This document shows, piece after piece, positions 1 through 64,000 of a stretch of DNA of 64,000 nt; positions within the stretch are counted from its first letter, which is position 1; every line of letters starts with the position of its first letter. The position numbers and the translations under genes are program-made. The notes below the pieces were generated by a model that was given only the letters and a program-made list of their open reading frames with translations, did not search any database and had not been told where the DNA came from. The stretch is from Candidatus Acididesulfobacter guangdongensis (GTDB lineage: Bacteria; SZUA-79; Acidulodesulfobacterales; Acidulodesulfobacteraceae), in NCBI GenBank assembly GCA_004195045.1, contig SGBC01000003.1:310001-374000 (forward strand), written 5' to 3'.

Positions 1-90
1 AGATTCTAATTGCGTAGGATTAAGCATCTTAGAATCGACTAAAATTTCTCCAAGTTTTTTTGATTTTAATAAATTGTTTAAGATTGCCAT
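1..90 (-). CDS. N-terminus of a GspE/PilB-type secretion or pilus ATPase (partial)
   Basis: Only the first 30 codons lie in the window; the gene runs off the left edge. The reading begins MAILNNLLKSKKLGEILVDS, followed by a segment ending LNPTQLES. The pattern KLGEIL-V-LNPTQLE is the usual opening of the MshEN/T2SSE_N domain of type II secretion, type IV pilus and MSHA-type assembly ATPases (LGEiLve.glit.eQLe). The catalytic domain is not visible, so GspE, PilB or a stand-alone MshEN protein are all possible. No strong Shine-Dalgarno is seen upstream of the ATG at 90. Confidence 0.5.
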   Translation of the reverse strand, partial: MAILNNLLKSKKLGEILVDSKMLNPTQLES

Positions 91-214
91 ATGGTTATAT
101 TGTTTACAATGTTTATAATTCTATATTACCGTAATATTAACTATTAACGCATCTATTAACTAACGCATCTATTAACTAACGTATAATGAATTACAAAATT
201 ACAAAACTATGAAA

Positions 215-1093
215 TTACAAAATACTAAAATTGCAAGATTCATAAATTCTATTAAATGTATTGATATCTACCTGACCCGGAGCGGTGGGCAATCCATCGT
301 TTATTGAACAGTATGACAAAAAAGACCCGTAATTCAATGAGAGAATGCGGGTTAATCTTCCTTTATCTCCCATTCCGAAAATTATAAATTCAGGATAATT
401 TCCAATATCCGAATTTCTTAATTCGTTTATTTTATTACAAATAGATAATATATCAAGCACTTCCTGTTTTGACGCAATAAGCGCCGCCATTTTAAAAAAA
501 TCTGCTTTCATATAGCTTGCTTCAATATAGAATTGCATTGCTTTTTTTAAATTAATAAAAGAGTTGAAATCGTGCACCGATAAAATAACCTCAGAATTTT
601 TGCTATGCGCAAATTTTATAAATTCGGCAATCAAATAAGGCTCTATTGTATCTTGTTCGATATCAACCGTTTTTATTCCATTGTCTATAAGTTTATTTAA
701 AAAGGATAATTTATTTGCTGCGGCTAATTTGTATTCAGCTGTATTTTTATTTATATTTTCAATATTTGCGGTATAATTTTTGCAGTCGTTTTTTGCTTCT
801 TTATTTATGCTGTTCAAATTATTTTTGTCGTCTTTATTGTAAATGTTTCTTCTAGTTGCTATGACAGGCAAATTAAATTTTTCGCTGCATGAAATTATTT
901 CAGGAAGATATTTGTTGAAAAGTAATTCTTCTTGAAGGTCTATTAAAAGGTCAAATCTTATTTCAACACATGAAAAATTATTGTTTGCAGCATCTTCCAT
1001 AACAGAAATAACTTTAGATAGTTCTACTTTTCCTATAGATGCGCAAACATGGGGTTTTTTATCGGTTTCTTTTTTAATTTCAGATAAGAGCAT
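215..1093 (-). CDS. aroD: 3-dehydroquinate dehydratase, type I
   Basis: Converts 3-dehydroquinate to 3-dehydroshikimate in the shikimate pathway by a Schiff-base mechanism. Type I signatures are present in order: VEIRFDLL (Glu44), PVIATRR (79-82), VDIEQD (143-148), the SVHDF catalytic His174, and FFKMA with the Schiff-base Lys201. A C-terminal GMGDKGRLTR...PGQV segment binds the substrate carboxylate. At 292 residues it is longer than the usual 225-255, because of an Asn/Lys-rich insert around residues 85-122. The gene starts 22 bases after the tautomerase gene ends, so the two are probably co-transcribed. The fold and catalytic residues leave little doubt about the assignment. Confidence 0.93.
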   Translation of the reverse strand: MLLSEIKKETDKKPHVCASIGKVELSKVISVMEDAANNNFSCVEIRFDLLIDLQEELLFNKYLPEIISCSEKFNLPVIATRRNIYNKDDKNNLNSINKEAKNDCKNYTANIENINKNTAEYKLAAANKLSFLNKLIDNGIKTVDIEQDTIEPYLIAEFIKFAHSKNSEVILSVHDFNSFINLKKAMQFYIEASYMKADFFKMAALIASKQEVLDILSICNKINELRNSDIGNYPEFIIFGMGDKGRLTRILSLNYGSFLSYCSINDGLPTAPGQVDINTFNRIYESCNFSIL

Positions 1094-1115
1094 ATTTTTA
1101 TTTTTTTATTTTATA

Positions 1116-1310
1116 TTATTTTTTATTTTTTTCTGAAGCAAGGACTCCTCCCATTCCCCATTCATCCTTTGGGAAATCTTCTATCGCAACCCAGACGTGC
1201 GATATATCCAAGTCTAATGATTCAGCAACAGATTTAGATACTGATTTGATTAATCTTTCTTTTTGCTCTTTTGTTCTTCCTTCCAGCATTTTAATAGATA
1301 TAAAAGGCAT
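1116..1310 (-). CDS. 4-oxalocrotonate tautomerase family protein
   Basis: A 64-residue protein starting MPFISIKMLEGRT. After Met removal the N-terminal Pro1 is the catalytic base of the tautomerase superfamily. The length, the EGRTKEQK helix and the V(W)VAIEDFPKDEWGMGG segment match small homohexameric 4-OT enzymes (the YwhB/XylH type). The ATG follows AGAGGGA in the transcribed direction. It lies immediately upstream of aroD. The natural substrate cannot be read from sequence; no catechol meta-cleavage genes are nearby, so a degradative role is not supported. Confidence 0.88.
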   Translation of the reverse strand: MPFISIKMLEGRTKEQKERLIKSVSKSVAESLDLDISHVWVAIEDFPKDEWGMGGVLASEKNKK

Positions 1311-1661
1311 AATATCCCTCTCTTTTAAAAATTAAATAAAAAAATAAAATTATAAATTATAAATATAAATTTTAAATGTAAATTATAAATCGTCATGCGA
1401 TTATAAAATATATCAAAAAAAAACATAAAATACAATTTGAATTGCATACACGCAATATAAATAAAAGATTGAGAATATTTATTATTTTTTTAAACAATTT
1501 TTTAGATTCAAGGTTAAAAATTTATGAAGAATATTCATAGCTTTATCATATTATAACGATGAATTATAGCGGTGCATTGTTCTTCATAGAATAAAGGAAA
1601 CGTTATTTTATTTCTACCGCAGCGTACCGCGTACCGTACGAGAACGGTATCAAAATATATT

Positions 1662-1690
1662 TTGACATTTATATAATCATATATTATAAT
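1662..1690 (+). promoter_or_regulatory. Consensus sigma-70 promoter of a candidate small RNA
   Basis: TTGACA at 1662-1667 and TATAAT at 1685-1690 are separated by exactly 17 bases, a perfect consensus. It reads rightward into a stretch with no good open reading frame that ends at the terminator at 1783. Just upstream are three TACCG motifs and a small inverted repeat (TACCGT 1632-1637, ACGGTA 1644-1649) that could be an activator or operator site. Confidence 0.7.
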
Positions 1691-1696
1691 ATAATT

Positions 1697-1825
1697 AATA
1701 AGTGAGATGAGATAAATTAGTTAGATTTAAGACTTGTGCTTAATGTTTTTCATCTTCAAACTCCTTATTTAATGTCCTCCTACCCGCCGAATTATTAAAA
1801 ATATTTTTTCGGCGGGTTTTTATTT
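1697..1825 (+). ncRNA. Candidate small regulatory RNA with anti-Shine-Dalgarno segments
   Basis: A transcript from about 1697 would run roughly 125 bases from a perfect sigma-70 promoter to a Rho-independent terminator. It has no plausible coding content; the longest ATG reading is nine codons and lacks a ribosome site. The unpaired-looking middle contains CTCCTTATT (1761-1769) and CCTCC (1776-1780), both complementary to Shine-Dalgarno sequences. CTCCTTATT is perfectly complementary to nine bases (17827-17835) covering the ribosome site of shdrC1. The existence of the transcription unit is well supported; a regulatory function is inference. I do not recognise it as a known family such as 6S. 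Confidence 0.55.
1783..1825 (+). terminator. Rho-independent terminator of the candidate small RNA
   Basis: CCCGCCGAA (1783-1791) pairs with TTCGGCGGG (1808-1816) in a 9-bp GC-rich stem, followed by TTTTTATTT. In this AT-rich DNA such a stem stands out. It reads rightward, away from the tautomerase gene. Confidence 0.85.
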
Positions 1826-1904
1826 GCTTAATTCAACTTATAATCAAGTTGTATAATTAAATAAAAATTAATTAAAATAAAATTTACATCAACATAAAAA
1901 AATA

Positions 1905-1933
1905 TTGACATGATAATTTTTTTTAATTATACT
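1905..1933 (+). promoter_or_regulatory. Promoter of tRNA-Asn
   Basis: TTGACA (1905-1910) and TATACT (1928-1933) are 17 bases apart, about 48 bases before the tRNA-Asn gene. Confidence 0.7.
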
Positions 1934-1980
1934 TATCTAATCGCTTAGAAATAAAATAATACTATTCATTCTTTATTCAT

Positions 1981-2056
1981 TCCCCGATAGCTCAGCCGGC
2001 AGAGCAAGTGACTGTTAATCACTGGGTCGATGGTTCGAATCCGTCTCGGGGAGCCA
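1981..2056 (+). tRNA. tRNA-Asn (GTT)
   Basis: A 76-base cloverleaf with acceptor stem TCCCCGA (1981-1987) pairing with TCGGGGA (2046-2052), discriminator G and an encoded CCA (2054-2056). The anticodon stem AGTGA/TCACT frames the GTT anticodon at 2014-2016, and the T arm has GGTTCGAATCC. A 60-base copy of its 3' part lies at 3244-3303, so this gene was used as an integration site. Confidence 0.97.
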
Positions 2057-2084
2057 TTAAAATAAGGCTTTTAAGACTTCGCCG

Positions 2085-2130
2085 AATTATCATTTTTGTC
2101 GATTATGATAAAATTATGATAATTTTTTTT
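2085..2130 (+). terminator. Possible terminator after tRNA-Asn
   Basis: AATTATCAT (2085-2093) and ATGATAATT (2116-2124) form a 9-bp AT-rich stem, followed by six T. An 18-base stretch inside it (2104-2121) is repeated exactly at 3106-3123, after the PIN gene. The rest of 2131-2490 is very AT-rich and holds no gene that I can support. Confidence 0.4.
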
Positions 2131-2490
2131 ATTATTTTTCGTTTTCTTCCTCTTTTGATAATTAATTTAATTTAATTTAATAATAAAAAGTCATTCTCTT
2201 TATCTTAAATTATTCATTTTAATATGTTGTATTATATTTTATTTAATAAATCAAATAATAAAAAAAAATGTTAATAACTATTATAATGTTTATGTATAAC
2301 TAACTTAAAAATAATTAAAATATTTTTGAAATGTAAGAATATGATGACATTATGCAACAAACAGAAGCTGACTTGCCGGACAAGATTGACTTTTATGAAT
2401 ACAAGTAATAATATATATGTTAGAGAGTAAAAATAAATATAAACAAATTAAATTACAAATTAAACGAGGTTAAATAAGAGGTTAAATAAA

Positions 2491-2691
2491 ATGAAAGCAA
2501 CATTGCAGGACGATAAAGTGATTTTGGAATTCAATATAGGCAGCTACGATAAAAATACCATAGATTTTTTAACGAATATAGAGTTGTCGCAAAAAAGTAA
2601 GGCAACAGAAGAAGGTATAAGTTTTTTGTCCGATGAAATTACAGAAACATGGTGGAAGGCTAACAAAAACAGGTTTATAGATGAAGCCTAA
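2491..2691 (+). CDS. Putative antitoxin paired with a PIN toxin
   Basis: A 66-residue protein, MKATLQDDKVILEFNIGSYD..., overlapping the downstream PIN-domain gene by 11 bases (2681-2691). The small size, position and overlap are typical of the antitoxin of a type II toxin-antitoxin pair. No named DNA-binding fold is recognisable from sequence. The ATG follows AAGAGG with good spacing. The pair sits inside the segment bounded by tRNA-Asn and its 3' copy, so it was probably acquired. The antitoxin role is inferred from context. Confidence 0.6.
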   Translation: MKATLQDDKVILEFNIGSYDKNTIDFLTNIELSQKSKATEEGISFLSDEITETWWKANKNRFIDEA

Positions 2692-3094
2692 GGTAATAAT
2701 AGACACAAATATATTATTTTCTGTCCTTTTAAGCAAAGAAAATAGATATAAGTTTATTTTATTTTCTAAACATATAGAGTTTTATACTTGTAATTTTCTT
2801 TTTGTAGAAATATTTAAGCATAAAGATAAAATACAAAATATTTCTAATTTAAATGAAGATGAGATTCTATCCCAATTAGAAACTATATTAAGTAAAATTA
2901 CTTTTATTAAAGAAGAACTTATTCCAAAAGAAATATTCAATAAAGCTTATCTTCTAACAAAAGACATAGATGAAAAAGATACTCCTTTCGTAGCATTGTC
3001 TACATTTTTAAACGGTCTGCTTTTAACCGGCGATAAAAAATTAAAAAATCATTTAAAACAAAAGGGTTTTAACAACTTTTACGAATTGGGATAA
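2681..3094 (+). CDS. PIN-domain ribonuclease toxin-like protein
   Basis: At 137 residues this is the usual PIN-domain length. The N-terminal KVIIDTNILFSVLL carries the first acidic residue (Asp in IIDTN). A central Glu lies in the FLFVEIFKHK segment. The C-terminal DIDEKDTPFVALSTFLNGLLLTGDKKL carries the D-x-x-D-x-P-x-x-AL and TGD residues that bind metal. PIN nucleases of this VapC-like group usually cleave RNA and are held inactive by the partner protein. The start overlaps the preceding small gene, which suggests translational coupling. The RNA target cannot be inferred. Confidence 0.85.
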   Translation: MKPKVIIDTNILFSVLLSKENRYKFILFSKHIEFYTCNFLFVEIFKHKDKIQNISNLNEDEILSQLETILSKITFIKEELIPKEIFNKAYLLTKDIDEKDTPFVALSTFLNGLLLTGDKKLKNHLKQKGFNNFYELG

Positions 3095-3243
3095 ATTTCA
3101 AAAACTATGATAAAATTATGATAAAATTAAAATAAAACAGGATAAAAACAAGATACAATAGATAAAATAAAATAGCCGTTAAAGATAGAAAGCAAGCCTA
3201 AATGCCGTTGTTTTATTAAGTTTAATTTTTCTTTTAAAAATAT

Positions 3244-3303
3244 CTGTTAATCACTGGGTCGATGGTTCGAATCCGTCGGGGAGCCATTAAAATAAGGCTT
3301 TTA
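3244..3303 (+). repeat. Duplicated 3' end of tRNA-Asn (attachment-site scar)
   Basis: Sixty bases match 2012-2073, the region from the anticodon loop through the T arm, CCA end and 17 bases downstream. The only gap is the loss of TC within CCGTCTCGGGG. A whole tRNA at one end and a 3' fragment at the other is the footprint left when a tyrosine-recombinase element integrates at a tRNA 3' end. No integrase remains in the 1.2 kb between them. Confidence 0.85.
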
Positions 3304-3483
3304 TAATTTATCTATTTTCTCTTCATAGTCCACTGCAACGGTTTTGCAACGGTCGTCTAAAATATTTACGGCATCCTCCTTTAAGGGACTTTCCGCCTGT
3401 TCGCCGACGGTTTGGGTACCCAAAGCGGATGTTGGGTGTTTAAGCGCATTTATTATAAATAGGGCAGCATTATTGGTTGCCAT
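3301..3483 (-). CDS. Small hypothetical protein next to a trbJ-like relic
   Basis: Sixty residues, MATNNAALFIINALKHPTSALG..., no recognised domain. The ATG is preceded in the reading direction by AGAGGAAA at good spacing, which supports translation. It lies 22 bases downstream of the trbJ-like reading on the same strand and its end abuts the tRNA-Asn fragment. It may be a shortened gene cut by integration. Function unknown. Confidence 0.4.
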   Translation of the reverse strand: MATNNAALFIINALKHPTSALGTQTVGEQAESPLKEDAVNILDDRCKTVAVDYEEKIDKL

Positions 3484-3505
3484 AATAATTTCCTCTTATA
3501 TTTGA

Positions 3506-3961
3506 CTATCTTAATTTATTTATTACCGTACAAATCATAACTTGACGGCGGTAATGTTCCGCCGACGACAAACGATTCTGCTCCTGAAGCGCCTGTGTTT
3601 GTCCTTGCGCATTAGAAAGACTATTTAAACTTGTGCTTAATTGTGTTTGAATATTGCCGTTTAATCCGGAAGAGCTGTCCAGCGCATTATAGTTTTGCAG
3701 CTGTCCTTGAACTTCTCCGGGGTTGCTTGCAAGCATTTGCGCCTGGGCTTTTAGCTGCGCCGCTTCCGCTGCGTATTGCAAGCCCTGCCTGGCATATTGT
3801 TCTATCTGCTCGGCAAACGCTTCTGCATGCGATACATCATTATTAGGACTGCCAAGATATACGGCATTGGAATTTCTAATAAATCCGAAACTTACAAAAG
3901 CAAAAACAAATAAAATTAAAAATAAGTTTTTCCAACCAGAGCACCGCAGGTTAAATTGCAA
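3506..3961 (-). pseudogene. TrbJ/VirB5-like conjugation protein, probably truncated and frameshifted
   Basis: The 151-residue reading has a hydrophobic export signal (NLFLILFVFAFVSFGF), then a Gln/Ala-rich helical region (EQIEQYARQGLQYAAEAAQL...). This is the character of P-type TrbJ proteins, which sit in the periplasm of conjugative type IV secretion systems and are normally about 230-330 residues. The annotated end (RQVMICTVINKLR) looks unnatural. A +1 shift near codon 130 gives FVVGGTLPPSSYDLYGNK and a stop, so the C-terminus is probably frameshifted. The apparent start is a weak TTG. Other conjugation genes occur only at 60735 and beyond. Best read as a relic. Confidence 0.5.
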
Positions 3962-4126
3962 CGGCGAAGCGTTGCTGACTTGAGCAAAAGATTATTTTTT
4001 ATTTCGTCTTTTAACCCCACATCGCAAAAATAAGTTTCTCGCTTTGATACATAAGGTCGGATATAGTATAATATAATCATGGAAAACAAAAACTATATAA
4101 TAAACACGGCAAAATAGATAATATCT

Positions 4127-4456
4127 TTGTATAATATAACTAAAATTATGAAAAATATGTCGGAAGAAAAGGAAGAAAAAAGAATATATCCCAAAGATTT
4201 AGGGTTAGAATCTTTATTTTGGAGTTGTCCAGATATGCCGGCACCAATAGACGCTATAATTGTCGCCGCAATAAAGTCCACCATATTTGAATATATTGTT
4301 TTATGCGTAAAAAAATGGGGTTTTAACAGGGTTTTTAAAAATTATAATGAAATAAAGACTTACATCAAGAAAAGCAACATTCCATTTCTTGATTTTCAAT
4401 TTAATGTTATCAAAGAGGTTTTTGATGAATACAAGCAAGTCTCAAAAAGCAATTAA
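4127..4456 (+). CDS. Putative antitoxin of an AbiE-like pair
   Basis: Up to 109 residues; ATG codons at 4127, 4148 and 4157 are all possible starts and no clear ribosome site decides between them. The segment YPKDLGLESLFWSCP, then a helical stretch and VKKWGFNRVFKNYNEIKTYI, resembles the small proteins that precede AbiEii-type nucleotidyltransferases (DUF6922-like layout: a FW motif, a helix, then a GxxRV helix). It overlaps the toxin-like gene by 32 bases. I infer the antitoxin role from position and this faint resemblance. Confidence 0.5.
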   Translation: MYNITKIMKNMSEEKEEKRIYPKDLGLESLFWSCPDMPAPIDAIIVAAIKSTIFEYIVLCVKKWGFNRVFKNYNEIKTYIKKSNIPFLDFQFNVIKEVFDEYKQVSKSN

Positions 4457-5231
4457 TCTGCTCAATGAAATAAAAGATTATCCGATATTCAAGGATTATA
4501 CTTTAATAGGCGGAACTGCACTTGCAGTTTATTTAAACCACAGGGAGAGCGAAGATCTCGATTTTATAATACAAAGCGAGAAACTTAATAAAGTAGGCAT
4601 AAATTTTTTTATAAATTCTTTAGGAAAAAAAAGTTTTAGTATTAAAAAAATTTATGACGAAGCAGGATATATGGATTTTGCCGAAGATGGAGAAAATATA
4701 GACGATTACCAACAAATCTATGAAATCAAAGGGGTTAAAATTTCTTTTTTCGTGGTCCCCGACTTAACGGTTAGAAATATTTTAAGCAAAGATATCCCCA
4801 ATATAATTGCCGGTAATATTAAAGCTGCGCAAATAGACACAATATTTAAATTAAATTGCGATATTATTTCCCAAAGAAACAAATTAAGAGATTATTACGA
4901 TATATATTATCTGATTAAAAATAAAAAATGTAACTTGAAAGAAACTTACTTGTCTATCATAAAAACAAGCGGAAATTCTTTTGCAAATCATATAATTAAA
5001 AATATGTATGATTTAAATGTTTCACCTGCCGATAAAGAAGGACTATTGACGCTTGAGAAGGTTAATATTACCGTAGATGAATTAAGAGATTTTTTCCGAA
5101 AAGAAATTAAAAAAATTTATAAACAAATGATAAATCCAAAAACAATGGAGAAAGAAGACGCTTTCACCAAAGAATTAAACGACCGGCTTAATAAGGGCAA
5201 AGACAATGGCTCGAGCAAGACCTTCTTTTGA
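4425..5231 (+). CDS. AbiEii/AbiGii-type nucleotidyltransferase toxin
   Basis: A 268-residue protein of the nucleotidyltransferase fold. The N-terminal LIGGTALAVYLNHRESEDLDFII contains the GG-T/S-ALA and H-R-x-S-x-DLDF motif, with the paired aspartates that bind metal. A later segment, DYYDIYYLIKNKK, is also typical. AbiEii proteins are the toxins of type IV toxin-antitoxin and phage-defence pairs. I chose ATG 4425 because AGAGG (4414-4418) lies six bases upstream; a longer reading from 4389 lacks a site and would not fit the family. It ends ten codons after a Lys-rich tail. Part of the accessory block next to tRNA-Asn. Confidence 0.85.
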   Translation: MNTSKSQKAINLLNEIKDYPIFKDYTLIGGTALAVYLNHRESEDLDFIIQSEKLNKVGINFFINSLGKKSFSIKKIYDEAGYMDFAEDGENIDDYQQIYEIKGVKISFFVVPDLTVRNILSKDIPNIIAGNIKAAQIDTIFKLNCDIISQRNKLRDYYDIYYLIKNKKCNLKETYLSIIKTSGNSFANHIIKNMYDLNVSPADKEGLLTLEKVNITVDELRDFFRKEIKKIYKQMINPKTMEKEDAFTKELNDRLNKGKDNGSSKTFF

Positions 5232-5254
5232 TATATCATGTTTTAGACGATGAA

Positions 5255-5470
5255 TTAAGACTTATTGATATAGGAATCCATTCCCAGTCGTTCGGATAAA
5301 TTAATCAACGCACCGAACATCTCTTTTTTTAATGTATAAAAATTGTTAATGGTTTTTACCTGTTCGCTTGTTTCAGAGCCTTTATATTTATAAATTCCGT
5401 TTTGCTACTCTATTATTTTGATACCTTTAATTAATCCTAAAAGATTTAGTATCGTGGCGGTTAAGTTTGG
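5255..5470 (-). pseudogene. Eroded gene fragment with an in-frame stop
   Basis: Reading leftward, about 50 codons end with EMFGALINLSERLGMDSY and a TAA at 5255-5257. The same frame continues upstream through a TAG (5405-5407) to TILNLLGLIKGIKIIE before a further stop. The protein-like composition on both sides of the TAG suggests a decayed coding region. I do not recognise the family. It lies between the AbiE pair and the lpd-like gene, consistent with a decaying accessory segment. Confidence 0.35.
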
Positions 5471-5480
5471 TTAAGTTGAA

Positions 5481-5554
5481 TCTTGTGATATACTAATAAA
5501 AGTAAAGGTTTCATGTTAATTTTTTTTATATTATCTTGTGATATACTAATAAAA
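5481..5554 (+). repeat. Pair of 21-bp direct repeats before the lpd-like gene
   Basis: TCTTGTGATATACTAATAAA and one more A occur at 5481-5501 and again at 5534-5554, 53 bases start to start. Each contains TATACT preceded by TGTGA, which could serve as an extended -10 element. They may be tandem promoters or regulator half-sites of the gene starting at 5631. Confidence 0.55.
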
Positions 5555-5630
5555 TTAGATGTTTTTATGACTTATCATTATTTATCATTGAAATGATAAA
5601 CTTAATATATAAAATTAGGGAGGTTTGCTA

Positions 5631-7031
5631 ATGGAACACGTCGATTTACTCACTATCGGAGCAGGCGGCGGCGGATATCCCGCAGCATTCAGACTTGCGA
5701 GGGCCGGAAAAAAAGCTGTTATGATAGATAGTAAAGGAGTCATGAGCGGTAACTGTTTAGAGCAGGGGTGCGTCCCTTCAAAAACAGTCAGAGAGGCTAT
5801 AGAGGTGTATAAACTTGCAAAACAGAGGGAATATTTCGGTTTAAAAGGCGATAATATCGGATTTGATTACTCAAAAATTATTGATTTTAAAGATAACGTT
5901 CAGAAATTCAGATATGCTCAGCATGCCAAAGAACTTGAAGAAGCGTCTGAAAATTTAAAGCTTATTAAAGGTACCGCTTCTTTTGTTGATAAGCATACCG
6001 TAAAAGTTATTACCGAAGATTCTGAAATAATGTATCATGCTGATAATATTATAATTGCGAGCGGGGCGGAGCCTTATATTCTGCCGATAGATGGAGCTGA
6101 ACACTGTATTACCAGCACCGATTTGTATATTCTGAACACTAAGATTAAAACCCTTCCGAGATCGATAGCAATATTAGGAGCCGGATATATCGGCGTTGAA
6201 ACCGCAACTTTTTTCGGTGAGCTTGGAGTTGATGTTACAATCATTCAGAGAAGCAAAAGAATACTTACGGCTATGGATGAAAGATTTGCCTTGCTCCTCC
6301 AAAATTCATTGGACCCTAAAATTAAGTTAGAATTGGGAACGGAAATTAAAAAAGTAGAAAAAGCCGACGTGAACGGCGGCTATAATTACAATGTTTCATA
6401 TATGAAAGACGGTATTCTGAAAACAATAAATGCCGATTTAGTTCTTATGGGATACGGAAGAAAACCTGTTATACCTGAAGGAACAGTTAAAATAGGAATT
6501 GATTTTGATGCAAGAGGCAGGATAAAAATCAACGGCGCTATTCAGACTAATATTCCGCATATTTACGCATCGGGGGATGTGAACGGTCTTTCAATGCTTT
6601 TTCATTCCGCCGAAAGACAGTCGTTAGTCTGCGCCAATAATATTTTCGCCGGCAATACTCCAATAGACTATATGGACTTTAACGCAGTGCCGACTACCGT
6701 TTTTACGTTTCCAAAAGCTGCATACGCAGGTATTCTGCCGGCGCAGGCAGAGAAAACCGGTATTGATATTCTAGAATGTTCCTACGACTTTGTTGTGGAT
6801 GCGAAAGCTCAAATTTATAACGAACTAAACGGGGAAATAAGAGAATTTTTTGACGCAAAAACTTTAAAAATTATCGGTGCATGGGTTATAGGAATAGACG
6901 CTGAACTTTTAATAGGCGAATTAGTTACTGCGATACAGAATTCATTAGATGTTCATACAGTAGCGAGTCTTCCAAATCAGCATCCGACAAGCAGCGAAGG
7001 CGTTGCTAAAGCAGCAAGAAAACTGCTGTAA
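5631..7031 (+). CDS. Dihydrolipoyl dehydrogenase-like flavoprotein
   Basis: A 466-residue pyridine-nucleotide disulfide oxidoreductase. It has an N-terminal FAD site (TIGAGGGGYPAA), a redox disulfide GNCLEQGCVPSK (Cys42, Cys47), a central NAD site (AILGAGYIGVE), a second FAD motif (IYASGDV) and a C-terminal dimerisation domain with the HPTSSE catalytic His-Glu pair. This is the E3 family that reoxidises dihydrolipoamide. Start ATG 5631 follows GGGAGG by seven bases; the longer TTG reading is not favoured. A second, more canonical lpd lies at 41934. Given the lipoate-binding proteins at 23079 and 23761, it may reoxidise them, but that is inference. Confidence 0.85.
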   Translation: MEHVDLLTIGAGGGGYPAAFRLARAGKKAVMIDSKGVMSGNCLEQGCVPSKTVREAIEVYKLAKQREYFGLKGDNIGFDYSKIIDFKDNVQKFRYAQHAKELEEASENLKLIKGTASFVDKHTVKVITEDSEIMYHADNIIIASGAEPYILPIDGAEHCITSTDLYILNTKIKTLPRSIAILGAGYIGVETATFFGELGVDVTIIQRSKRILTAMDERFALLLQNSLDPKIKLELGTEIKKVEKADVNGGYNYNVSYMKDGILKTINADLVLMGYGRKPVIPEGTVKIGIDFDARGRIKINGAIQTNIPHIYASGDVNGLSMLFHSAERQSLVCANNIFAGNTPIDYMDFNAVPTTVFTFPKAAYAGILPAQAEKTGIDILECSYDFVVDAKAQIYNELNGEIREFFDAKTLKIIGAWVIGIDAELLIGELVTAIQNSLDVHTVASLPNQHPTSSEGVAKAARKLL

Positions 7032-7231
7032 GACTTTTATACATTATATGATATTCTACGATGCTAACATTGTATGCAAGTATGTAATTAATAAATATAA
7101 TGGCAGAGCATACAATTACTATATTATAATATAGTATTATAATGTAGTGTTATAATATGTCTGCCGCACTTTTAATATAATAGATAATTATAATAATAAG
7201 TTAATTGATATAAAAAACGGAGGTTTTTCGT

Positions 7232-7597
7232 ATGGAAAAGATTGATATTCTAAAAATTGCTTCTTTAAACGACGCAGAAAGAGAAAGCAGCATGCAGGAA
7301 CTTTTTAAAACATTGCTTTCAATGTCTGATGCGGAAAAAACAGGCGCATTAAAAGAGCTTATTAAAGAAATGGCTGAAAAAGCGTCTGATACGCAGTATC
7401 TAAATCTTTGCAAAACCAATTTAAAACTTGCATCTGGCTTAGACGATGATACCTTGAAATCGTTTTTAAAACTCAGAATAAGCGTTTCTTCATCGCTTCC
7501 TAAAGATTTAGCCGAACGTGATATGAAATTCATAAAAGAGGGATTAAGCAAAGTAGATGAAAATACAAGAACTAAAATAAGCAAATTTATGCAGTAA
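7232..7597 (+). CDS. Hypothetical all-helical protein
   Basis: A 121-residue, charged, Leu/Lys-rich protein (MEKIDILKIASLNDAERESS...) with no cysteine pair, signal or membrane segment; predicted as mostly helices. The ATG follows GGAGG at good spacing. It lies 200 bases after the lpd-like gene and 64 bases before glucose 1-dehydrogenase on the same strand. The opposite strand has a similarly long open frame, but only this one has a ribosome site and fits the neighbours. Not recognised. Confidence 0.7.
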   Translation: MEKIDILKIASLNDAERESSMQELFKTLLSMSDAEKTGALKELIKEMAEKASDTQYLNLCKTNLKLASGLDDDTLKSFLKLRISVSSSLPKDLAERDMKFIKEGLSKVDENTRTKISKFMQ

Positions 7598-7661
7598 TAT
7601 GCAGCAAAAAAAATCGGATGGCACTAATTTTCCGATAGTAGTAATAATGGAGACTAAATTA

Positions 7662-8444
7662 ATGAATATAAATCTAAAAGGTAAAAGAGCCTTAATTACC
7701 GGAGCAAGTTCGGGGCTTGGCGAAATTATAGCTAAAGAATTTGCTGCCGACGGGGCAAAAATAGGTCTTAACTATCATTCGCACCCTGACGCCGCTGAAA
7801 AAATCGCTTCAAATATCAGAGAAAAGGGAGCCGAAGTGTTTACGCTGCAATCCGATGTTTCAGACGCAAAATCGGTTGAAGCGATGTTTGAGAAATTTAT
7901 TAAACAATACGGCGGAATTGACATTCTTGTTAATAATGCGGGAATTGATGGAAACAGAGCTCTTGTTTGGGAGTCTGATATATCGGAATGGGAAAAAGTT
8001 GTTAAAATTAATCTTTTCGGTCCTTATTACTGTGCCAGGGAAGCGCTTAAATATATGGTGGTTCAAAAAAGCGGGGTTATTTTAAATATGACGTCAGTTC
8101 ATGAAAATATTCCATGGAGCGGTTATAGCGGATATGCGGCGGCAAAAGCCGGCTTATCCATGTTGACAAAAACTATTGCACAGGAAGTAGGTTCTTCCGG
8201 AATAAGGGTTATGTCTTTAGCGCCAGGAGCTATTAAGACTCCTATTAATCAAAGCGTCTGGGGAAATGCAAATACCCTTGCCGACCTTATTGATAAAATT
8301 CCTTACGGCAGACTGGGCGAACGCGAAGAAGTCGCTAAAGCGGCCGCTTTTTTAGTATCTGAAAATGCTTCTTACATCACAGGCAGCACGCTCTTTGTAG
8401 ACGGCGCTATGATAGACTACGCCAATTTTACCCATGGCGGCTGA
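7662..8444 (+). CDS. gdh: Glucose 1-dehydrogenase, short-chain dehydrogenase family
   Basis: Oxidises beta-D-glucose to glucono-1,5-lactone with NAD(P)+. The 260-residue protein has the cofactor motif TGASSGLG, the NNAG structural motif, and the catalytic Ser145, Tyr158 and Lys162 (YxxxK). It shares with Bacillus-type glucose dehydrogenases the diagnostic SVHE-IPW stretch, the PGAIKTPIN segment and the YITGSTLFVDGAM tail. ATG 7662 was chosen because GGAG (7649-7652) is nine bases upstream. The next gene is a glucoamylase, so glucose released from a glucan could be oxidised here. Confidence 0.82.
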   Translation: MNINLKGKRALITGASSGLGEIIAKEFAADGAKIGLNYHSHPDAAEKIASNIREKGAEVFTLQSDVSDAKSVEAMFEKFIKQYGGIDILVNNAGIDGNRALVWESDISEWEKVVKINLFGPYYCAREALKYMVVQKSGVILNMTSVHENIPWSGYSGYAAAKAGLSMLTKTIAQEVGSSGIRVMSLAPGAIKTPINQSVWGNANTLADLIDKIPYGRLGEREEVAKAAAFLVSENASYITGSTLFVDGAMIDYANFTHGG

Positions 8445-8476
8445 TTTATTATTTAACGCCGCGTGTTCATATCTGT

Positions 8477-8507
8477 TTTATTTAAGAGAATACATCTCTT
8501 AAATAAA
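8477..8507. terminator. Perfect 13-bp hairpin after glucose dehydrogenase
   Basis: TTTATTTAAGAGA (8477-8489) and TCTCTTAAATAAA (8495-8507) pair perfectly around a five-base loop. There is no T run after it on the plus strand, so it may only partly terminate or may protect the mRNA end. Confidence 0.5.
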
Positions 8508-8619
8508 TTATGCAAAATATGTAAACAAAATATGTAAGTAAAATATGTCATACCGGCATATAGCACACATACTGCATATATAAATAATATTCAATATAAA
8601 CAGACAAGAGGGGTTAAAA

Positions 8620-10986
8620 ATGGCGGATACAGTATTTGCTCCCGGGTGGCCCGGGATTCCGGGACGCTGGACAAGCGCGAATAAAAGCGGCATAGGAACG
8701 GCTTTAAACGGCAGTCCGGTGTGGTTTACCATCTCTCACGGTATACTAAATGAGGTTTATTCTCCGGTTATAGACCAGGCTGCTATTAGAGATTTAGGTT
8801 TTATTGTCACCGCCGACGATGGATTTTTTTCCGAAGAAAAGCGCCATTCGGTTCACACTACAACGTATATTAATTCCGGTGTGCCAGCCTATCATATTGA
8901 AAGCCGATGCACAGCAGAACGCTACAGAATAGAAAAGGATATAATAGCCGACCCTGACAGAACGGTAGTTCTTTTAAGAGTAAGATTTATTGCTTTAAAA
9001 CCTGGGAATTACAGGCTTTATGCTATTGCCGCTTCGCATTTAGATAATCACGGAGCCGGAAATACTGCATGGGTAGATACATATAAAGGAATAACCGGAC
9101 TTTTTGCTTCGCGCAAGGCTAATGCAATCTGCCTTATGAGCAATACCGGATTTAAAACCTGTTCGGTCGGTTTTGTCGGTGTTTCCGACGGCTGGCAGGA
9201 TTTAATCAGACACCGCAGTCTAACTTCTTATTACAACAGAGCAGAAAACGGCAATGTTGCCCTTACCGGCGAGATAGATTTAAAAAATCTAAAAGACTGT
9301 ACTTTTGTTTTAGCGCTTGGATTCAGTCATTATCCGGTAGAAGCAGCGCTTCTGTCAAGAGCGTCCCTCAATGAAGGATTTGATTCTCTGCTTAATTCAT
9401 ACTCCAGACCGTGGCTGCGCTGGCAAGAATCAATTTTGCAAGCAGAAGATCGCAAACTTTTTTCAACAAGCGCTATGGTAATTCGTGTTCATCAGTCAAA
9501 AAATATTCCGGGAGCGATTTTAGCCAGTCTTGCAGTTCCGTGGGGTTTTTCTAAAGGAGACGGAGACCTTGGCGGATATCACTTAGTATGGCCGCGGGAT
9601 ATGGTAGAATCAGCAGGCGGTCTTCTTGCGGCTGATATAAAAACAGATGTGCGCGGCTCTCTTGTTTATCTTGAAGCTACTCAGGAATACGACGGGCACT
9701 GGCCTCAAAATATGTGGATTGACGGTTTGTCATACTGGGGCGGCGTGCAGATGGACGAAACAGCTTTGCCTATATTGCTTTTTGACCTTGCCAGACGTGA
9801 AAATGCTCTTTTAGATAACGACATTAATCGTTTTTGGCCTATGCTCAAAAAAGCGCTCATATATATAGCAAAAAACGGACCGGTTACTCAGCAGGACAGG
9901 TGGGAAGAGGACGGCGGATATACGCCTTTTACTATTGCATCGGAAATTGCGGCGCTTATTGCGGGAGCCGAGCTTGCCGAATTGGCTGGAGACGGGCACA
10001 TTGCACCATATTTACGTGAAACTGCCGACATATGGTACTCCTGTATTGACCGCTGGCTTTATGTTAAAAATACGGAACTTGCAAAAAAAATCGGCGTGGA
10101 GGGCTATTACGTCAGAATTACCGCCGCAGATTTTGAAAACGGCGATGAGTATATTCCTATTAAAAATCGTCCGCCGGCTTCAAGCCATATGTCTGCAGAT
10201 GCAGTAGTGTGCACTGATATTACGGCGTTAGTCCGTTTTGGTTTACGCAAAGCAGACGACCCGCGCATAATTAATACGCTGAAGGTTATAGATTCTTTAC
10301 TCAAAGTAGAAACCCCCGCAGGTCCGTGCTGGCACCGTTATAATGACGACGGCTACGGCGAACACGCAGACGGCAGTCCTTTTGACGGCACTGGCATAGG
10401 ACGATTATGGCCGTTACTTACGGGCGAGAGGGCGCACTATAATGTAGCTCTCGGAAATTTTAAAGAAGCCGTAAGACTGCTTGAAACTATGGAGAATCTT
10501 GCGAGTGACGGCGGACTGCTGCCTGAACAGGTATGGGACGGTCCTGATATTCCGGAGCGCGGTCTTTTTTTTGGTCATCCGACAGGTTCTGCGATGCCTT
10601 TAGTGTGGGCGCATGCGGAATATTTAAAATTAGTCCGTTCTATTACCGAAGAAAGAGTCTTTGATATGCCGCCTCAGACTGCCAACCGTTATTTAAAGAA
10701 TAATATAAGCTCTAAGTTAATGCAGTGGCGCTTTAACCACAGACTCGGCAATATGCCTTGCGGCAGCACATTACGTATTGAAACGCTGGCTCCGGCGTCA
10801 ATTTGCTGGAGCAGCGATAACTGGAATAAAATTGAAAATACAGAAACGACAGATTCAGGGCTTGGAATCTATTATGCAGACCTTAATACTGAAGACATAA
10901 AAGACGGCGGCACGATAATCTTTACGTTTTTTTGGACAGAAAGTAAAAGATGGGAAGGAAAAAATTTTCACGTGCGCGTCGTATAA
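8620..10986 (+). CDS. Glycoside hydrolase family 15 glucoamylase
   Basis: A 788-residue glucan 1,4-alpha-glucosidase that releases glucose from non-reducing ends of starch or glycogen-like chains. The N-terminal beta-sandwich (about residues 1-270, opening APGWPGIPGRWTSANKSGIG) is the glucodextranase-type domain of bacterial enzymes. The (alpha/alpha)6 barrel follows, with GYHLVWPRDMVES, then QMDETALP with Glu380 and PEQVWDG with Glu636 as the probable acid/base pair. No signal peptide is seen, so it is probably cytoplasmic and acts on stored glycogen. The ATG follows GAGGGG. The gene is clearly GC-richer than its surroundings, which hints at transfer or high expression. Confidence 0.9.
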   Translation: MADTVFAPGWPGIPGRWTSANKSGIGTALNGSPVWFTISHGILNEVYSPVIDQAAIRDLGFIVTADDGFFSEEKRHSVHTTTYINSGVPAYHIESRCTAERYRIEKDIIADPDRTVVLLRVRFIALKPGNYRLYAIAASHLDNHGAGNTAWVDTYKGITGLFASRKANAICLMSNTGFKTCSVGFVGVSDGWQDLIRHRSLTSYYNRAENGNVALTGEIDLKNLKDCTFVLALGFSHYPVEAALLSRASLNEGFDSLLNSYSRPWLRWQESILQAEDRKLFSTSAMVIRVHQSKNIPGAILASLAVPWGFSKGDGDLGGYHLVWPRDMVESAGGLLAADIKTDVRGSLVYLEATQEYDGHWPQNMWIDGLSYWGGVQMDETALPILLFDLARRENALLDNDINRFWPMLKKALIYIAKNGPVTQQDRWEEDGGYTPFTIASEIAALIAGAELAELAGDGHIAPYLRETADIWYSCIDRWLYVKNTELAKKIGVEGYYVRITAADFENGDEYIPIKNRPPASSHMSADAVVCTDITALVRFGLRKADDPRIINTLKVIDSLLKVETPAGPCWHRYNDDGYGEHADGSPFDGTGIGRLWPLLTGERAHYNVALGNFKEAVRLLETMENLASDGGLLPEQVWDGPDIPERGLFFGHPTGSAMPLVWAHAEYLKLVRSITEERVFDMPPQTANRYLKNNISSKLMQWRFNHRLGNMPCGSTLRIETLAPASICWSSDNWNKIENTETTDSGLGIYYADLNTEDIKDGGTIIFTFFWTESKRWEGKNFHVRVV

Positions 10987-11375
10987 ATTGGCTAATCTGA
11001 TCTGTTTCCGTTCCTCATTTATTGCAGTTATTTACAGCAATACTACAGTAATACAGATATACGTTTATATAGCTGCATATTTAATTGATGTCTTTTTCGC
11101 CCGATTTCACCACTTTTATTATTCTAAAATTATAGCCAATTAATATTATTATATTTTATTTTTTAGTCCCTATGGACATTTTTATTGCCTCATAAATATA
11201 GCAATATCAATGTGTTGCTCATAATTATGGTAAAGTTGGGTTAGTATCTTTATTGAAATATTCTGCAAGCAACTACACAATAAACCTTATTATCGGTTTA
11301 TCATTCCCATTTAAAATATTTATTGCACTGAAACCTATGTATTACAATAATGTATGATGCAAGATTACAATATAG

Positions 11376-11511
11376 CCTTAATCTTGCAATAGAAAGTTAT
11401 CTGCTCGGAAAAGGTGTCAGATTAATTTTTTTGCAAATATTTTCTTTGTTAATTGAACTACTCTATATGCAAAAAAATAAATCCGACACCTTTTCCTTTG
11501 ACACCTTTTCC
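11376..11511. repeat. Palindromic dispersed repeat, copy A
   Basis: Two modules are joined. An outer piece, CCTTAATCTTGCAATAGAA..., occupies 11376-11408. An inner 90-bp palindrome (11407-11496) has ends GGAAAAGGTGTCAGATT and a near-complementary CCGACACCTTTTCC. A second short GACACCTTTTCC follows at 11500-11511. Related copies lie at 48055 and 58153. The rest of the 759-base gap between the glucoamylase and the efflux genes shows no gene; an apparent 60-codon frame here is part of the repeat. Confidence 0.85.
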
Positions 11512-11569
11512 TTTTGCGGCGGCATATCATAACTGCGCAATGCATAGTATAATTTGCAAAACTTTAATA

Positions 11570-11598
11570 TTGACATATCTTAAAATATAAATTATATT
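11570..11598 (+). promoter_or_regulatory. Promoter of the efflux operon
   Basis: TTGACA (11570-11575) and TATATT (11593-11598) with a 17-base spacer. A second candidate follows (TTGTCT 11648-11653, TATATT 11672-11677, 18-base spacer). Both read into the membrane-fusion protein gene. Confidence 0.6.
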
Positions 11599-11744
11599 AT
11601 ACATATATTTATATTTATATATATATTGCGTCGTATATTAAATTTTTTTGTCTTATATGCGTGAAATCTGGTATATTATTACAATAGAGCATTACATTAA
11701 AATAAATTATATAAAAATTATATAACATTACTGGGGTAAAAACT

Positions 11745-12827
11745 ATGGCAAAACTAAATATTAAAACTTACAAAAGAAGATTTGATTTAAAATTTTTATT
11801 TGCCTTCTTCTTGCTTTTGATGCTGCCGGTTATTTTTTCCGGATGCGCCAAAAAACAGATTCATATTAATCAGACTAAACATATATTTAAAGTATCCGCT
11901 ATAAAGACGGGATATAAAATAATAAGTAAGTATTTAAATTCTCCCGGGAATGTCTATTCTACGAATAGCAGTATAATATCCGCGCATATAATGGGCTATA
12001 TCGTTTACGACCCGCTTCATTCAGGCGAATTTGTTCGTAAAGGCGAGCTGCTCCTTAAAATCAGCGCTCCTGCGATAGGTTCTAAATATTTTGCTGCAAA
12101 GGCTAATTATTTGAACGCGAAAACAACTTTTGAAAGAATGAAAAGACTGTATAAAGAAAATTCCATATCAAAACAATCATTTGACAATGCAAATATGAGC
12201 TATAGGATTGCAAAAGCTAATTTGAACGAGGCGTTAAGCTATCTTGACTATAAAAATATTTATTCGCCTCTTACTGGCGAAATTACACAAAAAAATGTTT
12301 CTGAAGGAAATCTAGTTTCGCCGGGTCAAATGCTTTTAACTATACAGAATGTAAATTCAATAATATTTAAAACAAATGTTAATGTAAATTATTATAGAAC
12401 TTTATTAAAAAATACAAATGTTAATTTAAAAATTAATTCTATAGATAAAAAAATAAAAGGCAGAATTATAACGGTGGTAAAATCTGCAAATCCTTATTCT
12501 CACACTATATTGGTAAGAATTAAAATATTGAATCCTTCTTCGGAAAATATATTGCCCGGTATGTACGGAGTAGCTTATTTTAAAATCGGACAGACAAAAG
12601 CTATGATTGTTCCTGCATCGGCAATATTCAGAAAATTAGGCATATCCGGTGTTTACATTGCGAATAAACAGGGAAAAGTAATGTTCCAGCCTGTAAAAAA
12701 AGGTCCTGTTTATAACAATAAATACATAATTATTCTAAACGGTTTGCAGCCCGGGTTAACGGTAATAACCTCAGGAATAAACAAACTAGAAGGCGGCGAT
12801 TATGTTTTGCCGATATTTCAAAGATAA
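11745..12827 (+). CDS. RND efflux membrane-fusion lipoprotein
   Basis: A 360-residue periplasmic adaptor. The N-terminus has a basic region, a hydrophobic stretch and a lipobox FSGC (Cys34), so it should be lipid-anchored in the inner membrane. Next come a lipoyl-like half-motif (PLHSGEFVRKGELLLKI), a helical hairpin (about 115-165), the second half (PLTGEITQKNVSEGNLVSPGQ) and a beta-barrel. It bridges the RND pump that follows 235 bases downstream to an outer-membrane channel, which is not in this window. The ATG follows GGGG. Substrate unknown. Confidence 0.87.
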   Translation: MAKLNIKTYKRRFDLKFLFAFFLLLMLPVIFSGCAKKQIHINQTKHIFKVSAIKTGYKIISKYLNSPGNVYSTNSSIISAHIMGYIVYDPLHSGEFVRKGELLLKISAPAIGSKYFAAKANYLNAKTTFERMKRLYKENSISKQSFDNANMSYRIAKANLNEALSYLDYKNIYSPLTGEITQKNVSEGNLVSPGQMLLTIQNVNSIIFKTNVNVNYYRTLLKNTNVNLKINSIDKKIKGRIITVVKSANPYSHTILVRIKILNPSSENILPGMYGVAYFKIGQTKAMIVPASAIFRKLGISGVYIANKQGKVMFQPVKKGPVYNNKYIIILNGLQPGLTVITSGINKLEGGDYVLPIFQR

Positions 12828-12839
12828 GACCGTATAATA

Positions 12840-12911
12840 TTTTATTTTAGTTTATTTTATTTTAGTTTATATTATATTATTTTATTTTATTTTATTTTAT
12901 TTTATTTTCCA
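12840..12911 (+). repeat. TTTTA/TTTAG low-complexity tract
   Basis: About 70 bases of tandem five-base TTTTA-like units between the adaptor and pump genes. Such tracts vary in length by slippage. No other element is seen in the gap. Confidence 0.6.
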
Positions 12912-13062
12912 TTTTTCTTTTTATCTCTTTGCAGGATAGGAATTATAGAAAATAGAGATTAAAAATAATAATAAAGGGATAAAGCGGAGATTAAAACAAA
13001 AAAACTGCAAAATTTTTAATATTAACACATTAATAATTATAGCAAGTCGGAGCTTTTTAAAT

Positions 13063-16000
13063 ATGGAAAAAAATTTTAGCGCTAAAATAACCGAATATTT
13101 TCTAGAAAATAAGATTACGCTTCTGTTGATATTTTTTATCATAGGTTTCGGTGTAATTGCTGTTTTGCTAACCCCAAGGCAGTATAACCCGCAAATAATC
13201 GTTCCTGCGGCAAATATTATTGTCAGATTTCCAGGAGCTACTGCAAACGAGGTTCAAAATTTAGTCAGCGATCCGCTTGAAAGGAAGATGTGGCAGATTC
13301 CAGGCGTTAAGCATGTTTATTCCATTTCTATGAATTCCGAGTCTATAGTGACGGTTCAGTTTCATGTGAATGCCGACAGAAATCAGAGTTTGGTGGATGT
13401 TTACAATAAGGTTTTTTCAAATCTTAATGAAATGCCTAAAGGCGTAATGCGTCCTTTGATTAAACCTATTGATGTAAATCATGTTCCGATACTTGACATA
13501 ACGCTGTGGAGCAAAAAATTTTCAAACGGTAAATTGACCACAATAGCAGACAGGATTTTAAATAAATTAGACGCTGTTCATGGCACCGGAGTGACATTTT
13601 TGAACGGCGCAAGGTACAAACAGCTCAATGTATATCTGAATCCCGTTAAAATGAGCGCATATAATATTTCTCCTCTGACGGTAGCGCAGGAATTGAAAAA
13701 TACAAATGTTTCGCTGCCTGTCGGGTTTTTACAGAATAACAATAAAAAGGCATTTGTTACCGCGGGCGGTTATTTTCACCATGTCGGTTCCGTCAAAAAT
13801 TTTATTGTTGCCGTGTTTCATGGACATCCTGTTTATTTAAAAAATATTGCAAAAATTAAATATACATATAAATCCTTACATTTTCTGTCTGAAATCGGTT
13901 TTGGGAAAAATTATTCTGAAATAAATCCTCATGATAAAATTGTACATGGACTAAAAGGTTTATATCCGGCAGTAACCATTGCTATTGCTAAAAGACGCGG
14001 CAAAAATGCAGTCACCGTGGTAAACAATGTATTGAACGAATTCCATTATATCGCCAAAACCGTTATGCCTGCCGGAGTGCACTATGTTATAACTAGAAAT
14101 GACGGTAAAAAGGCAAATAATGCCGTTAATAACTTATTGTTTGAACTAATTTTAAGTATTGCTATTGTTATAACGCTGCTTCTTTTGATATTAGGCTGGA
14201 GGGAAGCTCTTGTAGTTGCTTTTACAATACCCTTGATGCTTTTTCTGACCCTCGGCATAGCATTTATATTTCATCAGACATTAAATAGAATAACGTTGTT
14301 TGCCCTCATACTAGCTTTGGGATTATTGGTTGATAATGCAATAGTCGTTGTCGATAATATTGAAAGGGTCTTTGCGCGGGAAAGAAATATATTGCCTACT
14401 TACGTTGTAGATGCGGTCAACGAAATCGGAAATCCTAATTTTTTTGCTACACTTGCCGTAATAGCCTCTTTCATACCTATGCTGTTTGTTACGGGAATGA
14501 TGGGTCCGTATATGAGACCTATTCCGTTTAACGTCCCTATATCCATGATTGTGTCTTTGTTTATTGCATTATCCATCGTTCCATGGTTTTATCTAAAATT
14601 GATGGCGACAAACAGAGGATTTGAACTTCTCAAAAAAAAGGAAAAAAAGGCTGAAAATAAAAAAGGTAAAGGTAATTTATATGCTAAAATTGTTACTCCT
14701 TTACTTGTAAGCAAGAAAAAAAGAGTTGTTTTTATGGTAATTATAATCGTTTTGTTTTTTGCATCTATTTCCTTACCTATTGTTAAATTAGTAAAATTTA
14801 AAATGCTGCCTGTCGCCAATACTAACACTTTTCTTATAACTATAAATACAAAACAGGGTTCTTCGTTTGAAAAAACTAATTTAGCAACAATGAATGTAAT
14901 TAATTATTTAAAGAAAATAAAACAGATTAAAAACTATACGGTAGATGTAGGAACGCCTTCGGTCATCAATTTTTCAGGTTTGCTGAGGGGTTCCGATTTC
15001 AGAAATGCGAGCTGGTTTTCTGAAATAAGCGTAAATCTTATAAATAAAAATAAACGAAATACGTCTTCGCATCAGCTTGTCTTAAATATTTTGCCGGTAG
15101 TGCATAAAATCGGAAAAAAATATGATGCAACAATAAAAGTTTTAGAGAGTCCCCCTGGACCCCCTGTTAAATCTACAATCGTTGCAGAAATTTACGGAAG
15201 CAATTATAATGAGCAGGAAAAGCTGTCATCGGCAGTTGAAAAGCAGATGAAACTAACTAAAGGCGTGACGGATGTTAATTCTTCATATAAAAAACCGATA
15301 AGAAAAATAGAAGTCATACTAAGACGCAGAAAAGCGGCTTTACTTGGAATAAATACCGAAATGGTTGCAAAGACACTCTATTTATTAAATTATGGTATGC
15401 CGGTAGGGACGCTGCATATTAAAAATCATCTGCATCAGGTTAATATTTTATTAAGAATGTCTGCAAATTATAGAAAAAATGTAGGTTCTTTATCAAATAT
15501 ATGGATTTTTTCGCCTGCTGCAAATAAACTGATACCTTTAAATTCAGTTGTCAGGATTAAATACGCATATTTAACAAATATGATTTATCACAGAGATTTA
15601 AAACCGGTAGTTTATGTTTACGGCAAAGTTGTCAAAAGAAGCCCTATGTATGCCAATATAAGCTTAATATTGCATTTCCTGAAGCATCCTTTGCCGGCTG
15701 GTTATCATATTAGATGGGGCGGAGAATGGCACTTAACCTTAAAAGTTTTTGCTCAGTTAGGCGCTGCTATGCTAATCGCTATCTTACTTATATATGTTCT
15801 TTTAGTAGGATATACCGGTTCATTTATGCTGCCTGTAATTTTAATGGGCGCAATTCCTCTGGAAATGATAGGTATAATGCCGGGTTTTGCAATTATAAAC
15901 GTTTATTTTACTGCAACGTCGATGATAGGCGCAATTGCATTATCAGGAATAGTTATAAGAAATTCTCTTTTGCTGCTGGAATTTATTACTAATAAAAAAA

Positions 16001-16254
16001 AGGAAGGCTATGATATAATAGACGCTCTAGTGGAAGCCGGCTCTATGAGATTCAGACCGATACTAATTACGGCGCTCGCCGTCATATTCGGTTCGGCAAT
16101 ACTCGTAACCGACCCTGTGTGGAACGGACTGGCATGGTCGCTGATTTTCGGCATGTTTGCATCTACTATACTGACCCTGATAGTTATTCCGGTTATTTAC
16201 TATATGTTTGAAAAAAAGTCATGGCATAAAGAAGAAACTCATGAAAATTTATAA
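13063..16254 (+). CDS. RND efflux transporter permease
   Basis: A 1063-residue inner-membrane proton-driven pump of the AcrB/HAE type: one N-terminal helix, a large porter domain, helices 2-6, a second porter domain and helices 8-12. The porter-domain opening FPGATANEVQNLVSDPLERKM is typical, as is the helix-4 region GLLVDNAIVVVDN. Here the proton-relay Asp424 is kept while the adjacent Asp of AcrB is Asn425, as in some other RND groups. A Lys-rich loop of about 25 residues follows helix 6. The ATG follows CGGAG. It works with the adaptor upstream; no outer-membrane factor gene is adjacent. Confidence 0.9.
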   Translation: MEKNFSAKITEYFLENKITLLLIFFIIGFGVIAVLLTPRQYNPQIIVPAANIIVRFPGATANEVQNLVSDPLERKMWQIPGVKHVYSISMNSESIVTVQFHVNADRNQSLVDVYNKVFSNLNEMPKGVMRPLIKPIDVNHVPILDITLWSKKFSNGKLTTIADRILNKLDAVHGTGVTFLNGARYKQLNVYLNPVKMSAYNISPLTVAQELKNTNVSLPVGFLQNNNKKAFVTAGGYFHHVGSVKNFIVAVFHGHPVYLKNIAKIKYTYKSLHFLSEIGFGKNYSEINPHDKIVHGLKGLYPAVTIAIAKRRGKNAVTVVNNVLNEFHYIAKTVMPAGVHYVITRNDGKKANNAVNNLLFELILSIAIVITLLLLILGWREALVVAFTIPLMLFLTLGIAFIFHQTLNRITLFALILALGLLVDNAIVVVDNIERVFARERNILPTYVVDAVNEIGNPNFFATLAVIASFIPMLFVTGMMGPYMRPIPFNVPISMIVSLFIALSIVPWFYLKLMATNRGFELLKKKEKKAENKKGKGNLYAKIVTPLLVSKKKRVVFMVIIIVLFFASISLPIVKLVKFKMLPVANTNTFLITINTKQGSSFEKTNLATMNVINYLKKIKQIKNYTVDVGTPSVINFSGLLRGSDFRNASWFSEISVNLINKNKRNTSSHQLVLNILPVVHKIGKKYDATIKVLESPPGPPVKSTIVAEIYGSNYNEQEKLSSAVEKQMKLTKGVTDVNSSYKKPIRKIEVILRRRKAALLGINTEMVAKTLYLLNYGMPVGTLHIKNHLHQVNILLRMSANYRKNVGSLSNIWIFSPAANKLIPLNSVVRIKYAYLTNMIYHRDLKPVVYVYGKVVKRSPMYANISLILHFLKHPLPAGYHIRWGGEWHLTLKVFAQLGAAMLIAILLIYVLLVGYTGSFMLPVILMGAIPLEMIGIMPGFAIINVYFTATSMIGAIALSGIVIRNSLLLLEFITNKKKEGYDIIDALVEAGSMRFRPILITALAVIFGSAILVTDPVWNGLAWSLIFGMFASTILTLIVIPVIYYMFEKKSWHKEETHENL

Positions 16255-16276
16255 TAAATAATAAAGGAGTAAAATT

Positions 16277-17038
16277 ATGGCGGTTAATTTTGAAATTACT
16301 CAAAATAATATTGGCATTATAGATTTAAGTTTTGGAGATAAAAACGAATTATACATACAGGAAATGAACGAAATTATTAAAATAATTACGGAACAAATTT
16401 CGGGACAATACAGCATAAGAGCTATATTAATAAAAAGCTCTAATCCGCAATATTTTGCCGTAGGTCCTTCTATTAAAAAAATTAAAGATTTAGACAAAAA
16501 CGACGCCAGATATTTTACTACTGTTTTAAATAAAATGGTTAATCATATCGAAAATATAGAAGTTCCGGTTATTGCAAAAATTAAAGGAACAGTTTCAGGC
16601 ATAGGTTTTGACATAACAGCTGCCTGCGATTTTAAATTTGCAACAATTGAATCTACGTTTGCCGATTATTCCGTCAGGTGCGGCATCGTTTCCCCTTCCG
16701 CATTAATAAGCAGGCTAATTTTTTTGATTGGCGCTCAAAAGGCAAAAGAAATTGCATTGTCGGGTAAAAGATTTTCTGCCGAAGAAATGCATTCATTCAG
16801 TTTTTTAACGAATGTATTAAAAAAAGAAGATATTGATAGTTATGTTGATAATTTTTTAAATGATTTTAACGAATTATCGGCTGAATCATTGAAAATAACT
16901 AAAAAATTTTTCAATGAAATGATGCAGAATCAAATAAAGAATTCTCCGTTTCCTATGGTTGACGTATTTTCAGAACTTTTTCATTCTAATAAATTTCTTA
17001 AAGCGCATTTAGAATCAATTATTAATCTTAATTTGTAA
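16277..17038 (+). CDS. Enoyl-CoA hydratase/isomerase (crotonase) family protein
   Basis: A 253-residue protein of the crotonase fold, which stabilises CoA-thioester enolates. The first oxyanion-hole region is IKSSNPQYFAVGPSIK and the second KGTVSGIGFDITAACDFKFA. The catalytic glutamates of true enoyl-CoA hydratases are not clearly in place (DYSVRCGIVSPSA), so the reaction may differ from hydration. The ATG has GGAG eight bases upstream. It begins 22 bases after the RND gene, so it is probably in the same operon, an unusual partnership. Confidence 0.75.
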   Translation: MAVNFEITQNNIGIIDLSFGDKNELYIQEMNEIIKIITEQISGQYSIRAILIKSSNPQYFAVGPSIKKIKDLDKNDARYFTTVLNKMVNHIENIEVPVIAKIKGTVSGIGFDITAACDFKFATIESTFADYSVRCGIVSPSALISRLIFLIGAQKAKEIALSGKRFSAEEMHSFSFLTNVLKKEDIDSYVDNFLNDFNELSAESLKITKKFFNEMMQNQIKNSPFPMVDVFSELFHSNKFLKAHLESIINLNL

Positions 17039-17243
17039 ATTCCGATTTATAAATCTTTTATTTTTTTGACGCATATCATATAATGTATAATATTATATAT
17101 CTATATGTAGCAAGCGGAAAAACTAATGTTTATCTAATAAATATTAGTTTTTAATATTTATAATTATCTATAATTTTAATACCTATAAAAACAATAAGTT
17201 AAATATATTTAAATTTTATTTAAAAATTATTTTTATTTTTTGC

Positions 17244-17283
17244 TTGACAAACCTGATTGGTATATTCTATATTTAGAATATAC
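17244..17283 (+). promoter_or_regulatory. Promoter with overlapping palindromic operator for the ArsR/shdr region
   Basis: TTGACA (17244-17249) and TATATT (17268-17273) are 18 bases apart. A perfect inverted repeat, GTATATTCTA (17260-17269) and TAGAATATAC (17274-17283) around TATT, covers the -10 element. Winged-helix ArsR-type repressors bind such AT-rich dyads, so autoregulation is likely. No convincing separate promoter is visible in the 108 bases between the regulator and shdrC1, so this site may control the whole cluster. Confidence 0.75.
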
Positions 17284-17366
17284 GGATATTAAAAATTAAA
17301 TTTAATAATTACTTAATTTAATAGTTTATTAATTTTTTATTTAATCATAAAATCAGGTTTTAAAAA

Positions 17367-17738
17367 GTGAATCAAAATTATTGCGATAACGAAAATAATT
17401 TAAATAATAAATGTAAAGAATTAGCTAATATATTTAAATTATTATCAAATCCCACAAGACTCGGCATCCTTTGCATAGTTTGCGATGAGGAAGTTAGCGT
17501 AAACGACATATCTTCGGTGTTAGGAAAGTCTCAATCCAATATTTCTCAGCATTTATCGGTTTTAAGAAATACAAATATGGTAGATTTTAAGAGGGAAGAC
17601 AACAAATTGCGGTATTTCCTTAAAAATACCAAAATAAGCCAGCTTATAAAAGATATTAAGGATGTTCAGAAAACCAGCGATTTAAAAGAATTAAAAATAT
17701 CTCAGTCTGCTTCAAGCAATAGTAGTTATAAAAGTTAA
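17367..17738 (+). CDS. ArsR-family winged-helix regulator (sHdrR-like by context)
   Basis: A 123-residue repressor-type protein. The ArsR helix-turn-helix is clear: LANIFKLLSNPTRLGILCIV, then VNDISSVLGKSQSNISQHLSVLRNTNMVDFKREDNKLRYFL. Cysteines at 6, 16, 36 and 39 could sense thiols or sulfane sulfur; Cys36 and Cys39 flank the recognition core. ArsR-type sHdrR proteins control shdr-lbpA genes in other sulfur oxidisers. The gene directly precedes shdrC1, so this role is likely, though the cysteine spacing is not the textbook pair. The start is GTG with no strong ribosome site. The promoter carries a palindromic operator. Confidence 0.8.
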   Translation: MNQNYCDNENNLNNKCKELANIFKLLSNPTRLGILCIVCDEEVSVNDISSVLGKSQSNISQHLSVLRNTNMVDFKREDNKLRYFLKNTKISQLIKDIKDVQKTSDLKELKISQSASSNSSYKS

Positions 17739-17846
17739 AAATCTTATCGCCGTTTTTTAGTCAGGTCGGTAAGTTTATTTATTTTGTTTTAATAGTTAAC
17801 AGTCTAACAATTAAATAAGAATTACGAATAAGGAGGATATTCTAAA

Positions 17847-18581
17847 ATGAGTGAAGAAGCAAAAAATCCGATTACGGAGAAGATTGAAAGTACCAAAGGC
17901 GGACATTTTTATAAAGAAATCATGAAAGATTTCCGAATTAAAGAATCTCTGCACGGCTGTCTTAATTGCGGTACTTGCGTTGCAAACTGTCCTGCAGCCG
18001 CTTTTTATGATTACTCTCCACGCGAAGTATGTCAGATGATGATAGAGGGCGATGAAGAGACTATTGAAGAATACATGAAGAGCAAAATATGGAACTGTGC
18101 TCAATGTTTCAGCTGCAAATACAGATGTCCTAAAGAAAATTCGGCAGCCGATATCGTTATGACTATGAGAGAAATTGCAGTAAGGGAAGGATTAGCTGCA
18201 GAAGCTCTTGCCGGGTACACAAGAATAGCAAAATTAGTTTTAACCCGCGGAAATCAGCTTGCGCCGGATATGTTGTCGCCTGATGCCTTTCCTGATTGGG
18301 GTCCAAGGATGATTGAATTATCTTCAAAAAAAATGGAAATGAGAGAAGAACTTTTTAAGGGATTTCCAGGAATGAATGTTGTTGACAGAGCATGGGCAGC
18401 TGAAGATTTTACAATTTATGAAATGCAAAGAATTTGGGAAGAAAGCGGCGCATTAGAAAAAGTAGGAACAGTGTTCCCGTTTTTGGTGGACATAGTGCAG
18501 GATGATATGGAAGATAAAAAGGAAGAAATGGAAGCCAGAATTGAAGAAAAAAAAGCTAAGTTAGCTGCAGCAGGAAAATAA
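17847..18581 (+). CDS. shdrC1: sHdrC1, iron-sulfur subunit of the sulfur-oxidising Hdr-like complex
   Basis: A 244-residue subunit with two classical [4Fe-4S] sites: Cys38-x2-Cys41-x2-Cys44-x3-Cys48-Pro and Cys84-x2-Cys87-x2-Cys90-x3-Cys94-Pro. These pass electrons between the HdrA flavin and the HdrB subunit. The cytoplasmic sHdr complex oxidises sulfane sulfur bound to lipoate on LbpA towards sulfite. The C-terminus is a Glu/Lys-rich helix (about 200-244). AAGGAGG lies eight bases before the ATG. It opens the order C1-B1-A-C2-B2. The presence of lbpA and lipoate-assembly genes separates it from methanogen HdrABC. Confidence 0.9.
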   Translation: MSEEAKNPITEKIESTKGGHFYKEIMKDFRIKESLHGCLNCGTCVANCPAAAFYDYSPREVCQMMIEGDEETIEEYMKSKIWNCAQCFSCKYRCPKENSAADIVMTMREIAVREGLAAEALAGYTRIAKLVLTRGNQLAPDMLSPDAFPDWGPRMIELSSKKMEMREELFKGFPGMNVVDRAWAAEDFTIYEMQRIWEESGALEKVGTVFPFLVDIVQDDMEDKKEEMEARIEEKKAKLAAAGK

Positions 18582-18790
18582 AATATAACGCTTATTTATT
18601 TAATAAATTTTTGTAAGTCATGCTATTATGAAAATTTATACTGGTTTAAAAAAATAAAAATTAGTAATATTTTAGATTTAAGTTTATAGTACAATTTATA
18701 GATAATTTAATAGATAATTTAGATATCTTAATAATTAATAACGTTACATTAAAAGAAAGCTATATTAAATTAACAAGGAGGGCATTATCG

Positions 18791-19882
18791 ATGTCTTACG
18801 AAATAAACGACGTTAAAACCGCCATTAATCATGGAAAAGGAATGAGTTATCATGTGCATGATATAAGAGCGGAAATGAAAAGGCTGGAAGAAGAAGGAGA
18901 AATTAAAATCGGTCATATTATCGGACCGTACAAGGAAGAAGAAGTTATGTACGGAATTAAAAAGAAGATTCCTCTGGATATGCATTATCAGCATAAGAGC
19001 TGCGGACAGTGCGCAAACTTGCCGGGCGTTCCAAGATCTAATTTTTACTATAGAGACAAGCTTGGAATTAAATACTATAACGATATGCAGCAAACTTCCT
19101 GTACTGCTTGGAATTACCATGCATCCGGTCTTGGAAACTTGGTTCAGCTCGGAGCTGTCGCTGCAAGAAATTGGCACAGAGCTTATGAAGAAGGTTATAA
19201 CTTTACGATTCATTGCGTTACAAGTTTCGGAAATTATCTTGAAATGAGACATTTACTTGTCGGCAATAAAGAACTGAGAGATGAAGTTAAAAAAATATTG
19301 GCAAAGTTAGGCAGAGAATTGGTAATACCGGAAGAAATTGTACATGACAGCGAAATTGCATATGCATTGAGAGATAAGATTTTAGCTAATGCAGATCCTA
19401 AGAGACTTGAAGGAATTAAAGGATTAGTTGGAGTTGAACATTACGGATGTCATTTCTTCAAACAGGTTTCAGATGATATAATAGGCGGTAAAAGACCTAT
19501 CGTTGTCGGCGGTCTTGCATCAACGCTTGGCGTTCAGATGGAAGAATATTCTAAATGGTTTATGTGCTGCGGATTTGGGTTTAGACACATTCTCGTTAAC
19601 AGAGAATTTACTAGATCGGCTCAAAATATCAAACTAAAAGCTATTAAAGAAGAAGTTAATCCTGATATGATATTAGTTAATTGCACAGGATGCGGAACAA
19701 CTTTTGATAAAACACAGTGGATTCAGAAGGCTGTCGGAGAGGATTATCATTATCCTGTTATATTTTATTCTCAACTTGCGGCATTGGCGTTAGGAGCTCA
19801 TCCGTTTAAAGAAGCAGGATTAAATTTCCACGTTACTCCTGTAGAACCGCTTCTTGATAAAATGGGAATTTCATATAATTAA
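18791..19882 (+). CDS. shdrB1: sHdrB1, heterodisulfide-reductase-like catalytic subunit
   Basis: A 363-residue CCG-domain protein. Cysteines at 71, 74, 104 and 142 lie in the first half. In the second half Cys220, the CCG pair Cys259-Cys260, and Cys298-x2-Cys301 form the conserved CCG-domain cluster that binds the non-cubane iron-sulfur centre in HdrB. The first half lacks a clean CCG motif, a known asymmetry in sHdrB1. The start has AAGGAGG at 18775-18781. A 209-base gap separates it from shdrC1, with no gene or strong hairpin in it. Confidence 0.88.
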   Translation: MSYEINDVKTAINHGKGMSYHVHDIRAEMKRLEEEGEIKIGHIIGPYKEEEVMYGIKKKIPLDMHYQHKSCGQCANLPGVPRSNFYYRDKLGIKYYNDMQQTSCTAWNYHASGLGNLVQLGAVAARNWHRAYEEGYNFTIHCVTSFGNYLEMRHLLVGNKELRDEVKKILAKLGRELVIPEEIVHDSEIAYALRDKILANADPKRLEGIKGLVGVEHYGCHFFKQVSDDIIGGKRPIVVGGLASTLGVQMEEYSKWFMCCGFGFRHILVNREFTRSAQNIKLKAIKEEVNPDMILVNCTGCGTTFDKTQWIQKAVGEDYHYPVIFYSQLAALALGAHPFKEAGLNFHVTPVEPLLDKMGISYN

Positions 19883-20003
19883 TTTAATATTTAATATATG
19901 TGATTTGAGGTATAAAATATTTTAAGGTATATTGTATAACTTAACATATTTAAATTATTAACAAATATAAATAAATTAATTTTCTCAAAAATGGCGCGAG
20001 CTT

Positions 20004-20035
20004 TCGATGTAGCAAGTTTAGTTTCGCTACATCGA
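20004..20035 (+). promoter_or_regulatory. 10-bp hairpin between shdrB1 and shdrA
   Basis: TCGATGTAGC (20004-20013) and GCTACATCGA (20026-20035) pair perfectly across a 12-base loop, inside the 254-base gap of the shdr operon. No T run follows, so it is more likely an mRNA processing or stability element, or a protein site, than a terminator. Confidence 0.55.
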
Positions 20036-20136
20036 TCGTTGATTATGCCTTATATTTGAATTTCTGACATTAGATATAGGGTAAGTGCCAAAAAACTATT
20101 TAAATATATTATTTATTAACAAGGAGGTATTTTAAG

Positions 20137-21183
20137 GTGAAAACAGTTTTAGTTATCGGCGGAGGAGTTACAGGTCTTAAAGCATCGCATGAATTAGCAG
20201 AAATGGGATACAATGTTTCATTGGTTGAAAAACAGGATTATCTCGGCGGACAGGTTGCAAAACACAAGTATTATAAATTAGCGCCGGATATGCGTTTAGT
20301 AAGCGAAGTTCTTGACCCTGTTATTAAAAATGTAGAAAGCAATTCCAATATTAAAGTTCATAAACACTCGACAATTACAGCACTATCCGGTAATGCTCCT
20401 GAGTTTAAAGTCAAAATCAAAAATTCAAAAGGCGAATCTGAAGAAACTTTTGGCGCCATTGTTGTAGCAACAGGTTTTGAACATTTTGATCCAACTGTTA
20501 AGCAGGAATACGGTTATAGCAGATTTAAAGATGTTGTCACAAACGCAGAAGTGGAAGAATTGCTTAATCCAAGTGGACCTACAAAAGGCGAACTTAAAAG
20601 ACCGTCTGATGGAAAAATTCCAAAAAAAGTCGCAATATTTCAATGTGTCGGTTCAAGAGATAAGCAGGTCGGAAATCCTTATTGCTGCAGAGTAGGCTGC
20701 GTTGTTTCGACAAAGCAGGCTATTGAAATTAAAGAAAAATATCCTGATACTGAAGTTTATGTTTATTACATGGATATGAGAATGTTTGGCAGAGGATGGG
20801 AAGAATTATACGGAAAAGCTATGGAAGAATATGAAGTTATTTTTACGAGAGGCAGAGGCGCAGAAGTAACACTGAAAAATCAGCAATTATCATTGAGAGC
20901 TGAAGAAACTATCATGGACAGACCTATTCAACATTCTGTTGATATGATAATTTTAGCGGCAGGACAAGCGCCTGGCGATGGAACTATCGAAGCAGCTAAA
21001 ATACTCGGAATTAAACAAAATGAGTATGGTTATTTGGCTCCAAAAGATGATTTTTTAAGTCCTAATGAATCTTCTAAAGCCGGAATATTTATTGCCGGAG
21101 CAGATAAAGGTCCGTTGGATGTAGAAAATTGTATAGTTGAAGGAGCTGCTGTAGCTGCAAAAGTTGCTTCATCTTTAAAATAA
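20137..21183 (+). CDS. shdrA: sHdrA, FAD-containing core subunit
   Basis: A 348-residue flavoprotein. The N-terminal Rossmann motif VIGGGVTGLKASHELAEMG binds FAD; IVVATGFE and a C-terminal IFIAGADKGPLDVENCIVEGAAVA complete the site. An inserted cluster motif, Cys170-x12-Cys183-Cys184-x3-Cys188, binds [4Fe-4S]. The length matches the short sHdrA of sulfur oxidisers rather than the 650-residue methanogen HdrA. The start is GTG with AAGGAGG upstream. The gene is followed after 52 bases by shdrC2, with no hyp gene between them, unlike the common shdrC1B1A-hyp-C2B2 order. Confidence 0.9.
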   Translation: MKTVLVIGGGVTGLKASHELAEMGYNVSLVEKQDYLGGQVAKHKYYKLAPDMRLVSEVLDPVIKNVESNSNIKVHKHSTITALSGNAPEFKVKIKNSKGESEETFGAIVVATGFEHFDPTVKQEYGYSRFKDVVTNAEVEELLNPSGPTKGELKRPSDGKIPKKVAIFQCVGSRDKQVGNPYCCRVGCVVSTKQAIEIKEKYPDTEVYVYYMDMRMFGRGWEELYGKAMEEYEVIFTRGRGAEVTLKNQQLSLRAEETIMDRPIQHSVDMIILAAGQAPGDGTIEAAKILGIKQNEYGYLAPKDDFLSPNESSKAGIFIAGADKGPLDVENCIVEGAAVAAKVASSLK

Positions 21184-21235
21184 TTTTAGAATAAATTAAA
21201 ATTCTAACAAAGAAATAATTAAGGAGTTAATTAAT

Positions 21236-21880
21236 ATGGCGGAAAATACTGATAAAATGGTTATTGACGGCGTAGAGCTTGTAGGTATTTGGAAAGAATT
21301 TATGCCGTCAAGAATTTTATATGAAGATGTTACTACAGAATTTCTTGACGAAGTTAAAAAATTGCCAGGAGGCGCAACGATCGCAAAATGCTATCAATGC
21401 GGAACATGTACAGGCGGTTGTACATTGCCTGAGTTTGTTGATAAATTCAACCCGCGCGGTTTTATAAATCTTGTCAGAAGAGGACATTATGACATTTTAG
21501 TATCTGATTATAAGGATTTAGTATGGAAATGCGTTTCCTGCAACAGATGCACTCATAGATGTCCAAAAGGTGTTAATACTCAGGAAGTTGTGAGAGCTAT
21601 CGCAAAATTCCTTGAAGATAAAAAGGTCTTTGGTAAATTAACAAATGACGAAGCATTTGACGAAATATTTATGGACGAAGTCATCAGTGACGGAAGAATA
21701 GATGAAGTCAAAATAGTAAAAGACTTCTATTCTAAAACAGGAAGACTCAAAGATATGATGAGCGGAGACCAATTATCCTTAGGCTTTAAAATGTTTACAA
21801 GCGGGAGAATTAAACTATTTGGAGGCAAAATTAAAGATTGGAAAAAAGTCTCCCAGAGGTTAAAGGAGGAATTACAATGA
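21236..21880 (+). CDS. shdrC2: sHdrC2, second iron-sulfur subunit
   Basis: A 214-residue HdrC-type protein with two [4Fe-4S] motifs, Cys52-x2-Cys55-x2-Cys58-x3-Cys62 (followed by Thr rather than Pro) and Cys99-x2-Cys102-x2-Cys105-x3-Cys109-Pro. The two clusters are closer together than usual for a soluble electron carrier of this type, with a C-terminal tail of about 100 residues. TAAGGAG precedes the ATG. Its stop codon overlaps the next start (ATGA), so the C2 and B2 subunits are translationally coupled and should be made in equal amounts. Confidence 0.9.
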   Translation: MAENTDKMVIDGVELVGIWKEFMPSRILYEDVTTEFLDEVKKLPGGATIAKCYQCGTCTGGCTLPEFVDKFNPRGFINLVRRGHYDILVSDYKDLVWKCVSCNRCTHRCPKGVNTQEVVRAIAKFLEDKKVFGKLTNDEAFDEIFMDEVISDGRIDEVKIVKDFYSKTGRLKDMMSGDQLSLGFKMFTSGRIKLFGGKIKDWKKVSQRLKEELQ

Positions 21881-22782
21881 AATTAGGTTATTTTCCAGGC
21901 TGTTCATTAAAGGGAATGGCAAGAGCATATGATGAATCTACAAAAATAGTTGCCGAAGGTTTTGGCATTGAATTAATGGAAATAGATGATTTTAACTGCT
22001 GCGGCGCATTAGAAGCCAAAGGTTCTAATGAAAAACTTTCATATATGCTTCCGGCTAGAGTTATGGATTCTGCTAAAGGCAGATTTCATGTAGATGCTGT
22101 GGTTACGCCATGCAATGGTTGCTATCACAGTTTGCTGAGAACTAACGCCGCTATGAATGAAAATGCAAATGCCAAAAGCGATGTTATAAGTTTTTTAAAA
22201 GATGTCGGATACGGTTCTTATGAAGGTGATATAGACGTTAGACATTTTCTTGAATTATTTTATAATGAAGTAGGACCTGAAAAAGTAAAAAATGCGGTAA
22301 AAAAATCTCTAAAAGGTTTGAAAGTTGCTTCTTATTACGGCTGCTTATATGAAAGACCTAAAACTATTACTAAAACCGGCTATAAAAGCAATAGAGACGA
22401 TTCCGAAAATCCGTACTTTCAGGATGAGCTTTTAGCTGCTACCGGAGCCGAGATTGTAAAATTCGATGCTGCTGCTTCATGCTGCGGAGGCGCTCATGCT
22501 CTTCAGGATGAATCGTTGTCGGCAACGTTATCGGCTACTATCTTATCAGCAGCCAAAAAAGCTGGAGCCGATATTTTAGCTCTTCCTTGTCCGCTATGCG
22601 GCGCTGCATTAGATATAAAACAGCCCGAAATAGTTAAAGTTCACGGAAATGACGCAAAAATTCCGGTTGTTTATTTTACTCAATTGATAGGTCTTTCTAT
22701 GGGAAAATCTGCTAAAGATTTAAAATTGACAGATCCTATTTCTAATCCGATGGATGTGTTAAAATCTAAAGGATTGGTTTAA
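21877..22782 (+). CDS. shdrB2: sHdrB2, second heterodisulfide-reductase-like catalytic subunit
   Basis: A 301-residue protein with two complete CCG domains: Cys9, Cys41-Cys42, Cys79-x2-Cys82, and Cys156, Cys202-Cys203, Cys238-x2-Cys241. This is the full HdrB pattern expected for a non-cubane cluster. I chose ATG 21877 because AAAGGAGG precedes it and the protein then opens with the family hallmark MKLGYFPGCS; the longer in-frame reading lies inside shdrC2. It ends the operon before a terminator-like hairpin at 22843. Confidence 0.92.
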   Translation: MKLGYFPGCSLKGMARAYDESTKIVAEGFGIELMEIDDFNCCGALEAKGSNEKLSYMLPARVMDSAKGRFHVDAVVTPCNGCYHSLLRTNAAMNENANAKSDVISFLKDVGYGSYEGDIDVRHFLELFYNEVGPEKVKNAVKKSLKGLKVASYYGCLYERPKTITKTGYKSNRDDSENPYFQDELLAATGAEIVKFDAAASCCGGAHALQDESLSATLSATILSAAKKAGADILALPCPLCGAALDIKQPEIVKVHGNDAKIPVVYFTQLIGLSMGKSAKDLKLTDPISNPMDVLKSKGLV

Positions 22783-22842
22783 GTTTTATCTTGTAAGCAC
22801 ATAAGATAATTAGCCGTAATTTAGATTGTCTTATATAATTTT

Positions 22843-22901
22843 ATGCCTATCTTTTAATTAGTAGTTTAATGATTATTAATTAAATTTTAGGCATTTTTTT
22901 T
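22843..22901 (+). terminator. Terminator-like hairpin after shdrB2
   Basis: ATGCCTA...TTTTAATTA pairs with TAATTAAA...TTAGGCAT in an imperfect long stem, followed by seven or more T. It would end the shdr transcript before the lipoate genes. Confidence 0.6.
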
Positions 22902-22916
22902 AAATTAATATAAATA

Positions 22917-22967
22917 TGCTTAACCGAGCAAAGAAATGCATATATATTTTCTATTGCAAGATTAAGG
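22917..22967 (+). repeat. Dispersed repeat, outer module only (copy D)
   Basis: TGCTTAACCGAGCAAAGAAA... to ...CTATTGCAAGATTAAGG matches the right half of the copies at 48055 and 58153, without the inner GGTGTCAGATT palindrome. Confidence 0.8.
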
Positions 22968-22979
22968 TAACATAAACTA

Positions 22980-23008
22980 TTGTCAAGCAGATAAAAATGT
23001 AGTATTAT
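22980..23008 (+). promoter_or_regulatory. Promoter of the first lipoate-binding protein gene
   Basis: TTGTCA (22980-22985) and TATTAT (23003-23008) with a 17-base spacer, about 70 bases before lbpA. This suggests the lipoate-binding protein has its own transcript. Confidence 0.5.
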
Positions 23009-23078
23009 AAATTTTGATAAATTTTATTAACAATTACAAAATTTAACAAAAAAATTATTTTAAGGAGAAAAGAATCTT

Positions 23079-23516
23079 ATGGCTAAAATGAATGGATGCG
23101 ATATTCCAGAGGAACTTTATTACAATATCGAAAAGCATGTTTGGGGTAAAATTGAATCTGACGGAACCATTTTAATGGGTATGACAAGCGTTGCAGCAAG
23201 TCTTGCCGGAAAACTATTGTACATTACTCCAAAAAAAGTAGGACAAAAAGTTGCTCAGTTGAAATCTGTCGCTACCGTTGAAAGCGGAAAATATGTCGGT
23301 CCCGTTCCTGCACCTTTCGGCGGCGAGATTATTGCAATTAATGAAGAACTGAAAGCGGACGTTTCACCTATCAACAGTGATCCATACGGTAAAGGCTGGG
23401 TTTGTAAAATTAAACCCGCTGATATAGAAGCAGATAAAAAAAATTTATTGACAGGAAAAGAGGCCGTAGAAGCTTATAAGAAAAAAATAGAAGCCGACGG
23501 AATTAAATGCGAATAA
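23079..23516 (+). CDS. lbpA: Lipoate-binding protein LbpA, copy 1
   Basis: A 145-residue GcvH-like carrier. The lipoylation hairpin is ATVESGKYVGPVPAPFGG with Lys71 as the modified residue. The ESGK-aromatic-VGP pattern is that of LbpA of sHdr systems rather than the ESVKA of glycine cleavage H proteins. LbpA carries sulfur on lipoate as substrate for sHdr. The start has AAGGAGA upstream. It lies between the shdr operon and the lipoate-assembly genes. Clearly paralogous to the next gene, sharing the opening C-(D/N)-IPE-(E/D)-LYY-(N/D)-IE. Confidence 0.92.
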   Translation: MAKMNGCDIPEELYYNIEKHVWGKIESDGTILMGMTSVAASLAGKLLYITPKKVGQKVAQLKSVATVESGKYVGPVPAPFGGEIIAINEELKADVSPINSDPYGKGWVCKIKPADIEADKKNLLTGKEAVEAYKKKIEADGIKCE

Positions 23517-23760
23517 TTAAAAACATTAAATAAACCTCTAATTTAAATTATTTTTTTTAAATTATATAGTTTCTATTATATGCGTCTGTAAATTAGCTGC
23601 AAAAATATGTATAATTCTATAAATTTCTTATATATCGGCTGAATAAATTATTAAAAGAAAATTTATATTATTCATTATATATGTGTGCTGTTTATATATA
23701 ACATTTATATATAACATTTATAGACGCGTTATTTTAAATTAAGACGGGAGGATATTTTCA

Positions 23761-24207
23761 ATGGCTATTTTAAATGAATGTAATATCCCTGAAGACCTCT
23801 ATTATGATATAGAAAATCAGGTTTGGGGAAAAAAAAATGACGACGGAACATTTACTTTCGGTATGACTGATCCGGCTCAATCGCTTGCCGGAAAAATATT
23901 ATATGCCGACGTTAAACCTGTCGGAAAAATTATAAAAAAAGGGAAAAGTGCTGCAACTATCGAAAGCGGAAAATACGTCGGTCCGTTTCCTATGCCTTTT
24001 TCAGGAGAAATAGTCGCTGTTAACGCTGAATTAGAAAGCGACTCCCACATTATTAATTTAGATCCGTACGGAAAAGGCTGGTTAGTTAAATTAAAGCCGC
24101 TGCCTGAAGCCGCATCAGATATAAATTTATTGCCAACCGGTGAAGCAGCAGTGAATGCTTATAGAAAAAAATTAGAAGATGAAGAAATAATTTGTAAAAA
24201 AAGATAA
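23761..24207 (+). CDS. lbpA2: Lipoate-binding protein LbpA, copy 2
   Basis: A 148-residue paralogue of the preceding gene, with the modified Lys71 in ATIESGKYVGPFPMPFSG. It follows GGGAGG and is 22 bases from the radical SAM gene downstream, so it is likely co-transcribed with lipoate assembly. Differences lie mainly in residues 20-35 and in the C-terminus. The two copies may serve different partners, for example one for sHdr and one for a sulfur donor. That is inference. Confidence 0.92.
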   Translation: MAILNECNIPEDLYYDIENQVWGKKNDDGTFTFGMTDPAQSLAGKILYADVKPVGKIIKKGKSAATIESGKYVGPFPMPFSGEIVAVNAELESDSHIINLDPYGKGWLVKLKPLPEAASDINLLPTGEAAVNAYRKKLEDEEIICKKR

Positions 24208-24229
24208 TAAAAAAAAAGAGATAATAATT

Positions 24230-25231
24230 ATGAGCTACTATGAATTTGATAAACAAATAAGTTCTAAATATATTAATGGTTTTAATATCAGAAAAAATAA
24301 TTTTAATAATGTAATTCATTTTTATGCTCCGAGCATAAAAGCTTATGAAACTGAAGATTTTAAAAATGAAAAATCTGATTCGTTTCCTCCCTTGTCGATA
24401 ACAGGCAGTTCATGTTCATTAAAATGCGACCACTGCAATGCAGAAATATTAAAATCTATGGATTCTGTAATTACCACGGATGACTTATATCACAGAGCGG
24501 CTCAAATATCCAAATCAAAAGGTAAAGGTTTCTTGCTTAGCGGAGGTTCAAACTCTAAGGGCATAGTCGAAATTTTACCTTATATAAATACTATTAAAAA
24601 AATTAAGACTGATTTTAAGCTAAAAGTTATAGTTCATTGCGGTATTATTACCGAAGAAATAGCCGACGGTCTGCTTGATGCCGGCGTTGACTCCGCTATG
24701 CTTGATATAATTGGTGATGAAGACACCATTCGTACCGTTTATCACTTAAAAGCTTCGGTAGAAGATTATGACAATTCTTTAAAATACTTATCTGAAAGAA
24801 ACATTCCATGTTCGCCTCATGTTGTTATAGGTTTGAAACATGGCGAAATTGCAGGTGAATTTAACGCAATAGATGTTATATCGAAACACAGTATATCTTC
24901 TTTAGTTCTTGTTGGGTTTATGCCTATGGGTAACACGAAGATGGAAAATACAGTTCCTCCTGAGCCTGAAGAAATAGGCGATGTTTTTATATATGCCAGA
25001 GAAAAATTTGCCCATACTCCTGTTTTGCTTGGCTGCGAAAGACCATACGGGATGAATAAATTTAAAATAGAGGAACTTGCTGTTAAAGCGGGACTAAACG
25101 GAATCGCATATCCTTCGGAAGGCGTTATACCTTTCAGTAAAGAACTTGAGCTAAAACCATTATATTCCGATGTCTGCTGTTCCTTAATTTTTGCAGAAGA
25201 AGCGCTATCAACTATCAATATAGGCGGTTAA
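24230..25231 (+). CDS. Radical SAM lipoyl synthase (LipS1/LipS2 type), first of a pair
   Basis: A 333-residue radical SAM protein with the cluster motif Cys62-x3-Cys66-x2-Cys69 (SCSLKCDHC) and a GGSNSKG SAM-binding-type segment. Two such proteins together insert the sulfur atoms into octanoyl chains in the recently described sLpl(AB)/LipS1/LipS2 lipoate pathway that travels with shdr genes. This protein and the one at 27013 would be that pair. I cannot assign the numbers 1 and 2 safely from sequence. It starts 22 bases after the second lbpA copy and ends 26 bases before the ligase gene. The upstream site (AAGAGA) is weak. Confidence 0.8.
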   Translation: MSYYEFDKQISSKYINGFNIRKNNFNNVIHFYAPSIKAYETEDFKNEKSDSFPPLSITGSSCSLKCDHCNAEILKSMDSVITTDDLYHRAAQISKSKGKGFLLSGGSNSKGIVEILPYINTIKKIKTDFKLKVIVHCGIITEEIADGLLDAGVDSAMLDIIGDEDTIRTVYHLKASVEDYDNSLKYLSERNIPCSPHVVIGLKHGEIAGEFNAIDVISKHSISSLVLVGFMPMGNTKMENTVPPEPEEIGDVFIYAREKFAHTPVLLGCERPYGMNKFKIEELAVKAGLNGIAYPSEGVIPFSKELELKPLYSDVCCSLIFAEEALSTINIGG

Positions 25232-25257
25232 ATTAATATTAAATAATAAATAATAAA

Positions 25258-26802
25258 ATGTTTAGAGTTATAGATACAGGGATTAAAGATTTTTCTTATA
25301 ACATTGCTATGGACAAAGCAATGCTTGATTTAAGAAAAGACAATATAATTCCTGATACTTTGCGCTTTTTAACATTTAAACCTTGCACGCTTGCAGGGTT
25401 TCATCAGTCTGTATTCAATGAAATAAGAATAGATTATTGTAATGATAAAAACATTGATATAGGCCGCCGCATCACCGGCGGCGGCGCAATATATTTTGAT
25501 GAAGCGCAATTGGGTTGGGAGTTAGTTTTTTCCTCAAAAACTCTTAAAGCTGCAAATTTTCAAAACTTAACTGAAAATATATGCAATGCATTTGTATCAG
25601 GCATTAATAAATTGGGTATTAATGCAAAATTTAGACCTAGAAACGATATTGAAGTAGATGGTAAAAAGATATCGGGTACAGGCGGAACATACGATTCGTC
25701 TATATTTTTTTTTCAAGGCACTTTGCTTTTGGATTTTAATCCTGAAAATATGGTAAAATCATTAAAAATTCCTGTAGAAAAATTAATATCAAAAAATTTT
25801 GATTCCATATCCGCAAGGGTCACATCTTTAAAAAACGTACTTGGATATATTCCAGATATAGAAATTGTAAAGTCTGTGATTATAGAAGGATTTTCAGAAT
25901 ATTTTAATATCCAGTTTACTTATGGAACACTGAGCGCGGAAGAAAATAATTATATTACTGAAAATCAAGAATATTATAAATCGGATGAATGGGTATATTC
26001 ATCCGATAACGAACTGTTAGAAACTAAAACTATCAAAGATACATACAGATGCAGCGGGGGAATATTTAAAACTTTTGCCAAAGTTGATTATAAAAGAAAA
26101 CTGCTAAAATATATTTATTTTACCGGAGATTATTTTGTTATACCTGAAAGAGCTATCGCTGATTTAGAAAGTTTTTTAAAAGATTGCGATATTAACGAAT
26201 TAATTTTTAAAATAGATGAATTTTTTGAAAAATATACACCCGAATTTCAGAATGTTTCGAAAGTTGATTTTTTTAATATAATAAATAATATAATAGATAA
26301 AATAGCTTTTCTTAATGATTTTGGCATTAATGAAGACGAACTTTCACGTTTTATGCTGGTAAACGGAATGCAGCTATGCGATATAAAATCAGTAAAAGCT
26401 ATTTTACTGCCTTATTGCGCTAAAAAAAAAGGCTGCGAATTTAGAAATGTCGACTATTGCTCAATATGCGGCGATTGCGAAACCGGTATAGCTTATAAAT
26501 TTGCGAAAGACTTTAATTTATTGCCTGTTACGATAATTAATTATGAAAACCTTGTCGAAACATTAAATAAATTGAAAAATAATAATATAAATTCATATAT
26601 CGGCTTTTGCTGCAAAGAATTTTATATTAAACGCAACAAAGCTTTTAAAGATTCGGGAATCAAAGCATTACTTATAGATATATCTTCTCCTTTATGCTAT
26701 AATTATAAAAAAGAAGAAGACGCATATAAAGGTATCTTTGACGGGGAAACTATGCTCAATGCAAATATATTGCAAGATTTATCCAAGATTATAAGCAAAT
26801 AA
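25258..26802 (+). CDS. Lipoate-protein ligase fused to a DUF116-like cysteine-rich domain
   Basis: A 514-residue two-part protein. Residues 1-250 are a BPL/LplA/LipB fold with RRITGGGAIYFD (70-81) and DGKKISGTGG (134-143), the lipoate and ATP site of LplA; a short lipoate-ligase C-terminal type region follows (about 260-340). Residues from about 365 form a second domain with at least eight cysteines, including LPYCAKKKGC and YCSICGDCETG, matching DUF116. The ligase probably loads octanoate or lipoate on LbpA (sLpl). No Shine-Dalgarno precedes the ATG. The DUF116 part could bind an iron-sulfur cluster; its role here is not known to me. Confidence 0.8.
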   Translation: MFRVIDTGIKDFSYNIAMDKAMLDLRKDNIIPDTLRFLTFKPCTLAGFHQSVFNEIRIDYCNDKNIDIGRRITGGGAIYFDEAQLGWELVFSSKTLKAANFQNLTENICNAFVSGINKLGINAKFRPRNDIEVDGKKISGTGGTYDSSIFFFQGTLLLDFNPENMVKSLKIPVEKLISKNFDSISARVTSLKNVLGYIPDIEIVKSVIIEGFSEYFNIQFTYGTLSAEENNYITENQEYYKSDEWVYSSDNELLETKTIKDTYRCSGGIFKTFAKVDYKRKLLKYIYFTGDYFVIPERAIADLESFLKDCDINELIFKIDEFFEKYTPEFQNVSKVDFFNIINNIIDKIAFLNDFGINEDELSRFMLVNGMQLCDIKSVKAILLPYCAKKKGCEFRNVDYCSICGDCETGIAYKFAKDFNLLPVTIINYENLVETLNKLKNNNINSYIGFCCKEFYIKRNKAFKDSGIKALLIDISSPLCYNYKKEEDAYKGIFDGETMLNANILQDLSKIISK

Positions 26803-26871
26803 AAAAATTAATTTATAAATAAAAATTAAAGAATAAACAAAATAATAAATATTTATATTTATCTAAGTATT

Positions 26872-26924
26872 CCTTAATCTTGCAATAGAAAATATTTATG
26901 CGTTTCTTTGCTAGGTTATGCAAA
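26872..26924 (-). repeat. Dispersed repeat, outer module only (copy E)
   Basis: CCTTAATCTTGCAATAGAAA... to ...GCTAGGTTATGCAAAA is the reverse complement of the module at 22917-22967. It sits in the gap between the ligase and the second radical SAM gene. The inner palindrome is absent. Confidence 0.8.
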
Positions 26925-27012
26925 ATAAATATAATGGAAAGGTGTAAGATTCAAAAATGATGTAGAAAACAATATAGAAAAAATATAATAAATGAAAATG
27001 GAGAATGTTTAT

Positions 27013-28128
27013 ATGAATTATCAAGAGACAGGGATAGCTATTGCGGATACTGATTTAGAAACGATTCCTTTTGAAGAAAATTTAAATGATCATGCCGCCG
27101 AAAATTCGCCGGAATACCTTAAAATAAGCCTTGCTGCTGCGATGACACTTGGAATGGTGCCTGGATTATTTTATAGGAATGCATGTCTTCACTGTGTCAA
27201 TGTTCTTTTGACTTATGATGATGGCTGCAGAGCAAATTGCGCTTATTGCGGTTTACAAAAATCCAGAGAAGGAAATTACAATGATAAAAGTTTTATAAGG
27301 GTTGACTGGCCTTCATTTAAAACCGAGGATATAGTTAAAACAACACTTGCTAAAAAAGATGTTGTCCAAAGAATATGCATCTCAATGATTACTCATGAGA
27401 ACGCAAAAGAAGATACATTTACGCTGCTGCAGAATTTTACTAAGAACCTTCATTGTCCGACTTCTATACTATTAACCCCTACTATACTTAAACATTCCGA
27501 CATAGATAAATTTAAAGAATACGGAGCAGATATGGTTACAGTGGCTCTTGATTGTGCAACGCCTGAATTATTTGACGAATATAGAGGCTCAGGTGTTAAA
27601 GGACCGCATAGATGGGATAAATATAACGATACATTGGATTATTCCGTTTCTGTTTTCGGAAAAAATAAAGTAGGATGTCATCTCGTGGTAGGACTTGGAG
27701 AAACCGAAAAAGAAATGGTTTTCAGGATGCAGGATGTTAGAAATAAAGGTGCTCGTTCCCATTTATTTTCATTTTATCAGGAAAAAGGTTCAAAATTAGA
27801 CAGTCATCCGCAGTGTCCCGCAGGTCAATTTAGAAGAGTGCAGGTAGCTCGGCATATCATTGATTATGATATGGGTAATGCGGAAGATATGAAATTTGAT
27901 GCTCAAGGTAAAATAGTGGATTTTGGAATTCCGTTTAAAGATGTCGCTATGATAGTTGAAACAGGAACGGCATTCAGAACTACCGGATGCCCAGGAAAAT
28001 CGGAAATCTCTGCCTGCAACAGACCTTTTGGCGATTCTTCGCCTAGAAATATAAGGAGTTTCCCTTTTGAGTTAAATGCTTCAGATATTTCAAGAGTCAG
28101 AAAAGAACTTTTAGAATATTGTGATTAA
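27013..28128 (+). CDS. Radical SAM lipoyl synthase (LipS1/LipS2 type), second of a pair
   Basis: A 371-residue protein similar to biotin synthase, with the radical SAM motif CRANCAYC (Cys72, Cys76, Cys79). Additional cysteines lie just before it (NACLHC) and in the C-terminus (TTGCPGKSEISACNRP), which could bind the auxiliary cluster that donates sulfur. The archaeal LipS1/LipS2 proteins are of this biotin-synthase-like type. ATG 27013 is nine bases after GGAG (27000-27003); ATGs at 26992 and 26998 have no such site. It is separated from the ligase by a dispersed repeat. Confidence 0.8.
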   Translation: MNYQETGIAIADTDLETIPFEENLNDHAAENSPEYLKISLAAAMTLGMVPGLFYRNACLHCVNVLLTYDDGCRANCAYCGLQKSREGNYNDKSFIRVDWPSFKTEDIVKTTLAKKDVVQRICISMITHENAKEDTFTLLQNFTKNLHCPTSILLTPTILKHSDIDKFKEYGADMVTVALDCATPELFDEYRGSGVKGPHRWDKYNDTLDYSVSVFGKNKVGCHLVVGLGETEKEMVFRMQDVRNKGARSHLFSFYQEKGSKLDSHPQCPAGQFRRVQVARHIIDYDMGNAEDMKFDAQGKIVDFGIPFKDVAMIVETGTAFRTTGCPGKSEISACNRPFGDSSPRNIRSFPFELNASDISRVRKELLEYCD

Positions 28129-28293
28129 ATGAAAGGACAACCAGTAGATGTTGTTCTTATGCTTAATTCTGTTAGAAAAGAACTTTTATGATATTAATTA
28201 AACGGTATATTAAACAAGATGCCTCAAATTTAATATTCGAATGAATGTGAATAAAATGATAATTTTAAAAAAATAGATCAGTAGGAGAATAAT

Positions 28294-28755
28294 ATGGCAG
28301 ATGGCGATAGAGTAGCGGTAAAAGTGAAACATCTTCATAATCTTCAAAATCAGATAATAACGGAAAAACATACGATAATCACTGATGAACCGAAGGGTTC
28401 CGGCGGGGATTGTCTTGCTATCAATCCTGTGGAACTTGCTATGGGAGCGGAAGGGGCATGCACTATTTCGGTTATTATGATGTTTGCAAAAAGAATGAAA
28501 TATGATTTAAGAAATGTGGAAATAGATGTAGTCCATGAAAGAGTCAGAGTTGAAGAACTTAAAAGCGCAGGAACAAACATCGATGCAGAACGCGGATACG
28601 CTCATAAAATTACAAAAAAAATAAAATTTACTGGAAATCTTGACGAAGATCAGATTGACGAGTTGAAGCGTGTTTCTAAAAGATGTCCTGTTCATACAAT
28701 GATAGAAAACAGGTCTTATTACGATACATCGTTTGAATACGAAGAAACAACATAG
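28294..28755 (+). CDS. OsmC family protein
   Basis: A 153-residue OsmC/Ohr-fold protein. The two active cysteines are Cys56 (EGACTISV) and Cys131 (KRCPVHTMIE), the spacing of thiol peroxidases that reduce organic hydroperoxides. An extra Cys40 is present. OsmC-like proteins are frequent around sulfur-oxidation loci, so persulfide handling is possible. The ATG follows AGGAG. It lies 13 bases before the methyltransferase gene, so the two should be co-transcribed. Confidence 0.88.
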   Translation: MADGDRVAVKVKHLHNLQNQIITEKHTIITDEPKGSGGDCLAINPVELAMGAEGACTISVIMMFAKRMKYDLRNVEIDVVHERVRVEELKSAGTNIDAERGYAHKITKKIKFTGNLDEDQIDELKRVSKRCPVHTMIENRSYYDTSFEYEETT

Positions 28756-28768
28756 GAGAATATTGTAA

Positions 28769-29398
28769 ATGCACAAATTTAATCCCGCCCATCATCAAAG
28801 ATTAACATCTAAAGACAGATATGAACTGATGCCGCCGCAGATTGCAATTGATGAAATTAAAAAGGTTGTTGAAATTTTAAGTAACAGCGGTCAAAATGAA
28901 GTGAAAATTGCGGATATTGGATGCGGAAGCGGTTTTTTTACAATTCCTTTAATAAAAACAATTGCAGATATTGAAAATATTGATGTTAAGGTATATGCCT
29001 TAGATATCAGCGAAGAAATGCTTTCCTGCATAAAAGAAAATATTGAAAATGCCAATTTTAGCAAAAATCAAAAAAGCTGCGCAATATTAACAAAGTGCGA
29101 AGAGTCAAATATTACGTTGGAAGACGCCTCTATGGATATTATCCTGACATCTAACGTTTTTCATGAGATAGAACATAGATTGGATTATCTTAGCGAGATA
29201 AAAAGAGTGTTGAAACCGGGAGGTAATTTATTTCTTATTGACTGGGATAAAGAAGATAAAATATTGAAAATGGGACCGCCCGTTGAAGAAAGGCTTTCTT
29301 CGGCAGAATCAGTTGAATTATTAAGCGCCGCCGGATTCACAGATATAACCGAACTTCCTCTTTACAGTTCTTCATTCACTATTAAGAGCAAAAAATAG
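28769..29398 (+). CDS. Class I SAM-dependent methyltransferase
   Basis: A 209-residue methyltransferase with motif I VKIADIGCGSGFFTIPL (about 45-61), an acidic motif II (VYALDISEEML), motif III (DIILTSNVFHEI) and motif IV (KRVLKPGGNLFLIDW). The opening HKFNPAHHQRLTSKDRYELMPP resembles methyltransferases found next to arsenic or sulfur genes, but the substrate cannot be named. GGAG precedes the ATG. It follows the OsmC gene closely. Confidence 0.85.
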   Translation: MHKFNPAHHQRLTSKDRYELMPPQIAIDEIKKVVEILSNSGQNEVKIADIGCGSGFFTIPLIKTIADIENIDVKVYALDISEEMLSCIKENIENANFSKNQKSCAILTKCEESNITLEDASMDIILTSNVFHEIEHRLDYLSEIKRVLKPGGNLFLIDWDKEDKILKMGPPVEERLSSAESVELLSAAGFTDITELPLYSSSFTIKSKK

Positions 29399-29460
29399 AA
29401 ACATTATTCTGAAATATAATGTTATTAGATATGTTAAAGAAATTGCGAATTATATCATAA

Positions 29461-31059
29461 ATGCCGTATTTTAATAAAGGAACTTCATTTTTTTTAAGAA
29501 AATTTATTTATACCGTTGAAGAGTTTGAACTTATCGAACGCGGCGATTTAATTCTTGCTGCCGTCAGCGGCGGTGTAGACTCTGTTTCGCTGTTGTATTC
29601 TCTTTATTTTTTAAGGCATATATTAGGTATTAAGATAGCATGCGCGGTATTTGACCACGAAATAAGAGAATCGTCATATAAAGAAGTTGAATATTTAAAA
29701 GATTTATGCAATATTTTATCCATCCGGTTTTACACAGACAAAGCTAATATCCTTGCAGAATCAAAAATTAATAAAAAAAGTATCGAAGAAACGGCAAGAA
29801 ATTTCAGATATACATTTCTTTATAAAACTGCAGACAAAATACATGCCGATAAAATAGCGACGGCTCATCATCTTGATGATTTTGCCGAAAATTTTTTGAT
29901 GAGAGCAATTACAGGCGGCGGGAGCGGTTCTATAGCGGGAATAAAAGTTAAGAACGGCATAATTATTCGTCCCTTTATTAAATTTTCCAAAAATGAAATT
30001 ATCGATTTTGCCTGTTTAAATTCAATTAAATTTTTTGAAGACTATACTAATTATCAGGAAAATATTTTCAGAAATAATATAAGATTAAATATTATTCCAG
30101 AATTTAAAAAAATAAACCCCTCGTTTCTTGGCACGTTATATAGAACTTCTGAAGTTCTTCGAAAAGATGATGAATTTATTGAAAATTATGCAAAAGAAAT
30201 TTTCAAAAATACTATATTGAATACCGAATATAAAGATTCCGGTATTTTAACTTTTAATATTGTTCATTTGCTAAAACTTCCAGAGGCAGTCTTATATAGG
30301 GTATTTAAGATTACTGTAAATGAAATCTTAATCGGAATGGGCAGTATAAACAATAATAGTCGTAATAGTTATGATAATATCGCTAATAACGAGAATTTTA
30401 TTTCATACGGTAATTTTAAAAATCTTTTAAATATTATAAAAAGCAGTAAACCAAATATATCATTTAATCTTAATAAAAATATAAGAGTAATTAGAAGCTA
30501 TGAAAAAATAATTTTTGAAAAGATAGAAAATAATAAATATATCAGAAAGATACGTGATATTAATTATTATTTGCCGTTAAATTATAAACATTATGAATAT
30601 TTAATTAATTATAGCGATATTATTAAAAATAATGCATATAATATAAAGACAATTAATAAATCGGTTATTCATATAAAAGAGATAGATGTTGACTTCACAA
30701 TAGGAAAATTGAACGGCGTTAACACAAAAATCATTATAAATAAATTAATAAAAAAAGAAATTAAAAAGCATTCAGCTAACGCCATATTATTCGATTTTGA
30801 TAAACTGTCATTTCCCGTAAAAATTAGAAATTTTATTAATGGTGACAGATTTATTCCTTTGGGAATGGAGCATGAAAAAAAAGTTAAAGATTTTTTTATA
30901 GACAAAAAAATACCCGAATTATATAGACAGAACCTGCCGCTTATTCTTTTCGGCGGACAAATCGTATGGATAGGGTTTATTATGATGAGCGATACTATAA
31001 AAATATCGGAGTTTACAAAAAACATAGGGTATATTAAATTATTAAATAATAATGAATAA
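29461..31059 (+). CDS. tilS: tRNA(Ile)-lysidine synthetase
   Basis: A 532-residue enzyme that attaches lysine to C34 of tRNA-Ile(CAU), changing its decoding to AUA. The PP-loop AVSGGVDSVSLL is at residues 34-45, followed by HHLDDFAEN (metal and ATP region) and FRNNIRLNIIPEFKKINP. A long Asn/Ile/Lys-rich middle and a C-terminal domain with GDRFIPLGMEHEKKVKDFF complete it; the C-terminal motif is the diagnostic TilS tail. It is slightly longer than usual because of low-complexity Asn-rich inserts around residue 295. The ATG lacks a strong ribosome site. Confidence 0.92.
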   Translation: MPYFNKGTSFFLRKFIYTVEEFELIERGDLILAAVSGGVDSVSLLYSLYFLRHILGIKIACAVFDHEIRESSYKEVEYLKDLCNILSIRFYTDKANILAESKINKKSIEETARNFRYTFLYKTADKIHADKIATAHHLDDFAENFLMRAITGGGSGSIAGIKVKNGIIIRPFIKFSKNEIIDFACLNSIKFFEDYTNYQENIFRNNIRLNIIPEFKKINPSFLGTLYRTSEVLRKDDEFIENYAKEIFKNTILNTEYKDSGILTFNIVHLLKLPEAVLYRVFKITVNEILIGMGSINNNSRNSYDNIANNENFISYGNFKNLLNIIKSSKPNISFNLNKNIRVIRSYEKIIFEKIENNKYIRKIRDINYYLPLNYKHYEYLINYSDIIKNNAYNIKTINKSVIHIKEIDVDFTIGKLNGVNTKIIINKLIKKEIKKHSANAILFDFDKLSFPVKIRNFINGDRFIPLGMEHEKKVKDFFIDKKIPELYRQNLPLILFGGQIVWIGFIMMSDTIKISEFTKNIGYIKLLNNNE

Positions 31060-31152
31060 AATAACATATAGTATTTAATTATTAAACAATAATAAATAAA
31101 TGAAATTGTTATAGTATTAAATTATTAAAAAATAATAAATGAAACAATCATT
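31028..31152 (+). repeat. Imperfect tandem copies of the tilS 3' end
   Basis: Three stretches of about 41 bases (starting near 31028, 31068 and 31110) share TAGTATT-AATTATTAAA-AATAATAA. The first includes the last codons of tilS. The remainder of the gap to ftsH (up to 31495) is AT-rich and contains no gene that I can support. Confidence 0.55.
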
Positions 31153-31495
31153 ATACTATTATAGTATTTTTGAAGTATATAAAGCTGGCATATAAAAGCA
31201 TATAAAATTAGTAAATAAAAAACAGTATATTTATATTGAAAAAAAACTTTAAATATGACATATTTAATATTGAATATATATTGAAAATATTTTTACTTTG
31301 TAGGGTGTCGGCATAAAGGGTTTTTAAGTTTGCAATTTAAAACATAAAAAAAATAAAATCAAATAATGCAGAAATATATAATTATAGCAGGCATGTTTTT
31401 GTTTACAAGTGAAAATATAAAAAAATAAAATAACTTACACGACATAAGCTGTTAATAAATTACAAACTATTAAGAATTAAGGAGGATATTCTAAT

Positions 31496-33343
31496 TTGAA
31501 TCCCAAAATTAAAAATATTTTATTGTGGGTTTTTATTATTTTTCTAATGATATTTATATTTACAATGTTTAATCATCATAAACCTAAATCTCAGAAAATA
31601 ATATTTTCATCATTATTAAGCGATATAAAAGCGGGTAAGATAAAAACTATAACAATTGAATCTCATAACATACTAGGAGTTTTCAAAACAGGTAAAAAAT
31701 TTAAATCTTATGCCCCGACGCATCCCGGTTTGGTTCCTTTGTTAGAAAAATACAAAGTGCCGATAACTGCCAAACCTGTGCCGAGTTCACCTTGGTATAT
31801 GTCGTTTTTATTATCATGGCTGCCTATGATTCTTATTTTATTCGCATTCTGGTACTTTTTCTGGAGGCAGATGCAGGGAGGAGCCGGAAAGGCAATGTCT
31901 TTTGGTAAATCTAAAGCAAAATTAATGGACGAATCTGCCAAAAAGATAACTTTTGCAGATGTTGCAGGCATAGATGAATCTAAACAGGAGCTTGAAGAGA
32001 TTGTAGATTTTTTAAAAGATCCAAAAAAATTTACAAAATTAGGCGGCAGGATACCTCACGGAGTGCTGCTTGTCGGACCTCCCGGCACAGGTAAAACACT
32101 GCTTGCAAAAGCGATAGCCGGAGAGGCAGGAGTGCCTTTTTTCAGCATAAGCGGTTCCGATTTTGTCGAAATGTTTGTCGGAGTCGGCGCATCAAGAGTA
32201 AGGGATCTTTTTGCCCAGGGCAAGAAAAATGCTCCATGCATAATATTTATAGATGAAATTGATGCCGTAGGCAGACATAGAGGCGCAGGTTTAGGCGGGG
32301 GACATGATGAAAGAGAACAAACGTTGAATCAGCTGCTTGTTGAAATGGACGGGTTTGAAGCCAACGACGGAGTAATTTTAATTGCCGCCACCAACAGACC
32401 CGATGTTTTAGATCCAGCCCTTTTAAGACCGGGCAGATTTGACAGACAGGTAATTGTTCCTAAGCCTGATATAAAAGGAAGAGAAGGAATACTGAAAGTT
32501 CATACTAAAGGTATACCTTTAGACAAAGATGTCGACCTTGGAATTATAGCGCGGGGAACACCCGGATTTTCAGGCGCAGACCTTGCAAATATGGTGAACG
32601 AATCAGCTTTATTGGCTGCGAGAAAAAATAGAACAACAGTCAAAATGGAAGATATTGAAGAAGCTAAAGATAAAGTTATGATGGGTACGGAAAGACGCAG
32701 TATGGTCATCAGCGATAAAGAGAAAAAAATAACCGCTTTTCATGAAGCCGGACATACTATCGTCGCAAAAATGCTTCCGGGAAGCGATCCTATACATAAA
32801 GTTACGATTATCCCCCGGGGTATGGCAATGGGATTGACTCAGCAGCTGCCGATAGATGAAAAGCATAATTACGATGAAGAATTTCTTCTGAACGAAGTAG
32901 CCATTCTTCTCGGCGGCAGAAGCGCCGAAGAGTTAATATTTCATTCTATGACTACCGGCGCGTCCAATGACATTGAAAGAGCTACGGACATTGCAAGAAA
33001 AATGGTTTGCGAATGGGGAATGAGCAAAAAGTTAGGACCTCTTACATTTGGAAAAAAAGACGAGCAGATTTTTCTCGGAAGAGAATTTGCGCAGCATAAA
33101 GACTATTCTGAATCGACTGCCGTCGTCATTGACGGTGAAGTTAGAGACATAGTAGAATCTAATCATGATAGAGCTATAAAAATTTTAACCGATAATATGG
33201 ATATATTAAAGGATCTTGCAAATACCCTGATTGAAAAAGAGACGGTTAACGGTAATGATATAGATGCTATAATTTTAGCGCATAAACCTGACTATAAAAA
33301 TAGCGATTTAAAAGACGTTCCCGCTGAAACTGTAGCGGAGTAA
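31496..33343 (+). CDS. ftsH: ATP-dependent zinc metalloprotease FtsH
   Basis: A 615-residue membrane protease that degrades damaged or regulated membrane and cytoplasmic proteins. Two membrane helices flank a small periplasmic domain (about 9-27 and 101-125). The AAA+ module has Walker A GPPGTGKT (194-201), Walker [12 protein letters not shown], a pore FVG motif and the second region of homology ([21 protein letters not shown]). The zinc site HEAGH starts at His416. The start is TTG, preceded by AAGGAGG at good spacing. It is followed after four bases by folP, a common arrangement. Confidence 0.97.
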
Positions 33344-33347
33344 AATT

Positions 33348-34604
33348 ATGCATGCTTATCTTGTTGACGTTTTTGATTCTAAATTAGCCATAAGCGAATT
33401 AGATAAGATAGGTGTTTCAAAATCCGGAAAGTATATTATGTCTAATAAGCTCATTTTTATTGTTATTAAGCTGAAGAATATAAATTCTACCGCATTGAAT
33501 ATACTAAAACAGGAAGCGTTAAGCATAGGGGCGGAATTAGCAAATCACCGAGATGTTATAACAGGAAAAATTAACATATCGGACGGCATTTTGTTTGGCA
33601 CTCTGGTGCAGCTCCGTATTATCGTAAAAAAGATAAGGCATCAGCAATTCGGTCTTAAAGAGCTTTCTTCCGATATTGAAAATATATTAGATGTAGTCAA
33701 TATTAACGTTGAGCACATTGACTCAAATAATTCTGATTTAAAATTTAAAATATTAAAAACAAATAAAAAAGACATAACGTTAGGAAAAGTTCCTTTGATA
33801 ATGGGAATTCTTAATGTCACTCCCGATTCGTTTTCTGACGGAGGACTCTATTTTAATTTTGAAGATGCGGTCAATAGAGGATTTGAAATTGTAAAGGAAG
33901 GAGCGGATATAATTGATATCGGCGGCGAATCTACAAGACCTGCAGCTGATTTTATAGATATTCAGACAGAAATAGACAGGGTGTGTCCAGTAATTAAAAA
34001 ATTATCTGAAAATATAGATGTTCCCATTTCAATAGACACCAGAAAGCCTGAAGTTGCAAAAGAAGCAATTCTGGCGGGGGCTGCCATAGTAAACGATGTT
34101 TCCGGTTTGACATATGAACCTGACGATATGATTAATGTCTTAACCTCATATGATGTTCCATATATTTTAATGCATTCCAGGAATAAAAATCCGCAGAATA
34201 TGCAGATTGACGTGGAACCTTATAACGATGCAGCGTTTGATATTATTCTGTATTTCAGCGAAAAGCTGGCATATTTAAAATCTAAAGGTTTTGATACTGA
34301 TAAAGTAGTTTTAGACCCTGGTTTCGGTTTTGCAAAATCGGCGGAAGACAATTATGATATTTTAAATTATATATTATCTTTTAAATCACTGAATTTGCCA
34401 ATTTTAGCAGGTGTTTCGAGAAAATCCTTTATTAAAAAGATTACTGGCGGACAAAAAGAAGATCTGCTTATCGGCAATATCGCTTTGGCATCTTATCTTA
34501 CGTTGAAAAATATCGATATTATCAGAGTTCACGATGTAAGACAGACTAAAACGGCTTTAAATACCATTGCAAAATTGAAAGAGAATCTCGTAAGACATCA
34601 ATAA
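33348..34604 (+). CDS. folP: Dihydropteroate synthase with an extra N-terminal domain
   Basis: Joins para-aminobenzoate and hydroxymethyl-dihydropterin diphosphate in folate synthesis. The TIM-barrel begins near residue 148 with MGILNVTPDSFSDGG, followed by DIIDIGGESTRPAA, SIDTRKPEVA, ILMHSRN, LDPGFGFAKS and AGVSRKSFI. The first 145 residues form an additional domain found in some folP proteins, of unknown function to me; the total of 418 exceeds the usual 270-290. GGAG precedes the ATG. Likely co-transcribed with ftsH and perhaps with cdaA. Confidence 0.93.
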   Translation: MHAYLVDVFDSKLAISELDKIGVSKSGKYIMSNKLIFIVIKLKNINSTALNILKQEALSIGAELANHRDVITGKINISDGILFGTLVQLRIIVKKIRHQQFGLKELSSDIENILDVVNINVEHIDSNNSDLKFKILKTNKKDITLGKVPLIMGILNVTPDSFSDGGLYFNFEDAVNRGFEIVKEGADIIDIGGESTRPAADFIDIQTEIDRVCPVIKKLSENIDVPISIDTRKPEVAKEAILAGAAIVNDVSGLTYEPDDMINVLTSYDVPYILMHSRNKNPQNMQIDVEPYNDAAFDIILYFSEKLAYLKSKGFDTDKVVLDPGFGFAKSAEDNYDILNYILSFKSLNLPILAGVSRKSFIKKITGGQKEDLLIGNIALASYLTLKNIDIIRVHDVRQTKTALNTIAKLKENLVRHQ

Positions 34605-34648
34605 CTTCAATTTGCTTTCAACATTAAATTTTATATTAAATTTTTTAT

Positions 34649-35506
34649 ATGCTTTCCTTATTGCTTCAAAATTTTGGATGGCAGGATATTGCCGATATAC
34701 TATTTGTAGCTTTTATAATATATCGCATATTAATGCTTATCAAGGGTACAGGAGCATTTCAGGTACTAATCGGACTTATTGTCATATTTTTAATTTTTTT
34801 AATAGCGGTAATTTTAAAACTTTATGCTACGGAATTTATTTTTGGCGATTTTTTAAGTTCAATAATTATCGTTATAATAGTGCTTTTTCGCAATGAAATA
34901 AGAAAAGCTCTGATTGACGTAGGAAAAAATCCATTTGCTATTGCCCGCAATAAACTTGAAAAAGTCAGCATTATAGAAGAAACTTCGCATGCCGTTATAG
35001 AGCTGGCAAATAAACGAATAGGAGCGATAATTGTTTTTGAAAGAAATGTATTTCTTGGAGACTATTTAAAAATAGGGGTGAAGTTAGATTCTTTAATTTC
35101 CAAGGAATTACTGATAAGTATTTTTACGCAGCCTTCACCGCTTCATGACGGTGCGGTTATTATACAAAAAGGCAGAATTTCTGCCGCTTCGTGCTATCTT
35201 CCTTTGTCAACCGATGAAAATATAGACCAGAATTTTGGCACAAGGCACAGGTCCGCTATCGGACTTTCAGAATTAACGGATGCTTTTTCTATAGTAGTTT
35301 CCGAAGAAACAGGATATGTTTCGATAGTAATGCCTAAAAAAATTATTAAAATTTCAAATATAGAAGAGTTAAGGGTTGTTTTATTTAAAAATATATCAGA
35401 ACAGACTAATGAAAATAAATTATTATTAAAATCAGTTTATGAATTAATCTTTGGTACCAAGAAAACCGAGGACGTTAATAAGAACGACGGCAGCGATGAT
35501 GAATAA
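34649..35506 (+). CDS. cdaA: Diadenylate cyclase CdaA
   Basis: A 285-residue membrane enzyme that makes cyclic di-AMP. Three N-terminal membrane helices (residues about 13-75) precede the DAC domain, which has the catalytic PLHDGAVI (Asp167-Gly-Ala) and the GTRHRSAIGLSE motif that binds ATP. It overlaps cdaR by 11 bases and is followed by glmM, the conserved cdaA-cdaR-glmM arrangement in which CdaR and GlmM modulate the cyclase. The ATG has no clear ribosome site. Confidence 0.94.
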   Translation: MLSLLLQNFGWQDIADILFVAFIIYRILMLIKGTGAFQVLIGLIVIFLIFLIAVILKLYATEFIFGDFLSSIIIVIIVLFRNEIRKALIDVGKNPFAIARNKLEKVSIIEETSHAVIELANKRIGAIIVFERNVFLGDYLKIGVKLDSLISKELLISIFTQPSPLHDGAVIIQKGRISAASCYLPLSTDENIDQNFGTRHRSAIGLSELTDAFSIVVSEETGYVSIVMPKKIIKISNIEELRVVLFKNISEQTNENKLLLKSVYELIFGTKKTEDVNKNDGSDDE

Positions 35507-36173
35507 AAATTTAAGAAATATAATAAACATAATAAAAGATAATTTCTGGCTCAAATTAATTTCTTTATTTATCGCTATTTTTATATGGATATATGTTATA
35601 GGCGGAAAAAAATACGATATTAATTTGCATGCCGGTCTTAAGATATATGCATTGCCAAAAGGGCTCGCCATCAGCAATACTCTGCCGAAAAAAATTATAG
35701 TAAAGCTGAGGGGTTCAAAAATTTCATTTATGAAATTAAACAAAAAAATATATTTCAGGATTAACGGCAGTTCCCTTTTAAGTAAAAAAAATACGTTAAT
35801 ATTAGGACAGTCATATTTAAATCTGCCTTCAGGGATAAGGGTTGTAAGGATTTATCCTAAGATAATTCCTGTAATCATAAGCAGAATCGTCGTAAAATAT
35901 ATTAAAATTCTGCCTATATTTAAGGGAAAATTTAAAAAAGGCTATTATTTAAAGAATATTTCATTTTTTCCGCAATATGTTAAAATTAAAGGACCTAAAG
36001 ATATTGTGGATAATCTTTCCGTTATTACGACAAAAAAAATAAATATCGGCAATTTTAAAAATAACGAATCGGTAAGGGTAGAATTACTTGACCCTACAAA
36101 ATTAATTAAAATTTTATATAAGAGGAAAATTAATATAAATCTGATTGTAGGCAGGATTAAAAAAAATGCGTAA
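35496..36173 (+). CDS. cdaR: YbbR-domain regulator CdaR
   Basis: About 225 residues. A single N-terminal membrane helix (WLKLISLFIAIFIWIYVI) is followed by extracytoplasmic YbbR-type repeats of about 85 residues (LKIYALPKGLAISNTLPKKIIVKLRGS and IKIKGPKDIVDNLSVITT-like segments). CdaR binds CdaA and tunes cyclic di-AMP synthesis. The ATG at 35496 or 35499 overlaps the end of cdaA; a longer in-frame reading lies wholly within cdaA. It overlaps glmM by eight bases. Only two YbbR repeats are visible, fewer than in Bacillus. Confidence 0.85.
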   Translation: MMNKNLRNIINIIKDNFWLKLISLFIAIFIWIYVIGGKKYDINLHAGLKIYALPKGLAISNTLPKKIIVKLRGSKISFMKLNKKIYFRINGSSLLSKKNTLILGQSYLNLPSGIRVVRIYPKIIPVIISRIVVKYIKILPIFKGKFKKGYYLKNISFFPQYVKIKGPKDIVDNLSVITTKKINIGNFKNNESVRVELLDPTKLIKILYKRKININLIVGRIKKNA

Positions 36174-37524
36174 ATTATTTGGAACGGACGGTGTAAGAGG
36201 TATTGCGAACAAAGATCCGCTGACGCCTGAAAACGCGTTAAGACTTGGCATGGCGCTAATCTACATTTTAAATTTAAAATCTCCTGGAAAAAAATTAAAA
36301 GTAGTTATAGGAAAAGATACGAGAATTTCAGGTTATATATTTGAAACGGCTCTTTCTTCGGGTATTTGCTCCATGGGTTCAGATGTGTATCTTATAGGTC
36401 CTATGCCTACTCCCGGCGTTGCGTTTATAACGTCAAGCATGCGTGCAGACGCCGGAGTTGTAATTTCTGCATCGCATAATCCGTATTATGATAACGGTAT
36501 AAAATTTTTTGACAGCAAGGGATTTAAATTTCCTGAAGAGATTGAATATAAAATAGAAGATATTTTTTTTTCGTCTATACTTGATTCAAGCAAACTTAGA
36601 CCGGTAAATGCTAATGTAGGCAAAGCACACCGAATTGACGACGCAACGGGGAGATATGTAATTTTTGCAAAGCTTACATTTCCAAAATGTTTAACATTAA
36701 ACGGACTTAAAATTGTAATTGACTGTGCAAACGGTGCAGGATATAAAGCTGCTCCGGAAGTATTCAGCGAATTAGGAGCGGAAGTCATAGTTGTGGCATC
36801 AAGACCTGACGGTCTAAATATAAATGAAAAATGCGGTTCCACGTATCCGGAATTTATAAGTTCGGAAGTTCTGAAAAATAAAGCGGACTTAGGCATTGCA
36901 TTTGACGGAGACGGCGATAGGGCTATTTTTTGCGATGAAAACGGCAGTATTTTATATGGTGATGAGTTTCTTGCTATTTGCGCTTTATATATGAAAAACA
37001 TCGGAGAATTAAAAAATAACGGAGTAGTTACGACGTCCATGTCTAATATCGCTCTTGAAATATTGATGAAGAAAAACGGGATTAATATAATATATGCCGA
37101 TGTCGGCGACAGATATATAATGGAAAAAATGGTTGAACAGGGATATAATCTCGGCGGTGAACAATCAGGACACGTTATTTTTTTAGATGATGCAAACACG
37201 GGGGATGGAATAATATCCGCTTTAAAACTTTTAACTATTATGATAAGATTAAATAAATCGCTTTCTGAACTGAGAAAGGTTATGACGCCGTTTCCGCAGG
37301 TTTTAATAAATATAGATGTTCCGTATAAAAAGAATTTAGATGAATTGCCGGAGTTCAATAAAAAAATTAATTATTATAATAAAATATTGGAGAATAGAGG
37401 AAGAATTTTTATAAGATATTCAGGAACGCAAAATTATTTAAGAATTCTCGTAGAAGGCGAGGATGGCGAAGAAATTAAAAAAATAGGGCTCGACCTTAAA
37501 GAAGAATTGCTGAAGCATTTTTGA
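36166..37524 (+). CDS. glmM: Phosphoglucosamine mutase
   Basis: Interconverts glucosamine 6-phosphate and glucosamine 1-phosphate for cell-wall and lipopolysaccharide precursors. The opening MRKLFGTDGVRGIAN, catalytic phosphoserine loop VISASHNP (Ser103), metal loop DGDGDRAIF, sugar loop GGEQSGH and phosphate-binding loop RYSGTQNYLRILVEG are all present in the 452 residues. The start overlaps cdaR. The gene ends in an intergenic space of 298 bases. Confidence 0.97.
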   Translation: MRKLFGTDGVRGIANKDPLTPENALRLGMALIYILNLKSPGKKLKVVIGKDTRISGYIFETALSSGICSMGSDVYLIGPMPTPGVAFITSSMRADAGVVISASHNPYYDNGIKFFDSKGFKFPEEIEYKIEDIFFSSILDSSKLRPVNANVGKAHRIDDATGRYVIFAKLTFPKCLTLNGLKIVIDCANGAGYKAAPEVFSELGAEVIVVASRPDGLNINEKCGSTYPEFISSEVLKNKADLGIAFDGDGDRAIFCDENGSILYGDEFLAICALYMKNIGELKNNGVVTTSMSNIALEILMKKNGINIIYADVGDRYIMEKMVEQGYNLGGEQSGHVIFLDDANTGDGIISALKLLTIMIRLNKSLSELRKVMTPFPQVLINIDVPYKKNLDELPEFNKKINYYNKILENRGRIFIRYSGTQNYLRILVEGEDGEEIKKIGLDLKEELLKHF

Positions 37525-37564
37525 AGTTTGTTTAATATTATTTGGTTTACTTTATTTTAATATT

Positions 37565-37760
37565 TTTATATAGACGACAAATAGATAGAATATATATACA
37601 TAGATAGATACATAGATAGACAGGTATGTAGGTAGAGCATACTTATTTTCATATAAATAATGCATATGCCGTATATATTAATGTTTTTTATATTTTTATA
37701 TTTTTATATTTTTTTAATTTTTTTTATGTTTTATTTAATTTTTTATATAGATTTTTATAT
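37565..37760 (+). repeat. Simple-sequence tracts before pdxJ
   Basis: ATAGATAGA/TACATAGATAGA-type tetranucleotide units (about 37580-37635) are followed by TTTTATATT units (about 37685-37715). No gene is seen in 37525-37822. TTGACA at 37763 and TATAAT at 37790 occur but are 21 bases apart, too far for a good promoter. Confidence 0.5.
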
Positions 37761-37822
37761 ATTTGACAATTCTTTAATTATTAATTATTTATAATTGTTT
37801 ATTCGGAGGTTTTTGAATTTAT

Positions 37823-38557
37823 ATGAAATTAGGCGTTAATATTGACCACATTGCGACCATCAGAAATGCGCGCGCAGGGGATTTTCCGTCGCCTCTTTAT
37901 GCCGCTTTTACTGTTTTAGAAGCCGGTGCTTTTAATGTAACTTGTCATCTCAGGGAGGACAGGCGGCATATAAAAGAAAGCGATATAAGATTAATTTCCG
38001 AACAGACGAAAAGATTAAATTTGGAAATGGCTGCAAACGATGAAATAATTTCCATAGCGCTTGATGTCATTCCAAGGTCAATTACGCTTGTTCCTGAAAA
38101 AAGACAGGAGCTGACCACCGAAGGCGGTCTTAATGTCGCTCTCGATATCGAAAAATATAAAAGAATTAATAATAAATTCAGGTCTAAGGATATAAACGTA
38201 TCGGCATTCATTGAACCGGAAGAACTTCAAATTGAAGCTGCAAAAAAAGCCGATTTTAATTTTATTGAGATTCACACCGGAAAATATGCGCAATATCTTG
38301 ACCCTTATAAACGGCAGGAAGAACTGGCGAAAATTAAAAAAGCGGCAGAGTTTGCTTTGAGCGCAGGGCTTAGCGTAAATGCGGGACATGGATTAAATTA
38401 TGAAAATACCGGAGATATAGCCGAGATAGAAGGAATATATGAACTTAATATAGGCTATTCTATTGTAGCGCACGCTATATTTGCAGGTCTTAATAACGCC
38501 GTTAAAGAAATGCTGGAAATACTTAAAGCAGCCGAATTAACAAAACATTGCGGATAA
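37823..38557 (+). CDS. pdxJ: Pyridoxine 5'-phosphate synthase
   Basis: Condenses 3-amino-2-oxopropyl phosphate with deoxyxylulose 5-phosphate in the last ring-forming step of vitamin B6 synthesis. The 244-residue TIM barrel opens MKLGVNIDHIATIRNARAG, with CHLREDRRHI, the catalytic Glu of LEMAAN, TLVPEKRQELTTEGGL, EIHTGKYA and AGHGLNYEN. GGAGG lies upstream at slightly long spacing. acpS follows 24 bases later, the usual pair in proteobacteria. Confidence 0.96.
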   Translation: MKLGVNIDHIATIRNARAGDFPSPLYAAFTVLEAGAFNVTCHLREDRRHIKESDIRLISEQTKRLNLEMAANDEIISIALDVIPRSITLVPEKRQELTTEGGLNVALDIEKYKRINNKFRSKDINVSAFIEPEELQIEAAKKADFNFIEIHTGKYAQYLDPYKRQEELAKIKKAAEFALSAGLSVNAGHGLNYENTGDIAEIEGIYELNIGYSIVAHAIFAGLNNAVKEMLEILKAAELTKHCG

Positions 38558-38581
38558 TAAAACAATTAAAGGATTTTATAG

Positions 38582-38977
38582 GTGATTAGCGGGATAGGTA
38601 TTGACATCGTAGGCGTAGAAAGGATTAAATACCTCGTAGAGACTTACGGCGATAGATTTCTAAATAGAGTTTTTTCGTTAACTGAATTAAATAATATTTA
38701 TAAAATTAAAAATAAAAGTAATATCGAACAAAAAATAGCCGGTTTTTTTGCGGCAAAAGAAGCTTTTTTAAAATCTTTGCACATAGGACTTTTTTCTATA
38801 CCATTGAATTGCATTGCCGTATATAATAAGCAAAGCGGAGCTCCTTTTTTATTTATAGATGATAAAATAAAAAAATTTATCTTAGATACTTATAATATTA
38901 AAATCGGCACGATAAATTTATCTATTTCTCATGATAACGGTTTAGCTATAGCTACCGTAATAATTGAAAATACATAA
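38582..38977 (+). CDS. acpS: Holo-[acyl-carrier-protein] synthase
   Basis: Transfers 4'-phosphopantetheine from CoA to acyl carrier protein. The 131-residue protein has the metal-binding GIGIDIVGVERI and FAAKEAFLKSL motifs and a C-terminal SISHDNGLAIATVI strand. The start is GTG at 38582 because the conserved ISGIGIDI follows directly. Likely in one operon with pdxJ. Confidence 0.93.
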   Translation: MISGIGIDIVGVERIKYLVETYGDRFLNRVFSLTELNNIYKIKNKSNIEQKIAGFFAAKEAFLKSLHIGLFSIPLNCIAVYNKQSGAPFLFIDDKIKKFILDTYNIKIGTINLSISHDNGLAIATVIIENT

Positions 38978-39085
38978 TTTATGCAATTTATATATATAAT
39001 ATATAATATATAATATATTTAGATAATATTTTTATACTTATATAATTACAATGCTGCCTTAATAAATACATTCTATTTGATTATA

Positions 39086-40696
39086 ATGAAATTATACTAT
39101 TCGGAAAACTTAAAGCAGATAGATTCTAAAACATATTCGGATTTCGGCTATTCTGAAGCTGTTTTAATGGAAAATGCAGGTTCAGGCTGTTTTAGAGAAT
39201 TTGTTAAAGTTTACAATAAGAACGAAAACGTATTAAGTAAAAATTACGTAATTTCCGTTATCTGCGGAAAAGGTAATAACGGAGGGGACGGTTTTGTGTT
39301 CTCGCGATATTTATTTAATGCGGGATATAACGTAAAAACAATTATACTTGCCGAGCCGAATAATTATACCGGCATTGCAAAATTAAATCTTGATATTTTA
39401 ATAAAATTAAATGTTGAAATAATTCAGGCAGTTAATGAAAATGATATAAATATTTTATCAGAATTATTAAACGATACGGATATACTTATAGACGCTATTT
39501 TTGGAATAGGCATAAATAGGGATATTGCAGGTTTTTATAAAAATGTGATAGAAATTATAGAAAGCAAAAACAATTATGATGTTATATGTTTAGATAACCC
39601 AAGCGGTTTTAATACCGATAGCGGTTTTTATATGGGAACAGGAATAAAAAATAATATTAAAAAAATATTTACGTTCGGCGGTTTAAAAGTAGGATTTTAT
39701 CTGAATGAAGGTGAAAAATTAAATTTACATGACAAAACGATACTGATAGATATAAATCATCCGCGTGCTCTATTAGACAGCTGTCATGCGAATATTGAAA
39801 TTCTGGAAGAAAAAAAAATATCCGCTTATTTGCCGGAAAGATTGTCTTTTAATACAAAATTTGACTACGGTCATGTGTTAATTATAGCGGGCAGTCCGGG
39901 AAAAACAGGCGCCGCCTATATGTCTTCTTTGTCAGCATTTAAAGCCGGTGCAGGGCTTGTAACTTTGGCAGTGCCTTATGAGCTTAATCATATTTTAGAA
40001 ATCAAAACATCTGAAGTAATGACTTATCCGGTGATTAACGACGGTTCAGGCTGTTTTAATATTAACGGAGCCGACGATATTTCAAAAAACTTGTTAAAAA
40101 ACAAAACTGCGGTTGTTATAGGTCCGGGACTCGGATTAAAAAAGGAAACTGCCGATTTTTTATATAATATTCTTGAATTAATTGAAGTTCCTATTGTTAT
40201 AGATGCCGACGGATTAAATTTAATTTCTGAAGATATGAACTTTCTTAAAAAATTAACAAAGAAAAATAAACATATCGTATTGACGCCTCATTATAAAGAA
40301 ATGGAAAGACTTGCTAAAATAGACAGAAAAATAATAGAAAAAGACCCTATTAAAATCGGCGGTGATTTTGTCAGAGAATACGGCGTATGTTTATTATTAA
40401 AAGGCGCGAGCATGTTTGCATTCAGTAATAATTTAAGCAATAAAGCGATTCAGTATAAACATAGCCCGCTGCTTGCAAGCGGCGGAAGCGGCGATGTTTT
40501 AAGCGGTTTAATAGGTTCTTTTATAGCTCAGGGTCTTGATTTATATAAATCAATCTGTCTATCTTCATATTTATTGGTATATTCTGCAAATAATCTTCGG
40601 AAGCAATACGGTGAATCGGGCGCCGGCGCGGTTAAAATAGCCTTAAATATACCAAATGCCGTAAGATTATTGAGAAATGATAATATAGAAAAATGA
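39086..40696 (+). CDS. nnr: Bifunctional NAD(P)H-hydrate epimerase/dehydratase
   Basis: A 536-residue metabolite-repair enzyme. Residues 1-215 are the YjeF_N/NnrE epimerase (ENAGSGCF, CGKGNNGGDGFV, DAIFGIG). Residues from about 255 are the ADP-dependent dehydratase NnrD (IIAGSPGKTGAAYMSS, VIGPGLG, VLTPHYKEMERL, LLASGGSGDVLSG). ATG 39086 aligns with the family opening; the TTG three codons upstream is less likely. Commonly found close to acpS and tsaE, as here. Confidence 0.94.
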   Translation: MKLYYSENLKQIDSKTYSDFGYSEAVLMENAGSGCFREFVKVYNKNENVLSKNYVISVICGKGNNGGDGFVFSRYLFNAGYNVKTIILAEPNNYTGIAKLNLDILIKLNVEIIQAVNENDINILSELLNDTDILIDAIFGIGINRDIAGFYKNVIEIIESKNNYDVICLDNPSGFNTDSGFYMGTGIKNNIKKIFTFGGLKVGFYLNEGEKLNLHDKTILIDINHPRALLDSCHANIEILEEKKISAYLPERLSFNTKFDYGHVLIIAGSPGKTGAAYMSSLSAFKAGAGLVTLAVPYELNHILEIKTSEVMTYPVINDGSGCFNINGADDISKNLLKNKTAVVIGPGLGLKKETADFLYNILELIEVPIVIDADGLNLISEDMNFLKKLTKKNKHIVLTPHYKEMERLAKIDRKIIEKDPIKIGGDFVREYGVCLLLKGASMFAFSNNLSNKAIQYKHSPLLASGGSGDVLSGLIGSFIAQGLDLYKSICLSSYLLVYSANNLRKQYGESGAGAVKIALNIPNAVRLLRNDNIEK

Positions 40697-40854
40697 TAAT
40701 ATAGAAAAACATAAAAAATAAACGAGCAAATAAAAAACAAAAAAACTATACTTGAATGAATAATATATAATAACTAACATAGCACAAAACTAAATAAAAT
40801 AAATAAAAATATTATAATATAAATTTAATAAACAATTTATGGAGCGAAATTCTT

Positions 40855-41319
40855 ATGATTACCGCTAAAGATATAATGAGTACGGATTTAGTGACAGTTA
40901 AGGAAGATACCGATATAAAAACTTTATCTAAAATATTTATAGAAAAAAAAATTAATTCTGTGCCGGTAGTAGATGATGAAGGCAAGCTTATAGGCATAGT
41001 GTCGGAAACAGACCTTGTCTATCAAGACGCGAGTCTTCATATACCTACTGTTTTTAGTATATTTGACAGTGTTTTTTATCTTCAGAGCTCTAAACATTTT
41101 AAAGAAGATTTAAATAAAATAACCGCTTCAAAAGTGAAAGATATTATGACGAAAAAAGTTCTGTCCATAAAAGAAAATGAATCTATATATGATATCGCAA
41201 GTATAATCACCGAAAAAAAATTTTATTCAATACCGGTCGTTGACGACAATGATAAATTAAAAGGAATAGTTTCAAGATTTGATATTATAAAATCTATGAC
41301 GGATGAAAATAAAAAATGA
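40855..41319 (+). CDS. Tandem CBS-domain protein
   Basis: A 154-residue protein consisting of two CBS domains: MITAKDIMSTDLVTVKEDT...VVDDEGKLIGIVSETDLV and VKDIMTKKVLSIKENES...VVDDNDKLKGIVSRFDII. Such pairs bind adenine nucleotides and act as energy sensors. It overlaps tsaE by four bases (ATGA), so the two are translationally coupled. The ribosome site (GGAG, 40842-40845) is good. The partner it regulates is not evident. Confidence 0.9.
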   Translation: MITAKDIMSTDLVTVKEDTDIKTLSKIFIEKKINSVPVVDDEGKLIGIVSETDLVYQDASLHIPTVFSIFDSVFYLQSSKHFKEDLNKITASKVKDIMTKKVLSIKENESIYDIASIITEKKFYSIPVVDDNDKLKGIVSRFDIIKSMTDENKK

Positions 41320-41822
41320 ATTTGCCGTTTAAATATGTATCAAAATTGCCTGCCGAAACGGAACAAATAGCGGAAGAATTTGGAAGTATGGTGTCGTGCG
41401 GAGATTTTATTCTTTTAAAAGGAAGACTTGGGGCAGGAAAAACAAAATTTGTTTCCGGTATGACTAAGTATTTTTGCCATGTCAAAGATAGCGGCAATAT
41501 CGTAACCAGTCCCACTTTTAGCTTGATGAACAGATACTTTTGCGGTATAGATAAAAGCAACAAAGAGATTGTCATCGACCATTTTGATTTTTATAGATTA
41601 AAAAATTTATACGACCTTGAAAATTCGGGTTTTTTTGATTCTTTATCATCTGATTCCATTACAATAGCGGAATGGGGAGATAAAATAGGATTTGATTATA
41701 TAAATATTATAAAAAATTATTATTTTGAAGTGAATATAGCTGTCAATGAAGCAGATAATGAGTTTACGGCAGAAAATTTATACAGAGAGATAATTATCGA
41801 AAAAAAAATAATTAAAAATTAA
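41316..41822 (+). CDS. tsaE: tRNA threonylcarbamoyladenosine biosynthesis ATPase TsaE
   Basis: A 168-residue ATPase needed with TsaB and TsaD for the t6A modification of ANN-decoding tRNAs. Walker A is LKGRLGAGKTKF. The SPTF switch is TSPTFSLMN, followed by HFDFYRL and ITIAEWGDKIG. The start codon overlaps the stop of the CBS gene. No TsaB gene is adjacent. Confidence 0.93.
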   Translation: MNLPFKYVSKLPAETEQIAEEFGSMVSCGDFILLKGRLGAGKTKFVSGMTKYFCHVKDSGNIVTSPTFSLMNRYFCGIDKSNKEIVIDHFDFYRLKNLYDLENSGFFDSLSSDSITIAEWGDKIGFDYINIIKNYYFEVNIAVNEADNEFTAENLYREIIIEKKIIKN

Positions 41823-41933
41823 CTAATAAATTAAGAAATGAATAAAGAAATAAATAAAGAAATAAATTATTAATTAATTATTAACAATAAGTAGTCAGCA
41901 ATAAATAAATAAACAAAGAGAGGAATGAATATT

Positions 41934-43364
41934 ATGGACAATTTTGATATTTGCGTTATAGGCGGAGGACCTGCGGGCTATGTCGCAGCTTTAAAATCGG
42001 CTCTTAACGGTATGAAAGTCGCTATAATTGAAAAAGATAAGCTGGGCGGAACATGTTTAAACAGGGGGTGTATACCAACTAAGGTATTATATTCAAAAGC
42101 TAAATTTTTAAGCAGTCTGAAATCCGGCGTGAGCGGTTTTCATATCGATAAGTATAATTACAATTATGAAGATATAATAAATTATAAAGATGAAGTAGTT
42201 TCTACATTAGTAGGGGGGGTCGGCAAACTTCTCAAAGCCAGAAATGTCAACGTTTTTAACGGAACTGCTTTTATAGTATCGGCTCCTGTTAAAAAAGACA
42301 ATATTGCAGCGGTAATTAAAATTAAAGAAAATAATGATAATAGCGAAATAGAAATAGCGGCTTCAAATATTATCATTGCAACAGGTTCGTCTCCTGCAAT
42401 GATTCCTGCATTTCATATTGACCACGAAAATATTATAACATCCGACGAAATATTAAATATTAAATCGGTGCCTGAGGATATCGCCATTATCGGAGCAGGA
42501 GTTATAGGGTGTGAATTTGCAAATATTTTTAATGAATTTAATTCTAAAGTTACCATGCTTGAACTGTTACCGTCTATATTGAGCACCGAAGATAAAGAAA
42601 TTTCTAAATTCACGCATAAAATACTTACATCAAAAAATATTGAAATAAGGACTTCCGTCGAAGTTGCCGATATATCGGCCGGCGGCAGGGGAGCCGTTGT
42701 TTCGTTAAAAACCGGCGAAAATATTGAAGCTGAAAAAGTATTAGTTTCTATAGGAAGAAATCTGAATACCGGCAGTTTAGGTTTAAAAGAAATAGGCGTA
42801 GAATTAGATGCCAAAGGTAAAATAAAAACTGATGCGCACAATGAGACAAATATTCCGGGTATTTATGCCTGCGGCGATGTTATAGACGGTCCTATGCTGG
42901 CACATAAGGCGTCTTACGACGGCGTTATCGCTTCTGAAAATATTGCCGGCAGAAAGATTGAAAAAAACTATTCCGCGTTGCCGTGGTCTATTTATGTCAG
43001 TCCGCCTATAGGCACTGTAGGACTAAAAGAAGGCGATAAAGGATTAGAAAATATAAAGTATAGAGTCGGTCGTTTTTCTTATGCAGCTAACGGTATGGCT
43101 CTTGCTATGGAAGAAAAAGAAGGTTTTTTGAAAGTGCTGACGGAGGAAGAAACAGGCAGGATTATAGGTGCTACGGGAATCGGGGCAGATATGCCGGAAT
43201 TGGCAGCTGAAATTACCGCTATAATGCATTTTAACGGAACTATAAATGATGCGGAGTTTACCATCCATTCTCATCCGACATTATCCGAGATAGTTCCCGA
43301 GGCAGTGTTAGATTCAATAGGAGAAGCTATTCATAAATATAATCCCAGAATGTTCAAAAAATAA
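41934..43364 (+). CDS. lpdA: Dihydrolipoyl dehydrogenase
   Basis: A 476-residue canonical E3: FAD motif CVIGGGPAGYVAA, redox disulfide GGTCLNRGCIPTK (Cys41, Cys46), NAD motif AIIGAGVIGCEFANIF, second FAD motif GIYACGDV and the C-terminal HSHPTLSEIVPE catalytic pair. ATG 41934 is ten bases from GAGAGG; ATG 41925 is too close. It serves the lipoate-dependent complexes, and could also serve the lipoate-binding proteins of the shdr region. A second, more divergent homologue is at 5631. lysC follows after 11 bases. Confidence 0.94.
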   Translation: MDNFDICVIGGGPAGYVAALKSALNGMKVAIIEKDKLGGTCLNRGCIPTKVLYSKAKFLSSLKSGVSGFHIDKYNYNYEDIINYKDEVVSTLVGGVGKLLKARNVNVFNGTAFIVSAPVKKDNIAAVIKIKENNDNSEIEIAASNIIIATGSSPAMIPAFHIDHENIITSDEILNIKSVPEDIAIIGAGVIGCEFANIFNEFNSKVTMLELLPSILSTEDKEISKFTHKILTSKNIEIRTSVEVADISAGGRGAVVSLKTGENIEAEKVLVSIGRNLNTGSLGLKEIGVELDAKGKIKTDAHNETNIPGIYACGDVIDGPMLAHKASYDGVIASENIAGRKIEKNYSALPWSIYVSPPIGTVGLKEGDKGLENIKYRVGRFSYAANGMALAMEEKEGFLKVLTEEETGRIIGATGIGADMPELAAEITAIMHFNGTINDAEFTIHSHPTLSEIVPEAVLDSIGEAIHKYNPRMFKK

Positions 43365-43375
43365 GAGGTTTATTT

Positions 43376-44608
43376 ATGTCCCTTATAGTGCAAAAATTCG
43401 GCGGAACTTCAATGGGGAACGTGGAACGGATAAGACAAGTTGCGTCTCGCGTAATCTGTGAAAAAAACAATAATAATGACGTTGTTGTAGTTGTCAGCGC
43501 GATGAGCGGCGAAACAAACAGACTGTTGAATCTTGCTCTTGAAATTGGCGGAACCCATAATAATTTAGCGACTGATATGGTAATATCCACAGGAGAGCAG
43601 GTTAGCGCAGGATTGCTGTCAATAGCTTTGAATAACGAAGGGTATAAAGCTGTTCCCATGCTTGCACATCAGGTAAAAATAAAGACGGACGGGACTTACG
43701 GCAATGCAAGAATTTTTTCTATTGACGCCGAAAATATAAAAAAACAATTAGAGAATAACAATATAGTCGTGGTCGCCGGTTTTCAGGGGATTGATGATTA
43801 CGGATGCATAACAACCCTCGGAAGAGGCGGTTCAGATACTACTGCAGTTGCGATTGCAGCCGCTTTAAATGCGGAACGATGCGATATTTTTACAGATGTG
43901 GAAGGCGTTTATACTTCTGACCCTTCTATTGTTCCTGAAGCAAGAAGGTTAGATGTGGTTTATTTTGATGAAATGATTGAAATGTCCAGTTTAGGCGCTA
44001 AAGTTCTGCAAATTCGCTCGGTTGAGTTTGCAATGAAATATAAAGTAAATCTATTTGTAAAATCAACTTTCGTTGACGGACCTGGGACGCAAATTAAATT
44101 TTCAAGTAAAGAGGATAGTATGGAAGAATTGCAGGTTTCAAGCGTTGCTTGCGATAAAGATGAAGCAAAGTTATCTATCAGAGGTATTCCCGATAAACCA
44201 GGTATCGCAGCGGCTATATTTTCAAGTATTGCCGATGCAGGTCTGGTAGTGGATATGATAATTCAGAATATTTCGGTTGAAGGATTAACGGATTTAACAT
44301 TTACCGTTACTAAAAAAGACCTCAAAAAAGCCTTGGAAATTACTCAGAATATAGCTATTAAACTTAATGCGAAAGAGGTGATATCGGATGATAAAATTGC
44401 TAAAATATCCGTTATAGGGGTTGGAATGAGAAATCATTTCGGAACGGCATCTACTATGTTTTCCGCTCTTTCTAAAGAAAATATCAACATAATGATGATT
44501 TCTACTTCTGAAATTAAAATATCATGTATAGTAGAATTAAAATACGCAGAACTTGCAACGAGGATATTACATGAGACTTTTAACCTCGGAATAAATAATA
44601 AATTGTGA
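43376..44608 (+). CDS. lysC: Aspartate kinase
   Basis: Phosphorylates aspartate, the first step towards lysine, threonine and methionine. The 410-residue protein has KFGGTSMGN (5-13), VVVVSAMSGETN, STGEQVSAGLL, the catalytic-domain segment TTLGRGGSDTTAVAIAAAL and TDVEGVYTSDP. Two ACT domains fill about 265-405 and give feedback control. AAGAGG lies upstream. It follows lpdA closely. Confidence 0.95.
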   Translation: MSLIVQKFGGTSMGNVERIRQVASRVICEKNNNNDVVVVVSAMSGETNRLLNLALEIGGTHNNLATDMVISTGEQVSAGLLSIALNNEGYKAVPMLAHQVKIKTDGTYGNARIFSIDAENIKKQLENNNIVVVAGFQGIDDYGCITTLGRGGSDTTAVAIAAALNAERCDIFTDVEGVYTSDPSIVPEARRLDVVYFDEMIEMSSLGAKVLQIRSVEFAMKYKVNLFVKSTFVDGPGTQIKFSSKEDSMEELQVSSVACDKDEAKLSIRGIPDKPGIAAAIFSSIADAGLVVDMIIQNISVEGLTDLTFTVTKKDLKKALEITQNIAIKLNAKEVISDDKIAKISVIGVGMRNHFGTASTMFSALSKENINIMMISTSEIKISCIVELKYAELATRILHETFNLGINNKL

Positions 44609-44806
44609 ACTATAACTAAAACTATAACTAGAATAATAAATTAAGCAATAAAATAAATTTTAATATTTTTTTATCTCTTTTGTTTGCACATATATACAGA
44701 AAACAGTAAATTAAACAATAGAATAAATTTTAATAGCAATAATATATAATATTAATCATAATTAATTAATTAATTAACTTATAGAATTGATAACCTGGAA
44801 AAAATT

Positions 44807-46444
44807 TTGAAAAATAATAATGCCAATAAAAATATCGAAATCTACGATACGACCCTGAGAGACGGAACGCAGGGCGAAGGTTTTTCTCTTTCTTTAGACG
44901 ATAAATTAATGATAGCTGATATTCTCGATGAGCTTGGGGTGCAATTTATAGAGGGCGGCTATCCTTTATCAAACCAGAAAGATAATAAATTTTTTGAATT
45001 GTCGTCAAAGAAAAAATATATAAATTCTAAAATAACCGCTTTTGGCAGCACTAAAAAGAAAAATTGCAAAGCATCTTCCGATGCCGGTCTTTTGACATTA
45101 TCCGATTTAGATATTGAATACGTAACTATTTTTGGTAAATCATGGGATTTACATGTTAAAGAAATTCTAAAAGCTTCATGTGAAGAAAATTTAGAATTAA
45201 TTGCTGACTCCATAGATTTTTTAAAGCAAAACGGGAAAATCGTTTTTTTTGATGCAGAACATTTTTTTGACGGTTTTAAAAATAATGAAGAATATTCAGT
45301 TAAAACTATTCAATCGGCATTGTCTTCAGGAGCGGAAAAGGTTGTGCTCTGCGATACTAACGGAGGTACGCTGCCGCATGAAATTTTAAATATAATCAAC
45401 AAACTATCCGATTTTTATAATATTGATGTTAATAGATTAGGAATTCATGCGCATAATGACACGGATTGCGCCGTAGCCAATACTCTTTCGGCAGTTTTAT
45501 GCGGTGTCAGCCATGTGCAGGGAACAATAAACGGTTATGGAGAACGAACAGGGAATGCAAATTTATCGTCTATAATACCAAATCTTGCATTAAAATTAGG
45601 GCTAAATTGTATTCCTGAGAATAAATTAAAAGACCTAACCAAAGTATCTCATCTTATAGATGAGATATCTAATAATATTCCTGTTAAAAATAAACCTTAT
45701 GTCGGAGAAAGCGCATTTGCTCATAAGGCAGGAGTACACGCAAACGCTGTTCTTAAAAACCCGTCGTCTTATGAGCATATAGAACCGTCGTCGATCGGCA
45801 ATGCACGCAGATTTTTAATATCCGATCTTTCCGGCAAGGGAAATATAGAGGCTAAAGCAAAAGAACTCGGTTTTGATTTAAGCCGTATAAATGAAGAACA
45901 GGAAAAAGCACTGCTTAATAAAATTAAAGAAATGGAAGATAACGGATTTAATTTTGAAAGCGCCGACGGTTCATTTAAGATGCTTCTTAATAAATATTCG
46001 TCTGAAAAATATAATAATTATTTTAAGCTAATATCATTTAAGGTTGTAATTGAGAAGAGTTCATTAGAAAACGCTGCCGAATACAGTGAAAATAGCTATA
46101 ACATCTTAAGCGAAGCAGCCGTCACACTTAATATTAACGGAAAAATTGAGCATACAGCTGCTATTGGAAGCGGTCCTGTCAATGCTTTGGATAATGCTTT
46201 GAGAAAATCTTTGTTAAGATTTTATCCTGTGCTGAATGAAATGAAGCTGTCTGATTTTAAGGTCAGGGTAATAAACGGACGCAATATGAAATCAGGGACA
46301 GGTTCTTTTGTGAGGGTTCTTATAGAATCTTCCGATAAAGCTTCAAAATGGACGACTATCGGAGTATCTGAAAATATTATAGAGGCGAGCTATCAAGCTT
46401 TAGCAGACAGCATTAATTATAAATTAATTAAAGAAAATATTTAA
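44807..46444 (+). CDS. cimA: (R)-citramalate synthase
   Basis: Condenses acetyl-CoA and pyruvate to citramalate, the first step of the threonine-independent isoleucine route. The 545-residue protein has an HMGL-like barrel (EIYDTTLRDGTQGEGF, IEGGYPLSN, HAHNDTDCAVANTLSA, GYGERTGNANL) and a C-terminal LeuA dimer/allosteric domain. The sequence TQGEGF and the length favour CimA over 2-isopropylmalate synthase. The start appears to be TTG at 44807, with ATT just before it; the ribosome site is weak (TGGAA). Confidence 0.9.
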   Translation: MKNNNANKNIEIYDTTLRDGTQGEGFSLSLDDKLMIADILDELGVQFIEGGYPLSNQKDNKFFELSSKKKYINSKITAFGSTKKKNCKASSDAGLLTLSDLDIEYVTIFGKSWDLHVKEILKASCEENLELIADSIDFLKQNGKIVFFDAEHFFDGFKNNEEYSVKTIQSALSSGAEKVVLCDTNGGTLPHEILNIINKLSDFYNIDVNRLGIHAHNDTDCAVANTLSAVLCGVSHVQGTINGYGERTGNANLSSIIPNLALKLGLNCIPENKLKDLTKVSHLIDEISNNIPVKNKPYVGESAFAHKAGVHANAVLKNPSSYEHIEPSSIGNARRFLISDLSGKGNIEAKAKELGFDLSRINEEQEKALLNKIKEMEDNGFNFESADGSFKMLLNKYSSEKYNNYFKLISFKVVIEKSSLENAAEYSENSYNILSEAAVTLNINGKIEHTAAIGSGPVNALDNALRKSLLRFYPVLNEMKLSDFKVRVINGRNMKSGTGSFVRVLIESSDKASKWTTIGVSENIIEASYQALADSINYKLIKENI

Positions 46445-46521
46445 CCGGCTTCAAGAATAAATAAGTAAGGGTAGTTTTGCTGTAAATATATTTATTTTTA
46501 ATACTATATAAGGAAAAATTC

Positions 46522-47154
46522 ATGATAGATTTTGATAAAATCAAAGAAAAAGGATTTCTGAAGGCTTTTTTTCTTACATGGAGAAAATCTCTTTTTTCTC
46601 CTGAAATTTTTTTTGGAGAGATAACGTCAAGCGATAATGTGCTGCATCCGTATTTTTATGCGGTTATTTTCGGATACATTAATCTTGTATTCTCGTTTTT
46701 TTGGGAAATATTTTTTTTTAAAATCGGTTTTTATTCAAATTATTCTTTTTTGCCGAAAATTCCATTATTATTTGCGCATAAAGATACTATTACTTTATTT
46801 ATAATTTTTGGAATTTTAATATTATTAATATTTTTTGGAATTTTATATAGCTTATTTTTATTGCTGTTGGGTGTTATTCTGCATGGTTTTATCCTTCTGT
46901 TCGGCGGTAAAAAACATTTTAGATATACGTTCAGGATAATTTGCTACACTGCGGGCGTTAATATTTTTTCGATAATGCCGATATTCGGGTATAATATAAT
47001 TTTATCATGGTTTTTTGCTCTTACAGCGATAGGTATTAAAAAAACTGATGATATTTCTACTGCAAAATCAATTATTATCGTTTTGCTTCCTTACATTTTC
47101 ATATCTTTAATTATGATAACTTTTATAATTAAAATAATTACGGCGAGAGGATAG
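46522..47154 (+). CDS. Yip1-family integral membrane protein
   Basis: A 210-residue protein with an amphipathic opening (KAFFLTWRKSLFSPEIFFGEI), then four to five membrane helices. This matches bacterial Yip1-domain proteins, whose function is poorly known. AAGGA precedes the ATG. Its end overlaps the tail of the convergent heptose adenylyltransferase gene by 17 bases. Confidence 0.75.
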   Translation: MIDFDKIKEKGFLKAFFLTWRKSLFSPEIFFGEITSSDNVLHPYFYAVIFGYINLVFSFFWEIFFFKIGFYSNYSFLPKIPLLFAHKDTITLFIIFGILILLIFFGILYSLFLLLLGVILHGFILLFGGKKHFRYTFRIICYTAGVNIFSIMPIFGYNIILSWFFALTAIGIKKTDDISTAKSIIIVLLPYIFISLIMITFIIKIITARG

Positions 47155-47623
47155 CGCTTTTTATATTATTAATTATATTGGTAGTAGATTTTCCATTGAC
47201 ATAATCTATAAGGACTACTTGTCCTCCATATGATTTGACTATATCCGACCCTGCTATTTCTTGATTTTTGTAGTCTGAACCTTTTACTAAGTAATCTGGT
47301 TTTATTTCGTTGATTAAATTGTACGGTGTATCATCGCTGAATATGACGACAAAATCAACAGGTTTTAAATTTGCAATTATATAGGACCTGTCATCTTCAG
47401 TAACTATAGGTCTGCTGTTTCCTTTGAGTTTCTTGACGGATGAATCGCTATTGATACCGACTATCAGAATATCGCCTAATTGTTTTGCTTCATTGAGATA
47501 TGCGACATGTCCCGCATGAATAATATCAAAACATCCGTTGGTAAAAACTATTTTTTTTGATTTATCTTTCAGTTCGGCAACTAATTTATTTAAGACATCT
47601 GTATTATTAATAATTCTATCCAT
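47138..47623 (-). CDS. rfaE2: D-glycero-beta-D-manno-heptose 1-phosphate adenylyltransferase
   Basis: A 161-residue nucleotidyltransferase that makes ADP-heptose for the lipopolysaccharide inner core. It matches the C-terminal half of HldE: IVFTNGCFDIIHAGHVAYL (with the HxGH motif), VGINSDSSVKKLKGNSRPI, EDDRSYIIANLKPVDFVVIF and KPDYLVKGSDYK. The kinase half is a separate gene elsewhere. It supports an outer membrane with heptose-containing lipopolysaccharide. Confidence 0.92.
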   Translation of the reverse strand: MDRIINNTDVLNKLVAELKDKSKKIVFTNGCFDIIHAGHVAYLNEAKQLGDILIVGINSDSSVKKLKGNSRPIVTEDDRSYIIANLKPVDFVVIFSDDTPYNLINEIKPDYLVKGSDYKNQEIAGSDIVKSYGGQVVLIDYVNGKSTTNIINNIKSAILSP

Positions 47624-47665
47624 TATTATTTAAATTTATTGCCTAAGGAAATATTGATTAAATAT

Positions 47666-47732
47666 AAGACTATTAATATAAAACTATCAATATAAAACTA
47701 TCAATATAAGACTATTAATATAAGACTATGAG
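47666..47732. repeat. 14-bp tandem repeat upstream of the heptose gene
   Basis: Four full 14-base units (AAGACTATTAATAT or AAAACTATCAATAT) run 47666-47721, followed by a partial unit. They lie in the promoter region of the minus-strand gene, 43 bases from its start. Confidence 0.8.
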
Positions 47733-47835
47733 AATAAATTTGTTTATTAATAAGCTAAAATGGAAATTCTATAATATTGTGCTTGCCTTGTGCTTATGGT
47801 GTTTTGATTTATTTATTAATAAGCTAAAATAGAAA

Positions 47836-47875
47836 CCCGCATTATTAAATAAAATAATTTATTTAATAATGCGGG
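47836..47875. repeat. 18-bp perfect palindrome with CCCGC ends
   Basis: CCCGCATTATTAAATAAA (47836-47853) and its complement (47858-47875) enclose a four-base loop. Reading leftward, GCGGG is followed by TTTCTATTTT, so it could terminate minus-strand transcription. A 20-base direct repeat (TTTATTAATAAGCTAAAAT and one more base) lies at about 47741 and 47813. In the 756 bases between 47624 and 48379 I see no gene. Confidence 0.65.
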
Positions 47876-48054
47876 AAAAATGGAGAAAAAGAATACATAT
47901 CTATAATCTAGCAATAAATATAAATAATGTCAATAAATATTTTAATAATAATTATCAATAACTTTTGTCTTCCCTTTTTTTCTTTTTTTAAAAATAAGAA
48001 AATTTAGTCGAGTGTTTTAAATGTTAACAAAAAATTTAATGTAAAAATAAATAA

Positions 48055-48234
48055 CCTTAATCCTGCAATAGAAGGTTATCTGCTCGGAAAAGGTGTCAGA
48101 TTAATTTTTTTGCAAATATTTTCTTTGTTAATTGAACTACTTCATACTCAAAAAAATAAAATTTGACACCTTTTCCTTATGTTTTGCTTAACCAAGCAAA
48201 GAAATGCATAAATATTTTCTATTACATGATTAAG
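48055..48234. repeat. Palindromic dispersed repeat, full-length copy B
   Basis: Outer ends CCTTAATCCTGCAATAGAA (48055-48073) and its near-complement CTATTACATGATTAAG (48219-48234) enclose an inner 91-bp palindrome (48086-48176) with ends GGAAAAGGTGTCAGATT and TTTGACACCTTTTCC. The right outer half, starting TGCTTAACCAAGCAAAGAAA, is the module also found alone at 22917 and 26872. Confidence 0.85.
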
Positions 48235-48379
48235 AAATAAAAATAAACTTGAAATTGGTTATTAATAAATGTTAATCTATTAAAGATGTTCCATTGCGAT
48301 GATTCACCACTGTAAGAATATTAGCAATAAATAAAATACTATATATAATATCCGTAGGGAAACAAATAGTTTTTATAAG

Positions 48380-48469
48380 GAGAGGTGTCCGAGAGGCCGA
48401 AGGAGCATGATTGGAAATCATGTATAGATGTGAGTCTATCGAGGGTTCGAATCCCTCCCTCTCCGCCAG
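48380..48469 (+). tRNA. tRNA-Ser (GGA)
   Basis: A 90-base class II tRNA with acceptor GGAGAGG (48380-48386) pairing with CCTCTCC, discriminator G and encoded CCA. The anticodon GGA is at 48414-48416. A long variable arm follows (TATAGATGTGAGTCTATCGA), and the T arm is GGGTTCGAATCCC. Confidence 0.97.
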
Positions 48470-48780
48470 TTTATGGCTATTATGATATCTTTATTTCAGA
48501 TAAAATAATAATAATATATAAAGCAATGGAATGCTATCCTTGCTGTATATCTGATCGTCTTATTAGCATTATTTAAAAACAAACAGCAGTTTTAAATTTT
48601 ATTAATTTTAGTTATAAATTGCGAAGAGTTGAATTTATCAAAAACCCAGTAAAAGTATTTCCGCCTTTTAAGGCTGGAGAAGAATTGCTATAATATTGAA
48701 TGATATTTATAATAGTTAATAATCGGGTGTAAAACATATCGAATAATATGCTATTTATTATGGAAATGGAGGTATAAAAA

Positions 48781-49053
48781 ATGTTTGGTTTTTCTCCTAT
48801 TGCTATTTTTGTATTGTTATTAGTTGTGGTTTTAGTGTTTGGAGTAGGCAAATTGCCTGAATTAGGAAGCGGTATAGGAAAAGCGATAAAAAATTTTAAA
48901 AGAAGCGCGTCAGGACAGGATGAGATAGATGTGACTCCGGAGCCTTCTAAACGGCAGGTTAAAAAGATAACGAGTAACCCTCAAAAATTAACAAAAAAAA
49001 CAGCTTCAAAAAAAATTTCGTCTAAACGAAGCGTCAAAGTAAAAAAAGCGTAA
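48781..49053 (+). CDS. tatA: Twin-arginine translocase subunit TatA
   Basis: A 90-residue protein with one N-terminal membrane helix ([21 protein letters not shown]), the [19 protein letters not shown] hinge and amphipathic helix, and a Lys-rich tail. This is the pore-forming TatA/TatE subunit for export of folded proteins. GGAGG precedes the ATG. The gene stands alone; tatC is not in the window. The 311 bases before it show no gene that I can support. Confidence 0.92.
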
Positions 49054-49128
49054 AACTGCTCCGCACTGATTGAATACTGTACAAATTAAATACTGCAAAT
49101 TATTTTATTTTTTCTGTTTTTTTCTGTT

Positions 49129-49821
49129 TTATTTTTTCTTGATAGCATAAAAATGGCTGACGGTTATTGAAAAATTTTTAGTGTCAGTCGGCACATTAAG
49201 AAAAACAACCATAAATTTTATAGGGTGCTGCGGCACTATTTCTAAATCGGACATACTTTTTCCGTTTTTATTCTGAAATGCCCTATTAATTGATGTGTTA
49301 GACATGGTTTTTAATTTGCTGAGATTTATGAAATTTCCTGCATAGACGTACTTTGTCGCTAAAATTATATTTTTAGAGCTGTAAAGGTTGCATTTTAATT
49401 TTACAAATCCTATCGGAAATTTGTTATTATTTGACAAAAATCCGGTTATTAACAGATTATTTTCAGGCAGTACTTTAGATCTGTAAAGTTTTGTTTTCAA
49501 ATTAAAAATTTTTATATGTATATCGTTGTTTGGATAAAATGTTTTAATAACATAATATATGGAAATAACAGCCGCTATAAATAAAAAAACGTACAATATT
49601 TTTTGGCTTGGCGAACGTTTAGCCTTTTTATCTCCGCTATAATTTTTTTTTTGGGATTTATTGCCGTTCGGAGTTGACGATTGTTTCATTCCGCTATTTT
49701 GTTCATTAATATTATCATTATCGTTAAAACCGTCTAATATAAAATTAATGTCTTCATCGTCTTTTTTTTTATTTTTATTAATGTCCGAAGAGCTATCGCC
49801 GCCCAGAGTCCAGCGTTCCAT
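49129..49821 (-). CDS. Single-pass membrane protein, DUF3426-like
   Basis: A 230-residue protein. The N-terminal 70 residues are charged and Asn/Lys-rich. One membrane helix follows (ILYVFLFIAAVISIYYVI, about 75-92). The outer C-terminal domain has a beta-rich FxLYD/DUF3426 character: LLITGFLSNNNKFPIGFVKLKCNLYSSKN...VPQHPIKFMVVFLNVP. Such domains are found after zinc-ribbon motifs; no zinc ribbon is visible here. Convergent with tatA. Function unknown. Confidence 0.6.
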   Translation of the reverse strand: MERWTLGGDSSSDINKNKKKDDEDINFILDGFNDNDNINEQNSGMKQSSTPNGNKSQKKNYSGDKKAKRSPSQKILYVFLFIAAVISIYYVIKTFYPNNDIHIKIFNLKTKLYRSKVLPENNLLITGFLSNNNKFPIGFVKLKCNLYSSKNIILATKYVYAGNFINLSKLKTMSNTSINRAFQNKNGKSMSDLEIVPQHPIKFMVVFLNVPTDTKNFSITVSHFYAIKKK

Positions 49822-50158
49822 ATGTAATTTGTTAATTAATATTAATAATTAATTTTTATTGTATTTATATTATAACACAATTTGCGTTTTTTTTAAAATT
49901 TTATTATTTTAAATCGTATAGAATAGCAATATCTATCTACTAAAAAGTATCCTGTCGTTTAACTAAGAAGCTTATTGACTTATTAATATGTGGTTCACAA
50001 ACAGCAATTGACTTTTGCGTAAATTAATATACATTTTAACGCAGCTACAGTTGCTTTTATTGCCATGGTGAAGTATAATATTTATATCTGCAATATAATT
50101 TGTAGTATTCTGCAGAATCTTATTATTTTATTGGTTTTAAGAAAAGGAGGAAGATAAA

Positions 50159-50770
50159 ATTTTAAAAATTTTATATTTATATTTAAAGAAAAATTTTTTA
50201 TTTTACTTGTCTATCGGTTTTATATTGTGTTCTTTTGTTTTGTTTAATAACAATATGTTGAGGAAGGTCTATGCCGACGGATTTATGTTTAACATAAGCA
50301 CACCGAATATAAATTTCAGTATAGGAAGCGGGGTTAATGCTTTTTTTTCTCCATCCTATCAAAATTATATTTATAGCGCTAATGGTATGTTTTATATGTG
50401 GGCGGCTGATAATTGGTATTACGGCTTATATCCGACAGGTCCGTGGTATCCGCTTTCGCCTTCTTATACCTATATGCTGCCTGGACCATTAGTTTCAGGT
50501 CCTCCTGTAATGCCGCCGGGTCCTCCTGCAATGCCTCCGCCTCCACCGCCAGGACCAGGACCGCAGCCTTTTGGACCGCCTCCGGGACCTCCGCCTCCAC
50601 CGCCAGGACCAGGACCGCAGCCTTTTGGACCGCCTCCGGGACCTCCGGCTCCTCCGATGGGACCGCCGCCTCCTTCAGGACCGGGACCGCAGCCTTTTGG
50701 GCCGCCTCCGGCTCCTCCAATGGGACCGCCTCCACCGCCAGGACCGGGACCGCAGAATAGTCAGAGGTAA
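50159..50770 (+). CDS. Exported proline-rich repeat protein, apparent AUU start
   Basis: About 203 residues. A strong AAGGAGG (50144-50150) is followed after eight bases by ATT at 50159, which opens a proper export signal: two Lys, then a hydrophobic stretch NFLFYLSIGFILCSFVLF. A VYA-DG site may be cleaved. The TTG at 50207 has no ribosome site and would remove the basic part. Residues 40-100 are Tyr/Trp-rich (YMWAADNWYYGLYPTGPWYPL). The rest is PPG/GPGPQPFGPPP repeats, with a 54-base unit repeated exactly (50537 and 50591). Probably a surface or envelope structural protein; not recognised. In 49822-50158 I see only AT-rich leader. Confidence 0.65.
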   Translation: MLKILYLYLKKNFLFYLSIGFILCSFVLFNNNMLRKVYADGFMFNISTPNINFSIGSGVNAFFSPSYQNYIYSANGMFYMWAADNWYYGLYPTGPWYPLSPSYTYMLPGPLVSGPPVMPPGPPAMPPPPPPGPGPQPFGPPPGPPPPPPGPGPQPFGPPPGPPAPPMGPPPPSGPGPQPFGPPPAPPMGPPPPPGPGPQNSQR

Positions 50771-50841
50771 AGAGTAGAGTTGCGGTGTATAGATAATATG
50801 ATGAGTGTTATGGTTTACAAAAAATATTTTGCAAAGTATCA

Positions 50842-50937
50842 GGAAGCGGATAGAGGGCTGGTGCCCCTCGTTGACTTCAAATCAGTCGTCGCCCCCAATA
50901 AGGGCGGGGTGGGTTCGATTCCCATACGCTTCCGCCA
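50842..50937 (+). tRNA. selC: tRNA-Sec (TCA), selenocysteine
   Basis: A 96-base tRNA with the long eight-base acceptor stem GGAAGCGG/CGCTTCC-type typical of bacterial tRNA-Sec. The anticodon loop CTTCAAA has TCA at 50877-50879, and a long variable arm (GTCGCCCCCAATAAGGGCGGGG) and the T arm GGGTTCGATTCCC follow. CCA is encoded. The genome should therefore encode selenoproteins and the SelA, SelB and SelD machinery elsewhere. Confidence 0.95.
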
Positions 50938-51032
50938 ATACCGTAATAAATAAGCCTTAATAGGAAGATGTACAACGTTTGACGAAATAAAATAAAAAAA
51001 TGGCTGTAAAAAGTCAAACTTGAAGATTATTT

Positions 51033-51053
51033 TTTTCTATTGCATGATTAAGG
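51033..51053 (+). repeat. Dispersed repeat, end fragment (copy F)
   Basis: TTTTCTATTGCATGATTAAG and a final G match the right end of the outer module (22947-22967). Only the last 21 bases remain. Confidence 0.65.
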
Positions 51054-51135
51054 ATATAAAAAATCATTTATTATTTTAAAGAACGGTTGTATAACTTAAT
51101 AAAGGATTAATTTAATTGATGGTATAAGGGGTATT

Positions 51136-51330
51136 ATGATAGGCTATATAAATTTAGGCATACTTTTAGTTATGCTTGGCTTTGTTATCGGGGTCTATGT
51201 TCATACGGACAAAAAGATTAGTCAATTAGACACTAAACTTTCAAATAGAATAGATGAAAACAATAAAGCTTTAACGGATAGAATAGACAGACTATTACGA
51301 TATACTAGTCCACATGGGATTCAGGGATAG
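51136..51330 (+). CDS. Small membrane protein with a coiled coil
   Basis: Sixty-four residues: one membrane helix (NLGILLVMLGFVIGVYV) followed by a heptad-patterned helix (KKISQLDTKLSNRIDENNKALTDRIDRLL). AAGGGG lies nearby before the ATG. The arrangement suggests a membrane-anchored oligomer. Not recognised. Confidence 0.55.
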   Translation: MIGYINLGILLVMLGFVIGVYVHTDKKISQLDTKLSNRIDENNKALTDRIDRLLRYTSPHGIQG

Positions 51331-51500
51331 AGAATATCGCAATAAAGCTGCAAATGAATAAGTTCTATTTTAGCCTTTTGTCTCAAAGTTATCAAAAAAC
51401 GTTTTAAAATATTCGCAATATTTATATGTAAGTTTTAGTATTTCCTGTCCTGCCGCATAGTTTATCTAAATTTAAATAAAAACTAATTTAATTAAATTAA

Positions 51501-52379
51501 ATGAAAATAAAATCAGAAGATTTTTTGGTAAAGGAGGGTGATAAAGTTGACCTGTCAAAATGGTCTTCTTATATTGAACCTCCGTATAAATCCAATAAAA
51601 AATACAAAAAACTGCTGGAAGACCACGTATTGCAGCTGAGCGAACTGCAGCAGCTTCACTATGCACGCGGAAAGCATGCAATATTATTGATTTTTCAAGC
51701 TATGGATGCTGCAGGCAAAGACGGTGCTATAAAACATGTAATGTCTGGAATCAATCCGCAAGGATGCCAGGTTTTCAGTTTTAAATCTCCAAGCGCGTCG
51801 GAACTGCAGCATGATTTTCTCTGGCGCACTACGCGTAATTTACCAGAACGCGGACGCATAGGTATTTTCAACCGGTCTTATTACGAGGAAGTTTTAATAG
51901 TACGCGTGCATCCGGATATGCTAATCAATGAGGCAATTTCTGATGGTTCTAACAGTTCTAAAAACTATGCTAAAATATGGCATGAACGCTATCGTTCAAT
52001 AAATGACATGGAAAAACATCTTTACGCCAACGGTACGCATATTATAAAATTTTTTCTTCATTTATCTAAAGAAGAGCAGCGCAAACGTTTTCTGGCGCGA
52101 ATTGACGAACCGGATAAAAACTGGAAATTTAGTATGGCAGATATCAAAGAGCGCAAGTTTTGGGATTCCTACATGAATGCCTATGAAGAATGTCTCAGTA
52201 ATACCAGCACAAAAAAATCGCCATGGTATATTGTTCCCGCCGATGATAAACACACGGCAAGACTTATTGTATCCCAAACACTTCTTGATACTATGAAAGG
52301 ACTGAAAATGTCTTATCCTGAAGTAAGCGAAGAACGTCGCGCCGAATTACTGCTTATTCGTAAAGAACTTGTAAAGTAG
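51501..52379 (+). CDS. ppk2: Polyphosphate kinase 2 family protein
   Basis: A 292-residue PPK2. Walker A is [14 protein letters not shown] (DAAGKDG at 69-75), followed by the Walker B/lid region [18 protein letters not shown] and [31 protein letters not shown]2 enzymes use polyphosphate to phosphorylate nucleotides (class I, II or III); this length and the EPDK segment fit the class I/III group. No Shine-Dalgarno precedes the ATG. The rest of the polyphosphate genes follow 158 bases later behind a Pho-like box. The codon use is GC-richer than in its neighbours. Confidence 0.92.
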
Positions 52380-52420
52380 TAGCACAGTGAATATTTTATC
52401 TGTCTATGTCTATCCTGCAA

Positions 52421-52477
52421 TGTAACAAAAATGTAATAAAATTGTAACACCGTTGTAACATTAAATATGTTTAAATA
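52421..52477 (+). promoter_or_regulatory. Pho-box-like array of four 11-bp-spaced repeats
   Basis: TGTAACA at 52421, TGTAATA at 52432, TGTAACA at 52443 and TGTAACA at 52454: four direct copies at exactly 11-base steps. The PhoB/PhoP pattern is seven-base repeats with four-base AT spacers. A TAAATA at 52472-52477 lies where a -10 should be. It precedes the ppx-ppx'-ppk1 operon, so phosphate limitation is expected to control it. The family of the regulator is inferred from spacing and motif. Confidence 0.75.
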
Positions 52478-52537
52478 TAAAAATTAATATAAAAATCATG
52501 AAAAATAAATCATAATTAAAAATTAACGAGGATTCTC

Positions 52538-54076
52538 ATGAAAAATTTAGCGGTAATTGATATCGGAAGCAATTCAATCAGTCTGCAGATTTCAGAAATT
52601 AAAGGAAAATCTTACGATATTATAGAAGATTATAAAGAAACTATAAGAATAGGCGAAGATGTTTTTAAAACAGGGATTATTTCGGAATCTACAATTCAAT
52701 CAATTATGACCGTTTTAGAAAAAATGAAAGTTTTAATAGGTAAAAAAACCGACAAGAAAGAAAAACCGTATATAAGAGCCGTAGCTACGGCTCCTTTCAG
52801 GGATGCCTCAAACAGCAAAGATGTTGTTAATATGGCAAAAGACAAATTTGACATCGATATAGAAGTTATTGACGGAAATGAAGAAGCCAGAATTGTTGAC
52901 CTTTATGCTTCTGCTAATTTTCAGATGAGCAAATTAAACGCTCTTACGGTAGATATAGGCGGCGGCACTTTGGAACTTATTATATCTAAAGAAGGTGAAA
53001 TAACCGACTTGCACAGTATTCCTCTGGGCATGCTAAGATTAAAAAATGATTTTTTAAAAAACAATCCTCCGAAAAACAACGAAATTGAAAAATTAATGAA
53101 ACATATTGAAAAAACGCTCAAAGATGCGGGTATTTATAAAAAAATAAATAAAGATATAGATACTTTAATTTTTACAGGCGGAACTATAACTAATATTGCG
53201 TCTATATACAATAAAAGAGAGCATTTAAGAGACGAAAACGTAAATTTTGTCGATAAAAAATTTATTGAATTTTTTTTAAATGAGCTTAAAGATAAAACAT
53301 TTGAGGAAAGAAATAACATTAAAGGAATAGATACTCAGAGAACCGATATAATACAGCCTGCAGCTTTAATTGCGGAGATGTTGTTAGATAAAACAAATTG
53401 CGACGGTTTTTTTACTATTAAAGGCGGACTCAAAAACGGTTTGACTATCGATACGTTAAATAATCACGGTATAAGGATGCATTTTCAGGAAAATGCCGAC
53501 GTAAGACTTTCACGCATCTTAGAAATAGGCTCTAAATTTTTCTTTGAAGAAGAACACGCGCGTCGGACAGAAAAAATTGCTAAAATACTTTTTATAAAAT
53601 TAAAAGATATTTTAAAATTAAATGAGGAAGATTATAAACTTTTGGAGGCGGCTTCGCTTCTGCATGATGTGGGCAGTTATATTTCTTATTACGACCATCA
53701 TAAACATTCATATTATCTAATAAAAAATTCTGATTTTATAGGATACAGTTCTAATGAAATTAAAATAATAGCTAATATTGCACGCTATCATAGAAAGAGT
53801 TTTCCGAAAAAGAGCCAGAAATGCTATGCGGAACTTTCAAGCAAAAATCAGGAACTTGTTCAAAAACTCTCGGCAATTCTCAGAATAGCAGATGCGCTCG
53901 ATAATTCTCATAAATCGGCTGTTAAAGATATTGATGTGAAAATTGACGACGATTCAATTAAAATTATGTTAAAATCTAATTCAAAAGATGCCGACCTTTC
54001 TTTAGAAATTCAAAGTGCAATGGATAAAAAAAATTTTCTGGAATTTATAGCTAAGAAGGAGGTAACAGTAAAATAA
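52538..54076 (+). CDS. ppx: Exopolyphosphatase / guanosine pentaphosphate phosphohydrolase with HD domain
   Basis: A 512-residue Ppx/GppA. The N-terminal actin-like ATPase half has LAVIDIGSNSISLQI (phosphate-1 loop), AVATAPFRDA, and VDIGGGTLELI (phosphate-2). A second lobe includes IFTGGTITNIA. The C-terminal part is an HD-type domain with LEAASLLHDVGSYISYYDHHKHSYYL and IANIARYHRK. It degrades polyphosphate chains from the end, or hydrolyses pppGpp; the two activities cannot be told apart here. It sits behind the Pho-like box. Its stop overlaps the likely start of the next gene. Confidence 0.92.
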   Translation: MKNLAVIDIGSNSISLQISEIKGKSYDIIEDYKETIRIGEDVFKTGIISESTIQSIMTVLEKMKVLIGKKTDKKEKPYIRAVATAPFRDASNSKDVVNMAKDKFDIDIEVIDGNEEARIVDLYASANFQMSKLNALTVDIGGGTLELIISKEGEITDLHSIPLGMLRLKNDFLKNNPPKNNEIEKLMKHIEKTLKDAGIYKKINKDIDTLIFTGGTITNIASIYNKREHLRDENVNFVDKKFIEFFLNELKDKTFEERNNIKGIDTQRTDIIQPAALIAEMLLDKTNCDGFFTIKGGLKNGLTIDTLNNHGIRMHFQENADVRLSRILEIGSKFFFEEEHARRTEKIAKILFIKLKDILKLNEEDYKLLEAASLLHDVGSYISYYDHHKHSYYLIKNSDFIGYSSNEIKIIANIARYHRKSFPKKSQKCYAELSSKNQELVQKLSAILRIADALDNSHKSAVKDIDVKIDDDSIKIMLKSNSKDADLSLEIQSAMDKKNFLEFIAKKEVTVK

Positions 54077-55872
54077 AAATTAAAAATTTTGCAATTATAA
54101 ATATAAGCACAAGCGCATTTAGGATGCATATAAGCGAATATTCCGGTAAAAAGGAAAGGACGATAGAATATCTTGTAAAATCGCTCCCTCTCGGCAAAGA
54201 TACATTTTCGCACGGTTATATTTCCTTAGATAATATATACAAATCTGTTAAAATTCTGGAAGGATTCGCTAAAAAACTTGACGAATACGATTTATGGAAA
54301 AGCTATAAAGCCCTCTGTACAAGCGGCGTCAGGGAAGCCTTAAATAAATATTTTTTTATTGACTATATCAAAAATAATACCGGTATAGAATTAGAAATCC
54401 TTGAACCGTCCGACGAGATATACCTAAAATACCTCGGCGTCAAACAGGCTATACCTAAAATATCGGCTTATGAAGAAGACGGCATCTTATTTACGAATAT
54501 TTCAAGCGGAAATATATTTATAAATATTCTGAAAAAAGATAAGCTTATGCTTTCAGAAGCCTTTCCGTACGGCAATCTGAGGCTTACGCAGATTTTTAAA
54601 GATGTTCCTTATCAAAAACAGCATAAGGCTTATGAACAGGATATTAACAAAATGGTGCTGACACTGAAAAATATCAGCGTTAAAAAAATAAGCATCCGGC
54701 ATATGATAAGTTCAGGCAGCTCCATAGCAGTTCTTACCGATATGCTCAAACCTAAAAAGGATTCGATAGACAGAAAAGATTTAGAAGCTGCATACAGTCA
54801 GATAAAAGAGCTTAATTTTTATGAAATAACCGAAAAATTTAAATTAAGAGAGCAGCAGGTTGAAATACTGATACCTACATTAATAACTTATTTAAAAATA
54901 ATGGATTTTGCAAAAGTAAAGAAATTTTTGTTTACAAGAAATACTTTCCCCTATTCTATGTCTTTATTTTATTCTAAAACGATAAAAGACCCTGATTTAT
55001 ACAATAGATTTAAAAACACGCTGTATCATATCGGCGAAAAATATTCGTATGATAAAAATCATTCAAAAATTGTAACAAAATTTGCATTAAAACTATTTGA
55101 TAATCTTAAAACAATTCATTCTTTAAAACAAAAAGAAAGAAAGCTGTTAGAGGCGGCTGCCGTTCTGCATGACATAGGCTATATAATTGAAGCAAAAAAT
55201 CATGAGCAGCATTCTTTTAATATCATTAAAACGATAGATTTTCCCGGCATATCAAAAGAGTTTATCGATATGACGGCTTTGATAGTGCTGATGCATAGAG
55301 AAAAGCAAGAAATCTATCAGAACGCAGAGCATGACGGCAATAATTATTTAACAGACAAATTAACAGGCGCTAAAAATAAAAATCAAAATGACTATAAAAA
55401 GCCGGTTTTAGATAATCAGTTTAACAACAATATCCAGAATCAAAATCAACATGTTAATAACGTTAATATTTGCAATAATAGAAGCGTTAATAATAAGAAT
55501 AATAATACTAACTATCATCAAAATTATAAAAATAATTTCGGCTATAATTTCGGTGATTATTACTGGGATTCAAGAGCTATAGGCATAGTCAACGCAGATA
55601 ATACGAATAATCTGCTTTCTAACTTTTCAATTGAAAAAAAATTAATCATATATAAGCTGGCAAGTATTTTAAGAATAGCCGATTCTATGGACGCAAGCCA
55701 TAGCCAGTTTATAGACGATTTTAGTGTAACAATCGATTCAAATTGTATTATAATAAAATCACTGGCTAAAAAATATCCTTATTTAGAATATCTTTCGTTT
55801 TATCAGAAAAGCAATTTGTTTAAGCTGACTTTCGGCGTAAATATTGAATTTGAAACAGATATTTTATTCTAA
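54073..55872 (+). CDS. Degenerate Ppx/GppA paralogue with HD domain and Asn-rich insert; apparent AUA start
   Basis: A 599-residue relative of the preceding protein. Residues KNFAIINISTSAF align with KNLAVIDIGSNSI of the neighbour, and these codons lie upstream of the first ATG (54124). The true start must therefore be upstream: AAGGAGG (54056-54062) is followed after ten bases by ATA at 54073, which overlaps the previous TAA as ATAA. The phosphate-binding loops are lost (DIGSNS becomes NISTSA; DIGGGT becomes NISSGN), so catalysis is unlikely. The HD motif LHDIGY and a later REDSMDASH-like part (IADSMDASHSQF) remain, separated by about 90 Asn-rich residues. Probably a regulatory partner of Ppx or PPK1. 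Confidence 0.75.
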   Translation: MKIKNFAIINISTSAFRMHISEYSGKKERTIEYLVKSLPLGKDTFSHGYISLDNIYKSVKILEGFAKKLDEYDLWKSYKALCTSGVREALNKYFFIDYIKNNTGIELEILEPSDEIYLKYLGVKQAIPKISAYEEDGILFTNISSGNIFINILKKDKLMLSEAFPYGNLRLTQIFKDVPYQKQHKAYEQDINKMVLTLKNISVKKISIRHMISSGSSIAVLTDMLKPKKDSIDRKDLEAAYSQIKELNFYEITEKFKLREQQVEILIPTLITYLKIMDFAKVKKFLFTRNTFPYSMSLFYSKTIKDPDLYNRFKNTLYHIGEKYSYDKNHSKIVTKFALKLFDNLKTIHSLKQKERKLLEAAAVLHDIGYIIEAKNHEQHSFNIIKTIDFPGISKEFIDMTALIVLMHREKQEIYQNAEHDGNNYLTDKLTGAKNKNQNDYKKPVLDNQFNNNIQNQNQHVNNVNICNNRSVNNKNNNTNYHQNYKNNFGYNFGDYYWDSRAIGIVNADNTNNLLSNFSIEKKLIIYKLASILRIADSMDASHSQFIDDFSVTIDSNCIIIKSLAKKYPYLEYLSFYQKSNLFKLTFGVNIEFETDILF

Positions 55873-55884
55873 AAAATAAATTTT

Positions 55885-58089
55885 ATGTCGAAAGTAAATT
55901 CAAATTTGCAAAAAAAATCATCTGAATCTTTAAATCTTAATAACTATCCTTTTGTAAATAGGGAAATCAGCTGGCTTTATTTTAACGAAAGAGTATTATC
56001 TAAAGCTGATAGTCAAAATGTCCCCTTATTGGAAAGATTAAAATTTTTATCAATTTTTTCATCAAATCTTGACGAATTCTACATGATAAGGGTTGCAGGC
56101 GTTAAAGAGGTTATAGACGCAGGGTATGCTGTTTTAAAAAGTATTGTTGTTAATGAACCTGCTCCGCCGGAATTGCTTAAGCTTATTAATATATTAGCGC
56201 AGCAGCTTATAGACAAACAGCAGAATATATTTTTGAAATTAGTAAAAACTTTTAAATCTAAAAAAATTGTTTTTATTTTGACGCCAGATGAAATTGGTTC
56301 AGACATAATTGATTTAGCGGAAGAAATATGGCTGCAGGAGATAATGCCCGCAATTTCACCTGTAATTATAGGACCGGCGAAACCATTCCCGTTTGTATCT
56401 AATAAATTAGTCAGTATATTTGCAGAACTGCACAAAGGAGGAAATAAGTATTACGCAATAATTGTATTGGAAAATTTAAAGAGAATATATAAAATTAATT
56501 ATAATAATACATTATACATAATATTTGCCGAAAATATTATACTTAAGTTCATAAACAGGATATTCAGCAGTTATACAATTCAAAATGCTAATACTATGAG
56601 AATTACCAGAAATGCTGATTTTGATATAGCGGAGGATGCCGAAGACCTGTTAGAAACTATAGAATTTGAACTTTCTAAAAGGAAAAAAGGAGATGTTGTC
56701 AGGGTTGAAACCAATTCCGTTTTAGATTCAAACGCTATGTCATTCCTTAAATCAAAATTAGATTTTAGCGATATAGACGTATTAAATATAAAATATACGA
56801 TTGATTTAAGCTGCCTGAGCGAATTAAATATAAACAGAAAGCAATTTTTATATAAACCTTTTAAACAATATTTTCCTTCGGATATCCATCTTAATTCTTC
56901 TATTTTTAAAAGAATTAAAAATAAAGATATTATTTTATACAGACCATACAATAGCTTCAGTATTATTTCAAAATTAGTTGAAATTGCATCGGATGATATT
57001 AACGTAATTGCTATTAAGATGACGCTTTACCGTACAAATAAAGATTCCTCCATTATAAAAAGTCTTATAAATGCGGCTAAAAAAGGGAAACAGGTAAGCA
57101 TTATAATTGAACTTAAAGCCAGATTTGACGAGGAAAAAAATATTGAATGGTCAAAAGTTCTGGAAGATGCAGGATGTATAGTAACATACGGGTTTCTTGA
57201 ATTAAAACTGCATACTAAAAATTTATTAATAGTAAGAAAAGAAAATAAAAAAATTGTCAGATACTGTCATATTTCTACCGGAAATTACAATGAAATAACC
57301 GCTAATATTTACACAGATGTAGATTATTTAACGGCAGACGAACAGATAGGTTCGGATATTACTAACTTATTTAATAGTTTAATGGGATATTCGGAATTTG
57401 GAAATTATAAAAGAATCACTGTTTCTCCCGGGATGATAAGAAACAGATTAATTGAATTAATCGACGGAGAAATTATTAATGCACATAAAGGGTTAAATGC
57501 AAAAATAGTTGTTAAGGTCAATGCTCTTACAGATAAAAAAATTATATTGAAATTATATGAGGCATCAAAGGCGGGCGTAAAAATAATTATGGTCATACGC
57601 GGCATTTGCTGCTTGGTGCCGGGCATAAAAGACATCAGCGAAAATATAATCGTAAAAAGCATGGTAGGTAGGTTCCTTGAACACCCCAGGATATTATATT
57701 TTTATGCGGGAGGAGAAGAAAAAACATTTATTTCTACCGCTGACTGGATGGAAAGAAATATGGACAAAAGAATTGAATTGTTATTAGAAATACAAGATAC
57801 AGAAGCAAAAGAAAAATTAATGACAATTTTAGACTGTAATATGAGGGATAATTATAACTCATGGATACTTGACCAAAGAAGATATGTAAAATATGGCAGG
57901 ACTGCGATGCGTGATGATAAACAGGATGAACTTCACAATAAAATTGCAGAGTTTTATTTAACCGGCGTAAACAAATATAATCTAATAGACGGCGATATTG
58001 CAGATGATATAAAAGAAGTGGAAGAAAAAGAGAAAACTGTTAAGTATTTTGATTGCCAGAATAGATTAGGCGAAATTTTCAAAAATTAA
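55885..58089 (+). CDS. ppk1: Polyphosphate kinase 1
   Basis: A 734-residue PPK1 that polymerises the terminal phosphate of ATP. It has the N-terminal FVNREISWLYFNERVL and IFSSNLDEFYMIRVAGV motifs, then SKLVEIASDDINVIAIKMTLYRT, the phosphorylated His443 in LKLHTKNLL, and His462 in RYCHISTGNYNE. The 19-residue spacing matches E. coli His435 and His454. The ATG is 12 bases after the degenerate ppx gene, in one operon. No strong ribosome site; coupling to the upstream gene is likely. Confidence 0.95.
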   Translation: MSKVNSNLQKKSSESLNLNNYPFVNREISWLYFNERVLSKADSQNVPLLERLKFLSIFSSNLDEFYMIRVAGVKEVIDAGYAVLKSIVVNEPAPPELLKLINILAQQLIDKQQNIFLKLVKTFKSKKIVFILTPDEIGSDIIDLAEEIWLQEIMPAISPVIIGPAKPFPFVSNKLVSIFAELHKGGNKYYAIIVLENLKRIYKINYNNTLYIIFAENIILKFINRIFSSYTIQNANTMRITRNADFDIAEDAEDLLETIEFELSKRKKGDVVRVETNSVLDSNAMSFLKSKLDFSDIDVLNIKYTIDLSCLSELNINRKQFLYKPFKQYFPSDIHLNSSIFKRIKNKDIILYRPYNSFSIISKLVEIASDDINVIAIKMTLYRTNKDSSIIKSLINAAKKGKQVSIIIELKARFDEEKNIEWSKVLEDAGCIVTYGFLELKLHTKNLLIVRKENKKIVRYCHISTGNYNEITANIYTDVDYLTADEQIGSDITNLFNSLMGYSEFGNYKRITVSPGMIRNRLIELIDGEIINAHKGLNAKIVVKVNALTDKKIILKLYEASKAGVKIIMVIRGICCLVPGIKDISENIIVKSMVGRFLEHPRILYFYAGGEEKTFISTADWMERNMDKRIELLLEIQDTEAKEKLMTILDCNMRDNYNSWILDQRRYVKYGRTAMRDDKQDELHNKIAEFYLTGVNKYNLIDGDIADDIKEVEEKEKTVKYFDCQNRLGEIFKN

Positions 58090-58152
58090 AGATAAAAAAT
58101 ATGATATAATTAAAAATATTGCAAAGCATTTAACTAACGTTGCCGATATAGC

Positions 58153-58321
58153 GGAAAAGGTGTCAGATTGGAAAAGGTGTCAGATTAATTTTTTTTGCAA
58201 ATATTTTCTTTGTTAATTGAACTATTCCATATGCAAAAAAAATAAAATCTGACACCTTTTCCTAATATTTTGCTTAACCGAGCAAAGAAATGCATAAATA
58301 TTTTCTATTGCAGGATTAAGG
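58153..58321. repeat. Palindromic dispersed repeat, copy C
   Basis: The inner palindrome is complete (58170-58262), and its 17-base left end GGAAAAGGTGTCAGATT is duplicated in tandem (58153-58169 and 58170-58186). The left outer module is missing; the right one is complete and ends CTATTGCAGGATTAAGG (58305-58321). In the remaining gap to the aldolase gene (58322-58494) I see no gene. Confidence 0.85.
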
Positions 58322-58494
58322 ATTATAGATTTCACTTGCACTTGTGATATAATAATACATATGTTAATAACGGCGGCAAAAAAGTTTTCGGCATATTGAC
58401 AGATGCAATACAACATACACATGAAAAATCTAAATTTATTAGATTTATGAATAAAACTTATCTAAATTAACTAATTATATTAACGGGAGGTAAT

Positions 58495-59418
58495 ATGCCT
58501 TTAGTATCGGCTAAAGAAATACTTGATGACGCAAATAAAAGAAATTACGCCGTAGGAGCTTTCAATATTAATGACATGGAATTTTTAAAGGCTATTTTTT
58601 CTGCGGCGGAATCTGAAAAGTCGCCTATTATAATTGCTGCGAGCGAAGGAGCTATTAAATATGCAGGAGCTGAAATGCTTTATGCTATGACAAAAACGCT
58701 GGCGGACAAGACTAAAATACCTGTTGCCCTTCATTTAGACCACGGTTCTAATCTTAATTCCGTTTTAGTTGCGATTAAAGCAGGCTTCACTTCGGTTATG
58801 ATTGACGCTTCACATTATCCGTTTGAAGAAAACCTGAAAATAACAAAGCAGGTCGTCAGCGTTTGCAAACCGCTCGGAATTTCGGTAGAAGCGGAGCTTG
58901 GAAGATTAAAAGGTATTGAAGATAATGTTTCCGTTGCAGAAAGAGACGCTGTTTTGATTAATCCTGACGAAGCTAAAGATTTTGTTGAATCTTCAGGAAT
59001 TGACTTTCTTGCTCCGGCAATAGGAACATCACATGGAGCATTTAAATTTAAAGGTGAGGCAAAATTAGACTTTGAAAGATTAAAAAAAGTAAAAGAACTT
59101 ACCGGTATTCCTCTTGTTTTGCACGGCGCTTCATCTGTCCCGGAAAGAGCTTCTAAAAAATTTGAGGAATTCGGCGGAGATTTAAAAGGAGCAAAAGGCG
59201 TTCCTTTCGATGTTTTAAAAGAAGCAATTAAATATGGCATAAATAAAGTAAATACCGATACTGATTTAAGGATATCTTTTCTGGCAAAGGTGAGGGAAAG
59301 CATATCGACTGATAAGTCTCAGATAGACCCTAGAAAAATTTTCGGTCCGGCAATGGAATATGTTACAGATATAATAAAAGAAAGAATGAATATTTTGGGA
59401 TGCGCAGGCAAAGCATAA
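58495..59418 (+). CDS. fba: Fructose-bisphosphate aldolase, class II
   Basis: A 307-residue zinc aldolase of glycolysis and gluconeogenesis. Signatures: AVGAFNINDMEFLKAI, ALHLDHGSNLNSV (zinc-binding His), SVMIDASHYPFEENL, VEAELGRLKGIED, AIGTSHGAFK, LVLHGASSVP and KVNTDTDLR. GGGAGG precedes the ATG by six bases. The gene stands alone between two repeat elements. Confidence 0.96.
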   Translation: MPLVSAKEILDDANKRNYAVGAFNINDMEFLKAIFSAAESEKSPIIIAASEGAIKYAGAEMLYAMTKTLADKTKIPVALHLDHGSNLNSVLVAIKAGFTSVMIDASHYPFEENLKITKQVVSVCKPLGISVEAELGRLKGIEDNVSVAERDAVLINPDEAKDFVESSGIDFLAPAIGTSHGAFKFKGEAKLDFERLKKVKELTGIPLVLHGASSVPERASKKFEEFGGDLKGAKGVPFDVLKEAIKYGINKVNTDTDLRISFLAKVRESISTDKSQIDPRKIFGPAMEYVTDIIKERMNILGCAGKA

Positions 59419-59484
59419 TTTCGCAAAAAAAACACATTATAAGCTATTTATTTATATAGATATAGACTATGTGCTTATTTTAAT

Positions 59485-59581
59485 AAAGGTCAGTTTGGTT
59501 TTTTCCTACAGATTTAAATACCAGTGGTAAGAATGTTTTTATATTTTATATTTATTAGAAAAAAATAAACCTGACCTTTTT
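59485..59581. repeat. Second palindrome type with GGTCAG ends
   Basis: AAAGGTCAGTTTGGTTTTTT (59485-59504) pairs imperfectly with AAAAAATAAACCTGACCTTTT (ending 59581) around a loop of about 55 bases. It resembles in design, but not in sequence, the GGTGTCAG palindromes at 11407, 48086 and 58170. Palindromes with such GTCAG ends often accompany single-strand (Y1/REP-type) transposases, none of which is in this window. Confidence 0.7.
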
Positions 59582-59671
59582 TGTTTTAAGATGTTGTGTT
59601 TCTATTTTTGAAAAAGTGCAATTTTTTTTGCAATTTTTATTTTAATATATCGCATTCAGCTGAGACAATTG

Positions 59672-59757
59672 TCCGCCGGCTAATATACATAAAGCGCATA
59701 TGACCGCAGCCGCAAATACAAAAAATAAGATAACTATCCGCCGGCTAATATACATAA
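59672..59757 (+). repeat. Pair of 21-bp direct repeats at the edge of the conjugation cluster
   Basis: TCCGCCGGCTAATATACATA and one more A occur at 59672-59692 and 59737-59757. The bases between include GACCGCAGCCGCAAATAC and are GC-richer than the surroundings. No gene is seen in 59419-59799. Confidence 0.7.
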
Positions 59758-59799
59758 CGTGATTGCTGCTGCCGGCGTTTATTGAATGAATATATTTTA

Positions 59800-60216
59800 T
59801 TAATGTTTTTCAGGCACCGCGCAGGAATGTCCTGCCATGAGTTCCATAAATACATCATTGCAATAATCTGCCAGTCCGTCCAACATCACACTAGTTTCCT
59901 TTTCAAAATAATAAGGTTTAAGCTGCCTTAATAAATTTGATAATTTTATATCTAAATCTTCATTGGAAATTTTTTCAAGATTAAAATCAGACAACTTTGC
60001 CTTTTTTATTGAGTTAGACAATTCATCTAAAATCATTCCCGTAAAAGAGATAATACTCGACGCTTCATCTCTCTTGTTTTCATTCAGACCGTAGTCTTTC
60101 GTATCGTTAATGTAGGATTTTATTTCATCAAATATTGTATCTATGTTTTTATTATCTGAACCGTTTTGACCGTCCTTTTCAACGCAGCTATTGTTATCGC
60201 CTGTCGGGTTTTCCAT
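59800..60216 (-). CDS. Hypothetical protein, divergent from the conjugation genes
   Basis: A 138-residue acidic, soluble protein (MENPTGDNNSCVEKDGQNGS...), mainly helical, without membrane segments. It overlaps the preceding minus-strand gene by 23 bases, so the two form an operon. Not recognised; possibly part of the mobile region. Confidence 0.55.
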   Translation of the reverse strand: MENPTGDNNSCVEKDGQNGSDNKNIDTIFDEIKSYINDTKDYGLNENKRDEASSIISFTGMILDELSNSIKKAKLSDFNLEKISNEDLDIKLSNLLRQLKPYYFEKETSVMLDGLADYCNDVFMELMAGHSCAVPEKH

Positions 60217-60415
60217 TATATTTTTCTAATGCCTCCGTATTTTTTTTTCTGATTCTCAATTCTTCAAGCACATCGCTTGCTTTAAATATTATAACACGTT
60301 TGTATAATTCTTCAATTTCTTTTTTTTCCTGCAATTTCTTATATATTTCATCAATAAATTGCTGATAGCTCTTGCGCTCTCCCTTTTTTTGTTTCCTTTT
60401 TTTTTGATTTTTCAT
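60194..60415 (-). CDS. Small basic hypothetical protein
   Basis: About 73 residues starting MKNQKKRKQKKGERKSYQQF, very Lys-rich and helical, a possible nucleic-acid-binding protein. ATG 60415 is chosen because AAAGGAG lies five bases upstream in the reading direction; an ATG at 60433 includes that site within the coding frame. First gene of the divergent pair. Not recognised. Confidence 0.55.
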   Translation of the reverse strand: MKNQKKRKQKKGERKSYQQFIDEIYKKLQEKKEIEELYKRVIIFKASDVLEELRIRKKNTEALEKYNGKPDRR

Positions 60416-60734
60416 GGCTTCTCCTTTTGTCATATTTTACTTAATAAATTTTTTGGAAGAATTAAATAATATCATTTTAATATTACAATTTTATGACAGT
60501 TTGAAATAAAAAAATAAAATAAAAAAGAAAAATTTGTATTTAATATTATAATTTATTAACAATATTAAAAAGATACAGTGTTATTGAAATATAATTTTAA
60601 TATTTAAATAATAAAATTGAAACAGAAACGACATAATGTTGCAATATTTAAATGATATAAATTTATATTATGAAAACAAAAAAAATTCATATAAATCAAA
60701 TAACAATCAGATAAATTGCGGGAGGCTAAAAAAA

Positions 60735-61349
60735 ATGAAAATAATCAATTTGTATAATCGATTGTCAATCAGCTTGGAATCGGGAATTATATCGGGATTA
60801 TTCGAAGAACAATTTATTTATAAATTAAACAGCTTTATAATCGGCAATCCGATTTTAAGAAGAACATTTAAAATTAAGAATAAAAATAAGAATAAAAATA
60901 AGAATACTATTGCTTATTTCTTTAATTTCTTTAATTCCTTTAATTCTTTTACTTATTATTATAGATTCAAAAAAATATTTTTTTTAACGTTTTTATTTTC
61001 AGTTTCTATTTTATCAATTGCTTCACCAGCCTATTCTTATATAAATTTAAATCAAGGTTCGCTGGGTATCGGAGCTTCAGGAATATTAAACGAGGCAACG
61101 ACATGGATATGCTATAGATTAGCCCCTGCAACTTTAACTTTGGGACTAATTAAAGGGTTTTATGATATAAAACAGCATAAACCGGATGCGGCGAGAAAAG
61201 CTTTTATAACGGCGGCTGCAGGAACAGGCGTTATGCTGGCTCCCACAATTACAAGCGCCGTTCTGGGCATTGTCCAAAATGCCGGAGGAGCTGCAAACGG
61301 GATAACTATTGGCGCGGGAAACGGCGCAAGCACAGTTGGACAGCCTTAA
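60735..61349 (+). CDS. VirB2/TrbC-like pilin precursor with a long N-terminus
   Basis: A 204-residue protein. ATG 60735 follows GGAGG by nine bases. The mature part fits a conjugative pilin: the export helix FKKIFFLTFLFSVSILSIASPAYS (79-101) ends in an AYS cleavage site, and two further hydrophobic segments follow (TTWICYRLAPATLTLGLIKGF and AFITAAAGTGVMLAPTITSAVLGIV). The 78 residues before the signal, with a (Asn-Lys)n run, are unusual. It is the first gene before VirB3- and VirB4-like genes, which supports the assignment. Confidence 0.7.
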   Translation: MKIINLYNRLSISLESGIISGLFEEQFIYKLNSFIIGNPILRRTFKIKNKNKNKNKNTIAYFFNFFNSFNSFTYYYRFKKIFFLTFLFSVSILSIASPAYSYINLNQGSLGIGASGILNEATTWICYRLAPATLTLGLIKGFYDIKQHKPDAARKAFITAAAGTGVMLAPTITSAVLGIVQNAGGAANGITIGAGNGASTVGQP

Positions 61350-61511
61350 TTTAACAGACTTATATATAATCAGTAAGCAGAATCCAATGCAAAAGATTCT
61401 TTAAGTATAATAAAAATAATAAATTTAGAATCAAATTATGTAAATAAATTTCTAGTTTTAATTTTTTTAATTTAAATTTTATTAAATTCTATTAAAAAAA
61501 AATAAATACAA

Positions 61512-61844
61512 ATGGGTTTTACAGTTTTTAAAATACATAGAGGCATTCACGAAAAAGTAACAAAATTAGGTTTAGAGCTATATGACTGGGGATTATATAT
61601 TTTTCTGACCATGGGCATTATATTACTGCTCAAGAAAGAAATTCTTGCAGCTATTATATTAGACCTTTTAATATTTATTTTTCTTAAAAAATATAAAAAA
61701 GGTAAACCTGATTTATATACAACTACACTAATAAATTATTTTTTTATGACAAAAAAATTATTTGTTCTGGAACCGCAGCGCGATATTACAGATACAAAAA
61801 ATATTATTGAAAGTTACGGCTTGTTAAATAAAAAATTTAAATAA
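61512..61844 (+). CDS. VirB3/TrbD-like inner-membrane protein
   Basis: A 110-residue protein. One long or two short membrane segments (GLYIFLTMGIILLL, EILAAIILDLLIFIFL) are followed by a KGKPDLYTTTLINYFF stretch that resembles the conserved part of VirB3. Its size and position just before VirB4 support this. The ATG lacks a strong ribosome site. Confidence 0.7.
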   Translation: MGFTVFKIHRGIHEKVTKLGLELYDWGLYIFLTMGIILLLKKEILAAIILDLLIFIFLKKYKKGKPDLYTTTLINYFFMTKKLFVLEPQRDITDTKNIIESYGLLNKKFK

Positions 61845-61930
61845 AAGATTAATAATATAAAAATATAAGAACTTATAAAAAGTTTAAACAAAAAAATAAC
61901 TAAGTTAGCAGGCAGCCTTCAATATATACT

Positions 61931-62080
61931 TGATAGATATAATCATAAAATATGTTAATAAATAATATTTTAAAAAAACAAAATAAATCAGATTCTTTAT
62001 TAAATTGATAGATATAATCATAAAATATGTTAATAAATAATATTTTAAAAAAACAAAACCAATCTGATTCTTTAAATAAT
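61931..62080 (+). repeat. 75-bp tandem duplication over the virB4 start
   Basis: The stretch 61931-62005 is repeated at 62006-62080 with a few changes. The first copy contains the ATG (61952) and first codons of virB4 but stops at TGA 62006-62008 after 18 codons. The second copy holds the functional start at 62027. Confidence 0.9.
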
Positions 62081-64000
62081 TATATCAATCTATTAAGCAT
62101 ATTTAAAGATACTGTTGTAGGCATAGACGGTTCATTGACCGTCGGGTTCGCCGTACAGGGATTTGATTATTTTCTCGCAAACGACGGAATAATTAATGAT
62201 ACTGCCTATATTAACGACATTTTATTAAATTTATTAAACGAAGATATCTCTCTTCAATGGATATATAAAATATCAGATTCTGACGAAAATTTTATATCAA
62301 ATTATATAAATAATTCACATCCGCCGGAAAAATATTTATTTATAAAAGAAAAAAAGATTAAATCCCTGCATACAGAATTGATTAAAAAAATAGATATATT
62401 TCTTTTTTGCACAATATCAGGTTTCAAACCTGGCACTGTTAATAATATAAATTTATTTTCAAGATTAGCTCAATTTGCAGCCAATTTATTGACGATTAAA
62501 CCAAAAGATGCGCTTAATAAAAACTCCAGAGCCCAGGCAGAGAAGGAGTTTGAGTATATGTTAAAAAAAATGGAAAATGTTGAAAATAATTTAAGTTTTT
62601 TTTCTGCAAGGTTAAATATAAAAATAAAAAGAATGTCTAATCAGGAACTGGTTGATTACTTTTACAGCGAACTTAATCCGCAAAGAGCCAGGCATATTGA
62701 CGCTCCGTTTTATAACAATATATTAAACGAAGCCACATTCAGAAGTTCTCTGATATTTTCACCTGCAGAAATAAATAAAGAATATTTTTATGTTGACGGC
62801 TTTTACTTTAAGTTTATTAATATGCATAAGCTTCCATCGCAGACGGATTCATTCGGCATAGCAAAAATACTTAATTTAGAATCAAACGATGTAAAAAAAT
62901 TTTTTCCGTACGATATTCAGGTCTCTTTTAATATCCCAGAGCAGGAAAAAATAATTAATAAAATTCAGTCTGAAAGAAATATCAAAGCAAGTTTGACGGA
63001 TGCAGTCAACGGCGGCTATGTTGACCATAAAGGAACAAACATAACATCCCAGATGGATGAGTTTTTAGCTGAAATATCAAAACTCCAGAAAAAAGCCGTT
63101 AATATATCTTTATGCGCCAGAATAAAATCCAAAAGTTTACGGGAATTAGACTATATGTCTTTGAAAATCCTGCAATCGTTTAAAGATTTTAATTTTATGG
63201 AAGGAATAATAGACAATATGGAGCATCATAATTTATTTTTATCATTTTTTCCGGGGCAGTCTTTTTTTAACAGAAGATTTAAAACTCTGCTTTCTCCCGC
63301 CGCGGCTTCATTTTTTCCGCTGCATAAAGGATTCGGAGGAACTGAAAATTGCTCCATACCGTTAAAAAATAACAGGTCGGAGCCGATTAAGTTAGATTTG
63401 TATAATAACAAATTGCCGTCAAAACATGGCGTTATCTTTGGAAAAACAAGAAGCGGCAAGGGGTTTATGCTGAATGGATTTTTATCTAACTTTTTTTTAT
63501 CAGGCGATAATTATCATATTATCGGGGTTGATATAGGAGGAACATACAGAAAATTTTGCAGGCTCTTTGACGGAGATTATTTTGAAATTGATATGGACGG
63601 CACATACTCTTTAAACCCTTTTCCTCCAAAAAAGTATGTTATTAAATATATTAACGGGGAAGAAATATTTAACCCGGATATCATGGTTTTTTTAATAGGC
63701 ATAATAGGTATCATGGCAGAACCGGACAGAAGCCTGTCGCCGAATGATAAAACTATTATAGCAAGGGCAATACAGGCATCATACGATTATATTAAAGATG
63801 AAAATGACATGCCGATTATTTCCGATATTAATAATGTTTTATTTAATTACAATGAGGCAAGAGATGCCGAAGACAAAAGAAGGGCTATGGAAATGGGCAA
63901 AAACCTTTTTCAATGGACGGATATAAGTTCTCCGTATAGTATTCTGCTAAACAGAAAAGGCGGTCTAAACATAGATAATAAAATAGTTATTTTTGACCTG
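62027..64000 (+). CDS. VirB4/TraC/TrbE-type conjugation ATPase (partial, runs off the right edge)
   Basis: The first 658 codons are visible. The N-terminal half is the TraC/VirB4 domain (VVGIDGSLTVGFAVQGFDYFL). The ATPase half has a Walker A FGKTRSGKGFML (Gly472-Gly479), the motif GVDIGGTYRKFCRLFDGDYFEI and SLNPFPPKK, then PDRSLSPNDKTIIARAIQ, all in the order of VirB4. Walker A has Gly, not Ser/Thr, after the Lys, a form better known in VirD4/TraG coupling proteins. It energises pilus assembly at the inner membrane. The next conjugation genes presumably continue beyond the window. Confidence 0.85.
   Translation, partial: MLINNILKKQNQSDSLNNYINLLSIFKDTVVGIDGSLTVGFAVQGFDYFLANDGIINDTAYINDILLNLLNEDISLQWIYKISDSDENFISNYINNSHPPEKYLFIKEKKIKSLHTELIKKIDIFLFCTISGFKPGTVNNINLFSRLAQFAANLLTIKPKDALNKNSRAQAEKEFEYMLKKMENVENNLSFFSARLNIKIKRMSNQELVDYFYSELNPQRARHIDAPFYNNILNEATFRSSLIFSPAEINKEYFYVDGFYFKFINMHKLPSQTDSFGIAKILNLESNDVKKFFPYDIQVSFNIPEQEKIINKIQSERNIKASLTDAVNGGYVDHKGTNITSQMDEFLAEISKLQKKAVNISLCARIKSKSLRELDYMSLKILQSFKDFNFMEGIIDNMEHHNLFLSFFPGQSFFNRRFKTLLSPAAASFFPLHKGFGGTENCSIPLKNNRSEPIKLDLYNNKLPSKHGVIFGKTRSGKGFMLNGFLSNFFLSGDNYHIIGVDIGGTYRKFCRLFDGDYFEIDMDGTYSLNPFPPKKYVIKYINGEEIFNPDIMVFLIGIIGIMAEPDRSLSPNDKTIIARAIQASYDYIKDENDMPIISDINNVLFNYNEARDAEDKRRAMEMGKNLFQWTDISSPYSILLNRKGGLNIDNKIVIFDL

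Follow-up and report, generated by a model that had tools for sequence, protein, structure and literature searches.

In the 64-kb window analysed here, the whole stretch of DNA under study within a 2.2-Mb genome that is 99 % complete, three genes form an operon: ppx, pseudo-ppx and ppk1. The account that best explains the middle gene, and one that we hold to be probably correct, is that pseudo-ppx is started at an AUA codon within an AUAA stop/start overlap behind a Shine-Dalgarno (SD) sequence, that its translation is coupled to that of ppx, and that its product tunes the balance between Ppx and PPK1.

The first gene, ppx (52538..54076, plus strand), encodes Ppx1, a catalytic-type exopolyphosphatase with a C-terminal HD domain (PF02541, 4e-43; PF21447, 2e-32). 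It is followed on the same strand by its partner pseudo-ppx (54073..55872), whose product of 599 aa has the Ppx/GppA fold with the metal site lost and the HD motif intact, and by the third gene, ppk1, for polyphosphate kinase 1 (55885..58089). The order ppx / pseudo-ppx / ppk1 is kept in both this genus and its sister genus. Directly upstream of the operon lies ppk2 (51501-52379), and between the two are four head-to-tail, Pho-box-like TGTAAYA-N4 repeats with an 11-bp period (52421..52460), 78-117 bp 5' of ppx. These repeats, which may be Pho boxes bound by PhoB, are also present in the congener G005. Just two other triple repeats were found in the ~1.8 Mb sampled, and similar triples lie in L110 and L111. 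A scan for promoters and terminators gave a signal near chance level and was set aside.

From the sequence alone it had been proposed that the AUA at 54073 overlaps the upstream stop as AUAA, and this is indeed the arrangement of the junction (54073..54076, plus strand), with ATA at 54073-54075 and the TAA of ppx at 54074-54076. Inside the 3' end of ppx stands a strong SD, AAGGAGGT, containing AAGGAGG(T) (54056..54063, plus strand; duplex -13.1 kcal/mol), at a spacing of 10 nt from the AUA, the genome's own range being ~4-12. The SD, stop and junction statistics were drawn from ~1.8 of the 2.2 Mb, sampled as separate stretches, and in this sample 1.1 % of 549 ATG genes exceed -13.1 kcal/mol, which places the SD of pseudo-ppx in the top 1 %. 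Of 649 sampled gene 3' ends, two have so strong an anti-SD duplex (-13 kcal/mol or below) just 5' of the stop; since the other of the two serves an adjacent ATG, the SD of pseudo-ppx is not a chance match. The pseudo-ppx frame is open on the upstream side as far as a stop at 54052, and it has no ATG, GTG or TTG before the ATG at 54124 (Met18); between these two points it reads EGGNSK-IKIKNFAIINISTSAFR-M. No canonical start in this frame that could use the SD was found within 60 nt.

The claim that translation must begin before the first ATG is well supported. Across the six congeners, codons 6-17 have 1, 0 and 11 inferred changes at codon positions 1, 2 and 3 (p = 5e-5; counted on an assumed tree, with the genomes grouped by protein identity), and the 60 nt on the 5' side, read in the pseudo-ppx frame, have 19, 9 and 7, which is the pattern of the ppx frame. 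The third-position bias switches frame at the AUA. Between G000 and G002, 8 nucleotide differences in codons 6-17 lead to one amino-acid change, which random placement matches in 5e-5 of trials. The AlphaFold2 model of pseudo-Ppx, built from 18 sequences, places beta-1 at residues 5-11 and beta-2 at 15-24, with mean pLDDT of 78 for residues 1-10 and 94 for residues 11-20; beta-1 and part of beta-2 precede Met18, and a start there would therefore lose beta-1. Annotation at the ATG would cut the first 17 residues of pseudo-Ppx, and near-cognate starts in general are easily mis-annotated.

Six genomes of the genus carry pseudo-ppx (G000, G002, G003, G004, G005 and G006), with protein identities of 69-96 % (94-96 % for G000, G003 and G005, 74 % for G002 and G006, and 69 % for G004); in the seventh congener, G001, the contig ends inside ppx. 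ATA stands at the homologous base in all six, the overlap being ATAA in five and ATAG in G004, and an in-frame NTG before codon 18 is found in none of them. Of the codons near the SD that could serve as a start, the AUA at 54073 alone is common to all six. The SD duplex amounts to -13.1, -13.0 and -15.5 kcal/mol in G000, G003 and G005, and to -9.2 in G002 and G004; the SD of the diverged congeners is imperfect (AAGGCAGGT) and ranks in the top 17 % of the genome sample. All nine sister-genus orthologues (35-38 % identity) have ATG, within ATGA, at the same aligned position, and no SD was detected in the three members tested (~0 kcal/mol). To the question of whether relatives keep AUA, AUU or AUG here, the answer is thus AUA within the genus and AUG in its sister. 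The identity of the ATA alone is weak evidence, because any final NNA codon followed by TAA or TAG yields ATA, and NNA is the last codon in 46 % of the sampled genes (stops are TAA in 68 % and TGA in 19 %). The weight therefore lies on the coding evidence, the absent NTG, the SD and the sister-genus ATG. Kept throughout the congeners, and replacing the sister-genus AUG at the same site, the AUA at 54073 is the best-supported candidate start. Since the sister genus has ATGA without an SD and the AUA genes have strong SDs, an ancestral AUGA without an SD was probably converted to AUAA with the SD as compensation; a single G-to-A change would turn both AUG into AUA and UGA into UAA.

A sequencing error at the junction was ruled out, as six separate assemblies agree. 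AUAA or AUAG was also considered as a common signal and was not upheld for the sampled genome, because similar junctions have an in-frame ATG or GTG just upstream or a few codons downstream; the uvrA-like gene in L122 and the nfo-like gene in L072 are look-alikes of this kind with an upstream ATG or GTG. A coding-potential scan, too weak to exclude other near-cognate starts, flagged prfB, a known frameshift gene. No AUAA overlap is described in the open-licence papers covered.

Among the other ways in which the upstream codons could come to be translated, a programmed -1 frameshift deserves the closest attention, although we consider it improbable. A ribosome holding AAA in its P site and UAA in its A site would slip back by one base on A AAA and yield a Ppx-pseudoPpx fusion, stimulated by the internal SD. 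The relative frame is indeed -1, and all six congeners share TAAAATA[AG]. Internal SDs stimulate frameshifting, and here AAGGAGGT ends 6 nt 5' of A AAA, so that one feature of dnaX-type frameshifting, an SD upstream of the slip site, is present. The genome's own prfB has the usual frameshift layout. However, GTA AAA TAA permits a one-codon slip only and offers no tandem X XXY YYZ heptamer, and the 3' stem-loop of the dnaX type is also missing, as no stable stem-loop was found around the site (100-nt folds of -6 to -11 kcal/mol). Moreover, the fused ORF is absent from all relatives, and the sister genus independently starts with AUG at the same site. As a separate observation, a prfB-like frame on the minus strand of L091 (~15270) has no NTG at its opening, as the usual internal frameshift site ahead of it would predict.

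A start at the AUG at 54124, with the upstream codons as a remnant, is still harder to accept, and we judge it very unlikely: Met18 is conserved within the genus, but it is Cys in the sister genus, the strong SD lies ~60 nt away, codons 6-17 are conserved in a coding fashion, and beta-1 with part of beta-2 would be removed. Least probable of all is the use of another near-cognate codon such as the AUU at 54079. This codon had been overlooked when AUA was called the only candidate at a proper distance from the SD, and in the alignment it falls exactly on Met1 of the neighbouring Ppx, (I)KNFAIINIS matching MKNLAVIDIGS without a gap. Its SD spacing is 16 nt, however, and the codon is GTA or GAA in G002, G006 and G004; the AUU was rejected as a start for this lack of conservation. 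AUA is not the sole near-cognate codon in reach, yet it is the conserved one.

The gene infC of the same genus, a classic near-cognate-start gene, offers a parallel within these genomes. It has no ATG, GTG or TTG start in any of the seven congeners (L147, which is G000:C1:56865-57368, and L148-L153), and the codons ATT AAT ATC come after a GAGAGG or GCGAGG motif; judged by this layout, its start in the congeners must be the ATT or the ATC behind the GAGAGG/GCGAGG SD. In Staphylococcus aureus, infC, ccpN and citZ start at AUA, and extended SDs direct the AUA start of infC and ccpN (PMC13009471). Reporters for ccpN and citZ gave ~10-30 % of AUG output from AUA, and ccpN up to 30 % in rich medium (PMC13009471), while E. 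coli reporters gave up to ~1 % (Hecht et al., as cited in PMC12864459). Pseudo-ppx resembles these S. aureus genes in its AUA start, in the conservation of a non-canonical start (ccpN) and in its strong or extended SD (infC, ccpN). It differs in that its AUA overlaps a stop as AUAA/AUAG and replaces a sister-genus AUGA, whereas the passages of PMC13009471 considered do not present the S. aureus genes as overlapping a stop. The lack of a canonical start, a conserved AUA and a strong SD are all found at pseudo-ppx, which on the features compared fits among the genes whose AUA start is compensated by an SD.

The junction also resembles the NTGA overlaps of -4 nt associated with termination-reinitiation (PMC12548453, PMC10666635), in that two operon genes of related function, read in the same direction, overlap by 4 nt in the -1 frame. 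In a review the -4 overlap is given as NTGA (PMC12548453), and genes for subunits of complexes are over-represented among short overlaps (PMC10666635). The 4-nt overlap is present throughout (ATAA, ATAG in G004 and ATGA in the sister genus), but the NTG start and TGA stop of that class are absent from the six congeners, where AUA with UAA or UAG and a strong SD are found instead.

The pseudo-Ppx protein belongs to the Ppx/GppA family by two Pfam matches above the cut-off, PF02541 (Ppx-GppA, 2e-16) and PF21447 (Ppx-GppA_III, 3e-20), and its top Foldseek matches are E. coli GppA and PPX (E ~1e-23), while among NCBIfam models exopolyphosphatase is matched below the cut-off only. In a column-by-column comparison, all active-site residues are present in 15 of 15 active-type Ppx proteins. 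Both metal ligands are lost in all 15 pseudo-Ppx orthologues, with E. coli D143 replaced by N and E150 by F or G (Asp139 and Glu146 of Ppx1), and the catalytic Glu (E. coli E121; Ppx1 Glu116) and Arg (Ppx1 Arg88) are kept in every one. The loss of the ligands supports the earlier view of a dead actin-like domain, which had missed the retained Glu and Arg. The same view held that the phosphate loops are lost, and this stands in part. Loop 2 (54496..54513, plus strand) reads NISSGN in place of DIGGGT and is mostly lost in all 15 orthologues (N[IL]SSGN), so that relatives with full loops, which would have spoken against it, were not seen. Loop 1 (54100..54117, plus strand) reads NISTSA in place of DIGSNS and is lost in this genus (D8 to N), but in the sister genus it is merely altered (DIGAGS). 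Because N[IL]SSGN is itself conserved, pseudo-Ppx looks like a maintained pseudo-enzyme rather than a case of decay, and since the actin-like part has no Mg/Mn site, hydrolysis of polyphosphate by pseudo-Ppx is not predicted. Metal binding has been assigned to the Asp/Glu pair in M. tuberculosis (PMC3411833); E. coli Ppx mutated at the equivalents of E121, D143 and E150 retains residual activity (PMC5417653).

Compared with the exopolyphosphatases of the family (E. coli PPX, 2flo and 1u6z; D. radiodurans, 8jgo), pseudo-Ppx shares the fold, the Pfam families and the catalytic Glu and Arg, but both metal ligands and most phosphate-loop residues are replaced, and its clade has an Asn-rich insertion. 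This insertion, 98 residues long (413-510; 55309..55602, plus strand), lies in the HD domain, is disordered (pLDDT < 50) and occurs only in G000, G003 and G005 among the orthologues aligned. Relatives without the enzymatic role are known: M. tuberculosis Rv1026 has no exopolyphosphatase activity (PMC3411833), and yeast Rtg2p acts as a regulator (PMC5417653). Rv1026 keeps the metal-binding Asp and Glu, however, and Rtg2p keeps the loop-2 Asp, whereas pseudo-Ppx has lost both D143 and E150 and its gene shares an operon with those of PPK1 and an active-type Ppx.

As the sequence-only reading had noted, the HD motif is kept, with the dyad His366-Asp367 in the C-terminal domain (55168..55173, plus strand). 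A separate question from that of the start codon is whether pseudo-Ppx, rather than being a dead regulator, could work as an HD-domain phosphohydrolase, its actin-like part just binding polyphosphate or nucleotide. In favour of this, Ppx and pseudo-Ppx share the HD set (His330, His366-Asp367, His408 and Asp537) without variation, but because the active Ppx has the same residues they do not separate the two proteins, and further histidines of the HD region are lost in the sister-genus partners. We therefore think such a function unlikely.

A link between the three proteins is also seen in their distribution. Of 30 family genomes, 15 encode PPK1, and pseudo-Ppx and the long HD-type Ppx occur in precisely this set, with the same gene order in 14; in G027 the genes sit at contig ends. 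The remaining 15, among which G001 is counted with its ppx cut at a contig end, have neither pseudo-Ppx nor PPK1, and nearly all have a separate short Ppx. Although the 30 genomes include incomplete ones and are not independent of one another, the set is patchy within the sister genus, so that its co-occurrence reflects more than shared ancestry. The perfect co-occurrence supports a functional link of Ppx, pseudo-Ppx and PPK1; the regulatory complex for polyphosphate length that had been proposed for the three may underlie it. A third, short Ppx-like gene (G000:C3:56583-57455) is found in nearly all family members, independent of PPK1.

In the favoured account, AUA initiation coupled to ppx, pseudo-ppx would be started at the overlapping AUA either by ribosomes that terminate ppx at the UAA or by new 30S subunits that the strong SD just 5' of it retains; we infer both the initiation and its coupling to termination. 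The SD would keep initiation at AUA possible, and the likely effect would be a low, ppx-dependent output of pseudo-Ppx, which most likely would pair with the active Ppx or bind polyphosphate and in this way shift the relation of Ppx to PPK1. A more tentative extension, which we put forward as a possibility with the chances against it, is that AUAA is a working stop/start coupling signal derived from AUGA, that the SD-rescued near-cognate start sets a low pseudo-Ppx dose dependent on initiation factors and growth, and that the state of initiation would thereby control polyphosphate turnover via the Ppx:pseudo-Ppx ratio. Few conserved AUA starts are known, and the step from AUGA without an SD to AUAA with a strong one can be traced between sister genera, making start-codon attenuation in coupled genes directly testable. 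The conserved pseudo-exopolyphosphatase, strictly associated with PPK1 and Ppx, may control polyphosphate metabolism as a subunit that has so far gone unrecognised.

Some minor features of the region were also recorded. A spacer of ~200-240 bp separates pseudo-ppx from ppk1 in G003 and G005 (L038, L039) and is missing in the window. Beyond ppk1, at 58153-58262, GGAAAAGGTGTCAGATT occurs twice in tandem, followed by an inverted copy, AATCTGACACCTTTTCC; this array looks like the remnant of a small mobile element. Upstream of ppk2, a tRNA-SeC gene with the anticodon TCA (50842-50937) suggests the use of selenocysteine.
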